Of a DNA stretch of 64,000 nt, positions 1 through 64,000 are shown in pieces. Positions within the stretch are counted from its first letter, which is position 1, and every line of letters starts with the position of its first letter. The notes below the pieces were generated by a model. It was not told the origin of the DNA and searched no databases. It saw only the letters and a list, made by a program, of their open reading frames with translations. Both the position numbers and the translations under genes were made by a program. This DNA is from Meandrina meandrites (lineage: Eukaryota; Cnidaria; Anthozoa; Scleractinia; Meandrinidae), in NCBI GenBank assembly GCA_963693305.1, contig OY855903.1, positions 29,710,598-29,774,597 of the forward strand, given 5' to 3'.

Positions 1-205
1 TCAAATTTAGCAGAAAAATTGGAGCCCGAGGGGGTGATACAGGGCCCATGTAATATCTCCAATAAAAAAACGATCGAGGAGCTAACTTTAGTATATTTAT
101 CCATAAGTCCACCTAACCTATCTATGGTGTTAGTATGAAGCAAATTGGCCGACCCCCATCTTTGGGCTTTTTTCAATTTTGCCCGGATTTCTCAGACAGA
201 GACTC

Positions 206-922
206 TTAAGAAAACTTACGAATTTCCCATTTCAGTTGATGAAATTTAAGCCTGTCTCTTTTCTTAGCGATAAAATATTGAATGTGTTCAATATATTTAA
301 GCTTAGCTATTAACTGAGGTAAGAGTGGTTTTCTTTTCCTAAACCGATTAGTATGGATTACTTGCTTACCAGCAATGAGAATATGGTTGAGAAGAGTCCA
401 ATGAGGACTTTCTTTTGTGATACCTAGCAGAATTTCGCTATCATTTAACCTAGAAATGGTGATATTAGATTTATTTAACCAGTTAATAGTATGCATCCAG
501 AAATCTTTGGTAACTTTGCAGTGTAAAAACAAATGCTCGAGAGATTCTTCATACTCTCCACAAAACATACATAACGAGGTATCTGTTAGCCTCATTTTAT
601 TCAACAATTTGTTAGTATATATTATACGATTAAGTATTGTAAATTGAAACATTCTTGTTTTAACGTCTAAGGTCACTTTATGTGGTATTAAATAAATCTG
701 TTTCCAGTCCAGATTTTGGTCATCAAATAACGAGTTGTATTTTAATCTTGCAGTAGGATGGACGTGTATTTCCCCTATAAGAATCCAGTATAATCTTTTG
801 CTCGTGAATTCATTTAGCTTAATTTCTTCATTATTACAATTGAGCACAAATTGAGTTAAATCCGAATTTGTGGTGGTATTCTGCTCTAGTACATCAGGGG
901 GTTCTTGCAGTCTTGACAGCCG
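206..922 (-). pseudogene. 3' end of a LINE (non-LTR retrotransposon) ORF2, reverse-transcriptase zinc-binding region
   Basis: On the minus strand an open frame of more than 230 codons ends at 206. It carries the C-terminal zinc knuckle typical of L1/Tx1-like ORF2 proteins (zf-RVT): a C-x2-C pair (CMFCGE) followed by H-x4-C (LEHLFLHCKVTKDFW), after a basic FQFTILNRIIYTNKLL stretch. The tail is rich in K, R, Y and I, as usual after this knuckle. The reverse-transcriptase and endonuclease domains are absent. In-frame codons stop at about 922, where a TAA lies inside a GTTAATTAA repeat, so the copy looks 5'-truncated there, the usual result of incomplete reverse transcription. Bases 1-205 are then its probable 3' UTR. 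Zinc-knuckle LINE end is solid; the exact clade is not determined. Confidence 0.8.
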
Positions 923-1225
923 TTAATTAAACATAGTCGAACATTAAGTCGCAGTATACTGTTACTAAAGATACACGTGTGATATCCATGCATTTACCGC
1001 CAAATGGTTGTCAATTTTATTGTGTACTTCTGTTAAGCGCCCGAAGTTGTTAATGGTAATTTTACTTGTAAAATAAAGTAGTCATTGCTTTCTGTGCGTA
1101 GTAGTGCAATTTTAATCACTGTTTGATGACACACTCAACAGGAGCAATGTCTGCTTATGTAATGTCTTTCGTGACTAACCACAAGTCTTAACATTTGTTA
1201 ATTAAACATAGTCAAACATTTAGTT
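922..1225. repeat. Pair of direct repeats (GTTAATTAAACATAGTC)
   Basis: GTTAATTAAACATAGTC followed by (A/G)AACATT occurs at about 922 and again at about 1198, some 275 bp apart in the same orientation. The first copy abuts the 5' break of the LINE fragment. The unit may be a tandem duplication or two ends of a short element. No coding content is visible between them. Confidence 0.5.
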
Positions 1226-1737
1226 GGTATTCTTTGATGAGACATTATATAACTGATCTTTTCTAGCAATGATATACCACGAGGCTTGCGAAGAAATGAG
1301 AAGATTGCTAACAAAGTGTACATACTTCGAAAATTTGCGCGTGACAGGCCATAGCGTGCGCTTAACCTTTATCATTTTTCTCAATATTCATGCATTGCAT
1401 GCAGCATGTTATTAAAACCCAGGCTTGCCAGGAGCCCGTGTTCATCTTGTAACAAGGACAACAAATGCTTTCTAGGTTGTTTTTAAACAATTCAAAGCGG
1501 AAAATGCTTGCACCACATGCTCTTGACATAGCTGTAATTATCTCATCACTCATTGCTTCACTACATTTCACATTTGTAGACATTTTGAAAATTTCATCGT
1601 CAAGTTATGCATTGGTCAGCGGAATTACAAACAAAAGTGTACAACCCATCGACCGTCTGAGCGAGTGATGTCGCGCTCGTTAACTTAACTCCAATTTTGC
1701 ATTCTACAAAATAGTCGTAAAAAGGAGCTTACTCGTG
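1226..1737. other. No recognisable feature
   Basis: Short open frames occur on both strands but none resembles a known family, and no splice-framed exon stands out. Confidence 0.4.
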
Positions 1738-2545
1738 AAAGAGTGAGGCTCATCGGAAAAAAACAAAGAGAGAAGATACTAGGAGAAAAAAGAGTTGGGC
1801 TATCTCAACACCGCATGGTCAAAAAAGGAGCCGTCGACAAAGTTATGGAGGTTTTGCCGGCTACACCTGAAAAAAAGTAGCAGTTATTTCTACACTGCTG
1901 GAGAGCCCAACTATGCGTGAACATTTGTCGGCAAAGGGTTTAATAAAGACTCCGGAAGAACAGAAAAAAGCTGAAATAAATGAAGCAATAGTGAGTGACG
2001 CGAGGTCGCTCTTAACAGCAATTTAAGGTGCCCGCTCGAATGATAACCGTGCGGCCATGCAGTGTGCAGCATCGCTACTTTGCGGAGAGACAGTTACAAA
2101 GAAAAGGCTACAAAACGATGTTTCTAAAACACGGGAGGCCCCCGAAAGGAGAGCAACGAGAAATGATGTGGTAGAGGCGAGAAACAGTATGCTAGATATA
2201 GTATGCAAGGGATCCACTGTCGCTATTGCCTCCGCTGATGTAGGAGAAGATAACTGTGTTCTCAAGGTTATTTCAGACAATCCAGAAATGTTAACATCGC
2301 GCACCAGAGATGACTTCAATGCCTCCTACCCTGCAGGTGCCACAGTCATCCGAGGGCACTTCTACGAGCGAGTTGACTGCCAGAAATCCTTTCCTGATCG
2401 GTGTTTCCGCTTGATTGCTGATAAAATTGCCGTTGTGTATGCAGCAACAGTCCGCTTTATTTGTTCGGATTTGCTTGCGTACACCGAAAATGGTGCAAAA
2501 CTGTTCACAATGTTAGAGGGGGAGCACGATATTATTGACTCTTGA
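1738..2545 (+). pseudogene. Broken copy of an uncharacterised cnidarian multi-copy gene (C-terminal and linker parts)
   Basis: One forward frame is open from about 1738 to 2545 apart from two stops. It starts with a basic stretch (HRKKTKRED), continues through SPTMREHLSAKGLIKTPEEQ and RSNDNRAAMQCAASLLCGE, and ends in a domain (about 2205-2490) that aligns to the C-terminus of the gene at 24558-25634. Shared blocks include KGSTVAIASAD against KDSVVAVAAED and the ending ATVRFICSDLL against GTVQYICGPLV. The whole central region with the DGCxxQYK motif of that gene is missing, so this is an internally deleted, stop-broken copy. I recognise the pattern from coral gene predictions but know no function. 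A mobile origin is inferred from copy number. Confidence 0.6.
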
Positions 2546-4139
2546 TGGATTTTAAGGAATTTCATAATGACAGCTTGAAAGCCTTATCAGTGCAACCTAC
2601 ACACAATGAAGTTGGAAGATGAAAGGCTTGTCAGGGGCGTAGCAAGGATATCCCAGGGGGAGGGGTTCACACTGTGTCACACTCAGGGTACTTACATAGT
2701 CCACTGCAGATGTTCGGTCCTAAAAAGAGAGTTTGTAACTACCTTACCTAGCACCACAAAAGATTTATGGCATCTCCATTTTTCACATTTTTTCATCACC
2801 TAATTGATAAGGTTTGTATGTTGTTTACTTAAAAAAATTATCTCACAAATGGGGGGTCACGGGCACCCCTGGAACCCCCTCTTCCCCCTCGGCTAGTTCA
2901 AGCTGCAAACAAAGCCCGGGCTTTGTGTTTTGTTTTTCTATTATTACTTTTAGACCAGTCGGCCGGGTGATAGGGAACGAATCATTTTATTTCTCTAATC
3001 CAGATACCATGTTTTCGACTAAACGTCAGTTTTATTTGAAAAATTCATGAAATACATTACATGGATATGTTGAAGTTTCTGAAATAAAAGATAGAGTGAT
3101 TCCACAGCATACACAGTTCACAAATTGGTGTGTGGGTTCCCTCTGACCATTTTGTGTTCTCACCTTCACCGACATTTCATCGTGGAGCAAAACTTTCCAC
3201 CCATCATAACCTCGAAAAACTTGGCAGATAAACTAAGAAACTGATATGCGTTTCATTCTCACCATTTATTCCTTTTTAAACCTTGAAAATTCACCAGAAT
3301 GAGATCGTGCAGGACGAGGAATCATCTCCTTTGATCCCTTTCATCAGCTTGCGATCGCACGCCATTATTACTGAGACCGCAGTTGAAGGGTCCAGCGGTC
3401 TTCGGTGATGTAACCAATTGCGGTACGCAAATTACGCCACGTGACTAGGATCATGTTTTGTCGTTATTCTTTCTGCTTTTTGGCCCCATTGTTTTTTAAT
3501 TCTGTTGTCGGTCGATCATTTGTGAAAATGTGAACACAGGAGATTGAATTATTAATTGCTGCTTTCACTATTTATGTGTTTCGCTTTCAGTATTTATGTA
3601 TTAATTTATAGAGATGAGATTGTGCTGTGTCAAAAGGCAAATAGTGTACTAAAGCTTGTGATTCTTTGAACGGATCAAAGTTCTTGTTTTTGGGATGTGT
3701 ACTGCCTATGGCAGTCATTAGGGAGCTTAAAGATACAGACGTTATTTACAACAGGCTTCGGTGAGTACAACTAAGCTTGTATTTCTCTAATTATAAGCAA
3801 ACTGCAGGCTAGAGATTTGCAGAAAAAAACACTTTGTTCGCACAAACTAGCTGCATTATGTTCGTTAAATAGTTTAGTAAAATCAAAACATAGCATAGCA
3901 TTTTGACATAGCAGTTGTGAAGACGTGAAGTTATCCGATATTTTCCTGTTGCAACTGACTTGAATGCAAGTTCTATTCAAATTTAATATAGGTAATCAGT
4001 TCCTAAGTAATCAGTCTTCTTCTTAACATCAAGAGGTTAAAATTATGTGAAATTTATCAATTCCCATTAACTCATCGCGCACAGTTGCGCATCACATCAA
4101 ATAAAACGAAATGTAAACTGTGATGGCTATAGAAAAGTG
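2546..4139. other. Non-coding stretch without recognisable feature
   Basis: Bases 2640-3050 hold short open frames of biased composition that I do not consider genes. A CpG-rich segment lies near 3290-3440. No repeat or exon could be supported. Confidence 0.4.
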
Positions 4140-4700
4140 TGTAAAATTGTATGTGAACTCTTAATAGTCCAATGTACTGCCAGTATGCAGGTGAAATGTT
4201 TGTAAAGTAAGATGTGAAATATAATTATTATAATTTACCATTATTTGATTAAAAAATTATATGTGAAACCTCTTGTGATTAATGCTGGTGGCATGAGGGT
4301 GAAATATGCATGTTGTACCATGTGAATTTCTACGTACTGTTAAACCTCATTTGAAATGCAGGTGAAAGAAGTGTGAAAGAGCATGTGAGCTTTTCTGATT
4401 CACGTAGAATTTGCAAGTGAAAATTCATGTGAGATGAAGGGTGAAAATTCAGGTGAAAATGCATGTGAAATTATATCAAGATTCACATAGAGTTAACATG
4501 TGAAACCTCATGTGAAATGCTGGTGAAAATATGTGTGAAAGGGTTGACATCATTTCACACAGTTTTCACATGCAATTTCACCATACAAAATTTCACACAT
4601 GTGAAATATGCATGTGAAATACATGTGAAAAACAAGTGAAAAGTGTGTGAAAAGAACGCGATTTTCACACATTTTTTCACAGGGTTTTTCACATACATAC
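4140..4700. repeat. Degenerate GTGAAA repeat array with inverted blocks (foldback-like)
   Basis: More than twenty copies of the core (A/T)GTGAAA, spaced about 10-40 bp, run in the direct orientation from about 4180 to 4545. They switch to TTTCACA between about 4549 and 4600, return to direct (4600-4650), then invert again (4660-4695). Local palindromes such as TTTCACACATGTGAAA result. Short repeats in both orientations at the ends of one unit resemble Foldback-type elements. No coding sequence lies inside. Confidence 0.7.
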
Positions 4701-5595
4701 TCCTGGTAGTGTCAGCCCTCCACTCGTTACATCATCACACATCTCAGCACAAAATCCTGTGAAATCAAGAGATAGACTTCTTCATTTTTCGTTGGCACGG
4801 ATCGATTGATTCGGATGAATATTTAACGAGGCACAGAAAAATTTTTGGCGATGAAAGGTCCCCTGCGAAACAACTAAAGAATTTTTTAAGTCTAAAACCA
4901 CCTCACTTCTCAGCAACTTTGTCGCCGCAACACCCAAGCAGATAATGCAAAACTCACGCTGACAAAGTTTCTGACAAGAAAACTGTTTTAGACTTTCCAC
5001 TTGGATTGATCTGGGTTTTGTAAGACAACGTTCACTCGAGCGCCAAAACAGCGCTATTGTGCAAAACAAAAGTCAGAACAGCCCTCAGTTTTTCGAGAGT
5101 TGCTTTTGATTTGCAGGCACTCAGACTTAATAATGTCCTTCAGCCACCAAGCGGCCGCACTTGTGCTCAGACAATCGATAGGCAAGCAGATTCGTTTTCA
5201 CAAGAAAAACGTCATCTTTTTCTGTCTTTCCTGACATGTTACCACTAGGTCACAATGCAGTTTCCAGTCCTACTCTACTCAGTGTACAAAAGGAAATCGA
5301 TATGCAAACATGACCACGAGTCAAGACAGGTTTTTAAAATGGTTTCTCGCCTGCTGTAGACGCTTACAAAACCGTACAAGGAAAGACTTACACGCGATGC
5401 GTTGGAAAACTGATACAGCTGGCTGACTGTGGAGAACGTAAGCTTGCAAAACGCCGTTTTTTTGCGTGTAAAATTTCTGAGACACGAAGGCAAGGCAATG
5501 ACTTTTAAAAATGGCATCCAGAAGTATTCCTTTAGCTGAGGTGATAGGAAGATGTGTTAGACTGATGATGAAAAGTTGGATGAAAGTGAGGAAAA
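4701..5595. other. No recognisable feature
   Basis: Only short open frames without family resemblance were found on either strand. Confidence 0.4.
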
Positions 5596-5596
5596 G

Positions 5597-6440
5597 ACAT
5601 GAGTGAGGAAAGTGAAGAAGATTTAGATTGTGAGGAACACCTAAATATATTTTGTTTATTTACAGTGGAAAATGACCTTTCAAGATTCAGAAGTCCTTCC
5701 CGCTCCAGAAGTCCTTCACGATCCAGAAGAAATCGTGGAACTGCTTGCTGTGGGGGGTGCAAGAGGACGAAGAGGCTGAGCTCAAGGAAACCATGCATGA
5801 GGGAGAGATGCAAATCAACCACCAATCAACTGGAGCTCTATGTTTAGAGCTACAGAACCTCTTCCTTTCAACCAGCCCCACCCTGGGCTTACAAGTAGGT
5901 TTCACAATGTGCAGGGAAAAGATTATTTTGAACATATATTCAATAATGAAATGTGGGAGATAATAGTGTCTGAAACCAATCGTTATTATGAACAATAAAA
6001 GGCTTCAGACCCAGATCACCACAAAACAGACTGGCACCCTGTGACTAAAGGTGAAGTACAAGCTTTTGTTGGCATGCTTATTCTTATGGGGATTGTTAGA
6101 CTACCACACTTTGAAATGTACTGGGAGTCTGACCAGCTGACTCACCAGAAGAGCATTGCAAATTAGGCATTACTTCCTCTTGGCAGATAATTCAAAGGCA
6201 GCAGCACCAGGAACTGTAGGACATGATAAAATGTTCAGAATCAGGAAGTTCCTAACAATAATAAGTAGAAATGTTGAAAGGGAGTACAGACTGTCAAGAG
6301 ATATTTCTATCGATGAAACTATGGCCCCTCACAAAGAACGTCTCAGTTTCAAACAATATATAAAGAACAAACCCACATGGTGGGGTATAAAACTGTGAGT
6401 TTTGTGTAAGGCTGAGACAGGCTATGTGTACACATGCAAG
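5597..6440 (+). pseudogene. piggyBac transposase fragment (copy 1), broken
   Basis: From 5840 the frame reads FHNVQGKDYFEHIFNNEMW, then ETNRYYEQ, a TAA stop at 5996, and in the same frame DWHPVTKGEVQAFVGMLILM and GIVRLPHFEMYW. This is the N-terminal part of the DDE_Tnp_1_7 (piggyBac) domain. After a frame change the match continues at 6156-6398 with MFRIRKFLTI and SRDISIDETMAPHKERLSF, where the D in SIDE is the first catalytic Asp region, then KNKPTWWGIKL. Resemblance ends near 6440, so the other two catalytic Asp residues and the Cys-rich C-terminus are missing. The segment 5597-5830, with Ser-Arg repeats in one frame and acidic residues in another, is probably the old N-terminus. At least one stop and one frameshift make it non-functional. 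Confidence 0.8.
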
Positions 6441-7290
6441 GTCTTTTAAAATTACTCTTTCGGTGCCATTGTCGAGAAAACTCAACATCCCATTTTGTGA
6501 CAACAATATGATAAACAATCCCAGATTTCCTTATGATACTGCTTTCAATAGGGATGCTTTGATTCATTATTGCTTTGTATACCCTCTTTTAGAATTACAA
6601 AGCGTGACAAGCACAACCTTTTGCCATTTGCAGACAATGGCAGAGTATTCTTTGAGTTCATGTTATAACGCAAAAGGACATGTAAACATGGCATCAAATG
6701 AGTAGTTTATAATTGAAGACTCCTTCTGGAAAGATTTTTGCCGACTTTGGCTGAGAATATAACAGTTCTGGTTTAGGGATCAAGCGATTTCAATGAACAG
6801 ATTGAGTGTTAAGATGCAGCTATTGCAAAACATGCTTGGGAAAGAAGCAATCAGATCTGTCTGTCTGCCTGTCTGGATTCGTTCCCAGGGCGACTTTTCC
6901 TCTCGCTAGCTTGTGTTACAGTTTTACGATTGCCGTTGACGGAATATTAATTTTATTACTTTATTACTAGAAGTAATCAAAGATTATTAGAGACTGTTCG
7001 ATGCCTTCAATTGTGTGAAATATTTTCCTGCGGAATTTTCTCGTGTTATCGCTAGCAAATAGAGCTCTTCTTTATTAACTGCCTTTGTTTGAACTTGGGT
7101 TCCAGGTATGTTGCGTGACAGCTTCAGGTTAAAAATTCATATAACTCATAACAGAAACGTGTAACAGTTACTGATATTTACATTCAAACTCCAAGCATTT
7201 TCACTTTTACTGATGATATTTACAGTGGTATTGGGTGCTATCACTTTCGTGCATTCTATTGTAAGTTGGACGGTGTAATTTTGTTTCTAT
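6441..7290. other. Non-coding stretch between transposase fragments
   Basis: Unrecognised sequence with a few short open frames. I could not identify a piggyBac terminus here. Confidence 0.35.
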
Positions 7291-7299
7291 GGTTCCTTT

Positions 7300-7930
7300 T
7301 TTCTAGAAATGCTTTGATAATGCAGATGCAAAAGTCTCCATTTTCCCTGGCTACAGACGGTTCTAGCGGTAATGGAATGCTCAAAATGAACCCACTTAAA
7401 GTGCGAATTTTTTATATCAACCTCGGAAAAGTGAAGACAAGCCTTCTTGACATGTGTGTCGAAAGGAGGGACAGCGGAGGAACTTCTCACGACTATAGAT
7501 AACTGTATGTCGTCATTTGGAATTCCATGGGATAACTGTGTGGCAGTTGGAGTAGATAATACAAGTGTGAACATCGGAAAAAATAACTCTATCAAGACGA
7601 GTTCTGGAATGAAACAGCTCTGTTTACTTCAATGGTTGTCCATGTCACATTGTGCATAACACAGCTTCCGCAGCTAGTTCAGCGTTCTCCTCTGCAACTG
7701 GTTTTGATGTAGAAGACATGATGGTCGATCGGTTCTCTTGGTTTGATTACTCCACTAAACGAAAGAACAAACTAGCTGAATATGCCGAGTTTTGTGACCA
7801 GGAATATCCAAACTATGAGATCCAGGGTGCCCAGCATAAAGCTTATATGAAAGAAATAAGATTATCTGGTCGCCCAAAGGCAAAAGTTAGTCACCTGAGG
7901 CACCCAGGCACCCTTAGAGCACAGCTCTGA
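7300..7930 (+). pseudogene. N-terminal/central half of a hAT-like (RNase H-fold) transposase-derived gene
   Basis: Three forward segments in three frames join into one familiar protein. 7321-7450 reads KSPFSLATDGSSGNG then KMNPLKVRIF. 7447-7640 reads GTAEELLTTIDNCM then CVAVGVDNTSVNIGKNNSI. 7652-7860 reads HNTASAASSAFS then GFDVEDMMVDRFSWF and STKRKNKLAEYAEFCDQEY. The first LATDGSS Asp and the GVDNTSVN Asp sit where hAT-like families keep RNase H-fold acidic residues. I recognise the arrangement from cnidarian and fish transposon-derived proteins ending in a LTIPHSNAEEERVFS block. That C-terminal block is not here, but a matching half occurs at 15791-16623. Two frameshifts and truncation make this copy dead. 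Confidence 0.65.
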
Positions 7931-8690
7931 ATGAATCAGGCAATGAGGCGATTTCTTCGACTGTTGGCTTGCAAGTTTGTTGCCCCAGTCACTGTTTAAG
8001 CAGCCAAGAAGAACTAATTGATCCTGTAAACCATTTACATGGTAAGGAAATATTTTTAGGGTATCAACTTCTAAAGTGCTTGTTCTTTCTCGCTACCCAA
8101 AAAGGTTTACATTTAATTAATGGCAAATATTTTGTCAACACCATGTCATGCAGTATCATTAGATAAAAGAATAAAAAACATAAAATCTTCTTCGAAAATC
8201 TAATCACATGTACCGTTTTAATTAGCAGAGAAGTTAGCAATGTTACACGTAATACGACATAGACTCTTAACTAAGGATAGATACTTTTACTCTAACTGGC
8301 ATTTAATTCAGACAATTAACTCATTCCTGTCCTATCAAATTACAGTCGAAATTGACCTTTGACCTCCTTTATTTTTTTTCTCAGCTGGGATTTAGAATTG
8401 AGATGAAAGCCATACCTCATTTTAAAGGATATGAAATGGGCTTCCAGAAAAATTTTTTTTTGTCCGAAACAACCCATAATACTTTCGATTACATTAATTT
8501 AATTTACATAAATTAGCATAAATTTGCAAAAAATAATGCACAAAAATAAACAAACTTAAAAATGGTAAAAGTTTGTAAGAAAAGTTTAAAAACAAAAATG
8601 TTTCATAATATATTGGCAAACCATGCAGCAATTTTGGCTAAAAAAGATAAATACTGAAATTTTTGGCAATTTTTTGAATTGACGCAGGTG
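7931..8690. other. AT-rich non-coding stretch
   Basis: Strongly AT-rich with long A and T runs between 8360 and 8690. No gene or repeat structure resolved. Confidence 0.4.
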
Positions 8691-8699
8691 AAACGTGAT

Positions 8700-9105
8700 A
8701 CGTGAAATTCGAGCTTTTTGTTGACACAAAGCTTCAACTCAAATTATCTTTTGATCTGTTGTCCTAAAAACCCTTTTCCTCCGAAAATATCGATCTTACA
8801 AAGCTCAAATATAACCAAGACACTTATTTCAAAGTATCAGCAAGGTTTCGAACGTAAAAAGTGAACTATATAAAGCATATCATTGCGTTTCCGATTATGG
8901 AATTCGAGTTATTTGTTTATATGACGCCGTGCATAAATTACACGGCATTACACTCAGTTATCTTCACATCTGTTGTCCTAAAACCCCTTTTCCTCCAAAA
9001 ATATCGATCTCACAAAGCTCAAATATAACCAAGACATTTATTTCAAAGTATCAACAAGGTTTCGAACGTAAGAAGTCGACTAAATACAGCGTTTCGTTGC
9101 GTATC
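8700..9105. repeat. Two-copy degenerate tandem duplication (unit about 205-210 bp)
   Basis: The block beginning CTGTTGTCCTAAAAACCC and running through ATATCGATC and ACAAAGCTCAAATATAACC to GGTTTCGAACGTAA occurs at about 8756-8860 and again at about 8968-9073. The flanking GAATTCGAG(C/T)T near 8706 and 8901 is also doubled, so the unit extends 50-60 bp upstream. Copies are about 90% alike in the core and diverge outside it. A short open frame over the second copy is not credible as a gene. Confidence 0.7.
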
Positions 9106-9283
9106 AGACCACGCGTGTGGTTTCACTCAGTTTCACTTCGCGTAATGTTTACTCAATTCTTATCCCGATTCGTTGCTAAAATTCGCATCTGACGATCCCA
9201 ATCACTTTCTTCAACACTTGAAATGCCATCGTTGGTGTAATCTTTTTGTTCCAGGAGCTAGAGAACTCTCTCTGGGCTAATAG

Positions 9284-9316
9284 CGATCGATCGCGGCCGA
9301 TCGCGGCCACCGCGCG
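9284..9316. other. CpG-rich palindromic cluster (CGATCGATCGCGGCCGATCG)
   Basis: A 30-bp run of overlapping CGATCG and CGCGGCCG palindromes stands out in otherwise AT-rich sequence. It could be an unmethylated CpG patch or element-end structure; function unknown. Confidence 0.4.
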
Positions 9317-9599
9317 TTGAAATTGAAAAAATCACTGCGTGGGCGTATTCGTCGTGTATGCCACATTCAAGTGTTTCAGCTGAAATTTGCGGAGGGACTG
9401 GGTAATTGTCTTGTCACGCTTTTTGCCAATTTTCGTGGCGATCGGATGTAACGCAAATTTTTGCGAATTTTTTTGGTCATCAGTCTTCAGCGACTGATAT
9501 TTTAAAGGGCGGACGGGAAGGAGTTTAATGGATGTCCTTTTTTGTCTTGTGTTACCTAGTAACACGAGAAGTTGGTGTGGGGAGCTTTTTCTTAGGTTA

Positions 9600-10541
9600 G
9601 TATTTCGTGTAAGATGTCAGGTGCGGTTACGAATTGACAAGTGAACAAGGTTAAGACAATGGATATATATTTATGGTATATTTGTGGTACATTATATGTG
9701 TTTTTGCTCAAAGAAAAGTTTTAAGGTATTTATTTTTAAGGCGGGTGACAAGGTATAGAGTAAATTGTAAATATGGGTACACTATGTTCGGTGTTACACG
9801 GTGGTAGCAGGGTGGTTTTACTTTGTAATACTGACAAAAAATGTGAAGAATGTGATTAACAGATTTTATCGAGGTGAACAAAAAAACAGATGTAGTTTTA
9901 TTGTGTACTGTTTGACTGTGGGGGAGACGTTCGATCAGGGTAATATTTCGTGCAATTTCTTACATAAGGTTTGTGGTTGAGTTTAAAGGAGTAAGAAAAA
10001 GTTTACCAGAAATTTCCACTAGACAGAGTGAACTGTCATCAATTTATGAGTTTATTTTTTGGTATAGTTTGAGGTAGGTTGTTTTTGTTATACTAGATTA
10101 AGTAAACAGAAATTTTTAGATTGAGGGTCGCTGCAAACGGTTTAAATTTAGCATTTTATCTTGCATCGCATACCGTTTATCGGTTGTGGGATGAACTTTC
10201 TTTACTTTAATTTGGTGCTTTGTAAAATGTTTTCTTTTGTATGTGTTGCGTGCTGTTTAGTTGTTTGTCGTTTATCGGTTATGGTATTGTTACCTTCTTT
10301 ACTTTAATTTGGCCCTTTGTAAAATGTTATACTTTTGTATGTGTTGCGTGCTCTTTAGTTGTGTATGGTTTATCGTTCATCGGTTGTGGTATTAACTTTC
10401 TTGTGAAATATCATTTTAGTATGCGCTGAGTGCTGTTTATTGACAGTTGCATTTCATTGTTAAGCTTTCTTGGGTTTTTTTCGAAGCGGGTTGTAGTTGT
10501 TTAATTGTATGTGTAATTTAATAAAAATATAATAAAAAGCG
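9600..10541 (+). other. Leader of the Helitron-like element, with tandem duplication
   Basis: T- and G-rich sequence without open frames of note. From about 10165 to 10440 a unit of about 95-115 bp containing TTTATCGGTTGTGG, ACTTTCTTTACTTTAATTTG and GTGTTGCGTGCTGTTTAG is repeated in two good copies and one decayed copy. Its position just upstream of the Cys-rich and OTU frames suggests a 5' leader, but the true 5' end of the element was not located. Confidence 0.4.
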
Positions 10542-10700
10542 ATGAATAGGATCGTTATTTGTCAGATTTGTCAGAATTGTCAGCAGAAATGTTGTTGCTG
10601 TAAGAAATGTTTTGATTTTGAAATAGATGAGGTTAACTCGTTGTCTTATGAGAGTAAAGTTAATGGCTTTGGTTGTGATAAATGCTGTTGTCATCGGTGA
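10542..10700 (+). CDS. Small Cys-rich ORF (52 aa) upstream of the OTU/Helitron frames
   Basis: ATG at 10542 to TGA at 10698-10700. It encodes a short protein with a dense Cys cluster at residues 7-23 (CQICQNCQQKCCCCKKC) and a second group near the C-terminus (CDKCCCH). Paired Cys spacing suggests zinc binding. It lies about 370 bp upstream of the OTU-encoding frame on the same strand, so it may be the N-terminal zinc-finger piece of the Helitron polyprotein, now separated by stops, or a leader peptide. I do not recognise it. It is short and could be chance, though Cys density this high is rare by chance. Confidence 0.35.
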   Translation: MNRIVICQICQNCQQKCCCCKKCFDFEIDEVNSLSYESKVNGFGCDKCCCHR

Positions 10701-11070
10701 AGAGTCTTAAAAAGAATCAGCAAGAAAAGAGACAGAGCTCCATCTAGAATTTGCTTTAAGAAAATCCATAGCTTATTTCATAAAAAGAGGTGCAATTAAA
10801 CAGAGTTTAAAGAATTATAATCGACAGAATGTTCCTCGTTCTTCGCACTTGAGGAGTTTTCTTCGTGCGAATGTACGTATCGATGTATTGAATCGTGTTG
10901 AGTATGTGTGCTTTTGGTAATTTAAATTTAAATTGAAGGTGATTAATACATCTGCTTTTTACAGTGGTCAGGGTTTTTCCATTTCGAGTGGCATTTCAAG
11001 TAGCAATCGAAAATATCGAATTTGGAAAGGCGTTAGATTTACTTGATGTTGGAGGAATGCATTTCGTTTT

Positions 11071-11337
11071 TTGAGAGTTAGTTTTTGTAAGCAATTTTTT
11101 GTAGTGTATAAAATGTTATTGCTTTGTGGTGATATTGAAAGAAATCCTGGTCCTTTTGATAATTTTCATGAAAACGTAATTGTGAACCACGTTGAAAGGT
11201 GTTATTGTAGTTCACTACTTAGAAATAGATTACGTGCAATTGGTCTTGTTCCTTTTGATTGTGGTGGGGATGGCGATTGCTTTTTTCGTAGTGTTAGTCA
11301 TCAGTTATTTGGTTCGGCAACAAATGTGGGACAATGA
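11071..11337 (+). pseudogene. 2A-like peptide plus start of an OTU-family cysteine protease (Helitron accessory domain), truncated
   Basis: The frame reads a hydrophobic lead-in, then GDIERNPGP at 11128-11154, which fits the ribosome-skipping 2A consensus D-(V/I)-E-x-N-P-G-P. About 100 nt later comes FDCGGDGDCFFRSVSHQL (11254-11307), the catalytic-Cys signature of OTU deubiquitinase-like proteases (D-x-x-GDGDCFFR). The frame stops at 11335. The rest of the OTU fold, including the catalytic His, is not seen, so the domain is broken or deleted. OTU proteases are known accessories of some animal Helitrons, and the DUF6570 and Helitron N-terminal pieces follow directly. ATG choice is uncertain: 11113 (Met before LLLCGD) is a plausible internal start. 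Confidence 0.7.
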
Positions 11338-11382
11338 ATCTAAAGTAAACAGCGGAAGGTATCTTAAAACTGTACGGAACAA

Positions 11383-12064
11383 TGATCTGTCTTTGAAAGA
11401 AAAAAAAGAAAAAGAGTTAGTGATAGCGCAGGGAGAGAAAAAGACAGAAAGAGAAATATAAAAAGACCAACAGATTCTTTTCATTCAAGCATACAACGTG
11501 GTCCAGAATATATTTGTACTTGTTGTGATCAGCTGTGGTATAAGTCATCTGTTAAAAAATGTGTCCACAAGGTATATAGACATTGTTCTTCGGATATAGT
11601 TAATTGTTGTGTTACTGGGGTAACAAGTGTAAATAAAATTGAATGGATTTTTTTAACTTGTCACTCAAATTTGTTGAAGGGAAGGTTACCTTCGTGCGCA
11701 AAAGCAAATGGAATGTGTTTTCCGCCGAAGCCAGTTCTAAGTGTTGAATTTAACTTCACTTGAAGAGAGACTTGTTGCTCCACATATTTGTTTTATGCAG
11801 TTGCGTGAACTTCCAAGAGGAAGACAACTTAAGATTTGTGGAGCGGTTGTTAATGTTCCTGCTAATGTTAATTCTACAGTGAGTTCTCTTCCAAGAGCAT
11901 TTGATGATTCTTATACAGTAGCTGTGAAACTTAAAAGACATCTTGCTTATAAACATCATTATCAGTTTGAAGTTGTGAGACCCAAGAAAGTGTTGGATGC
12001 AGCTAGGTATCTTGTTAGTTCAAGTGAGCTTTTTAATAATGAGGGATACTGTGGAGGGCGGTAA
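11383..12064 (+). pseudogene. DUF6570-like region of the Helitron polyprotein, frameshifted
   Basis: A forward frame from 11383 runs through a basic stretch into RGPEYICTCCDQLWYKSSV and a Cys/His-rich region. It continues to WIFLTCHSNLLKGRLPSCAK and PKPV, and stops at 11761. The match then continues in the next frame from 11741: LNLTSLEERLVAPHICFMQL, ELPRGRQLKICGAVVNVPAN and YKHHYQFEVVRPKKVLDA, stopping at 12064. This order (C-x2-C finger, TCH...LKGxxP, SLEERL, LPRG, VNVPAN, VRPxKV) is the conserved region found in front of Helitron-like N-terminal domains in animals. One frameshift near 11740 interrupts it. The gap to the OTU piece also carries stops. Confidence 0.7.
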
Positions 12065-12552
12065 CGGCAAATGAATTTTATAAGGAGAATATTGAAGACA
12101 TTCATACGAATAATAGTGATTCTGATGTTGCTGGTAACATTGTTGACAAAAATGATGAGTGGTGTGAAGTAGATGAACGTCCATCAGGAGTCACAGATAC
12201 TTTGCTGCAAGATCCAGAAGCGACAGAAGAGGTTGACAGAATAATAAACGTTGTTCCTGCAGAGAGTAGTAGACCGTAAAGGACTTTTGATTGACAAAGA
12301 TTCAGAGTTTTTAGCTTTTTTAGCTTTAGCTGTCCAGACACAGTAAACAAATTAATTCGTTTGGATGAAGGATTTAGAGTTTTCAAGAATGCACGTGGTT
12401 CACCAAGCTACTTTGAACGTTGGAAATCCAACATGGTTTTGCTCTTTTTCAGCAGCAGAAACAAGATGGAATCATCTGTTAAAAATTTTGGGAAGACTGG
12501 TAGACCACAGAGAGTACAGTGATTGTGAAATCAATGAAATGACTTGGCAAAA
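12061..12552 (+). pseudogene. Helitron-like N-terminal domain, first part (interrupted)
   Basis: The frame from 12061 encodes an acidic spacer (NSDSDVAGNIVDKNDEWCEV, then TLLQDPEATEEVDRI and NVVPAES) and stops at 12277. Beyond it lie RLDEGFRVFKNARGSPSYF and, in another frame, GNPTWFCSFSAAETRWNHLL followed by YSDCEINEMTWQ, ending at 12550. GNPTWFxSFSAAETRW is a hallmark of the Helitron_like_N domain that precedes the HUH endonuclease. A block normally found between the spacer and RLDEG appears deleted. Continuity is then broken by insertion of the 2.4 kb element, and the protein resumes at about 14974 with ERIQNDPVTYARNFDYM. Confidence 0.7.
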
Positions 12553-14968
12553 ACATAGGCACGCTAAGCGTGCAGGAGTTATTTTTTCAATTGATTGGGT
12601 GGCTTGGGGTAGAACTGGGTGTTAGTCCTGTTGGGATGGTTTATTGAGCTATTTGTGCATGGTTCATGTGCACGGTCTATCGCGCTGACTAAGAGCTACT
12701 TTTGGAAAAATAACTCAAAAACAATTTAAAAAGAAATTGTGCAAATGTTATAAAATTAGGCTGCTTTCCCTTGTAAATATGACTGTGGTGTGCAACCGAT
12801 CGATCGAACCATACTGTTGAAGACAAAAAATACGTCAGTAATTTCTTCAAACATAAACAGAAAAAAATATCTGGTAGTCACTTTTAAGGTTACCTTGATG
12901 TTTAACTATCCATCCCCTTTCATTCCAAGCCGAAAAAAAACCGCTAAGTACATCAAAACATGGATTGAAAACTGTTGACAACATTTACCGTAAACATGAT
13001 CACAAAATCGCAAACACGCTCCCTAAGAAAGCCAAATTGACCCAGAAATTGCAAACGAATAGCCAGATGGAACAAGAACAAAGTATTCTCGGGTTTCTGA
13101 AATGGCTCCATTATTTTCATCATCAATATAAAACAGAAACCTTTCTGCAAGCAAGGACGACTTTCTTTCGACGAACGCGAGAAACAAACAACTCTAGTCA
13201 CCAGTGCATTTCGGCCAAACCACATGACGATTTTACTTGGACTGGTACAATATGTAATTTCGCAACCAGAAGCAGAAACGTGCCCTAACTTGTAAGCGTA
13301 ACATGATCAGTATCGATATTCCCACGGCCGTGCTAAAAATAGCTGTCGATGAAGTTGTGTGACACGCTTGACTGCACACCCAAAAAGCTAGTTTTCTTTT
13401 CAGCCGTTGTTTTTTGCGTGACGAGCCCAAACAACGGCTGTAAAGGAGACTACCAAAAAGCTGGCTATCTTTTTTTTTCTTTTGCCTATGAGTAAACGTA
13501 CATGTAACTGCAACCGCTTTGCGTTGGGAATATTAAATACACTAAAAAGGTATTGCGTCAGCCATGGAATGAGCTGACATTGCAGCTTTCACTTTCGGTA
13601 TGTGACAAACAAGATTATGTTTACTTTGCATGTTTATTTTGCCAGAAGCGACGGTCGTTAATTTGTTTGCAATTTTGCGACTATTTCTTGTCGGTTTAGC
13701 CAGTTGAAGTGAATATTTTGGCTGTTTCATCGAGGCGAGTTCAGAGATCTGAAGAAAATAAATTTGGCCGACGTAAACACTTGCAAGCATTACGTCATTG
13801 GTACGGAAATAACCGCATTGCACCGCCGTACTACTAAAGATAGCCATCAACAATCGGATGCGAAGCTTGAAATGCGAGACTCGCACAACGACTACTATAC
13901 CTTCCTGCGGCCCTCACTCGCGGCACAAATGATGATTTTCTCTTTCCGTGCCATCCAACTACGTTGTCAAAACACCTGAGGGGAAATTTAATATTTGCCG
14001 AGCAGACAAAACGTGCCCTTGTAACATCATCACGTTATGAGCTTTTCAAATGATCGTACAATAAATAACTCATGACCGCCCATGTGAAGTCCTACTATTC
14101 CTAAGCAGGAAATGTCGAACCTTCTCCGACCACATTCCAACCTCACGAAAATACCTATTATTTGGCAACTCTTGAACCCAAATAAACCCACATGCCTCAA
14201 CCTATTACAAATACGTTATTCTTTGGGGGAAAACCTTGAGAGGTTTATGGTCGCTCGTGTTATTACTTAGCCAAAGCTCCTACTAATGCTATACTTTTAA
14301 CCGAGAGAAAACAGTTTAAACACCGCGCGGTTAGAATCTCAAAGATTTCTCGTTTAATTTCTTTAACACTCGCCCTTACAAACAACCCACAGTGCGTCAG
14401 TTTGTTCTCATTTGGGGACCAAAACAAAATGTTGAGCAAACACACAACACTGACATAAAAAATGGAAGTCACAACATTAAATTTATTCTCAATACACATA
14501 TTTATTCTACTCAAAAACATCATAAATTGTAAATGAAGTGGTCAACAAATACTATACCCATATTCTGTCGTCAACTGAACTAGTTAATTCCGTAAACCAA
14601 GAGAATCACCTTCAACACCATGAAATTTCCAAACACTTTTCAGTTTCAGAACCCACACACAATGTTCTCACCCAAAGCTACATAAAAATCAAGAACTGGA
14701 ATAGAGACTTCAGGCCAACACAGCCTAATAAGGTCGAATCTTTAGCAAAACAAAGATGGCCGTACCTTGAATCCAAAACAAATATTCATGAAAACGATCC
14801 ATATATACAAGCCGCAATTTGATTGGTCCTTGATAGAATCCCAAATCTGATTGGTGTGAAATACATACATGAATGATCCACCCAACCAACATCCAACATC
14901 CATCCACCCACTTAATAGCCAAATACGTCTTCACGCCGACTAAGAGTTATTTTTTAAAAAAATAACTC
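12553..14968 (+). mobile_element. Non-autonomous Helentron/Helitron2-like element, copy 1 (2.4 kb), inserted in the Helitron ORF
   Basis: Starts ACATAGG followed by the 15-nt palindrome GCACGCTAAGCGTGC (12559-12573) and then GGAGTTATTTTTT. It ends with a perfect palindrome of GAGTTATTTTTT and its complement (14944-14968). The GAGTTATTTTTT motif is therefore an inverted repeat that is terminal at one end and lies about 20 bp inside, next to a stem-loop, at the other. That is the asymmetric arrangement described for Helitron2/Helentron elements. The right-end sequence GACTAAGAG(T/C)TA...AAATAACTCAA is repeated near the left end (about 12688-12722). No long ORF; the longest (114 codons, minus, 13542-13886) is conserved among copies. 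It is flanked by A-runs, with no convincing target duplication. Confidence 0.75.
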
Positions 14969-14972
14969 AAAA

Positions 14973-15652
14973 AGTCAGAACGTATTCAAAATGACCCTGT
15001 TACCTACGCACGGAACTTTGATTATATGATTCAACGACTTATTCATGATGTGTTGAAAAGTGAAGTTATGCCTGTTGGAGAGATTACAGATTTTTTTTAC
15101 AGAGTTGAATTTCAGCAAAGAGGAAGTCCTCATATTGATGCGTTACTGTGGATAAAAAATGCTCCACAGTTTGAAGTAGATAGCAATGATAAAATAGTAG
15201 AGTTTGTTGACAAATATTTAACCTGTGAAAAGAATAATTCCGCTAATATGGTTAATTTTATCAATTAACAGACTCATAGACATGCTAAAAAATGTAAGAA
15301 AAAAGGTCAGAAAATTTGCAGATTTAATTTTCCACTACCTCCTATGCGAAAAACAATGGTTCTTAGTCCTGTTAGTAAGGAGAGTTTTACTGATGATCAG
15401 CTGAAAGATATCAAAGATAGATCTGATAGGATAAAAGAATTACTTGATGACATGAAATATGGTGATGATTTCAACTTCGATGAGTTTCTTTATAGGTTGG
15501 GTATAACTGAACAGCAGTATATATGTGCAGTAAGATTTTCGCTTAATCGTGATACTGTGTTATTAAAAAGAGCACCATCTGAAATAAGAATCAACAATTA
15601 CAAGAGTGTTCATTTGAGAGTGTGGCAACCCAATATGGATATGCAGTCTTAA
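14973..15652 (+). pseudogene. Helitron replication-initiator (HUH) domain, truncated and mutated
   Basis: After the inserted element the Helitron frame resumes with ERIQNDPVTYARNFDYM, then MPVGEITDFFYRVEFQQRGS and PHIDALLWIKNAP. It continues through KYLTCEKN, TAA (15266), and HRHAKKCKKKGQKICRFNFP, LPPMRKTMVL, to NYKSVHLRVWQPNMDMQ and a stop at 15650. GEIxDFFYRVEFQQRGSPH is the Rep motif 2 region. The canonical second His of the His-hydrophobic-His metal site is Asp here (PHID, codons at 15131-15139). The Tyr motif and the whole helicase domain are missing; the sequence changes to hAT-like material soon after. The copy is inactive. Confidence 0.75.
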
Positions 15653-15790
15653 AATTAAATGTACGCTTTTCAATTTGCGATAACCTGACACCGTCAGTAA
15701 TGCAGCCAGCAAGGTCACAGAAAGCTTTAAAGTTTTAAGTAACATGAGACATGCAGCACCACGTGCTTTTGATTATCTCTAGCTACTGAG

Positions 15791-16623
15791 ATGGATGTCA
15801 GATTTGTCACAAAAACAACCTTACAACGTCTCATTTCATCGGGAGATGTTGCCTCTAACAAAGAGAAAGTTTTCTATAATGGTGTGCAGGCGTTTCATCT
15901 GAAGGCTTATGGATATGCCATTTCCCATCTGCCTGTTGATGATCCTGTCCTCCTTAATGCAGAGTTTGTACAATTTGAGGATAGAGAGCACTTGTCTATA
16001 TCTATGCCACAATTTTTTGTTGATAGGTAATAATCTTATTTGTTTTATCGAGATTTAAAGCAGCATTCATCCTTTCGTACACAACTTTCTACAAGATAGA
16101 TACGGTCTGATTTATATCTTTACATTTTGTCTGTTATACAGATTGTCTCTAACTACTTGGTGTATGGTGATATCTTTCAAGTATCCAGACTTATTGCCAT
16201 ACTGCTCTGCCCTTGAAATGGAAGAACGTTCACAGGAGTTCAATGACTTTGTCATGCTGGAAGAAGATGATGTACCATCTGCCGTCATAGAGGGAGCCAA
16301 AGCTGAAACAAGTGATGGGAGATATAGGGCGGACGTGATTTGGAACTCCATCAATTGCATGAAACGACCTGACGGGCAGAGCCACTTTCTAAGACTCTCA
16401 AACATTGTTCTCTTGGTGTTAACCATTCCTCATTCTAATGCCACAGAAGAGTCTTCTCGCTCATAAGAAAAAACAAAACTGCATTCAGGCCACTGTTAAG
16501 ATGGAGTTGCAGAATGGTGGCCCAATGAGTAAATATGATTTTATGCCAACTGTTCTCAGTGAGGCAAAGAAAGCGACAATGCATTATAATAATTTGCACT
16601 CCAGTAATTCTAAAAAGACTTAA
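15791..16623 (+). pseudogene. C-terminal half of a hAT-like transposase-derived gene, with a preserved intron
   Basis: 15791-16026 encodes RFVTKTTLQRLISSGDV then KVFYNGVQAFHLKAYGYAIS and DPVLLNAEFVQFEDREH. A GT donor follows at 16027 and an AG acceptor ends at 16141. Joining them keeps frame: FVDR then LSLTTWC and FKYPDLLPYC. The protein continues with RYRADVIWNSINCM and LSNIVLLVLTIPHSN, then, after a frame slip near 16445, EESSRS or LLAHKKKQNCIQATVKMELQ and VLSEAKKATMHYNNLHSS. The LxxPHSNAxEE(R) region followed by a TVK block is the dimerisation-like C-terminus of the family whose N-terminal half is at 7300-7930. A frameshift in the LTIPHSNA/EERVFS region and loss of the front half make it a pseudogene. 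Confidence 0.6.
16027..16141 (+). other. Intron of the hAT-like gene (115 bp, GT-AG)
   Basis: Donor GTAATA after GATAG and acceptor TTATACAG. Removing it restores one reading frame between two conserved blocks, so the copy derives from an intron-bearing DNA-level insertion rather than a processed transcript. Confidence 0.65.
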
Positions 16624-17085
16624 GCTTTTGTGAAAATCAAGTTGACCTTGCACTTCAATAGCTGTAAGATGTGTGTACAATTTTTAAGGACTAGATAAGT
16701 GGTGTGGTTAGATCAGACCCGCTTTATAACGTGCCCCTCGTTTAGTAGTTAACAAACATTGTCGCGAGTCACCAACAGGGATTGTAAAAACCTGTAAGAA
16801 ATATAGGCTCAAGTGACGAAAAGAAATTTAGACGCCATCTTGGCTGTTAATGTTATGAATATTTTTAGTTGAGAATGGAAGTTTTGCCAACTCTTTGTAT
16901 CTTTGATAGTTGTATAAGAAATTGCACGACCACGAGGGCTCATGCAAAACTTTCAAAACATCACTCGTGCCTATAGTACCTATTAATGACGTATTGTAAA
17001 AGGTTACGCGATTTGTTTAGTAGTATACTCAACAATTAAAAATCCTTCATTTGTTTTTAAAATATCTGGGTGAGCTTTAGAAACC
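16624..17085. other. No recognisable feature
   Basis: Unassigned sequence. A GCCATCTTGGC motif near 16832 resembles a YY1-type site but has no gene beside it. Confidence 0.35.
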
Positions 17086-17087
17086 TT

Positions 17088-17226
17088 CCTCGGATAAATC
17101 TTCGGAAGACTTCAGCTCAACTCCAAAAGTCTTCGGATCAACATCGGAAATCATCGGAAGTCTTCGGTAACCTTTGGAAATCTTCGGGTCAACTTCGGAG
17201 GTCTTCGGAAGTCCTCGGAAATCTTC
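17088..17226. repeat. CTTCGGAA minisatellite
   Basis: About ten imperfect copies of a 12-18 bp unit built on (T)CTTCGGAAGTCTTCGG and variants such as ATCTTCGGGTCAACTTCGG. No coding signal. Confidence 0.75.
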
Positions 17227-17669
17227 CTTCAATTTTCCAGGTGTAAGGGTTAGGTAAACATTGGCAGCCCTAAGTCGATTGTTTTTTTGGGAAATCTATT
17301 TAATGGGGGATCAGGGTCATTGTTTTTTTCTTGGGGAGGGGGTGGGGGTAGGTTGAAGCCAGTGTGGAAAAAAAAATCTCCAGATTTCAGATCTCCAGAG
17401 GTTGGCATCTCTGCATGCGTTATCCCTATCAAAACGGAACCAGAAAGATACACTGGACTATTTTACCCTTCTGTTGCAGACCGGCGACAAACAATGTAAA
17501 GAAACGTTACTGTACTCGAAGCACAAACATAAAATTCTTAGCGACAGCGCAGACAACGGTCGAATAGTATCCCAGATACAATTCGTTGCATCTTATATTA
17601 TCCACAAAAATACGAAATGTGCCGTAGAGAAAGCGGCATTATTTCATGGTGGATCCTTGAGACGTTAGG
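17227..17669. other. Upstream flank of piggyBac copy 2
   Basis: Short purine-rich open frames (17287-17668) lack family resemblance. The left piggyBac terminus expected to read TTAACCCTTTCAC was searched for by eye and not found, so the 5' end is probably lost. Confidence 0.35.
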
Positions 17670-19258
17670 TTTGAAGAATACAGGGCAATTTTCGGCAATT
17701 CAGATGGAGAAGACACCAGTAATATTGATGGAGATAGTTCCGATATAGATTTCGAAGGTATTGATGAAGATGGCGAGGAAAGTGATGAAGAAATTGACAA
17801 CGAAGGAGCTGCCAAAAACAACGATGAAAAGCCACAGCAACAATGGACGGCTAACCTCAGCAACATCGCTGTTGGCGAATTTTCTGCACAATCGGGAATT
17901 GTCGTAGGCGTTGAAGACGAGCCTAAAAGCTGATAATTTTTTTACCTTGATGTTTGGTGTAGATCTTTTTGCCAAAATCGTGGAGAAGACAAACCGCTAT
18001 GCTCACCCAAAAATTAGCCGACAACACACGCTTTGCTCGATGGCGCGACATCACTAAACCTGAAGACTTACTTTGGAATTTGTGTTATCATGGGGTTGAA
18101 TATCCTTCCACATTTTTATGGGCAATGAAGGAATAAAGCAAGTGATGCCCAAGAACAGGTTCAAAGAAATAAGCCAATATTTGCATCTCAATGATACGAG
18201 TCGAGAACCGGCGCGTGGAGATGCCAATTTTGACAGCCTTTACAAATGCCGCCCTGCTTTGACCGCCGTGCTGAGAAATGTTCAGTGCTGTTATTCGCCC
18301 ACAAAAAACATTTCCATCGATGAGGGGATGATAGCGTTTAAGGTTAGACTATCATTTCGGCAATATTTACCAGCTACACCGACGAAATGCGGAATAAAAG
18401 TGTGGATGGCGGCCGATGCTTCAAATGGCTATGTTGTCAATTTTTCTGTTTACCTTGGAAGCGACGGGCAAATTTGAAGGCGCCATGGGCTTGGATACAA
18501 TGTGGTTATGGATATGGCACGTCCCTTTCTAAGAGGAAATCATCATGTTTTCTTCGACAATTTCTTTTCAAGCCCTATTCTTTTAGAACATTTGCTTGCA
18601 CAGCAAACATACGCTTGTTCTACTGTAAGATGCACATGCAAAGATCTGCCGTCATGTGCTAAGAATAAACTTGGCCAGCCAGGACAAACTATTATGCAAC
18701 AGAGAGGGAGCCGACAAGTAGCACGACAAGCGAGATGGGGCATTTTTGTCAACAAATGTTTCGCCAGAAGAGCCTTCCCGTACCATGCAACGCAAAAAGA
18801 ACGGAAGAAACATTGACATTCAAAAGCCCTGTGTCTCAGATGTTAACACGGCAAATATGGGAGGAGTTGATCGAGCCGATCAATTTCGCTCATATTACAC
18901 CATAGGAGGGCATTCGCGAAAGTGGTATAGATGTATCTTTTGGTTTCTTTTTAATATTCTTGAATGTGAGCACCGAAGAAGTCGCCATCAGTGGAAACGA
19001 GCACAAGCCACTTTTCGTCTGATAAATGGCTACAACTGCCGAAAGCGACAAGCCAACCAAGTGGCAGATCAAGAGCCCCAAAGAAATCACTAAGCAACTC
19101 GCATCAAAGGCCGAAAGAAAGAGTGCGTGCAGTGCAAATCTGCTGGCCGAAAAACACCGAAAGGCTACGCAGTTGAAACAAGAAACAAATGCCAACAGTG
19201 CGGTGTTGCGTTGTGTAAAGTGGGGTGCTTCGACACTTATCACCGTGAAGACGCTTGA
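17670..19258 (+). pseudogene. piggyBac transposase (copy 2), near full length but frameshifted
   Basis: The order is that of a complete transposase. An acidic N-terminus (17670-17933) contains EYRAIFGNSDGED and DIDFEGIDEDGEES. Then come MFGVDLFAKIVEKTNRYA and RWRDITKPEDLLW, followed by 18118-18477 with MPKNRFKEISQYLHLND, KNISIDEGMIAFKVRLSFRQ and KCGIKVWMAADASNGYVVNF. 18502 onward gives MARPFLRGNHHVFFDNFFSS, 18746 onward gives NTANMGGVDRADQFRSYY and SRKWYRCIFWFLFN, and a Cys-rich C-terminus (about 19120-19258) gives ECVQCKSAGRKTPKGY, NKCQQCGVALCKVGC and YHREDA. Asp residues in SIDE, FFDN and GVDRADQ fit the piggyBac DDD. At least four frameshifts or stops (about 17931, 18470, 18490 and 18725) inactivate it. 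Confidence 0.88.
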
Positions 19259-19603
19259 ACATTGGATTTCATTTCATTATCTCTTATTTCTGTTTTAGCG
19301 AATAAGATAAAGTAACCTGTAAATATGCAACACACATTGGATATGACATTCATTTTCTTGATATTTTACATTTGTGAAGTTTGGAGTGACTTAACTTAGA
19401 CAATTTTTTCCTATGTGTATTTTAAGTTTTTCATTAAAAAGAATAATGCTTCAGCAATAATTTCCAATACAAAGTTTGGACTGTAAAGGCCTCAAATTCT
19501 ACTGAGCATGCATGTCTTTAATTTTGGTTGACTTATTGTGTGACTATTCTAATTAGCTCCAGGAATAACAGGCGCTGAGGCCCATGAGGAGTGAAAGGGT
19601 TAA
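19259..19603 (+). mobile_element. 3' non-coding end and right terminus of piggyBac copy 2 with TTAA
   Basis: About 340 bp after the stop, the sequence ends CCCATGAGGAGTGAAAGGG directly before TTAA (19600-19603). Its complement, TTAACCCTTTCACTCC, matches the usual CCCTTT-type piggyBac terminus and the TTAA target. This fixes the right edge of copy 2 at 19599. Confidence 0.65.
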
Positions 19604-19613
19604 ATTGAAGACA

Positions 19614-19754
19614 ATGCCAATACCAAGAATTGCAAAAGAAATGGCTGAAGATTTGCATCAAGTAAAAAAGTTGGCAATGAAAGTAAAGAAAAGCAACATG
19701 AAACCATTTTTAGGAGTTAGTCCACATGAGAACCAGGTGTTAACATGGTGTTAA
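19614..19754 (+). pseudogene. Short coding-like remnant (46 codons), unassigned
   Basis: ATG at 19614 to TAA at 19752-19754. It encodes a lysine-rich peptide (MAEDLHQVKKLAMKVKKSNM, then PFLGVSPHENQVLTW). The start of a UBE2L-like ubiquitin-conjugating enzyme has a similar rhythm (helix, MKxF, HENxxLTW), but the sequence after the stop shows no E2 active-site region, so the assignment is weak. It begins 11 bp after the piggyBac TTAA, so it may be an exon fragment of the locus into which piggyBac inserted. Confidence 0.25.
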
Positions 19755-20218
19755 GGTGATATTGACCTTATCTTCTGTTGTGAGAATGCAGTGCAAATAC
19801 TTCCTAGAAATGTTTTGCCTCAGTTTCACTGCTCATATGTTCTTCCTCAGTGAGACCGAAATCAGGCACCTGAACAATTAATTGTAAAGCAGTCCAAATG
19901 ATCCACAACCAGTAGTTGCATCACTTGCTGGGCTTCATGTTGATTTTAAATCACTCTTAACATTAGTTGGAGCGTGTTACATAAAGAACTTTGTCATCAG
20001 TTACTGTTTAAAAAAGATGTTAATTTCAAAAGATAACGACCAGCAAAGAAGTGGTATCCTGTGCCTATTGAGGGAAACCGTCGTATGGTGGGAGAACAGA
20101 TTTGTGGAACCAATCAAGACCAAGGCTCGAAAATTTTTCTGAAGTTCTTATAGCCATGGGCTAGCTGGCATTGCTTCTTTACTAGCCCTAAGCCTGAGAG
20201 CTCTAGCCCTCTTTCAGT
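19755..20218. other. Unassigned sequence
   Basis: One frame shows LAGLHVDFKSLLTLVGACY followed by stops. No family recognised. Confidence 0.3.
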
Positions 20219-20464
20219 TCAGTTGTTGCTCTTTCTTTCAATTTGTGTTGTATTCGCACTCCACATCCTTCGTGCTTCCACAAACGCTGATGACTCTTCA
20301 ATGGGTAATCGCGAAAGATTTATGTAACAGAGTGCTGGATTTGTCCGCTTAAGATGATATTTGCGACAGTTGTGGCGAAACATTGCACCCTTTTCCTCAT
20401 CATACGCTACCCATTCCAATTTTGTTTTCCACTCATTAAAAGAAACAAAGCGAAATACATTCAT
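20219..20464 (-). pseudogene. Possible hAT/ZMYM-type TTF zinc-finger N-terminus
   Basis: On the minus strand FNEWKTKLEWVAYDEEKGAM is followed by FRHNCRKYHLKRTNPAL. This resembles the start of the TTF-type zinc finger found at the N-terminus of hAT-like proteins (KWL...PWLxYDxxxGxMxCxxC). The first Cys position is Arg or His here and the rest of the finger is out of frame, so it would be a decayed copy. No further transposase sequence was recognised on this strand nearby. Confidence 0.35.
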
Positions 20465-20939
20465 AACATCCCACGTGCTACATGCCTCTTTGCACTAACC
20501 AACATCTTTTCTAAATATTTCAATGCAGATCTTGCCAGTTGGTATGAGTAGTCCTGTAAAAGTGAACCACTTGGTTCAATGATCGAATGATGGCAGATTC
20601 ACATACAATCTTTGCCAGTTAATGGAAAAATTGGTTTAACTGATTTGGGTAAAGTTTGCACGTGTCCAGCCAGTTGTCAGTAAGGGATTTTAAACAAGAA
20701 CTTAAGACCAAAACACTTTTCAGAAAGCCTAACATCAGTAAAGTCAAGTTTAATTAGTTATTCCTGTCAATTTGTTTTTTTTTTGTGAGAAAAGTTTGTT
20801 TGAAACTGCCTTTTCCCCTCTTTTTGGGCTTTCTCTTTGTGGGCTCATTAAGTGTATCAGCAGTATGTTCTTACATGATATTGGGAGCACGGATTTCATA
20901 AACAAGAAGAAAACAAGTGATATAAGCTGAAAGTGTGTC

Positions 20940-21291
20940 ATTCCTTCAGAAACCTGAGAAGTGTACAGCCATTTCAGTTTGAGCCAACCTATCCTCCTTG
21001 TGAAGAAGCAGTTGACCCCGAGGACAGAAGTGAAGAAGGAGACAGTGAAGCAAATCTTGATTTTTGAGTTGGGAACAACGGGTGGCGCATTTGAGATATC
21101 GACAGCTGAATGATGTTTTTGCTGCCAAGAACTGGAGGCCCTCAATCAAAAGTTTGAGTCAGGGGTTGAGTAAACAACCGACCACGCAAAGTTTAGGATT
21201 GTTTGCCTGGATATGGACGTGCTTAATAGTGCCCTTGCTGCAATTTACAATGCATGCTGTAATCCCTTTCTGGAACCCATTGTGAACAGGT
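20940..21291 (+). pseudogene. Remnant of a P2X7-intracellular-like zinc-binding domain gene
   Basis: The frame reads FRNLRSVQPFQFEPTYPPCE, EDRSEEGDSEANLDF and a stop. In the shifted frame it continues LGTTGGAFEISTAE, stop, CFCCQELEALNQKFE, stop, HAKFRIVCLDMDVLNSALAA and NPFLEPIVNR, followed by a GTTAGT donor-like site at 21292. The order QPYxFEP - acidic stretch - CxCCxE - FxxVCLxxxVLxxA matches the P2X-purinoceptor-7 C-terminal ballast-type domain proteins that are abundant in corals. Several stops and loss of the WC-x-C-x-C core mark it as dead. Attribution rests on the spaced motif only. Confidence 0.4.
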
Positions 21292-22051
21292 TAGTTGTTT
21301 TGAAAATCTAGCTGCAGAAAAGTATTTGTTCATTCCATTATCTGCATATTTGTTTTTTCCTGACGGGAAAAATTATGTTAGAAACCACATCCTCTTTTCT
21401 AAAACCAAGTCACATCTATTCCAAGTGTATATAATTGGTCTGAGCGCTGAAGAGAAGGTTTTGTTGTAAAGAAATTTTTGGACGTACCATGGACCCAACC
21501 TTTGTGAGAGGTTTCAAAGGAGTCAACAAAGCTTTAGAAGCAGATGAAGAGAACAGGCCAACCCCCAAGGTTCAAGACCTTACTCACCTACAGCAATTTA
21601 TGGATTTCACTTACCTACAGCAATTTAAGGATTAGTGTTGGAATTTAACGCCCAAGACTATAGACGTATTTGGAAAAGACTGTCTGATGTAACAATTGAG
21701 TATGAGGAACACATTTCATTTTAAAGTTTGTTTTTTTTCCTGTCAAAATGTCTCAAGCACACCATTATATTTGTAAGCAAGGACGACCATTGTGTGGTTT
21801 GACATTGCATGAGATAGCCTTGAATGAAGGTCATGCCTGTTAGTGCAAAAACCTGTCGATGCTGGCCACAACTGGAGACCCCTTGACTACAAAGTGGCTG
21901 GAAGGTAGGATGTTCAGAACCTGTTGTGGGGCCATCTACAGAACTTCCTATGATAATAAAAAAAAATTTTTCAACTTGTTTTTCTGAGTGACTGCGATGA
22001 ACAGATCATGAGAATCGTGCAGAGTCATTTTCGTGGAATGGGTGTCAATCA
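21292..22051. other. Unassigned sequence downstream of the P2X7-like remnant
   Basis: A frame near 21330-21465 (LSAYLFFPDGKNYVRNHILF) is open for about 45 codons but belongs to no family I know. The remainder is non-coding. Confidence 0.3.
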
Positions 22052-22360
22052 CTAGGATTTGGCACACGTCCCTCTTGTAAATTTAAGAAATTTTTGGAAA
22101 AGTGTAAAATAACATGGGTTTTTTCTTGGACCACATGTGATCCCACAACCAAAAAGACATTCAGTCATGGGACAGTGCCCCTGCTTTAAATAAACTCTGC
22201 AACTAGTTAAAGGCTCTATGATCATTTCTTTCAACATGTCACATTTGGCACATCCATACGATTCTGGATCCAAACTAGGATTGTTCAGTTTGTTTAGCAA
22301 GTCTCTTTCCATATGTCCTCCCTTGGTTGCCTCATACAACTGCCTTGACACTTCTTCCAC
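22052..22360 (-). pseudogene. Unrecognised Cys-rich frame (102 codons)
   Basis: Minus-strand frame with DPESYGCAKCDMLKEMII then CRVYLKQGHCPMTECLFGCG. The Cys pairs (C-x2-C, C-x8-C-x4-C-x3-C) look like zinc binding. The same strand further upstream (22370-22830) has open stretches such as YDTCHEITNSQSKAMTKYQL with stops, suggesting a longer decayed gene on the minus strand. No function assigned. Confidence 0.3.
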
Positions 22361-22446
22361 CCTGTAATCCTCAATGGCTTTTTCTTTCTTTTTTGAGTAG
22401 ATATTTCAGTCGGTAAACACTGTTCATACCGTTTTCTTTTCCACAT

Positions 22447-22460
22447 GGGGGGGGGGGGGG
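22447..22460. repeat. Poly-G tract (14 G)
   Basis: A run of 14 G residues; possible G-quadruplex or assembly-error site. Confidence 0.9.
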
Positions 22461-22829
22461 TTTAAGTCAAAGATCATCCACACTTTGTCTGGATTCATCC
22501 TGGCAGTCCCTGGGCTGCTGCACTCTGATGCTTGTTGCATATACACAGGAAATAAAACTTCTCTTCGTTGTTGTTGCGGGGAAGAGGTGACTGGCCAGCT
22601 TCACCAGACAAAAGTTCTGATTGACATAGTATCAGGTACAATTTCTGGGCTTGGCATCAGTCTCAAGACTTGTGGTCAAAGGGAAGGGATTGGGTCCCAG
22701 AGAAGGTGCACATCGTGGTGGTCAAGCTGGTACTTTGTCATAGCCTTGCTTTGGCTGTTGGTGATCTCGTGACAGGTGTCATACTCTTTTCCTTCCAGCC
22801 AGGCTTTCAGTCAATTTCGTCAATCACAA

Positions 22830-24554
22830 TGTTAGGGCATGTCACTTAACGCTCACTCTCCTACAGAGAGGTGCTTTGACAACCTAATTAAAGGCCCTGA
22901 AGGAGACTGGATTCACCTGCTTTCCTTTAGAAATTTGCAGGGCTTATTTTCACCTGCTGGTGTCGAGAGGCGTAACATAGCATGACAACTGAAAAACAAT
23001 CTCCCTTGAACATTAGACCCTCGATTGTGAAATAAGATCGGTTTGGGGTGTGTAGTTTTGTGTGAAAGAGGAAAAGGGTGAGAAAAATCTGCAATCAGGG
23101 AATGCAACAGTAAACATCAAGAATGAACCCGTGACTTATATATTTATTGGTTACCTGTTCCCAACACTGGGAATGTTCAATATTGAAACACTACCCAATT
23201 AAAATTTTAATTCGTTGAAAAAATGGAAAAGTAATTAACTATTCAATCTTTTATCTACTTTTTTTAACTAGAAAGCTTGATGAAATTTGAAAGTCAGCAA
23301 GTTTTCAAAATGCATGTTTAACACCTTTTTGCAAAACTAATTGCCCAAGTTAATGAAGGCACAGCACAGCTGAGCTAAAAAGATTGATGCATTGAATCTC
23401 TTACAAGATCTTTGATCTTGACAGTCCCTGTAGGAAGGTGAACTGTCTTTCAATGGGAAGGTCCCATATTCATATTTTCCTGGACTCTGTTTTAGATACG
23501 AGAACAAGTCAGAAGAAGACCCAGAAAAAATTATCACAAAATAGTGTTACTACCGAACACCTGCATATTTAGAAAACAGGATACTGCCCCCAGTGTGTGG
23601 TAACTTAAACCAGACCGTGTGCTCAAACAGTAAACATTTATCTTGATTCATAGGAGAATGATTTCAAGGGGTTTTCTTTTTGACAGCTTATCATATCAAT
23701 AACAAGCGTAAGTCTAGTCTATATACTAAATATACCTTCTATTCAGTTATTTTCTTTCATATTTCAAAACTGTCCATGTATCCATATTGCAAGCATTTGT
23801 GATCACTTCAGATGGTTATCAGTGATCACATTGTTATGTGATCTTTTATGTATATTCATGAGATTGTCATCAGATATTTGTACACATCTTTTAAGTTTGT
23901 AACACATTAAAGCATATATAAAATCTTTTATGGATCAGTTATTGTAACACACAGTTTTTCTTGGGAATGAAAACTAAAAGGAGGTCAGAGATGAGGGTTG
24001 CAAGGTGGTGGTTGTATGGCAAGATGGCGATTCAGTGCAACAAAGTCAGTAAAGCAGCAATTTCCTGAGACAATTGTTTTTTTTTTAAACAATTATGAGG
24101 GAGGATGAGGGCACTTGAAAAGTACCACTGCCAAGATATCTGGGTTTCATCTACACACTGTTTGTCAATATGGCAACTCCAACAATGAAGAACTAGATTG
24201 TACTGGTAGGCATAACAAAACTAAGAACCCACTAACCACCCAGTGATGGGCAGGGGACATGTGAACCTCTACTGCTCAAAGGGCAAAGTCTTTACAGGTA
24301 AGAATAAACACACTATGAAGCTTTGAGATAGAATCTAGACATACGAGGATTATCTACAATGATACTGATGGCAGATTCTGATAGTTCACCTTTTGAAACA
24401 GCATCCTTGATAACCTTTCACTTTCAATGGATAGTTTTACAGACAAACTGGAGCAGTTGCCATGCGGAGCCACCTTGGGCCTAATTACACTTGCCTGTTT
24501 ACGGGCCATACCAATACCAGTACAAGAGATAAGATTGAAGATTTTGCTATTTAA
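22830..24554. other. Non-coding stretch without recognisable feature
   Basis: Short open frames only. An 11-bp T run near 24078 and several AT-rich segments occur. No repeat family was resolved. Confidence 0.35.
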
Positions 24555-24557
24555 ATC

Positions 24558-25634
24558 ACAATTCTGTACAGACATTCAACAGCTGAGGCAGATGGAATCC
24601 AGAGCACAGAAGAGGAACCAGAAATTTGCAAAGAGCATTTGTTTGTGATATCTGATGATGTCACCCAGGATCATGACTCTGTTCTTCACATCCAAAAGTT
24701 AATTTCTAAGCATTTAGAAGAATCTAACTGTACTATCACGAAAATGCATGAATTCACTGATGGATGTGCAGCGCAGTACAAGAGCCGGCACTGTCTTGGT
24801 GACCTGTCATGTTCCCTGGCAACTCTTGGATACACAGTACAGCGAAACTACTTTGCCACATCTCATGCAAAGGGAGAACAAGATGCAGTTGGCTCCCATG
24901 TGAAACAGAAGGCTACCTCAGCAGTTCTGACCAGGAAAGCCACACTATCAAACGCTAAAGATCTTTGTGACTTTCTGAAAGAGACCTTTTCTGAACCAGC
25001 TGTATCCTCTTTTCCTTCTAGGCAGAAGTCAGTGCAGTTAAAGCAGCGTGTCTTCTTTTATTTGCCATCTACTGGTGAGCTGAGTGTTGCACGTAATCGA
25101 GAAGGTGGAAGATTCTGCAATGTCAAGGGCATCCGAAAATTGCACTCTGTGAGGACTTGCAGTGAACAACTTAAAGTCTTCACAAAAGAAAGGTCTTGTT
25201 ACTGCCATGATTGCATTGTTGAAAACTTTGACAGGTGTGAAAATAAAGAATGGGTGGGTGGCTGGAATGAAATGATGTTGTCAAGAGAGCCCTCAGGTGC
25301 CATAACCAGAGCAACTGAAGATGCAAGCACCATGGAACAAGCAGTGCAACTTGCTGACCTGGTAACAAAAGACAGCGTTGTGGCCGTGGCAGCTGAAGAT
25401 GACAGCCACTATGACTACTACCTACTTAAAATCACAAGCAATGGAGTCGTTTCCCTTGAAGAAAACTTTGAGGATCCATATGGAAACATTTATTCCAGAG
25501 GGCAAGCTGTTCTTCTAGGAAACTTCTTTTTAAGGGAGAACATAATTGATCAAACCTACAAACTTGATGACAAGGTGGCAGGAGTTTTCCCAGGAACTGT
25601 GCAGTATATTTGCGGACCACTTGTGTCAAGGTGA
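24558..25634 (+). CDS. Uncharacterised cnidarian multi-copy protein with DGCxxQYK motif (C-terminal exon)
   Basis: Open from 24558 to TGA at 25632-25634 (over 350 codons), the longest uninterrupted frame in the window. It probably begins as an exon after the TGTACAG acceptor at 24563-24569. Blocks in order: EEEPEICKEHLFVISDDVTQ; KMHEFTDGCAAQYKSRHC; YFATSHAKGEQDAVGSHVKQ; a helical middle; a Cys/His cluster (RSCYCHDCIVENFDRC); then a C-terminal domain (VVAVAAEDDSHYDYYLLKI to GTVQYICGPLV) shared with the broken copy at 1738-2545. The EFTDGCAxQYK...F.T.HAKG..DA.G..K arrangement, with acidic residues separated by about 35 residues, is reminiscent of an RNase H-fold nuclease. That is inference. I recognise the pattern as repeated in coral genomes but know no function. 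The upstream exons were not found. Confidence 0.55.
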   Translation, partial: TILYRHSTAEADGIQSTEEEPEICKEHLFVISDDVTQDHDSVLHIQKLISKHLEESNCTITKMHEFTDGCAAQYKSRHCLGDLSCSLATLGYTVQRNYFATSHAKGEQDAVGSHVKQKATSAVLTRKATLSNAKDLCDFLKETFSEPAVSSFPSRQKSVQLKQRVFFYLPSTGELSVARNREGGRFCNVKGIRKLHSVRTCSEQLKVFTKERSCYCHDCIVENFDRCENKEWVGGWNEMMLSREPSGAITRATEDASTMEQAVQLADLVTKDSVVAVAAEDDSHYDYYLLKITSNGVVSLEENFEDPYGNIYSRGQAVLLGNFFLRENIIDQTYKLDDKVAGVFPGTVQYICGPLVSR

Positions 25635-27099
25635 AAAGGGGAAGACCAATTTATCAAGTTCCTTTAAATGAACATGAACAAATTCTAGCATCTCTTTAAC
25701 TGTTTTTATTCTTAGTAACTTGTAACAAACATTTTTTGGTCAATATTTTCATTATGTAACTGTATTTATGCGCACCAATGAATTTTTGCACCAAAAGGCT
25801 GTGGCTGCAATGCATCATGGGTAATAGGAAAATAGCTTGAAATTCCTCTGAATCGAGCAAAATGGCATCATTTTCAAAAAGGAACCAATTTTGTTCACTT
25901 TCTGAGTTATTGCTAGCAAAAATTGATTCTTAAATATTTTTTTCTATTTCACCCCTCCGTTACACATTTGTACATCACAACTGTGCTACTGATCTTAAAT
26001 GTGAACAGTTTCCATCCCAACCTTAGCTCCACTTTGTCCCTTTTCTTGACCCTTTGTTTAAAGCCAACATCTGACATCACCAGCATAGACTATAAGGAGA
26101 CTCACATATTAAGATTAAGAAGTAAGGAGAGGCATTGTAAGAAATTTTTTGTTCATGAGGGAAAATGGCCTGCAGCAGGTTGGCCCACTCCAAATAAGGG
26201 ACTTTGTTGAGAGTCAAAGGACAGAACCAGCACACAATTAAGGCCTGGCAGCACGTACATAATCTAAATTATAACGAAGCCCTCACGATGAATGCAACAA
26301 GTGTATTTCTTGAGATGTTATGTGCACCGATGGCAGCAGTGACCCTCAGAGAAAAGAAAAGAAGTGAAGGGAACATTCCCCACAGTAAGGGGGAAGGCAA
26401 GAGAGTTTGATCTTCCGACAAAGAAAGTTGCTGATGTGTTGGGGCAGCAGTGCCTCGGTTGTGGCTTTGGCTTTAATGTGAGTCTTACTACGGATCACTA
26501 TAAGGACAAAACGTGAGGAGCAACATCCTTACTATTCAAGCAAGCTTAGATCTTGCATGGTCCTCCTTTAGACTAATAGATGTTCTTGAAGTTCCAGAGG
26601 AGAAACCTCAACAACAATTAAGATGTTGGCTTTCTAAATATTGTTTCCCAGGTAATGATGACATTTTCTTACCATGACGATGTTTTGCACACGTGTTTCA
26701 TGGCTGAAAAGTCAAAAGGATTTATTCCTTCTGTCATAAAGTAGGTTATTCCTTCTGCAAGGTTGGAAATAAGGAAAAACAGATCGATAGGTGATTTTTT
26801 GTGAAGGTGCAAATCATTACCCACCCTCTCTACCCCATATATATATTAATAACTCTTAGAGACAACAGCTCTTTTAGGAGCCACTAAGACTGAATAAGAT
26901 TTGACCACATAAAATATATACATATTTAAAGAATTTTATTGAATTTTATTTAACTTTTGGCTGGTAAACTTGATCGGTAATTACCGATCACCAGACATTA
27001 TTTCCAACCCTGCTTCTGTTGTAGTGTTAAGAGACACCTTTTATGTATGGAATCCTAACAGCAAACGCAACTGTAAATATGTTATACTCTATATTTTTA
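25635..27099. other. Unassigned non-coding stretch
   Basis: Short open frames at 25923-26410 have no recognised relatives. 26810-26960 is very AT-rich. GATCGGTAATTACCGATC near 26973 is a perfect 18-nt palindrome. Confidence 0.35.
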
Positions 27100-27236
27100 T
27101 ATTTTTATTTTATTTTATTTCACATTATTTTATTTTATTCTATTGTTACTTTTTTTCGATTTATATAGTCTAGATACAGTATTGTACATGAAGAACCTGT
27201 TGTTGGATACTCTACAATAAACCATTATTATTATTG
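27100..27236 (+). mobile_element. LINE 3' tail with ATT microsatellite
   Basis: T-rich sequence followed by ATACTCTACAATAAACC and a short (ATT)n run ending at 27236. An AATAAA plus ATT-repeat ending is typical of CR1/L2-type LINE 3' ends. No coding part was recognised upstream. Confidence 0.4.
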
Positions 27237-27246
27237 ATTCATGTCC

Positions 27247-27370
27247 AAGGTGACAGTGATGTCGAAAGTGAAATTGATAGTGAGACTGATAGAATTTCCT
27301 GTGGAGAAGAGTTAGAACCATCTGCATCCATACAAATAGCTATACATGAGGAGTTATTGGGGAGATAACC
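27247..27370 (+). pseudogene. Acidic N-terminus of piggyBac copy 3
   Basis: One frame reads SDVESEIDSETDRISCGEEL and ASIQIAIHEELLG, the acidic leader usual for cnidarian piggyBac transposases. It precedes the body of copy 3 by about 1.3 kb, the gap being filled by a CAGGG-ended element and other sequence. Confidence 0.45.
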
Positions 27371-27562
27371 TACAGTTGTGACAAAGATGGTGCCTGCATT
27401 GAAACTTCTCCTGATGAAATAGAAAAATTCAGCCCAGTCAAGACGTTTTTGAGTAGAAGGCAAAATGGCTGGAGTAGTCGCCAGCAGAGGCAACAACCAC
27501 ATTTGGATGCCACCTTGTTTGTAACTGCAAGAGCATTTTCACCTGTGCAGAAAACTTGAAAA

Positions 27563-28021
27563 CAGGGTTCAAAATAAAATTTCGTTTTTAGCCTGAATTT
27601 GTCGGCTTTTTTTGTCAGGGCTCATTTTTTTCCCGGCTGTTAAGCTAGAGCCATGCATTTTCAAGGGACACAATCCATATGCATACATGACCCATAGGCT
27701 TGCAATGCATTCTGGGGTGATTTCAAATACAGTCGGCCATTTTCAAGTTTTCCGAACTGAAAATATTTTACGGCAAAGCAAAAGAATGGATTGGAGCAAT
27801 TTGACTTCTTTTCTTATTTTGAATGTTTGAGAAGTAAATAAGATCTTCCAATATAATTTTCTGGAGGGACACAATACCTGAGAAGGTGGAGCGGCCCGTT
27901 AAAACACAGAAAAATATGAAGTTGCCACATTGGCGACTAAACCGCAATACCAGAAGTTTTACTCGCCAAAGATGAAATTTTGGTCGCATTAGCCACCAGT
28001 GAGTCGCACTTTCTAGCCCTG
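27563..28021 (-). mobile_element. CAGGG-ended short element (459 bp), relative of the one at 34268
   Basis: Bounded by CAGGGTTC (27563) and GCCCTG (28021). Read on the minus strand, its first 60 bp (CACTGGT, then GGCTAATGCGACCAAAA and TTGGCGA) match the left end of the element at 34268-35016, apart from scattered changes. No target duplication is visible, so the outer borders are approximate. Confidence 0.55.
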
Positions 28022-28639
28022 TAGCTGCTTTATTGTCTGATATAAAATGTTTCCTTCAACTTACAGCAACTTTGATTTCAGTTGACCGATCAAGGCATGA
28101 TATTTTATATTTCTTCGATGAAAAGTTTCCGGCAAGTGTCGTCAAAGTGCCGGCTACCGCCGACAGCTATTTTGAACCCTGGAAAATTAAATGTCAACAG
28201 CATGATCACATCCATTTACAGCAATATTTGTTGCTAAAATAACTATTTTGCAACTACAACCTTAACTTTTCCTCAGTAAGACATCACCAGGGACACAATC
28301 CATCAGCATACATGAGGTACATTCATTTAACAGCTCACAAGGCATTATAGCATGATTTCCGAGATGGATGTTTTTGGTTGTGTTGTGAGCGAAGAGAAAC
28401 TTTATTGCTGTGTTTTGGTTTAGATTTCTAGTGATAAAAGCAAAACAAGATCAAAGTAATTGTTGTTTAACATCAATGTATTGTGTAACTGATTTCATAG
28501 CAAAGTTAAAACTTACATCTGATTTATTTAGTGAACTTAAGTGTGTAGTAGGCGGCAAAATGGCCGGCTGCCGGCACATTTTGACTGGGCTGAAAATTGA
28601 TTGTTCCTTTTTTTGAACTGTGGCCTTGCAATCATTACT

Positions 28640-29400
28640 TCATTTCACCGGTATTGGAGCACAAAGACTTTATATCATGGGTTGTGGGTGCGACGTATAC
28701 AGTCACAAGACCAATTCAAGACACTGATAGCAATGCTCCATGCTGCTGACCTCAGTGATGAAGGTGATGAAGATGACAAAGACAAGTTGAAAAAGGATAG
28801 TAGCTTCTTGAAATTTTTCAAGGATAGATTTAATACTCTACCAATCTTTTTACCATGTTGCTGTTGATGAAAGGACGGTCAAATCAAAGCTTGGGGCTGG
28901 AATTTGGCAATACAGAAAAAACAAACTAACCAAATGGGTGGGTTCTGGTAGATAGTTTAAATGGTAAAACCAGTGATTTTGGTGCATACATTGGAAGACA
29001 TGCTGGACAGGAGGTAAGTGCAAATGGATTAGCATATGATAAAGTCATAAACTTGGTCACCCCTTTGATAAATCAGGGAAACCATTTGTATTTTGACAAC
29101 TTTTATACTTGTGTAAAGCTTTGCAAAAGATTTGTTTCAAGTTATGATTTCAGCCAGAGGTAGAGCTCCTGAAAACAGAAGGGCTTTCCTGCATCAATGA
29201 AAACTGGGCAGGAACTTGTGAGACAGCAAGCAGGCCTGGAAGAATATGCACAACCCCAGGTATTCAAGTCTCAAAAAGGGAACCTGGAGAGTTTTAAGTT
29301 GTTCATATGCTTAGATTTTCTGACAAAAAAAGGAACTGCAAAATTTGCTATGAGCTACAAAGGTGCTGAAAGTCAAAACCTACTGTAGTTCAGCAAATAC
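28640..29400 (+). pseudogene. piggyBac transposase (copy 3), heavily broken
   Basis: 28640-28867 reads YWSTKTLYHGLWVRRIQSQD then FKTLIAMLHAADLSDEGDED and FFKDRFNTLP. The match then hops frames: KDGQIKAWG; NKLTKWVG; SLNGKTSDFGAYIGRHAGQE where the frame allows; SANGLAYDKVINLVTPLINQ; GNHLYFDNFYTCVKLCKR; ARGRAPENRRAF. FDNFYTC carries the second catalytic Asp of piggyBac. Around 29320-29350 KKRNCKICYE begins the Cys-rich C-terminus. More than five frame changes or stops occur. Its sequence is clearly different from copies 1 and 2 (PGBD4-like type). Confidence 0.8.
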
Positions 29401-30960
29401 AAGTGAGTTATAGTATTATTTATATACAAGCCAAAGAGTCCAGGCACTCTGCAATTATATCTGACCTTACACTCACAAATCATTCTATGTTCACAGGTCA
29501 ACTGATAAATAGGATAAAGGCAGGCAAACTTTGTAAGGACATTCTATCTCCCACAACATCAGCCAATGCCCTCACACATTTAACATTTTTAGTCCTGTCT
29601 CCCATCATTCTCTGATAAACCTAATCACTGCAAGTGTGGAAGAGAGTGACACGAGGTTAGTACATGTGCTGTCTGTGAAGAATTTTCTGTGAAGAATGCT
29701 CTAAAATTTTAGTTTGTGCTAGGGATAAGAAACTTGCAGATACTTTATTTAGAATTTTAAAGCCTCTGATTTATAATGTTTGTAAAGACAGATTTCCTGA
29801 TGAAGTAACTTTGCAGTCTCACTGCAAGTTTAGTCATCATAAGGATGAAAAGACCAGTAGATTTGCCCATCAAACAGCTTAAAGAAATGGCATTGAGAGG
29901 TTCAAAGAACACTGGTAGCAAAGACATCTTAATAAGGCTTGAAACTTAAAAAGTTATCGCCTCCGGTATAAGACACAAAATTACTTTATTTCATAAAATA
30001 TTTTTTGTATTTACGTAGATTTAAAAACCAAACAATATTCATTAAATATTTTCATATTTATTCCCCATGTAAGTTTAAAACCAAACAATAAACTTAACAA
30101 GATATTTATGTTATTTTGTAGTATCACAAAGATTTAATAATCTATGGGAATTTCATAAATGAATTTAACAATTGATTGAGTCAAAAGATTCTGAGGATTC
30201 ACGCAGCAGAAGATGTAATCATAAAGTGTGCTGCCTTTCAAGAACCAGAAATGTAACATACCGGTACTACATAATACACAGACAACTTGGTGACCTCAGT
30301 TGGCAGGTTGATGCAGACATCAGCCTGGTGTACACAAGCCATTAGATCAAGGACAAAATCAAAGGGAGGGAAGTGAAGTCATCACTTGAGAATCAACCAT
30401 GTGTTGTGTATCTTTTGGTTACAAAACATACAATGTAAGGAATCAGCAGTCAAAAACCACAGCAGAGAGTAGCACCATATGGACCCAGATGAAATTGTGC
30501 AATGCTTCAAGCAAAAGAACAAACTTGGTTTCCTTTGCAGCAGATTAAGGTTGAGGATTTAACGGTCACATTTGATGTCAAGTTTAATTGATTAGTTGAT
30601 AGGTAGGGATAACAATGTTCCATCTGGGAAAAAGCGCATGATTATGAAAATGTGGACGGTAAGCAAGAGCAGTCACTGATCTCCCAGGAAAACCTTTGTT
30701 TTCTGATGTAAGGCATCAAACCATAATTTGATAGGCTGTACAAACCCAAGTGTCTCACATGGCTTTTTTTTGTGACCTGTGCCTCAAGGGCAGATCAAAA
30801 AAATAGAAATATGTCACAGTCGTCTTTCTTGCTTACTTGATGCTGGCTCGTTATGGAAGACTGGCAAATGATTTTTAAGCGATGGCATCATCTTATGACG
30901 TCATTGATTAATGCCAGAAAGCAATGTGATGATTACTCCATGAATTGAGCCGAAGAGCAC
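29401..30960. other. Unassigned non-coding stretch
   Basis: AT-rich from 29960 to 30170, with AAACCAAACAATA occurring twice (about 30026 and 30080). No credible gene. Confidence 0.35.
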
Positions 30961-30999
30961 TGGGAACTAGGTTCATGGTTTGTATTCTCTTTGAGGTCC

Positions 31000-31009
31000 G
31001 CCATCTTGG
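31000..31009. promoter_or_regulatory. YY1-like motif GCCATCTTGG
   Basis: GCCATCTTGG matches the reverse complement of the YY1 core (AAGATGGC). It lies about 115 bp upstream of a possible first coding exon. A site this short can occur by chance. Confidence 0.3.
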
Positions 31010-31122
31010 TTTTTGGCAATCGGCAAACTGCATTTGATTTGTAACTGTTAAATTAAGATTTCGAGTCTGGAGTGTTGCACTTTACCAGTTATCGAATAAA
31101 TTTGGTGTAAAGTTAAGAACTG

Positions 31123-31193
31123 ATGCCTACCAAGACTGCAGAAGAAGCTGAAGAAGGCAACCGATTAATATACTTAGCAGTTTGGAAAAAAAG
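31123..31193 (+). CDS. Possible first coding exon of an unidentified gene
   Basis: ATG at 31123 opens MPTKTAEEAEEGNRLIYLAV followed by WKK, and ends at a strong donor AAG|GTGAGC (31193/31194). Exon length is 71 nt, so the next exon would start in phase 2. No continuing exon was recognised in the following kilobases, so the gene is unproven. The acidic, charged start plus a clean donor and an upstream YY1-like motif are the only support. Confidence 0.25.
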
Positions 31194-31199
31194 GTGAGC

Positions 31200-32160
31200 C
31201 ACATGAAACCTTATCTATGCGTGCATTCAAACCGTGGATAATGGCGCCTCTTGTAAATTTTGTAATATACATGATATACATTTGAAAGCCATGCATATTA
31301 TTACTCAAATCGTGCGAGATTCTAGATCACACACTGTTGAATCATTGTCGAGTACAGTTCAGTTCTTGTCTTCTCACTTGAAAAGATCTATCATCTGAGA
31401 TTCCTTTGTTTCTGTTTTGTATAGTTTTGATGACTTACACATAATATTATTATGGACTGTTTTGCACAGCAATATGAGTTAATTTATGTCAGTCAAAGAC
31501 TAATACCCTACTAATAAAATTAACAGAGATGCTATAGTTTTATCAGCAACAAATGTCGTGTAATTTTTTATTTATAATTTCCCGAGATCTGCGTATGGTT
31601 ATCTTGGTGTAACTGGTACAAATTTAGTAGTACAAAGCAAATTCTGCAACATCTTAAAAACATTTTTAGAGAAAAAGGTATAGTCTATATTTGAGTGCTG
31701 GGTGTTTAACTAAAAAAATATTATCAGGTAGTCACAGCATTGTAGGTACTTATGGTAGGTAATTATAAATTCATACCCTCTTTTGTTCTGGTTTTAGGAC
31801 TCAATCACAGAAAATGTATGGAAACTGTGCTTCTTACACTGCAAAGTTAGATTGCCTTAAACAACTTATATGAGGATATTTAACCACAACATGAACCCTG
31901 CCTCTCTCATTTTAACCCATACACATACATGTACAAGAAACATGTTGCACCATCATGTGAAACTGTCACAGTCCTCTATTTTTTCATATTTGTATGTCAA
32001 AGAAAATCTTATAAAATAAATATCATAACATCATCACTTTATCCAATCAGTTACTGAAGGGTAGAGCCTTTTGGGAGGTCTGCTTTAACATATGCTGCCA
32101 GTGTTGTAGGCATATAACTCTGTGGTTAGATATGTTTTGCACAATATGAGCTGTTCACTG
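31200..32160. other. Unassigned non-coding stretch
   Basis: AT-rich, without repeats or exons I can support. Confidence 0.35.
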
Positions 32161-32169
32161 TAGGTATGT

Positions 32170-32350
32170 CAAGGTATGAGCCAGGGTTGTAGTTAGAAAT
32201 TTTAATAGATGGAAAAATACGTTTAATAGGCAGAATTTGTTATCTAGCGAGCGAAGTGAGCTAAGCGAGTGGCCAACTGCCTCAAGCCTCCAGGGGGGTC
32301 CAGGGGCATGCCCCCCGGAAAAGTTTGGACATGTAATAGCCCTGAGATGC
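32170..32350. repeat. Interspersed repeat with GGGGCATGCCCCCC core
   Basis: Contains GAGCGAAGTGAGC and then GGGGGGTCCAGGGGCATGCC, a palindromic GC-rich core in AT-rich DNA. I recognise this core as part of a dispersed repeat in many marine invertebrates. Borders are approximate. Confidence 0.5.
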
Positions 32351-34262
32351 AATTTGGTGAATTCTGGCGAGGCATTTATAGAGAAAAATTAGTACTTTAA
32401 GCAAATAAAACTCTACGAATTTAAAGGTCTCAGGAAGGGCACCCTCTACTGATTTAATAAGTAAATAATAAAACTTTTGTTTTGAAAGTGCCTATGAAAG
32501 TTAAAGTAAAATTGTGATTTCTATATCAGAAAGTATTGATGCCTGTGTTGAACTCTCAACCTTTCCTAGGTTAATTCTGAAAAGTTGCTTTGCCTTGGTT
32601 CTCATTACACAAAATACTCATTTAAAATCACAGAAGTAATTATTTCATCTCTCGGCTTCTCTGACAACGAAGTTGTTTCGTTATCACAATCTTCTGCGAC
32701 TGTCTTGATGGTCGGTGTTCACGGCTTGTAGCTTATCATCGGTGTTCTCATCTTGTCGCGTCGTTAAAAAACTGTTTAAAGGCGTCTGCTTGGTCGATTT
32801 AATCTTTTTTGGTGCGGACATCTCCAACTTTGCCCGAAGCAACGATGTTTTTCAGCGCACGTGGGACTGTAAAATTCCGGCACTGTCAAACCGCGCCACG
32901 TCACGTGCAATGGTTACATAACATAACTAGTACGTAAACAAGTTACATCTATTTACACAAAGCGAAAATCGAAAACTGACGAAATATTCTAAATGCTTGT
33001 CTTTCTTAACAATCTGTGACAATGGCAAAAAATTGGCACTTACAGAACAAGCATATTCTTAATTCGTAAATTAATGCATTGTATTTTTCATTTCGTGAAT
33101 AGCGGAAAGCTTTAGTTTTGCAGGTTTTGTCCCAGGGTAATTTATTAGATTTATACAATGTGGATCAAGTTTTATCCTTGTTCAATAATTATAATGAAAA
33201 CATCCTGAATGAAACAGAAGGTCTCAATTAATTTATCTATTGAAAGTTATGAAATGAATTTCGGTGAGCCCAAAAGAAAGTGTAAGCAAAAGCGAAACAA
33301 ATTAGCCAACGTCACGCCAGACGCTGCTACGGCCTTCAATGATATCGGATCTTTGCCGTGTCTTCATTGTTTACTGTCTTTTCTGAATCAACGTTTGAGA
33401 CATTTCTACAGCCAATCTTAGAAAGTGTAGTGCATTTCTATGTTTTACAAACTATAAAGTAGACGGTGCAATTTCGAGAAGTCAGGTTCGCACTTATCAG
33501 TCGCTTGATCGCATTTAGCGGTACAAATTAAATCTGATTTACTCAGCTGTAGGCAAAAACTAATGGCCCTTTTATAACTAAGAAATAAAGCCAAGAGAAC
33601 ATAGAATACAAATAAAACACACAAAACAAATAATTTTATTCAACACAAATATGTTTAAAGCCGATGCCAAACACATTTTCTATTTTTAACTATTGTGTAT
33701 CGTCCCTCTACGATTCATCAGCCGGAATTTTTTTCGGAATAGCCAACGATTTTTTCCGGCTGCCGGCTTTTATCTACATCCCTGTGAGCGTGACCTCCCT
33801 GTTGTACTGAACATGTCACTTGTACAAATATCCAGAAAACACTTAAGGCTTGTAAAACATCATCGCTTCTGCATGCCGTTTCTTCTTAAATAGCTGTGCA
33901 GAGAAATTATACAATTCTGCGGTTGCAGGATTCTTCATTACAGCCAAGTCTGAGACGAGCCATATGTATCAAAACAGATTTCATGGATTGGTTTCCTCTG
34001 TGCTTTCATTATAGCCAAGATTAGGTTTCCTTCCTCCCTCTCCAGAGGTTCAAATCTCACTTTCCAAAACAAATCAACTTTCAAGAACAGGGCAGTTTCC
34101 GTCAGTAACACTAGACCACACAAAGAGGTCAACGCGCTTCAAAATTATTCACTTCAAATGGCTAAATTTACAAATTCTACCAGATATATAAAAAATACTA
34201 GAGTAAAACTATATGCAAGATAAATGACAGGATTTGAGCTACGATTTTATCACTGCGGTTCA
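32351..34262. other. Unassigned non-coding stretch
   Basis: Small open frames (32715-32921, 33209-33421, 33693-33893) lack recognisable relatives. A segment near 33720-33785 with CCGGCTGCCGGCTTTTAT resembles 28550-28570 (GGCCGGCTGCCGGCACATTT), suggesting a shared degenerate repeat end. Confidence 0.35.
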
Positions 34263-34267
34263 ACTTG

Positions 34268-35016
34268 CAGGGTCCGAAATTGCAGCTCACTGGTCGCCAA
34301 TGCAACCAAAAAGTGAGTGTTGGCGATCAGCATTTTAAACTGGTCGCCAACAGGCGACTGACCTTTTGTCCCCTCAGCATTTGAAATTCCAAGGTAAAAG
34401 GGCTTTTTGTAAAAGAAAACATAAAGCTCCCAAGGACAATTGTAGTAAAACGAAGCAACGATTTTATGATCGCCATATTTACCCGGCTTCTCCCAATACG
34501 GATACCGCGGGCGAAAACGTGGCGTGGCGAAATCATTTTCGTTCCGTTTCGGCGAAGAACAGCTGCTTTAGTTACACACTTAGTTGAATCTGGGTGTAGA
34601 AGGAGGGTCCCCATATGGCTTATACACAGAACTTAACAGGATACCAGCATAGTTCCAACTAAAAGGAAATTATAAGAGAAAGAAATCCAAAGCCTTCACA
34701 AGAACGTTGACAAACGCGCTCATTTAGATGTGACTCTGTTACCACTACACGAATTTTGTGAGTCTCTCCTTTATAGCCGTATGTATATTGTGTTAAATGA
34801 AAACATTTTGTTGAAAGGTTAAATTTTGTGCTTTACTGTAAATTAAGGTAAATTATACCCCATGTTCCAGAGGGATTGTTTTTTTCATTTTGTGGCAAAT
34901 TGAGCTGCGAAGCCGCGGTTGTGGTGTGGCAAGCAAGTCACCAAAATAAAACTAACACTTGCCTTTGGGGACCAAACCCTTCCATTTGGCAACCAAAATT
35001 CTAAGGTCGGACCCTG
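34268..35016 (+). mobile_element. CAGGGTCCGA-ended DNA transposon remnant (749 bp) with 5-bp target duplication
   Basis: Left end CAGGGTCCGAAATTGCAGC, right end TAAGGTCGGACCCTG. The ten-base CAGGGTCCGA is a perfect terminal inverted repeat. ACTTG flanks it directly on both sides (34263-34267 and 35017-35021). No transposase is encoded, so it is non-autonomous. The left end is shared with the element at 27563-28021. CAGGG termini are frequent in hAT-type elements, but those make 8-bp duplications, so the superfamily is uncertain. Confidence 0.75.
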
Positions 35017-35429
35017 ACTTGTTTCAATCCCCTGGTTTGACTTTTGGGTCAGTTACATTTTACAGGGACAGAAAAAATCCCACAATCATTTATATTGCAG
35101 TACAGGATTGGCAAATGTCACAGCTTCACTCAAACCCTGATAAATGAGGAATGTAATACAAAAGTACAATAAAATATATTGTCAAGATTGCTTTGACAAA
35201 AGACAGTAAAAGCAGGTTTGTGCCATCTTGAATAATTTCATGGTACACAAAACTCAGAACTGGCAATCACCATAGGCAACACAATTTGAGCGAGTGTGAT
35301 CCTCAAAGTTCATAACATTCTATCACTTAGCTCATCTTCATAATATTCTATCAACTATCATTGGCATACATTATTGCATATCGACTATGTTTAACTGTAA
35401 GTTATATATTTTTGCTACCTTTGTATTTT

Positions 35430-35640
35430 TCTTCACACTTAAAATGACTTCGGAGAGGTTGAAACATTGTGACTAATTTTTATCACAAATTAAGTAAAGT
35501 AAAGTAAAACTGAAGGGAAAGTAGGTGGTCATGAGTCGATTGTAACATTTGGATGGAAACTTAATTCTTCGCACTTGAAAATGACCATGGAGAGGTTGAA
35601 ACATTGTGTGACAAATTTTTATCACAAATTAATATCCAAC
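35430..35640. repeat. Two-copy direct repeat (about 65 bp)
   Basis: A block of CACACTTAAAATGAC, GGAGAGGTTGAAACATTGTG and AATTTTTATCACAAATTAA at about 35430-35492 recurs at about 35568-35630 with small changes. Confidence 0.7.
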
Positions 35641-35705
35641 CACTAATTAGTTACCTTTTCAATTTTTGGCACCTCCTCCTTTCATAAACATCACCCATTG
35701 ATTGT

Positions 35706-35903
35706 TCAAACACCTTTATACAGTTTCTGCTTTGCATTCACATTCACATCTTTACTTTGCAGTGGACTTGCACATCCGTTTTCTGCTTTCTTGTTCCTCA
35801 ATTCAGGATCATTAGCTTGTTGACTTTTCCTTGAAGACACTTGATCTGCAAGCCTTCCCTCACAGTTGTTCACCAATTTGCCTTGGTAGTACAAATTTGT
35901 CAC
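35706..35903 (-). CDS. Unassigned small ORF (about 66 codons)
   Basis: Minus-strand frame ending at 35706, hydrophilic (KLVNNCEGRLADQVSSRKSQ, then NKKAENGCASPLQSKDVNV). It opens right after a TGA and has no clear splice acceptor, so it may be a 3' exon of an unknown gene or chance. Confidence 0.2.
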   Translation of the reverse strand: MTNLYYQGKLVNNCEGRLADQVSSRKSQQANDPELRNKKAENGCASPLQSKDVNVNAKQKLYKGV

Positions 35904-35989
35904 ACTTCAATTTCAAATAATTGTTCATAGAAATCCAATACACTCTCTGTTAATTTAAGCAGTAGCACTTGCAGTTACCTTAAAGAATA

Positions 35990-37400
35990 AAAACAAAAAC
36001 TACAATTAGCATGTGTTGTCACAGACTTGAACAACAAATACTTTCTTCAATATCACAGCAAAAATGTACGCAATGTTCTTTTGGAATAAGCATGTTTACC
36101 CAAGTCCCAAGATTGACCTTCTCCCCACAATATCGATATGTAATCAAGAGATAATGCTACGGAATTAATAAAGTGATCACCAAAAGAAAATTGTTTTGAT
36201 CTTTTCACAAATTCTCCCAATTACTACTATAAGAAAATGTATGGAGATCAGTCAGGAGAATTTAGGGCTTGAAGAGTTTTAGTGCCTGGCAAGTGCAAAT
36301 CAAATCACGTCTACAGGTTTGCACCAAATGAAAGTGAAATAATGCATATCTACAGGCATTTAATTTCTTGTGCAAAAAATTATTTTTCACTTCTACTGTT
36401 TTGAAGAGTTTAAGACTAGTTAACTTCAAAACTGGAGGACTAAAATGTATAAACAGAAGACCTTAAAAGCTAGGGGTAACCACATGTTAGGAAGTGCAGG
36501 CTAGATGGTAAGAAAGCTGAGAGGTTGTAAGAGCTGTTTGGAACTCAAAAGCTTATCAGCACTGATCATTGTGTCCACCAGTAAACACACGAGGACTTTT
36601 AAAAAAAAATAATAAGAAAACATCTCAAAATATAGATGAGTGTTATTTTGTACGATTGACATTTGGATTACATGTACACTGTAGATGGTAATTACACTGT
36701 AACTTAATAAGGATTATAAAATTATTTTACCAATCACAGTGGCGTGAAAGAGCACAAAGCACTAAAACAGCAATGGTCTATGGTTTCCATTTCTTTTAAT
36801 ATCAATGAAAAATATTGTTCTATTCTCTAAAGTACTGTCATAATTGTCTAAATCTTCAAAACAAAGCAGTAAGGGAGATGAAATTGAAAGTTGCTGTCAA
36901 AAGATGCGTATCAGATGACACAATGGCCTAATTTATTTATGGACAGTTTTGTTTGTCCCGGCGACAAGCTCATGTATTTCCTCTAAAATTAACCCGCTTA
37001 TAACGGACACCTGTTAATATAGATTATGTGTCATGTTTGACGAACTCTTATACATCCCCAACCCCACTTTACAGACGCTATTAATCTGTGCACTGTCTAT
37101 TGTCATTGTCATGCACGATTATAAGCTAATTGGAGAAAGTCCGAAAGTCAAGTCACTGCACGAGAGAAGCTATGACAAGTTAGGGGACATGACTGAATAT
37201 CTCACCAGTGAAAACCTAATGGAAACGGCGAATAACCTTTCAAAGATTTTGTCTAATATTCAGTTCACCTGGTTGAGTCCCAAACTAAAAGTGTCAGTTG
37301 AAAGTTAAGTCACAGACTGTTTCAAATGAGCCCTTTGTAGAGTTTCAAGAACAGTAATTAAAAGTAATTTATTTAGTCCAAGAGTTCCGGAGAGAATATG
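35990..37400. other. Unassigned non-coding stretch
   Basis: No recognisable exon or repeat. A 37033-37308 open frame has hydrophobic and charged parts but no known relatives. Confidence 0.35.
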
Positions 37401-37419
37401 AGTAGATGACCATAACATA

Positions 37420-37960
37420 ATAATAATAATAATATTTAAACAGGGGGCGATCTCACATAAAGTGGTTTTCAGAACGGCCCTGTGGAGAATATCACAACTA
37501 AAGAAATAGAAACGTTAATTGTACAAGACAATGCTTCTTAGACTTAAAAAATACAATATAAATAAATTAAAATATAACACAATTAAGGCATACGTTCCAA
37601 TTTCTTTTTAAAAAGTAAAAGAGATTCAGTTTCCCGTATTTCAGTACTTAGAAGGTTAAAGTCGAAAGCTGCTTGATACGTAATTTTTCGCTTTGCCCAG
37701 TTTGTTTTGGGAGCAGGAAGGTGCAGATTCTTGCGCTGGCGGGTATTCTAACGATGGATGGCATCATTTTGTGTAAAATTAAAATTAAAATCGATGATTT
37801 TATGAAGACATCTAAAAATAAAAACACATCGGTGAAGGTATCGCCTGTGATCTAAGTGCTTCCACTCTAGTTCCTTAAGAGCTTCGGTGGCGGAGGAGTA
37901 TTTTGGTTTGTCTAAAATTAATTTCGCTGCTTTGTTTTGTTGTACTTGGAGATCGTTCAT
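37420..37960 (-). pseudogene. 3' end of a CR1/jockey-type LINE reverse transcriptase
   Basis: On the minus strand LQVQQNKAAKLILDKPKYSS is followed by ALKELEWKHLDHRRYLHRCV and FIFRCLHKI (37748-37960). After a frame change come TNWAKRKITYQAAFDFNLLS and TESLLLFKKKLERM. This is the region after the RT fingers/thumb in CR1- and jockey-like ORF2 (LQxxQNxAARLI...L.WL.L..RR). The element ends in an ATT-type microsatellite (37421-37437 on the plus strand as TAATAATAATAATAT), the common 3' end of such LINEs. The rest of the RT is absent, so it is 5'-truncated, and there is at least one frameshift. Confidence 0.75.
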
Positions 37961-38332
37961 CAGTTATAGAAGAAACTAAACAATGTTCTAATGCTGTTAA
38001 AATGTCTGCTTAATTGCCTGTATAAAGTGAAGTCATGGACTCAGCATTCAAGTGATTTCGTAAACCATAAAATTCATTTTAGTCCGAGAGCATGGTAAAT
38101 GACCATAATAGTTTTGGATGTCACTCGGTGGAATTTGAGCTTCTTTCAACACGTGTTGAACACTGGAGGTTTCCTACCTTGTTATATTATTATACATAGT
38201 AATAGTAAAGAGACGTAAAATAGCTCCAAATTGCTTGAAAACACACTGTAATGTTAGCAAACAACACCATGTTATGCTTCATCTACTTTGTTTAGTAATT
38301 TCCCCATTTAAAAACCCATACAAATTCTTATC

Positions 38333-39100
38333 TTAAAGTGCCTATGAAGTAAAAAATATTTATTGCTTATTTTCAAGGCTTTTCAAAATGAAGACGAATG
38401 GTGTTTTCCTTTTTGAAATATCTTTTTTCGTTTTAGAGATATTTAGGTTTTTGTATTATGCAAATGAGGAAAGTGATGACGTCATTAATCGTTCCACAAA
38501 AAGATAAATCACTTAATCAAGCATATCTCTTGGAGTATTAAAGCGGTGTTCTTCAAACTTGGCAACATCAATGTTCATCATAAAAGGCACAAGATGGCAC
38601 CCGTTGCACCATTGCCATGGCAACACTTTTGCCGTAAAGACTTATTTCTATTAACACTGACATTCCCAGTTTATTCTCAACCAAAGGTGATGCACTCCCA
38701 ACAAGCTAACGAAGATAGTTAAGCTAAGATGGGTACCCACTGTTCATTTTAAAAGTGCTGCAAATAGAGATATTTTGTTTATAACAGAAGGAGACTGGAT
38801 CCAAGACTGTTGCCATGGCAATGGTGCAACAGGTGCCTTCTTGTACCTTTTATGATGAACATTGATGGTGCCAAGTTTGAAGAACACCGCTTTAATACTA
38901 CAAGAGATATGCTTGATTCAGTGATTTATCCTTTTCTGGACTGATTAATGACGTCATCGCTTTCCTCATTTGCATATTACAAAAAGCTAAATATCTCCAT
39001 AATGAAAGAAGATATTTCAAAAAGGAAAACGCCATTCGTCTTTATTTCGAAAAGCCTTAAAAATAAGCAGTAATTATTTTTTACTTCATCTGCACTTTAA
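38333..39100. mobile_element. 760-bp foldback element with about 300-bp arms and TTAA flanks
   Basis: Arms 38337 to about 38635 and about 38800-39096 are inverted copies at roughly 90% identity (for example GCGGTGTTCTTCAAACTTGG against CCAAGTTTGAAGAACACCGC). The ends are AGTGC...GCACT, each directly flanked by TTAA (38333-38336 and 39097-39100). TTAA duplications fit piggyBac or Kolobok mobilisation. About 165 bp of unique loop lies between the arms. No coding content. Confidence 0.8.
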
Positions 39101-40301
39101 GACCACCATTTCAATATATGCAAATATCATGCTTGGTCTACCTGTGTTTTCAGTTTGGGGGGGAATAACAAAAAACTTTATGACTGGCCCCTCGGGAAAC
39201 AGTGAGTTTTGCTTGAATTGGGCAAGGTTGTGACCGCCACCTATCAAGCTGCCTGCCTTGTTTTCTCTTCCCTCTTATGTCTATCTGTTGAATGATGCCT
39301 TAAACGACTCAGGATGGCAAAAAAATGTGACACAAGACTCAGTTAACATTTCATCACAACTTTTATTTGATCCTTGAGAGTAAAGTTTGTATCTCGTAGT
39401 AAATCAAAGCCGACGTAATGTTTATCTATATATTTCTTCCACACGCGCCACTAATATGCACAAACATAGGATGCTCTGCCTGTGCAGAAAATCTGCATTC
39501 TGCAATTGTCAAAACACCATTTCGGACAGGGGCGTTTTTACCTAAAGAGCTGTAGAGTCAACCACAAACATAATGAACTGCATATTCAAGCTCCCTTTTC
39601 TCGGTGCTGGAATGAACTCTTGCTATTTCGCTTATACTTAGGTCGTTAGTCAAAAACAAGGCTGTAAACAGCGTTGCGTTTTCTGTCGCTTGATGCTACT
39701 TTCTGTCAATGATCCCGAATGATCAGATCTGGTTGATTTTGTAACGATAGAACTACTCAACGGTGAGGTAAGAAAGAACTGAAATAAACAAAACACTTCT
39801 GTTGAATTGCTACAACAACTTACCTTTCATAAGTCGAGCATTTCAGTCACTTAATGCGATTTAAGCAACAAAACAACAGCGAAACGTCCACCACAACCCA
39901 CATGCTCGAGCAATCTGAAAGAAATACGTTCCGGGACTTCAAATTAAAACAGTAATGCAAACAAACATCATTCTGCAAGAAATATCTTCCGTTGTATTGC
40001 TTCGATAACTTACCTTTCAACAGTCCAGCTTTTCAGTCTCCTAATGCGATTTAGGCAACAGATCAAATAATGAGATGTCCAGCGCAACTCACATGTGCAT
40101 GTTCGATGGCCCTGCAAGAAATCTGCTACCAGTCGATCTACGTTCGATCATGTGGGACATCATTTTACTGTCATCATGTGGTGTTTGTCGAACCTGATCA
40201 TGTGTCACTTTCGTAATTTCAGGAGAGCAGCCGCACGCCAGTATAATACATCGCAGACTCGACTCGACTCGTCCCGTCCCGTCACTGAAACAAGAATCAA
40301 G
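39101..40301 (+). promoter_or_regulatory. Upstream region and 5' UTR of the NRF-6-like gene
   Basis: A frame open from 40095 continues into the coding exon but has no earlier credible start, so the 5' UTR probably includes at least part of 40095-40301. GACTCGACTCGACTCGTCCC near 40256-40276 is a short CpG-bearing repeat. About 60 bp with TTCCGTTG..ATTGCTTC.ATAACTTACCTTTCA is duplicated (about 39800-39850 and 39985-40030). No TATA box was identified. Confidence 0.35.
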
Positions 40302-40527
40302 ATGGTTGCTGCTTGGAAGTGTTTGTCAAAGTCTACATTTTTCTGTTCTGTCCTCTGGTTGTTGTTATTCACGTCAAGCTGTGATGCTGTCCATCCAAGT
40401 GCAGTTTACCGGAGCTTTCATCAGAATGATCGCTTCACCGTGCCTTTCAGTAACTCCACTCTGTCACCAAAATGTCAAGCCGCTTATGACCGGCTGAGAA
40501 ATTCCTCTGTCGCGGAGTCAACGGTTT
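40302..40527 (+). CDS. NRF-6-like exon 1
   Basis: ATG at 40302 (context CAAGATGG); signal peptide and first Cys (PKCQ). Donor GTAAGT at 40528. Ends in phase 1. A different-frame ATG at 40306 is not used because only this frame joins to exon 2. Confidence 0.85.
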
Positions 40528-43500
40528 GTAAGTAGATCCAAAGTTCATGACTTACTTTGTTGTCAGTTAACAGCAGTAAAATATAGTGGCGAAAGTCATA
40601 CCATTAGGCATCGCTTTAAAGAGGTGTTCTTCACTCCCCCTCAAAACTGAAAAGTTCTATCTTCTAATCACCCCCTCCCCACCCCCCTCTACGCTCAATT
40701 CCCATGGGCGAAACTGATTGATACTGGAACTATTTGAGAAAAGTTCTTCTTCAGTCCTGCCACCTCTTACTTTTGAAAAAGTTTCCCACTGGTTCCTACT
40801 GGTTTTATTGTGAAGTCAACCCCAGGATGCGTAATTTCCATTTATTGTATGACTGGCCCTGCAAGCAGGCAAGATGATATAAACCCTGCATTGTGATTGG
40901 CCACCTGAGCTGGCAAGATGGACCAAGCAATGATGCATCTTTAATGGCTAATAAAATGAGGGAATGAAAATTTTTCAGTCAAATTTTGTTTGGCTTATGC
41001 ATTATACTGTGGTAGGATACCAACTGCTGCAGCAATATCTGGTCTTGTCGCCATTGATATGTAAGTCAGACATCCAATTGCCTGTTGGTAGGTCTGAACA
41101 TCAAAAGGCTCATCACTTGGTCATAATTGCTGAAACTTTCTACCAGGCTCAAGTGGAGTAGAAACAGGTTTGCAGTTTTCCATTCCAAATTTCTTGAGGA
41201 CTTTGTTCAAGTAGTTGGGTTGACTTATCGTCAATGTTCTGGACTCTCTGTCTCGCTTGATTGACATACCAAGGAGATAGTGGATCTCACCAAGATCAGT
41301 CATCTCAAATTTTCCATACAATGCAATTTTCTCTGCTTTCAACAATGCAGGGTTATTCGAGACTGGAATGATATCCAAACATACACACCTGAACTGTTTT
41401 CTGTTGAAAGTCTTACCTTGCTTACCTTCATCAAGAGCATGAATCACTGTGCTGTCTTTAAAATAAATGTTCTTCAGTTGTTGGTTTTCAACAAAGTTCC
41501 CAGTACCTGTTTTATTCATTTCTTTAGACAATGATGCAATGGGTAAACCTCAAAGTGGAATTAAACTGGGAAATCTTGCCTGGTTTGGTTCTTATAGTGA
41601 GTGTCAAAGTCTCACTGGAGCTCACTACTGTTTAGCTAGCATCAAGATCAGTTTACCAAATGGAAATAAAGTAAGTATATTAAGAACCTGTCAAATTCTG
41701 CATAAATTACATTTTGAAGCAAAAAAGCCAGGCTACAGCAAGGAGTATCCCTGTTGCTTTGATAAAGGAGTCCTTACTATAGGTCTGGGACCCCTTGTCT
41801 TAAGATTTTGGATTTCTGACACAGATTTATGTAACTTGACCAGCTATTTGATGTTATTATCTGAAAACAGCATTTAAGTTAACATATAGCTTAAAACTCA
41901 CAAAGTAACAGTTCCATTATTTATTGTAAACTGTAGTGTTTTACAAGGATTTCCAGTCCTGAGAAAAACTGTAATTACATAAAAATTATGAATAATTGTC
42001 AAATAGTAGCACTGATTACTCATTAATTAAATGTGGCTAACTGAAATTTAGGCAAGGTTAAACTCGAGACAATATTTGCTGGCCAGCGGTTGGTCCCCGG
42101 AAGTTGGGGCGGCCTTAGGGTTTATTCAGGGGCTTCAGTAAATTTACAGCTCTCCTGTCAGGGTCTGGAAGGGGTTTCGCGTGATCCGTTAATTGACCAA
42201 AGAAGAGAGCGTGAATCGGGAAAACTCATGAAATACAGCCGTGATTCGTGAATTATATATTCACCGTGACGCGTGATCCTCTAAGGTAGAAGTCCGTGAA
42301 TCGAGATTTGCCGATATATTGTCGTGAACGTCAAATAACCGGGTCACCAATGGACCAGAGGGCACCATCTCCACCAAAACCGCAACATCACTTGAGATGG
42401 TGGAGAAAGGGCTGGCGAAACTTGATCTTAATTTCACTGCAGTAAATCCTGACTTCAAGATCAAGCCTGAAGTGTGCCTCACAGTGCAAGTCGAAAATCT
42501 CCATGCTGTTAGCCACTTGAAACACCCAACCTGCACAGTCTTAGAATATTCAAGAGATTTCGGAAATACCATGCACGAGTCTCTTAAACGCACAACCACT
42601 TGGGCAGCATTTTACTTCACACACGCTGAATCATACTATCCAGTTCCAGAAAACAAAATTGCTTTGGAAGATATTCCAAAAATGAAACCGTTGCCTGCAA
42701 AAACAATAGAGAGGTTAAGCATGACGTTTACGGCAAACGGCAAAAATCGAACTTTTGGTGTCTGATTTTAGCCGTTTGTACAATTTAGGGAAATTGTTTG
42801 CATTTACTGTGATTAAGCGATTTTTTCCCTATTTTTCGACTGGCTTTATTTAAGTGCTTAAGAAAAAGTGAGCAAAATCAGAATTATTTTTGCCGTTTGC
42901 CGTAAACTTCATGCTTAACCTCTCTAATGTCAAAAAGTGAGCAACGTGTCATGAGGAAATGGGCCCAAGAGCATGGAAAGGCTGTGCGGCAGCTGACAAT
43001 AAGACAGACAAACACAAAGCACGCAGCAGGAACTTTGCCCTTTAATATGTACAGGAAAGAGTTGCCAGTAGGCGAACGGATTTCCTCAGAGTGCGCAGTC
43101 CTTGAAAACTGCGCCAAGGAAATCGAACCATCAGTCTCCTGTGAACAACAATCGGAGTACGACTCCAATTCCGAAGACGAGGACTACCAGCTAGCGGAGG
43201 ACCAAGAGAGAGAGAGAGTGTAGCGGAAGACTCTGAGGTGCCAGTCACTCCCGTGAACTTTTATCTAGAACAATCCACACTAGATCAGGAAGGGCTGTCA
43301 CTTTGTCACACAGAGCCCTTTCATCATACTGAGGTAACTTTCTGTGCTAAATTAATTATTATGTATTTTTTTCAATTTGGGTTGGAGGGCGAAATAAACG
43401 TGAAATGTTTTTGCGTCTATACTAATTTGCACTTCGCACATCCTAGACAAATCAATCATGGACCACAGAGGAATCGAAGTGAAAACATGTCAAAGTTAAA

Positions 43501-45434
43501 ATTGTAGGGCTTCGATATTGTAGCAATAAAGACTCATCAGTTTGATCACCATACTTTGTGTTTTCTTCCCATCACGGGGGCATTTAACACCAACTCTTGC
43601 CTATAGGGGTCCTATAGTTGTCCAGCAACCACAAAGAAATCGTATCATCATTTATAGACTTGATCAAATTGTTACCTAACCACGTGATGCGTGAAATCGT
43701 AAAAAAAATTTACGTGATTCGTGAATGTACGGAATTTTAGCCCGTGACTCGAGATCCAGACCCCCCCTTCCAGACCCTGTCCTGTGAAGGTCAAGCCATT
43801 TTTTTCCATCCCCACACTCATCTTTTGGTGATGAGTTTAAATAATGTTATAAGTGATTAATTAGTTTTAAGCACATTGAGAACATGCAAGAACACTTTGA
43901 TTTGTTACTTTCAAGGTTTCATTTTAATCAGTTGGAGCAAAATCTTTAACAAATTCAGTTGTACTGGTGACTGTAATTTGCTGTTTTTCAGACTCAGGTT
44001 TTACCAATACAGTGGGGACTGTGCGTCCCTCAAGCTTGTAGTGATGATGATATAACAAACGACTTGGAGAGGATATTGAGTATGTGGCAGAACATTTTGA
44101 ACTATCTTTGTCATAAGCAACCTTCTTGTAGACTATGTCATCTTTGGCATATTTCAATCACAGGTGCATTTGTATAATGTTAAAGTGTTGTACCACAAAG
44201 GCAGGCAGATGAACTTTTCAAGAACATTTGTGAGCCATAAAAAACTTAAGATCGTTCCCTGTTATCTGTCTCTTTTTCTAGCAGTACATAATTTAATGAT
44301 TTTCACTTACAGACTGGACTGGCAATATCATCCAGTTGAACCATCAGCAGCAAATGCTTACCAGTGGGAATCAGGAGAGATCAGTTAACTGTGCGAAACC
44401 ATCAGAGTACACTGCTGGGGTTATTGCTACATTGTAAGCAGACTGTGAAATTGTACACAAAATACAGTGAAGTCCCAGATTTTTGCAACTTCTAATTTTT
44501 TCTAAATTGCAAAACACACAGTAATACAAGAACAGATAAATAAAGGTAAAACAATTAGTAATAATAATTAACAAAAAACAATACATTGCAATTCTACATG
44601 CTACTTTACAATGGCAATAAGAGCAATTACCAGTAGCTCACTACAGTGCCGTAAAAATATATAGAGGATAATACACGGTGGCAAGAAGATATGAATTTTA
44701 TGTTCGAGTGGCAGAGTGAGATGTCGTTTTTGCCACAAGAACATAAAATTCATATCTTTGAGCCAACGTGTAATGTTCTTTTTATTATATGGAGACCAGA
44801 CGTAATTGAAATTGCCGATTTTTATTTCATTGTTTTCGAAAAATCGAGCAAGTTTTACATACCACCGTTCGTCTTAACAGAAAAAACAAAGCACCCGTGT
44901 CTAGGATATAGAAACACTTACTGAATTCCAATCAAACAAAACACATGAAATATTTGTCAACTAAATATCGTAACACGTAAGAACTGAAAACATCACTGAC
45001 TTTTGACTTGAATCCAATGCAGCAATGTCTTGATGGCTGATAGTTTTCAACTGCTTTTGTTTTCTTCTTTACAACATCTTGCACTTTGTGAAATTCCTTG
45101 CGAAGAATTCTCTCTAAAAGCCTTCAAATTGTCAAGGTTTCCATTACCATGTTCTCGTCCTTGAGTTTTTCGGAAAACTCATTCTTTTTCATCGCTTAAT
45201 TTAACAAATTAAACCTGCTTGTCAATGCTTGTTCACAACAAACCTGAATGACACAAGAAACCAAGTTCATTCAACAAAGTAGAAATGGTGCAAATAGTGA
45301 TTTCAATGAGCGATATGACACTCGCAAGCGTGTCATACGGAAAATATGCCACTCGGGTCCCGGATGGAGTGGCATATGGAATCTACGAGTGGTTTAGTTC
45401 CCAGTAAAACACTCTAATCCATATAATAAATATA

Positions 45435-45466
<32 letters not shown>

Positions 45467-48400
45467 ACATGAATATTTTGTGAGTTGCGTTGTATTTTTC
45501 CAAGCCCCGAAGGGGTGAGGAAAAGGAAGAGTAATGAGCAAAATGTCCGCTCGTATTATATGTTAAACCATCGAATAAGGGATTTATTATTCCACGTAAT
45601 AAAATAAAGTTTGGTTCAGCTTTTTTGTTGCTCCGCTTTCAGTCCGTATTTTTGCCCTGTTCTAGGCAGTGTAATAACGTGGCATATTTTGCGCGTTCTT
45701 TTGCCCTAATATGGTAAAATGCCGCAATAGTGGAATAATAAAGATATGTAACTTCAAAAGTGATCAGGCTTCAGGAGGAAGCATTTTATTGCTACAGTTC
45801 TGTTTCATATGGCCCCAAATTATTTGGACTACACTCATCAGGTAACTTCAACGACTGACTGTTGAATCAGAAAACTGGCAGTTAAATGCGAAAATTTAAA
45901 TGGTTGCTATAGCAAATGCATTTGGACTTCAAATATCTGCATTATTCTTATTACAGAACCCTATGCGGTGTGATTCTCTTTCTGTGTTTTGTGGGCACCG
46001 TGCTGGATATTGCCTCAGATTGTTTGAAGCCAACTTCTGAATCATCTTTGAGCAAGAATGATGGATTCATGCCAATCAAACATGGCCAGGCTCAATATGA
46101 TAGTGCGGTGCTTAATTCAGCATCAAGATTAGGAGACTATGATTCAGGCTCTTCCATACCCTTGCTGCTTTATGAGAAACAGGAAGGTAAGGAATAAACT
46201 TTGTTTAGCGATTATATATGTCATTATCGCTTCATGTCATTGGGCCAGTGATATGGATCTGTTGCCTGTTGCGATTCAGTGCCCGATCAGTGGAACTAAT
46301 AATAGGGCTAGGAACTAACTACAGCAACAAATGCAAAAAACTCAAGTTATACTCAACAAAAAATCACCGTGATGAACACTAAGCAAACTAGCTACTCCCA
46401 AGCAGTTAGAAAGGACTAATAAAGAGTATAAATGAAAGAGACAAATTCTATTTGATGATTGTTTTTATATCATTTATCAGATGCCACATTACAGCGTGAT
46501 GCAACTTTTGTTGATCGATCATTTAACACCAAAGTTTTCAGCTCAGTTCCTGAAAATTATTGAAAAACCCTTGTGAAACTCCATTGCTTCTGCATGCATT
46601 GCATGAACAAGACTGGGTACTATACCCTCCCATCAATTCCCATTGTCTTCATTTCTACCTGCTTATGTTAACCATCATCATTATTCTCTGTGCTTGTTGC
46701 ATCATTGGACACATGAGGTCTCCTGCTAAACCATAACTTGATATTTTTATTTAGGCTGGGGTGTGAAAGTCATGCAATTTTTCCAGTGCTTTTCACTTAT
46801 TAAGAACACAAGTCATATATTGGATACTAAAGTACCACCAGGTGCCATCACATCAATCAATGGTTTAAGGGTGCTAAGCATGTGGTGGGTCATCCTGGGG
46901 CATGTCTTCATATGGCAACTGATCGGTGGAAATGTCAGTAAGTGATCATCATTTTAGAGCAGTAACTACTTTTATTGAAGTCATTAATATTCAAATTCCA
47001 GTATCTTAAAGTTCTTAGTTATCTCCCAAGCTTGGAGAATAAAACAAAAGAAATAATCATTCATCCCTTGACCTCAAATGTTTTATCTCCTATTTATTAG
47101 TGCAGAATGCACTTTTGTGATGATTGTAGGGGCTTGTTAGCTAAGTGCTAAAGCACTAAGGTGTAAACTTTGATAGCTAATTAAGAAATTACTATCAATT
47201 AATTAATTAACTCATTAATTCTTCTTATGAAGGGGATAAGGGGTGGGGAGTACCTGACTGTATGCAGTATGTAAAACATCCATGGAGTGTCTCTGCATTA
47301 CTCTTCATTAATATATGAAGAACACAAAAACTATATATTTCTTTCTGAAAGCCCCATGTTATCCTTGTGGTACTATTCTTCCAAGAACACTGGACACGCT
47401 TGACTTGTTTAGTTCATTAGCATATTAATTTTGTCATGCGCAGTTTGTTCTGTTAGTTGAAACCTCGTGGTCGATTTAACTGTCAGGTTTTCTATTGTGC
47501 AAGTTTGCTGTGTATGGTCTCATAGGAGTTTAACAAATACAGTCCTATAAGAAGAAGGCTTGTCTAAACACCTGAAACTTTCCAGTAAACTCATGAACAG
47601 AAGATAAGTCTAGGTTACTGTCTTGAACTCTCACAGACGTCACATGCCTTTCTCTGCAGTACAAATGTTGTAGACTTTGTGATGACAAGTTAAAACAGCA
47701 GTTAATTAAATTTGACTTTATGGCGTCGGAGTGCTTTGTGTGAAATAATTCTTTATTCATCATAACCCAATAAAACCTTTCCGTTATTAATTTATACCAT
47801 CAGTGTTTTAACTGGTTTTATTATTGACAGTAAAGCAACTGCCATCGAACTCTCCTGGAACTTGTAGTGTTCATGAAAAAAAAACAATCAACAACAGCTT
47901 CTCATTGCAGAGCTCTTTTGGCGCAAATTTCCTATCAACCATGAAACAAATATTTCAGCTGTGCTGCGCTTTCGAAAGATATGTTTTTTGATTTGATCCG
48001 TCAATTACTTTTTGAGAAATGACTTTCGTGACAGTTGAATCGACACATCACACATCGTGTTAAAACTCGGTCAAGCAGAAAAATGGGACAACCTATTATG
48101 GATTGCAGCTTGGGATTTCGAGGCATTCAAAAGCGTGTGTAGGAAGTTGAATTTCAACCAGCTAAAGTTTGAATTCACAGAAATTTTAGTTTTCTGGTTT
48201 CTTGGTTCCCAACAACAAATATTCAATAGTTAAAATAACAAGTAATAACAAAATAGTGGGAAAAATTATAAACCTGTTTGCAAAAGAAGAAATAATTACA
48301 GTGAAATGAACTCAACCGAGGCCACCCAATGTTTTTAGCCAATCACAAGACAAGTTTAGAACAAAAGAATTGAACTTCCTTCATCTTCAGACCAATCATA

Positions 48401-51400
48401 GTAAGGGGCAAATTTAATTGCTGATGAACAAACTCCAATTCTTTTGTTCTGACCTTATCTTGTGACTGGCTAAAAACGTTGGGTGGCCCCGGTTGAGTTT
48501 GTTTCACTGTAGCACCACAAATAACAAGAAGTTGCAAGCAACTTAAAACCGCGCTTATATTTTTTGCTAATTAACAGCTTTCTTTCTCAAAAGTCACGGT
48601 TAAATTTAATCTGTTTGCACAGTGAATAAAGGACTAGCAAACTAGTCACGTGAGTCACACAATCCGAGGTTTACGTTATCCGCGGCTATCTTTAGCTTGG
48701 GGTTTTTTCCCTTCTAGTGATGTAACCCCTGCACGTTCGGCACGCTTAAGAGGGAGTCTCCCTAATTTTCGACCGGTCGGTTCCGGATCAAAAAATCAAA
48801 TCGCCTGGTTTTTTGTGAGGTAAAAGGCCTTCATGCCAAAGTAACAAAACCACAATCTTTTTGGTTCTTGGCTTAAGGTTTTTTCCGCTAGAGCTAAAAA
48901 TAATTTTGACCGAATTTTGCTCGCGCGCCACCAAAAATCAAGACGATTGTTTACCTTTTTTAAGCGATCGGTACAAAGCAAGGACAAACTGTACTGCCAT
49001 AATTTTTACATAGCAAGAAAGATCTACTTCTATTTAATGAGCTGTAGGAGTTTAAAGCAATTTGAAGTTAATCTATAGGCATTGTATGATATTACTCACG
49101 CCTATGTTAGGAGGCTCGAGGGACAACCCGAAAATTGGTCATTTTGTGGACCTCTTTTCTCAGCTGGCGGATAAAATCAAAACATGGCAGTTACATCAAT
49201 GTAAAGTCTTAACCTTCTTCTACACGAATATGTAAAAAAATATTGTCTATGGCGCCTTTCCTGTAAATGTCGAGGGGATAATTTTTCCTAATTTTGAGAA
49301 ATTATCAAAAACAACACCAAATCGCTAATTGTTTAAAATTTGAATACCTTGGACCAATACCGGTCTTACATCAAGAAAACTAAAGAAAAGTAAACTAAAA
49401 CATTAGGGAATAGAAATAAAAAGCCATATTCAATATTGTTTTCAATTTTTAGTTCGCCGTTTCATTTTATTGGGAGGAGAGTGATCATCGGCTCATTAAA
49501 TATTCACCGAACAGTGAAATTCGATCCAAACCAGAACTGTCAAATTTCATATCGCACTGGCCGTCTTAATTTCATTGAATCTCGTTTCAAATCACATTTG
49601 TACACAAAATGAATATCCTGAAAATGCTATTTTGTTGTTGAGTTTAAGTTTAAGCCAAATCTGAGCTTTAAAGACCTCTTAAAATACGCACTTAGAATAC
49701 AAACGGAGTTCACTCACGATTTACTCGACCACTGTCAACACTGAATCGAAATTCATTTTCTCTGATTGTTGGACTATAAATTGACTTAGTTTACCTGAGT
49801 TCCAAAAGGCTTTTCACCTTTTTCTTTTGACTTTTTCTGTTGGTGATGCATTTAAATGACCGGTGCAATTTGGAGCTTTGATTCAATGAACGAACTACCA
49901 GTCTGGTTCTGGCCCTATCTGTCACGCAACACTCAGCGGTGAAATTGCCCAGGGTTAGGGAGTACTCATAATCTTCTTGCACATGGGGCCCAATCCCCTT
50001 AAAATACTTAAAACGGGGGTACACCAGGTGCTCTTACGTTGGGGTCAACTTCTTCTATCTTCTATCCCTTCTTTGGACCTCTTAAAATGTCACTTAAATT
50101 CACGTTTACCCTTTCGGTGGCTGTGTTCGAGATATTTTTGAAAGGTCCTTTCAAATACCTAAATTTTATCCTTTTGTCTACTTCAACTCATAAAAGGTCA
50201 TAAAAAAACCCTTACCTTTTTATAAAACTGCAGCCTGAAAAAGGTATCCCTTCTGGGAGAGAACTCATTTTTGTCCGATCGTTTTCGATGATTTAAGCCT
50301 AAAATGTTCTTAAACAGGAGCAGACCCAGGATTTTTCTAAGGAGGGGTGCAGATATTTTTTTTGTTTGCAGAATGCCAGTTGTATTAGAAAGCCTCCCCG
50401 CATCGCCTGCACCCTCCCCTAGATGCGCCCCTGTGAAAATAGTTTTATTTAAACTGATATGTACATGTTCACGTCAACTTCATGGGTGAATACAATGTTT
50501 GTTCTAGGTCTTACTTGATTAAAGATTCACAACTTGATTCTCCATTTAGTATATACACATATTTGTCACTTACAACGAATAGGAAAGTATAAGATTTTTT
50601 CGTAGCCAAATTTCAGCCTTGGGTACGTTCTAAGGATGTTTTTAATTTTTATCCTTTTTCAGCCTCGACGTTCTTATAAAAACCATTCTTATAAAAATAG
50701 AACGTACTTTACTATAGTGACTATAGGGAGATCCCCTCCCCCAGTAAATATATCTTATAAGTCTGGGCCTAGTTTTTCAAACAGTGGATAACCCTATCCA
50801 CTGGATAAGTACTGATGAAACAAATTAAATAAACAAGTAAGTATCCTTGGTCACTCCTGCAAATAGGAATGGAATCGCGTATCTATATCTCACCGAAAGC
50901 ATTTGTATTTATACAGATATTGGGTTATTTTTGAAAGTTCCTATTTGGTGGGACTTGTTTTAAAAACATAGGCACGCTAAGCGTGCAGGAGTTATTTTTT
51001 CAATTGATGGCTTGGGGTAGAACTGGGTGTTAGTCCTGTTGGGATGGTTTATTTCATGGGTTGAGCTATTTGTGCACAGTTCATGTGCACGGTCCATCGC
51101 GCCGACTAAGAGCTACTTTTGGAAAAATAACTCAAAAACAATTTAAAAAGAAATTGTGCAAATGTTCTAAAATTAGTCTGCTTTCCCTTGTAAATATGAC
51201 TATGGTGTGCAACCGATCGATCGAACCATACTGTTGAAGACAAAAAATACGTCAGTAATTTCTTCAAACGTAAACAGAAAAAAATATCTGGTAGTCACTT
51301 TTAAGGTTACCTTGATGTTTAACTATCCATCCCCTTTCATTCCAAGCCGAAAGAAAACCGCTAAGTACATCAAAACATGGATTGAAAACTGTTGAAAACT

Positions 51401-54400
51401 GTTGACAACATTTACCGTAAACATGATCACAAAATCGCAAACACGCTCACTAAAAAAGCCAAATTGACCCAGAAATTGCAAACGAATAGCCAGATGGAAC
51501 AAGAACAAAGTATTCTCGGGTTTCTGAAATGGCTCCATTATTTTCATCATCAATATAAAACAGAAACCTTTCTGCAAGCAAGAGTTTCTTCCGACGAACG
51601 CGAGAAACAAACAACTCTAGTCACCAGTGCATTTCGGCCAAACCACGTGACGATTTTACTTGGACTGGGACAATATTAATTTCGCAAGCAGAAACGTGCC
51701 CTAACATGTAAGCGTAACATCATCAGTACCAATATTCCCACGGCAGTGCTAAAAATAGCTGTCGATGAAGTTGTGTGACACGCTTGACTGCACACCCAAA
51801 AAGCTAGTTTTCTTTTCAGCCGTTGTTTTTTGCGTGACGAGCCCAAACAACGGCTGTAAAGGAGACTACCAAAAAGCTGGCTGTCTTTTTTTTTCTTTTG
51901 CCTATGAGTAAACGTAACTGCAACCACTTTGTGTTGGGAATATTAAATACACTAAAAAGGTATTGCGTCAGCCATGGAATGCGCTGACGTTGCAGCTTTC
52001 ACTTTTGGCACGTGACAAACAAGATTATGTTTACTTTCCATGTTTATTTCGCCAGAAGCGACGGTCGTTAATTTGTTTGCAATTTTGCGACTATTTCTTG
52101 TCGGTTTAGCCAGTTGAAGTGAATCTTTTGGCTGTTTCATCGAGGCGAGTTCAGAGATCTGAAGAAAATAAATTTGGCCGACGTAAACACTTGCAAGCAT
52201 AACGTCATTGGTACGGAAATAACCGCATTACACCGCCGTTCCACTAAAGATAGCCATCAATCCGAAGCTTGAAATTCCGAGACTCGCACGACTACTATAC
52301 CTTCCTACGGCCCTCACTCGCGGCACAAATGATGATTTTCTCTTGCTGTGCCATCCAACCACGTTGTCACGTTGTTGCCGAGCAGACAAAATGTGCCCTT
52401 GTAACATCATCACGTCATGAGCTTTTCAAACGATAGTACAATAAATAACTCATGACCGCCCATGTGAAGTCCTACTATTCCTAAGCAGGAAACGTCAAAC
52501 CTTCTCCGGCCACATTCCAACCTCACTAAAATACCTATTATTTGGCAACTCTCGAACCCAAATAAACGCACATGCCTCAACCTATTACAATCACGTTATT
52601 CTTTTGGGGAAAAACCTTGAGAGATTTGTGGTCACTCGTGTTATTACTTAGCCAAAGCTCCTACTAATGCTATACTTTTAACCGAGAGAAAACAGTTTAA
52701 ACACAAGAACACCGCGCAGTTGGATTCTCAAATCTTTAACACTCGCCCTTACAAACAACAGCGTCAGTTTGTTCTCATTTGGGGACCAAAACAAAACGTT
52801 CAGCAAACACACAACACTCATATTAAAAATGGAAGTCACAACATTTACTCTCAATATACATATTTATTCTACTCAAAAACATCATACATTTTAATATAAA
52901 GTGGTCAACAAATACCATACCCATATTGTGTCGTCAACTGAACCAGTTGATTCCGTAAACCAAGAGAATCACCTTCACCACGATGAAATTTCCAAACACT
53001 TTTCGCTTTCAGAACCCACACACAATGTTCTCACCCAAAGCTACATAAAAATCAAGACTTGGAATAGAGACTTCAGACCAACACGGCCCAATAAGGTCGA
53101 ATCTATAGCAAAACAAAAATGGCCGTACCTTGAACCGAAAACAAATATTCATAAAAACGATCCATATATACAAGCCGCAATTTCATTGGTCCTTGATAGA
53201 ATCCCAAATCTGATTGGTGTGAAATACATACATGAATGATCCACTCATCCATCCACTTAATAGCCAAACACGTCTTCGTGCCGACTAAGAGTTATTTTTT
53301 TAAAAAAATAACTCAATAAAGCGATATTTAACAGCTGTTGCTTTATCCCGAGGGATCCTGCCTGATCTAAACTTACAGCTAATTGGTAGCATTGGCGGAT
53401 CCCAAGGAGGGGATAGCGAGGGAGGCGATTAGCCTGCGCAGCTGGTGGGATGAGTGGGCACAGTGAATTTTTCTCGTGCGGGTGAAGCCCGCATCGCTGA
53501 GCGGCCGAGCCGCGAGAGATCTCAACTTGACTCCTCACCAAACCCCTCGCTGCTTGGCGGCCAAGACCAAAGCATGCGGCCGCTAAAAAAAGCACTCGCT
53601 CGCGAAATCCCGCCAGCTACGCAGGCTAGGAGGCGATTTAATCTTTCAGTAAGGTAACTTTTAAGTTTTTTGGCCACCAGCTTGTACGCAAATAAGTAGA
53701 TGAAATAACCGGTTTTTTGATGATCGAAGGACCAAGGCAGTGCTATTTTATGACAGCATTAGCGGTTATTTTTTCAATACCACCACCTTAATTGTACCCA
53801 AGTTTGGATCCCGCACTGAGTAGGTCAAAATAAATTCTTATTGAATAATCCAGACGAAAACTGGAGGATGTTGGAGAGGACCACATAGTTTTCTGAAGAA
53901 CGAAGAGGGGATCAGCCGTAATTGACAGGGATTAAGAGGGTGAGGGTGGGGGGGGGGGGGGGGGGGCAGAAAAAAGTCTGAGAATTTCATGTGGCGGTGG
54001 GATCACCGTAAATAACTTGAACCGTGCCAATTGATCGCCTCCTTTTATGCTATTATTATGTTTTGGCTTCTGCGTGCTCTTATCCAGGCACGATCTCATC
54101 ACATAAATAATCGTTGTGCAATGGCTTGAAATTGTTTAAGTTCTGTATTTCAAATGTTAAAGTTCCATGTGTCAAATTCTTTAAAGAGGCATTTTAATAA
54201 GAGCCAATGGAAACGTTTGTTCAACGTGGCCGAACGGTGCGATATTATTGAAGCCAACAACAACAGCAACAATCACGATTGTTGATCTTTCTCCATGCGA
54301 AATAGAAACTTCCTCTTCAGGTTCAATTCATTAGAGATGTTGTCAACTTATTTGAGGCTCTCTGCAGTTCTTCATAGAGCACCATTACTCGCTCTTGAGC

Positions 54401-57400
54401 TTTCTGAAAATATTCCAGCTCATCACTTGCGAACAGTTTCTTGGTATGGTGTTCTCTACATCATGATATAGAACCTTTTGATTGGTGTCGGTGAATGATA
54501 ACAAATCGGCTGCGCAATTCAAGGCGTCCTTGACAGTTTACTGCCATCCGCACTTGCAATGAACTTGATATTTTGTGGTGGCTTGGAAAGGAGGGGGCGG
54601 GGATCATGAAAGCTTCCAATGAGGGGGGATAAATCAAATGCTATATAGTTTATGGGGAGATCAGGTGAATGCTACGGTGTAGCAACAAAAATCCCCCGCA
54701 CCACGCTCCCACCCTCCCCGCTCCGATGACCGGTCCCTTAAACACAGTTAAAATAATAGTTATGTCAGTCATAGTATACACATATATTACACATAGCATC
54801 AACCAACGGATAGAGCAAAGGTACGAAAAAGCTTCATTGCCCAGCATTACATTTCTTGCTTTGGCACTGCTAACGGTTATTTACTTTTTGGATAACCTTA
54901 TTATGACTTCAAGACTGTATAAGCAACATTTTCATCTCTTGCAAATATGGCTGGCTATTCTGAATTAAACCCAAAAAGGTGTTGAATATCTCACAAAACT
55001 TGCAACATACTACACTACAAGCACACTCCACCACCACTCATCTCTTCAGACTTCTCAAACTTTCTATACCCTCTTTATATTTGTCCCTTATAATATGCAA
55101 TCCTTGTTCCAAAATGCACACTACTTCCAAATTTCCGCAGTACATTCATAGCTCTGACTACACCAAATAATTACAAATGAAACAAGCAAAAATTAGTGTT
55201 TTTCTGTCCTGTGCACTTCTACAATATTTTCTAGACAGCTTTGTTCTAAGGATTCGAGGCAACATTTTAAACGATGATGAAAACTGATATTTTCAATGAG
55301 CTTCAATTGCAAGAGTGGTCTTGTTTCATCCCTTAGCGTTGCGTGACAGATAGGGCCAGAACCGGACTGGCAGCTCGTTGATTGAATCAAAGCCCCTAAT
55401 TGTACCGGTCATTTAAATGCATCACCAACAGAAAAAGTCAAAAGAAAAAGGGGAAAAGCCTTTTGGAACTCAGGTAAACTAAGTCAATTTATAGTCCAAC
55501 AATCAGAGAAAATGAATTTCGATTCAGTGTTGACAGTGGTCGAGTAAATCGTGAGTGAACTCCGTTTGTATCCTAAGTGCGTATTTTAAGAGGTCTTTAA
55601 AGCTCAGATTTGGCTTAAACTTAAACACAACAACAAAATAGCATTTTCAGGATATTCGTTTTGTGTACAAATGTGATTTGAAACGAGATTCAATGAAATT
55701 AAGACGGCCAGTGCGATATGAAATTTGACAGTTCTGGTTTGGATCGAATTTCACTGTTCGGTGAATATTTAATGAGCCGATGATCACTCTCCTCCCAATA
55801 AAATGAAACGGCGAACTAAAAATTGAAAACAATATTGAATATGGCTTTTTATTTCTATTCCCTAATGTTTTAGTTTACTTTTCTTTAGTTTTCTTGATGT
55901 AAGACCGGTATTGGTCCAAGGTATTCAAATTTTAAACAATTAGCGATTTGGTGTTGTTTTTGATAATTTCTCAAAATTAGGAAAAATTATCCCCTCGACA
56001 TTTACAGGAAAGGCGCCATAGACAATATTTTTTTACATACTCGTGTAGAAGAAGGTTAAGACTTTACATTGATGCAACTGCCATGTTTTGATTTTATCCA
56101 CCAGCTGAGAAAAGAGGTCCACAAAATGACCAATTTTCGGGTTGTCCCTCGAGCCTCCTAACGTAGGGGTGAGTAATGTCATAGAATGCCTATAGATTAC
56201 CTTCAAATTGCTTGAAACTCCTACAGCTCATAAAATAGAAGTAGATCTTTCTTGCTATGTAAAAAACATAGGCACGTTAAGCGTGCAGGAGTTATTTTTT
56301 CAATTGATTGGGTCGCTTAAGGTAGAACTGGGTGTTAGTCCTGTTGGGATGGTCTATTTCATGGGTTGAGCTATTTGTGCATGGTTCATGTGCACGGTCT
56401 ATCGTGCCGACTAAGAGCTACTTTTGGAAAAATAACTCAAAAACAATTTAAAAAGAAATTGTGCAAATGTTCTAAAATTAGGCTGCTTTCCCTTGTAAAT
56501 ATGACTATGGTGTGCAACCGATCGATCGAACCATACTGTTGAAGACAATAAATACGTCAGTAATTTCTTCAAACGTAAACAGAAAAAAATATCTGGTAGT
56601 CACTTTTAAGGTTACCTTGATGTTTAACTATCCATCCCCTTTCATTCCAAGCCGAAAGAAAACCGCTAAGTACATCAAAACATGGATTGAAAACTGTTGA
56701 CAACATTTACCGTAAACATGATCACAAAATCGCAAACACGCTCTCTAAGAAAGCCAAATTGACCCAGAAATTGCAAACGAATAGCCAGATGGAACAAGAA
56801 CAAAGTATTCTCGGGTTTCTGAAATGGCTCCGTTATTTTCATCACAGAAACCTTTCTGCAAGCAAGTACGTGTTTCTTTCGACGAACGCGAGAAACAAAC
56901 AACTCTAGTCACCAGTGCATTTCGGCCAAACCACGTGACGATTTTACTTGGACTGGTACAATATTTTAAACTCGCAACTAGAAGCAGAAACGTGATATTC
57001 CCACGGCCGTGCTAAAAATAGCTTTCAATGAAGTTGTGTGACACGCTTGACTGCACACCCCAAAAGCTACTCTTCTTTTCAGCCGTTGTTTTTTGCGTGA
57101 CGAGCCCAAACAACGGCTACAAAAAGCTGGCTGTCTTTTTTTCTTTTGCCTATGAGTAAACGTAACTGCAACCGCTTTGCGTTGGGAATATTAAATACAC
57201 TAAAAAGGTATTGCGTCAGCCATGGAATGCGCTGACGTTGCAGCTTTCATTTTCGGTACGTGACAAACAAGATTATGTTTACTTTGCATGTTTATTTCGC
57301 CAGAAGCGACGGTCGCTAATTTGTTTGCAATTTTGCGACTATTTCTTGTCGGTTTAGCCAGTTGAAGTGAATCTTTTGGCTGTTTCATCGAGGCGAGTTC

Positions 57401-60400
57401 AGAGATCTGAAGAAAATAAATTTGGCCGACGTAAACACTTGCAAGCATTACGTCATTGGTACGGAAATAACCGCATTGCACCGCCATACTACTAAAGATA
57501 GCCATCAACAATGCGAAGCTTGAAACGCGAGACTCGCACAACGACTACTATACCTTCCTACGGCCATCACTCGCGGCACAAATGATGATTTTCTCTTGCT
57601 GTTCCATCCAACCACGTTGTCAAAACGACAAAACGTGCCCTTGTAACATCATCACGTCATGAGCTTTTCAAACGATCGTACAATAAATAACTCATGACCG
57701 CCCATGTGAAGTCCTACTATTCCTAAGCAGGAAACGTCGAACCGTCTCCGGCCACATTCCAACCTCACGAAAATACCAATTACTTGGCAACTCTCAAACC
57801 CAAATAAACGCACATGCCTCGACCTATTACAATTACGTTGTTCTTAATTTGGGAGGAAAATCTTGAGAGATTTGTGGTCGCTCGTGTTATTACTTAGCCA
57901 AACCTCCTACTAATAGGAAAACTACTAATGCTATAATTTTAACCGAGAGAAAACAGTTTAAACACTGCGCGGTTAGAATCTCAAAGATTTCTCGTTTAAT
58001 TTCTTTAACACTCGCCCTTACAAACAACCCACAGTGCATCAGTTTGTTCCATTTGGGGACCAAAACAAAACGTTGCGCAAACCCGCAACACTGACATTAA
58101 AAATGGAAGTCACAACATTTATTCTCAATACACATATTTATTCTACTCAAAAACATCATAAAATTTAAAATAAAGTGGTCAACAAATACTATACCCATAT
58201 TCTGTCGTCAACTGAACTAGTTGATTCGGTAAACCGAGAGAATCACCTTCACCACCATCAAATTTCCAAACACTTTTCGGTTTCAGAACCCACACACAAT
58301 GTTCTCACCCAAAGCTACATAAAAATCAAGAACTGGAATAGAGACTTCAGACCAACACAGCCCAATAAGGTCGAATCTATAGCAAAACAAAAATGGCCGT
58401 ACCTTGAACCGAAAACAAATTATTCATAAAAACGATCCATATATACAAGCCGCAATTTGATTGGTCCTTGATAGAATCCCAAATCTGATTGGTGTGAAAT
58501 ACATACATGAATGATCCACCCAACCATCCACCATCCACCCACTTAATAGCCAAATATGTCTTCACGCCGACTAAGAGTTATTTTTTTGAAAAAAATAACT
58601 CAATTATGGCGGTACAGTTTGTCCTTGCTTTGCACCGGTCGCTTAAAAAAGGTAAACAATCGTCTTGATTTTCGGTGGCGCGCGAGCAAAATTCGGTCAA
58701 AATTATTTTTAGCTCTAGCAGAAGAAACCTTAAGCCAAGAACCAAAAAGATGGTGGTTTTCTTACGTTGGCATGAAGGCCTTTCACCTCACAAAAAATCA
58801 GGCGATTTGATTTTTCGATCCGGAACCGACCGGTCGAAAATTAGAGAGACTCCCTCTTAATTGTTTACTTTAGCAAATATTTCATTTCCCTTCAAATCTC
58901 TGAACTCGCTTTGATGAAACAGCTAAAGAATTCATTTCAATTGCCTAATTCCACAAGAAATACTCGCGGAAGGGCATTTCTGCCAATGTAAAATTGCAAC
59001 CTGCCAAAGAAATACTCGCAAAATTGCAAATAAATTAATGACAATCGCTTCTGGCAAAATTAACTTGCAAAGTCAACGCAATCTTATTTGTCACGTACCG
59101 AAAGTTAAAGCTGCAACATCAGCACATTCCATGACTGACGTAATACCGATTTTTAGTGTATTCAATATTCCCTTTGAATCCAACGCTTCGATAACCGCGC
59201 TTTTAAAAATTAACTCCACTTTTGCTCATTAACAACTTTCTTCCTCAAAAGTCATGGTTAAGGTTATTTTTTTTGTACTATGAGTAAAGGACAAGTAAAG
59301 TAGTCATGTGAGTCACAAAATCAGTGGTTTACGTTATTTTCAGCTATCTTTAGCTAGGTGGTTTTTTCCCTACTAATGACGTAACCCCTGCAAGTATGGG
59401 CACGCTCAATTGTTTACCTTAGCAAATATTTCATTTTCCTTCAAATATCTGAACTCGCTCCAGTGACACAGCCAAATAATTCACTTCAATTGCCTAAACT
59501 CACAAGAAATACTCGCAAAATTGCAAATAAATCAATGACCGTCGCTTCTGGCGAAACAAACTTCCAAAGAAAACACAATCTTATTTGTCACGTAGCGAAA
59601 GTGAAAGCTGCAACATCAGTGCATTCCGTGGCTGACGTAATACCTTTTTTAGTGTATTCAATATTCGCTTCGATAAAACCCCAAGAAAATATATTTCATA
59701 TACAATAGAGAAAAGAATATCCATACATTAACGTTTCAACAGCTTTTGGCGAATAAACATCCTAGGTTGCGTGATTCAAAGTTCCGATCGCGAATTGGCC
59801 GAGTTGAGGTTTGGGTCTGGTCACGGACAAAAAAAAAACGACGAAAAATAATAATAAATCCCGTGCAGAGCAAGAACCGCGCTCGGCCCATGGCCGCGCG
59901 GTTAATAAAACAACCGTTGGCTGAAGCAAGAGTAAAACATGTTATTTTATTGTTTCTTTCTTTATTTTTATATAAAAACCAATCAGTGTGTTATCAACAT
60001 TAACATCATGTCACTATTGTTCAATTTCAGGTAATTTGTCACAGGCCTTCCTACGTCTTTTGAATCGTTTTAGTTTCCAAGCAGTAGCCAATGCATTTTT
60101 CTCTGTTGACAGCTTTTTCTTTTTAAGGTATATTAAAGAAGTGTGTCACATTTGTACTAGTAATATAATAATTATTTATTTCTGGCCCATTACATTAAAA
60201 AAATCTCAATGCTCTTATACAATAAAAATTTACAAGTAAAATAAAAATAAGAAAAATGATAATGAAACAATATAAGCAAAGTACTGGTAAATAAAATATA
60301 TAAAATGGATAACTAAGTTATGAGGCCTTATAAAGTTCCTGCAAGTCTCCTTTAGCTCACTGGTTGAGCTTCTGACTGGTGTATGAGATGGTAAAAGTGC

Positions 60401-63400
60401 ATCTCTGTCACACATTTATACTTATTAATAACCTTCGGGAAAGCGTCTTAAGTGTAAACAAGATTACCAAGCAGTATAAAAGTTACTGAAGTATCTTACT
60501 GTAAATTGGCAAGGAATGGCTTTTGTATCAGAGTTGAGAGACTCCGATGCAAAATTGATTTTAATTTCAACTATTTCAATCATTTCTTAACAAAAAAGGT
60601 GGGGTCCAGATGGGGGGTCCCCATTTTGCACCTACCCCCAGAAACAGGCTTTGACAAATGTCTGTACCCATTTCTATCTCAAAGTAACTAACTTGTTCTT
60701 TTGCTTTGTAAGCACTGGACAATTTGATATTCAAGGTTAATGTTGTTCACCTGATTAATCTGTTTAACATCAGACCTGTTTAACCATTTTACAGTGGTTT
60801 GCTGGTGTCATACCTTTCATTTCGTCAAATGGACAAGGCAAATGGTCAGTTGCCCCTTTTCAAGTTTTACTTTCATCGATTCTGGAGGCAAGTACATTTC
60901 ATGTTGCTGATTATATGTTCAATTTCCTTACTTCCTTTAATTTGTTTGTTTATGTTTATTCCTTTTCATGTGTTCAAGTACAGATATTTAAACAAAAATT
61001 ACAAGAAAAAAATTGGAAAAGGGCAAGAAATTTAGTCAACATCTATACTTATCTTGTTGTTGTTGTTTTTGTCAACATCTATAATGATACATCGTAACCT
61101 TATATTTATGGCTATCAACAACTGAAAGGTTAATTTATAAACTGCAAATTAATTGACTTGCACTGATTGTGTCCTTCAAGAAAACTTTTCATAATCCAAA
61201 GATTTTCTCTTGCAGGTTGACCCCAACTTACATGTTTGTGTTGTTATTTTATGACAAGCTTACTGGGTTCTTGGGTGAAGGTCCCACATGGTTTCAACAA
61301 CAAACAAACCCAGCTTGCGACAAGTACTGGTGGACAAATCTTCTTTACATCAACAACTTCTGGCCAAATAGTTTGGGAGAAGAGGTTTGTAGGAGAACGT
61401 CAGCAATTTGCCATCAATATTAATATACTCCTCCTTTGTTTACTGAAAGTGAAAAGCAACTGTTCACTTGTTTACCTTGACAGTGATGGGAAGCATTGCC
61501 GACTGCTGTACAGGGGTGGCAAATGGTCCTTAAAAAAATATCCATTCTCCTTATTTCCACTCCTCCCTGGATGGGATACTGATCTGTCGCAGGGTTACCC
61601 CACCCCCAGCATTTAGTTTTACCTGAGCGTACATCCATACACCTTCAGGAGTGGAGTAAGGTGCTATGACAGTAATTAAGTGTGTTGCCTATTAGAACAT
61701 ACACACTTGCCAGGAATCAAACCCAGATAACTTGACTGGACTCCAACATACTTATCATTGAGGCATCACATCAGCCACTAGAAAAACACATAATCACTTC
61801 ATGCTACAAACACAGGGACAAGCTCTGGCTTAATGAGCCACTAAGGCTCAAATGCAGACTTTACCTTTACCTTACTCACAAAGTTTAAGCCAATTTTCAC
61901 TGACCTCAGGTATCGATTTTTTTTCTCTGAGTCTTGATTTATTTTGCAACACTAAGAAGGTCTTGGGCTTGCAGAAAAGATGTTACTGTTAGACTTGGTG
62001 TCTAATAAAGTCTTGAGTAAAATTAACCATTTACCATCCCTAACTAGGCGGGTAGGTAAGAACTAAAGATTGAAGCAATAATGGCCTTATGAAGTCATGG
62101 CAACAGATTGCATTGAGTGAATGTTGATCTTTGTTACTTACTCAAAAATCAAGGTATTAACAGGACATTGTTGTGTACAGTGAGTGCCATTAATGATTTG
62201 AAATGCATAAGACCAGAGCAAAACAAATTTTACTGTTACAGACAAGTTTCTATTGGTCTTAGGGGGCAATTAGCTGGTCATTTGTTTTCTCTTCAAATTT
62301 GTGGTTTATGAGTCATGTTTTTATTTATAGTGTATGAATTGGAGTTGGTATCTTGCCAACGACATGCAGTTTTATATCATCAGTCCCATCATCCTTTTGG
62401 CTACTAGAAGGTAAATACAATAGTTTATTGTAAAAATGAAAGAGGACTGGGTACTAGTACTAGTAGGTCAAATCAATAAGATCCAAAAGCTATGAGAAGT
62501 TTTCCAACCCAACCAAATGTATGCAAGTTTTCTAGCTAATGAGGGGTGAAATTAAAAACTTGAGACAATTACAAAGTTCATTCAAACCCTTCTAATGCTA
62601 TGGCCAGTCTTGAGGAAGATAGAGGTAAAGAAAGTCCATGCACAGACTTGTCTGGAAGGGGCCTTTGCATGAGGAACAGGAATCTCTGGACACAGCTGAT
62701 ATGATTGGTTAGATTTTGAACAAGGAAGATTGAAATCAAACCAATCAAATCAACCATTTTTGTTAAAAGAGAGTTTTATAATGGTTGTTTTGATTGGCTA
62801 GATTTCAAAGGCCAGTAGTTTGTCAAAATCTTTGCCAATGCCCTTAAATATACTGGTACCATTTACATAATTAAAATAAAGGGGATACTGTAAGGGTTAC
62901 AAGTTTACTACACAATGGCCTTGGACAGGACCTTGGACCTAGCTATAGCTTAGTCTGACACAACAACCACCTTACCACTGTAGAGTTGAAAGACAATCAT
63001 GTCAACTGCAGTTGGTTTGATACTAGTTCTCTAACCAAACTTACGGTAATGATTTGATTTAGTGCTCGGGGCACTTATTTATTTTTGGCACCTCAAGAGA
63101 GGGTGCTTATTTGAGACAGGGCGCTTATTTAATGTTTGAAAAACAAACCAAATTTTCAAAACAAAACTTAAGTTAATATTGAAATAAGTAACAATAATGT
63201 AACAGTAACAAATTGTTAAAAGATTAGTTACTTTTAAAAGAATTGTTCATTTTAGCAGTAAATATATACAGGTATGGTACGGTGAATATTCATGAGTTTA
63301 TATAGGGTAACTAACAATAACAGAAACTGATATTAGAGTGGGGCACATATAAGAATGGGGGTGCTTGTCAGAATGGGGCGCTTATTGGAAGGGGGCGCTA

Positions 63401-63823
63401 AATGGAAGCATCATATTAATAAAAACACTATGATATTGTGATTCAAAAAATTTCCATACCCCCCATGAAAGGGATTTTTCCTATGACCCTGCCCCCAACC
63501 CCACCCTTCTGGAAATTTCAATTAAGCTTCATACATTTCCTTAAATTCTTTGGGCCTTTGAGACTCCCCTACCTCCAGGAATTTCCAGGAGTATTGCACA
63601 AGAGAAGAAAACAACCTCTTCCTAAGCAATTTTCTCCACTATTGCATCACCTTTCTTACTGTATATCATGCTAAGCGTTTCTTCTCTGTGTTCATTTTAG
63701 ATTTGGTAAGCAAGGTTTTATCATAACAACTGCAATTCTCCTTCTCGCTCACTTTGTCAGCACAGCTGCCATTATTGGTTACTATGATCTCAACACTTCC
63801 CTGCTTGGTGGAGGTGAAAACCC
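40302..63823 (+). CDS. Nose resistant to fluoxetine protein 6 (NRF-6)-like acyltransferase, 3' part beyond the window
   Basis: Eleven exons assembled in phase: 40302-40527, 41528-41670, 43992-44079, 44385-44433, 45957-46186, 46755-46937, 60031-60127, 60795-60887, 61216-61384, 62331-62410 and 63701-63823 (1,481 nt). Residues 1-30 are a signal peptide (hydrophobic core FFCSVLWLLLF). The NRF domain follows with PKCQAAYDRL, DAMGKPQSG, NLAWFGSYSECQ, WGLCVPQACSDDD and a transmembrane segment GVILFLCFVG. The acyltransferase-3 domain begins at about residue 270: ITSINGLRVLSMWWVILGH, SVDSFFFLSGLL, FYFHRFWRLTPTYMF, CMNWSWYLANDMQFY. Family members are multipass membrane proteins. C. elegans NRF-6 acts in intestine and hypodermis in lipid/drug uptake and yolk transport; the chemical substrate is unsettled. 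Usual length is 650-800 aa, so about a third is missing to the right. No stops or frame breaks were found, so I take it as an active host gene. Confidence 0.9.
40990..41520 (-). mobile_element. Ty1/Copia reverse-transcriptase fragment in intron 1 of the NRF-6-like gene
   Basis: Minus-strand frame with KIALYGKFEMTDLGEIHYLL then GMSIKRDRESRTLTISQPNY, LNKVLKKFGMENCKPVSTP and LEPGRKF. It continues past one TGA (41123-41121) in the same frame with YQQAIGCLTYISMATRPDI and AAAVGILPQ. This is the C-terminal half of Copia RVT_2 into the connection region. The YVDD active-site box that should precede it is decayed (VCLDII). No LTRs or integrase nearby, so it is a short dead fragment. It lies antisense to the host gene and stops just short of the exon 2 acceptor. 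Confidence 0.85.
41528..41670 (+). CDS. NRF-6-like exon 2
   Basis: Acceptor TTCTTTAG at 41520-41527, donor GTAAGTAT at 41671. Encodes DAMGKPQSGIKLGN, WFGSYSECQ and YCLASIK; the Cys residues are conserved in the NRF domain. Confidence 0.9.
42325..43223 (+). pseudogene. ORF of the 1.62-kb transposon, unknown function, split by a MITE
   Basis: Frame opens after TGA near 42322 and reads GPEGTISTKTATSLEMVEKG, LDLNFTAVNPDFKIKPEVC, VLEYSRDFGNTMHESLKRT, WAAFYFTHAESYYPVPENK and LPAKTI. The MITE (42709-42924) interrupts. Past it, MSKSEQRVMRKWAQEHGKAV then RQLTIRQTNTKHAAGT lead to an acidic tail and a stop at 43221. Across the MITE, the flanking coding blocks are in the same frame once one TA is counted. 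The stop lies in an AG microsatellite; the neighbouring frame continues EVPVTPVNFYLEQSTL to a GAG|GTAACT donor at 43333. I recognise the protein as multi-copy in coral predictions but not its function. Confidence 0.55.
42709..42924. mobile_element. 216-bp MITE with TA target duplication inside the transposon ORF
   Basis: Ends GAGAGGTTAAGCATGACG and its inverted counterpart; about 39 bp of terminal inverted repeat with one mismatch, including GTTTACGGCAAACGGCAAAA. TA flanks both sides (42707-42708 and 42925-42926), as for Tc1/mariner-mobilised MITEs. Confidence 0.88.
43786..43991 (+). other. Remainder of intron 2
   Basis: Ordinary intron sequence ending in the exon 3 acceptor. Confidence 0.6.
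43992..44079 (+). CDS. NRF-6-like exon 3
   Basis: Acceptor GTTTTTCAG, donor GTATGT at 44080. Encodes LPIQWGLCVPQACSDDDIT, the diagnostic W-G-x-C-V-P-x-x-C of the NRF domain. It starts in phase 0 and ends in phase 1. Confidence 0.88.
44385..44433 (+). CDS. NRF-6-like exon 4 (49-nt microexon-like)
   Basis: Acceptor GAGATCAG (weak pyrimidine tract), donor GTAAGC at 44434. Encodes NCAKPSEYTAGVIAT, the usual sequence before the first transmembrane helix. Phase 1 in, phase 2 out. Confidence 0.82.
44434..45956 (+). other. Intron 4 with hairpin cluster
   Basis: 1.5 kb intron. Apart from the hairpins at 45315-45580 it holds no recognised element. Confidence 0.6.
45315..45580. repeat. Cluster of three inverted repeats in intron 4
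   Basis: (1) ATGACAC..GCGTGTCAT at 45315-45336. (2) ATATGCCACTC at 45344-45354 with its exact complement at 45367-45377. (3) 28-bp arms, 27 matching, at 45439-45466 and 45553-45580 (starting CCTTATTCGATGG) around an 86-bp loop. The third is probably a MITE; a flanking TA/AT-rich duplication is unclear. Confidence 0.75.
45957..46186 (+). CDS. NRF-6-like exon 5
   Basis: Acceptor TTCTTATTACAG, donor GTAAGG at 46187. Encodes the first transmembrane segment (CGVILFLCFVGTVLDIASD) and a polar loop. Phase 2 in, phase 1 out. Confidence 0.88.
46187..46754 (+). other. Intron 5
   Basis: 568 bp, GT-AG, no recognised element. Confidence 0.6.
46755..46937 (+). CDS. NRF-6-like exon 6
   Basis: Acceptor TTTTTATTTAG, donor GTAAGTG at 46938. 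Encodes GVKVMQFFQCFSLIKN then PPGAITSINGLRVLSMWW and VILGH, the start of the acyltransferase-3 domain. Confidence 0.92.
48299..48509. mobile_element. 211-bp MITE with about 75-bp arms and TA target duplication
   Basis: Arms begin CAGTGAAAT(G)AACTCAACCG and continue GGCCACCCAA(T/C)GTTTTTAGCC..TCACAAGA and AGAACAAAAGAATTG, inverted at the right end. TA flanks at 48297-48298 and 48510-48511. Mariner-type MITE; no ORF. Confidence 0.88.
48560..48744 (+). repeat. Segment related to 59190-59405
   Basis: Shares GCTTTCTTTCTCAAAAGTCA, CGGTTTACGTTAT-like, AGCTATCTTTAGCT, GGTTTTTTCCCT and GTAACCCCTGCA with 59190-59405 in the same orientation. It directly precedes the 1.2-kb repeat B1. Confidence 0.6.
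48745..49935 (+). repeat. 1.2-kb repeat B, copy 1
   Basis: Begins TTAAGAGGGAGTCTCCCTAA, passes CGACCGGTCGGTTCCGGATC and ends near GGCCCTATCTGTCACGCAAC. The reverse complement of this segment occurs at 55336-56265 and 58602-58861, with over 90% identity by eye. It has no long ORF and no clear terminal repeats, so its class is unknown. Confidence 0.75.
49936..50965. other. Unassigned intronic repeats
   Basis: Contains CAGTGGATAACCCTATCCACTG, an inverted repeat with 9-bp arms (50782-50803) inside a TTTTTCAAACAGTGGATAAC context that I know as a dispersed animal repeat. The rest is unassigned. Confidence 0.5.
50966..53314 (+). mobile_element. Non-autonomous Helentron/Helitron2-like element, copy 2 (2.35 kb)
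   Basis: Same ends as copy 1: ACATAGG, stem-loop GCACGCTAAGCGTGC (50972-50986), GGAGTTATTTTTT, and a terminal perfect palindrome at 53289-53314. It is about 95% identical to copy 1 by eye, with small indels (for example loss of about 20 bp near 52370 relative to copy 1). Left flank TTTTAAAA, right flank ATAAAGCG; no target duplication is evident. Confidence 0.78.
53430..53635. mobile_element. 205-bp foldback/MITE with AGCCTGCG(C/T)AGCTGG ends
   Basis: Left arm AGCCTGCGCAGCTGGTGGGA, right arm complementary (ATCCCGCCAGCTACGCAGGC). GGAGGCGATT is doubled at the outside (53421-53430 and about 53630-53639), a possible 10-bp target duplication. GC-rich interior with CGAGCCGCGAG and GCGGCCGC. A dispersed repeat that I recognise from coral genomes. 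Confidence 0.65.
53948..53966. repeat. Poly-G tract (19 G)
   Basis: Nineteen consecutive G residues in a G-rich stretch; possible quadruplex or assembly-error site. Confidence 0.9.
53967..55335. other. Intronic sequence without recognised feature
   Basis: Short open frames on both strands at 54650-55170 show no family resemblance. Confidence 0.4.
55336..56265 (-). repeat. 1.2-kb repeat B, copy 2, left portion (inverted)
   Basis: Reverse complement of 49010 to about 49935. It stops at GCTATGTAAAAA, exactly where the 2.34-kb element begins. The intact copy B1 reads through at this point (reverse complement GCTATGTAAAAATTATGGC). Confidence 0.78.
56266..58601 (+). mobile_element. Non-autonomous Helentron/Helitron2-like element, copy 3 (2.34 kb), nested in repeat B
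   Basis: Stem-loop GCACGTTAAGCGTGC (one loop-side change, 56272-56286), GGAGTTATTTTTT, and the near-perfect terminal palindrome at 58575-58601. Repeat B resumes directly after ACTCA with ATTATGGCGGTACAG. Comparison with B1 gives the empty site TGTAAAAATTATGG, so the element entered an A-run next to TT without generating a clear target duplication. Confidence 0.78.
58602..58861 (-). repeat. 1.2-kb repeat B, copy 2, right portion (inverted)
   Basis: Reverse complement of 48745 to about 49005: ATGGCGGTACAGTTTGTCC through CCGACCGGTCGAAAATTAG to CTCCCTCTTAA. An open frame over this segment is a by-product. Confidence 0.75.
58866..59700 (-). repeat. Two older, diverged, inverted relatives of the 2.4-kb element interior
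   Basis: 58866-59190 and 59411-59660 both contain TTAGCAAATATTTCATTT, then CACAAGAAATACTCGC, GCAAATAAAT, TCGCTTCTGGC and CTTATTTGTCACGTA, then GCTGCAACATCAG. These correspond to the minus strand of the middle of the 2.4-kb elements (for example 51960-52190). Identity is about 80-85%. The peptide KVKAATSAHSM can be read from all five copies. Confidence 0.6.
59701..60030 (+). other. 3' end of intron 6
   Basis: Unassigned; ends in the exon 7 acceptor. ACGACGAAAAATAATAATAA near 59838 may be a small repeat tail. Confidence 0.4.
60031..60127 (+). CDS. NRF-6-like exon 7
   Basis: Acceptor TTCAATTTCAG, donor GTATAT at 60128. Encodes NLSQAFLRLLNRFSFQAVAN and FFSVDSFFFL. Joins exon 6 across the 13.1 kb intron in phase. 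Confidence 0.9.
60128..60794 (+). other. Intron 7
   Basis: GT-AG intron of 667 bp. Nothing recognised inside. Confidence 0.6.
60795..60887 (+). CDS. NRF-6-like exon 8, GC donor
   Basis: Acceptor TTTTACAG. Encodes GLLVSYLSFRQMDKANGQLP and FKFYFHRFW. The only donor that fits the next exon is GCAAGT at 60888, a GC-AG intron. Confidence 0.9.
60888..61215 (+). other. Intron 8 (GC-AG, 328 bp)
   Basis: Starts GCAAGTACAT and ends TCTCTTGCAG. The flanking codons (TGG AG|G TTG ACC) join only with this donor. Confidence 0.8.
61216..61384 (+). CDS. NRF-6-like exon 9
   Basis: Acceptor TCTCTTGCAG, donor GTTTGT at 61385. Encodes LTPTYMFVLLFYDKL then CDKYWWTNLLYINNFWPNSL. Confidence 0.92.
61385..62330 (+). 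other. Intron 9
   Basis: 946 bp, GT-AG. A CCACCCCTG-like segment near 61505-61620 with GGGTTACCCCACCCCCAGC may be a repeat fragment; otherwise unassigned. Confidence 0.5.
62331..62410 (+). CDS. NRF-6-like exon 10
   Basis: Acceptor TTTATTTATAG, donor GTAAAT at 62411. Encodes CMNWSWYLANDMQFYIISP then ILLATR. Confidence 0.92.
62411..63700 (+). other. Intron 10 with short direct repeats
   Basis: 1.29 kb. GGCGCTTATT-type units (GGGGCACTTATTTA, GGGTGCTTATTTGA, GGGCGCTTATTTAA) recur at 63070-63130 and again, with GGGGCGCTTATTGG, at 63340-63405. This is a dispersed repeat type common in cnidarians. No coding content. Confidence 0.5.
63701..63823 (+). CDS. NRF-6-like exon 11
   Basis: Acceptor TGTTCATTTTAG, donor GTGAGT at 63824. 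Encodes a membrane helix (GFIITTAILLLAHFVSTAAI) and YYDLNTSLLGGGENP. Ends in phase 2; the following exon is outside the window. Confidence 0.9.
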
Positions 63824-64000
63824 GTGAGTGTAAACATTTGTTTCCAGATAGTTTGGTATGAGATGCTTATAAACTCCAAAACCTTTACTGTATTTAAACA
63901 AGCCTGTTGCTCTGCCTTTGCAAACAACTTTAATGTGTGGAAGCTAGTTGTTTACATCAAGAAATTTCTGTAGGAGTATTTGAAAACTCTTCAAATGACA
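63824..64000 (+). other. Start of intron 11
   Basis: Begins GTGAGTGTAA; the next exon is beyond the window. Confidence 0.7.

Follow-up and report, generated by a model that had tools for sequence, protein, structure and literature searches.

Non-LTR retrotransposons copy themselves via RNA with a reverse transcriptase, and 2A peptides have reportedly been found in their APE-type members (by Odon, in 2013). As far as the part of that literature considered here goes, such elements, L1Tc among them, likewise carry a mobile-element 2A in frame with enzymes; Helitrons, unlike the RNA-copying non-LTR elements, are rolling-circle DNA transposons. According to the excerpted text of PMC12846837 (Li et al. 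2026), StopGo occurs commonly in RNA viruses but only rarely in cellular genes. The 2A peptides of picornaviruses and other RNA viruses, as presented in the same excerpt, share with those reported here the core D(V/I)ExNPGP, an L-rich motif ending in (A/S/C)G and a location in frame between products, but here the peptide belongs to an animal DNA transposon, lies at the junction of a leader and a deubiquitinase (DUB)–Rep protein, and is known from sequence alone. The 2A-like signals of sea urchin NLRs (PMC4981915, in its excerpted text) have in common with the type II Helitron leaders described below an N-terminal place and a hydrophobic stretch before the motif; the NLRs are immune genes of the host whose 2A-like N-terminus measures 26 residues, whereas the type I leaders of OTU Helitrons are far longer.

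Helitrons and Helentrons with OTU and VTD domains in their frames have been described in PMC9741609, in the consulted portion of which zebrafish Helitron VTDs show DUB activity and transposon OTUs are said to have had no activity tests. The DUBs are the same as those discussed here, to which a 2A site and a basic leader are added; the main text of that paper never uses the term "2A-like". A 2A in Helitrons is unreported as far as found, and the survey of eukaryotic and viral 2A by Rao (2025) may list such proteins. "2A-like" and Helitron come together in no paper among the matches listed, the papers joining Helitron with "2A peptide" concern other subjects by title, and NPGP with Helitron was unmatched in a search working from word starts, which "ExNPGP" would escape. 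The recoding device is a known one, in a class of mobile elements for which no report of it was found, with priority uncertain; its regular use by DNA transposons, if true, would widen the natural range of StopGo.

The window, i.e., the whole stretch of DNA analysed, comprises 64,000 nt of Meandrina meandrites (GCA_963693305.1, OY855903.1, forward-strand positions 29,710,598-29,774,597). Its Helitron was compared with P0002, the one of 20 candidates matched in the first search, a predicted protein of 1177 aa with a Cys-rich/basic leader, MLLLCGDIETNPGP at residues 200-213, OTU (251-336), DUF6570 (638-765) and Helitron_like_N (944-1098, 1.1e-23). The features of the window copy are the following:

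10542..11112, + strand: leader remnant with a Cys-rich N-terminus, the basic block RDRAPSRICFKK, and NVPRSSHLRSFL (tblastn with P0002; stops and a frame change)
11113..11154, + strand: 2A/StopGo-like peptide MLLLCGDIERNPGP (in-frame translation; aligns to MLLLCGDIETNPGP of P0002)
11155..11253, + strand: spacer between 2A and OTU, 33 residues from the last P to F (translation)
11254..11325, + strand: N-terminal piece of OTU that includes the catalytic-Cys block (Pfam OTU below the cut-off; tblastn with P0002)
11425..11733, + strand: Cys-rich, zinc-binding-like region before DUF6570 (P0002 553-655, 62% identity)
11741..12046, + strand: DUF6570, in a different frame (Pfam 3.8e-12; 88% identity to P0002 657-758)
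12061..12553, + strand: linker and initial portion of the Helitron Rep region, in several frames (P0002 785-1039 in pieces, 51-80% identity)
12617..14968, + strand: insert of ~2.35 kb in the Rep region, foreign to the Helitron (gap in the P0002/P0042 matches)
14969..15646, + strand: later portion of the Helitron Rep, with Helitron_like_N (P0023 453-678, 79% identity)

The first-pass annotation had reported GDIERNPGP as fitting the 2A consensus directly in front of an OTU signature, and translation confirms this. GDIERNPGP is encoded at 11128-11154, with the core octapeptide D(V/I)ExNPGP at 11131-11154, and FDCGGDGDCFFR at 11254-11289 in the same open frame (stop-to-stop 11047-11337, + strand), which reads KMLLLCGDIERNPGP, 33 residues, then FDCGGDGDCFFRSVSHQLFG; the predicted break in MLLLCGDIERNPGP would fall between G and the final P. 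The motif was also rightly placed upstream of DUF6570 and Helitron Rep pieces, with Pfam matches of 3.8e-12 and 3.3e-12 downstream, the latter to Helitron_like_N at 14966-15265. A DNA pattern encoding D(V/I/M)ExNPGP matches just once in the window, both strands included, and in none of 100 dinucleotide shuffles; 3.6e-5 matches to D(V/I)ExNPGP are expected in the window from base composition. That the motif arose by accident in decaying DNA, or was brought by another inserted element, is scarcely credible: the window copy is indeed broken in many places, but a single tblastn alignment spans leader, 2A and OTU, and NPGP precedes OTU in P0002 and in 37 other OTU proteins (best 120 of 226). A chance or foreign origin is refuted by these relatives, and with the shuffles they confirm that the motif in the window is genuine.

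The alignment in question (E 4.8e-39, 44% over 192 columns, with two window stops) matches P0002 from residue 83 within 10750-11325. Another joins leader residues 42-96 of P0002 to 10611-10790 (55% over 60 columns, E 5.6e-9, one stop), a stretch separated from the 2A by a frame change. Outside the tblastn match, the sequence of 10542-10610 itself continues the frame of the 10611 match and is Cys-rich, like P0002 residues 11-40. The Cys-rich leader ORF at 10542, earlier suggested as the upstream product, thus agrees in frame with the P0002 leader, and in the relatives the basic leader is in frame. The OTU fragment reaches a Pfam E of 0.005 and 17.8 bits (cut-off 23.3); despite this sub-threshold score it is, judging by the alignment, homologous to the P0002 OTU. 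P0002 residues 271-552, the rest of the OTU and the linker, found no tblastn match in the window, and the His part of the OTU is missing. Rep matching stops at 12616 (P0042) or 12553 (P0002) and restarts at 14969, where P0002 is again at residue 1039. Two ORFs of the insert have no Pfam match, and similar 22-base direct repeats (91%) are found near both of its ends, at 12700-12721 and 14952-14973. Past residue 678 of P0023, tblastn found no match in the window, i.e., no helicase part after 15646. Just upstream of the leader, at 10162-10402, there are direct repeats 41-49 bases long, imperfect and set 97, 98 and 200 bases apart, which possibly form part of the element's 5' region. With its leader broken, most of its OTU deleted and its Rep split, the window copy is a dead fossil, and as such cannot itself show function; its relatives can.

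The relatives are predicted proteins. A second search yielded 226, of which the best 120 were counted, with OTU and VTD assignments transcribed by hand from a precomputed Pfam column; a third search, for which the query was a protein bearing 2A and VTD, gave four matches, two of them new (P0122 and P0123). The sources named among the closest matches listed are corals, Oculina patagonica and Paramuricea clavata, and neither IMG/VR nor the prokaryote genome contigs yielded any relative. Among the best 120 of 226, 46 proteins carry OTU and 29 PF04843, the herpes-tegument-like VTD. NPGP is present in 38 of the 46 OTU-bearing proteins, as D(V/I)ExNPGP in 35 and as variants with one core change in three, and canonical 2A in 5 of the 29 VTD proteins. 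When P0122 and P0123 are added to the matches listed, NPGP is found in 6 of 31 VTD proteins, one with a variant, namely NVEVNPGP of P0122, a protein recovered with a 2A-bearing query; P0123 carries none. Taken together, the 122 proteins (159,472 residues) have 44 NPGP sites, 40 of them canonical, while composition leads one to expect 0.7 and 3.1e-4, respectively.

The NPGP sites of the relatives lie upstream of the DUB. In 34 of the 38 OTU proteins with NPGP, those in which the regex for the GxGDC block matched, 20-41 residues separate the motif from this block, the other four having altered blocks; in the six 2A-VTD proteins the Pfam match to VTD starts 12-21 residues past the final P. The motif keeps its frame and its fixed place, is retained across diverged relatives, and precedes two unrelated DUBs. 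The three findings which the first-pass annotation had named as speaking against its proposal, i.e., relatives lacking the motif, a motif out of frame with OTU, or an OTU foreign to Helitrons, were not what emerged: the motif is the rule in the counts given above, its frame agrees with that of OTU in the predicted proteins, and in alignment A1, 27 OTU proteins picked for NPGP, OTU and DUF6570 are present in 27 of 27 and Helitron_like_N in 19 of 27. Since A1 was chosen for NPGP, its invariant motif columns do not constitute independent evidence, while the OTU-based and leader-based counts do.

Eight of the 46 OTU-bearing proteins (best 120 of 226) have no NPGP. P0062 begins inside OTU, P0044 begins ~40 residues before it, and P0069 is a distant hemichordate protein. 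P0022 looks like a truncated protein of the P0017/P0066/P0082 kind; in these three a second OTU domain replaces leader and 2A, an alternative construction of the N-terminus. The clearest exception is P0077, which retains the leader and is devoid of the motif. In P0117 an OTU-like block is present, with neither a precomputed Pfam OTU nor the motif. NPGP is absent from 25 of the 31 VTD proteins, many of which begin directly at VTD.

These data make it quite likely that OTU-bearing and some VTD-bearing animal Helitrons use a StopGo/2A site to detach a leader from a DUB–Rep protein. The long frame would be ordered leader, 2A, deubiquitinase, Cys-rich/DUF6570 region, Rep and, in some cases, PIF1 helicase. 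The ribosome would skip the Gly-Pro bond at NPG|P, let the leader go with 2A residues at its end, and continue to make a DUB–Rep protein starting with Pro, as in viral StopGo/2A. The leader, in most cases a basic protein with R(D/E)REPSRIP, would in this way be made together with the enzyme and yet be detached from it. The 2A-like peptide at a fixed place before the DUB probably means two proteins per reading frame; that the Helitron sequences skip is inferred by analogy from the literature. The earlier interpretation of a 2A before a Helitron OTU is supported by the relatives' sequences. As to co-translational release of OTU from an upstream product, the leader stands as that product, but what is released would be an OTU that remains joined to DUF6570 and Rep rather than OTU by itself, and by tblastn the copy in the window is too broken to release either product itself.

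The sequence around the core is restricted as well. In the 44 NPGP sites p7 is always L or I and p10 always A, S or C; at p11 39 sites have G and 5 have N, and at p12 43 have D and one has N. The upstream context corresponds, as a match by sequence only, to the L-rich (A/S/C)G motif of PMC12846837, in the excerpted text of which L-rich motifs ending in (A/S/C)G accompany D at p12 and an example of motif 6 tested active. Core changes are T at p13 in P0011 and P0049 and Q at p14 in P0075, and may weaken skipping; according to the same excerpt, N at p12 is >95% active in its natural context, and E-to-Q at p14 gave 56% or 26% in earlier work cited there. A Met directly before the 2A (MLLLCGD) was considered as the true start and rejected, because Met at p6 is found in only two of the 44 NPGP proteins, P0002 and P0067, and a start there is thus not general.

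Conservation of this kind could also stem from a structural linker or a protease site, the 2A fit being incidental. Incidental octapeptides do occur, since a looser 2A DNA pattern picks out 12 IMG/VR stretches whose encoded proteins, by eye, bear no relation to Helitrons. Nevertheless, the exact core is retained together with its L-rich context (p10 without exception) while the neighbours vary, the motif columns having a mean of 3.9 bits versus 2.0 and 1.6 in the flanks in a set picked for NPGP, and the motif precedes two unrelated DUBs, which renders an incidental fit quite improbable.

Two types of leader precede the motif. The type I leader has the basic block R(D/E)REPSRIP, RDRAPSRICFKK in the window, followed by PxSSxL. 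Among the matches listed this block is found before OTU in 26 NPGP proteins, 93-147 residues upstream of NPGP, and 26 of 27 OTU proteins with the block have NPGP between leader and OTU, P0077 being the miss; the regex was widened after P0077 had been seen, which added this one miss where there had been none. All 27 block-bearing proteins carry OTU (best 120 of 226), and type I OTU proteins have about 140-390 residues up to NPG. Type II leaders are short, several of them starting with MGxxIxxWRxRIG. Once the final 20 residues (2A) have been trimmed off, the leaders of the OTU proteins P0004 and P0039 and of the VTD protein P0120 are 33-34% alike along 71-73 residues (E about 1e-15 when eight sequences were compared, uncorrected for composition), so that a related leader precedes two unrelated DUBs. 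No recurring Pfam match was found for the leader in the 27 A1 members; regular use of StopGo by these elements, if true, would point to a conserved transposon leader protein. Its AlphaFold model in P0021 is weak (helices at 70-121, pLDDT about 50-73); being basic and, in this weak model, helical, the leader may bind nucleic acid.

The VTD proteins P0067, P0070, P0079 and P0122 have leaders of 61-72 residues with a very hydrophobic end directly before the 2A (best 15-residue mean 2.25-2.69). Such ends would suit a segment whose chief function is dual targeting, in the manner of the sea urchin NLRs, with the unskipped product sent to the secretory route and the skipped one to the cytosol, a behaviour shown for N-terminal 2A-like sequences in the excerpted text of PMC4981915 (Roulston 2016). 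As the main role of the segment this is unlikely, for most OTU-type flanks are weakly hydrophobic (mean <1.0; exceptions P0006 2.07, P0009 1.72, P0002 1.53, P0039 1.35 and P0037 1.15) and stand mostly behind long basic leaders, and a secreted Rep makes little sense. Separation of leader and DUB–Rep by StopGo is preferred, and a hydrophobic type II leader may in addition sort DUB–Rep between compartments. It may be ventured, with more doubt than confidence, that Helitrons use StopGo, that the 2A has been kept while its neighbours were swapped (basic or MGxxIxxWRxRIG leader on one side, OTU or VTD on the other), so that leader-2A-DUB is a modular cassette, and that type II elements may also split DUB–Rep between membranes and the cytosol. 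With regular use of StopGo, the same site before two unrelated deubiquitinases would amount to a natural experiment, and leader and DUB–Rep can be fused or separate in a reporter, which helps to test why Helitrons carry deubiquitinases.

In the AlphaFold model of P0021 (mean pLDDT 64) OTU residues 191-330 reach pLDDT 85-96 by blocks of ten, and the best PDB match is OTUD3 4bou (E 4.2e-10), with DUBA 3tmp also found; the model thus points to an OTU fold in this relative. In A1, C255 is nearly invariant and H365 invariant, and these we take to be the catalytic Cys and His of OTU; the Cys blocks of P0049 and P0055 are altered. The VTD proteins P0070 and P0079 have 2A, VTD, DUF6570, Helitron_like_N and PIF1 in a single frame. 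PIF1 helicase lies on the same protein in P0070, P0079 and P0122, and in part in P0013, the only one to enter PIF1 among the 27 A1 OTU proteins, none of which has it complete. STPR repeats (PF21107) occur between VTD and DUF6570 in the 2A-VTD proteins P0113 and P0120.

A tree of the Cys-rich/DUF6570 region (112 rows, ~200 columns, arbitrary root; 10 of the 122 relatives dropped for poor cover) places the 2A-bearing proteins in three supported groups. The first, of 49 rows (97/99), has 24 OTU proteins with canonical 2A and three with variants; the second, of 18 rows (100/100), has eight OTU proteins with 2A and the 2A-VTD proteins P0113 and P0120 near its base; the third, of eight rows (100/99), has three VTD proteins with 2A and one with a variant. 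A group of 15 rows with 14 VTD proteins is devoid of 2A throughout. The tree fits an exchange of DUBs behind a retained 2A, but independent gains may also have occurred; with ~200 columns and many rows lacking the N-terminus, it is no basis for a count of 2A gains and losses.

Elsewhere in the window, pieces of a DDE_Tnp_1_7 transposase, of a family presumably of the piggyBac type, lie in overlapping frames at 18100-19090 (+ strand; E 3.2e-27, 2.9e-12 and 1.6e-6).
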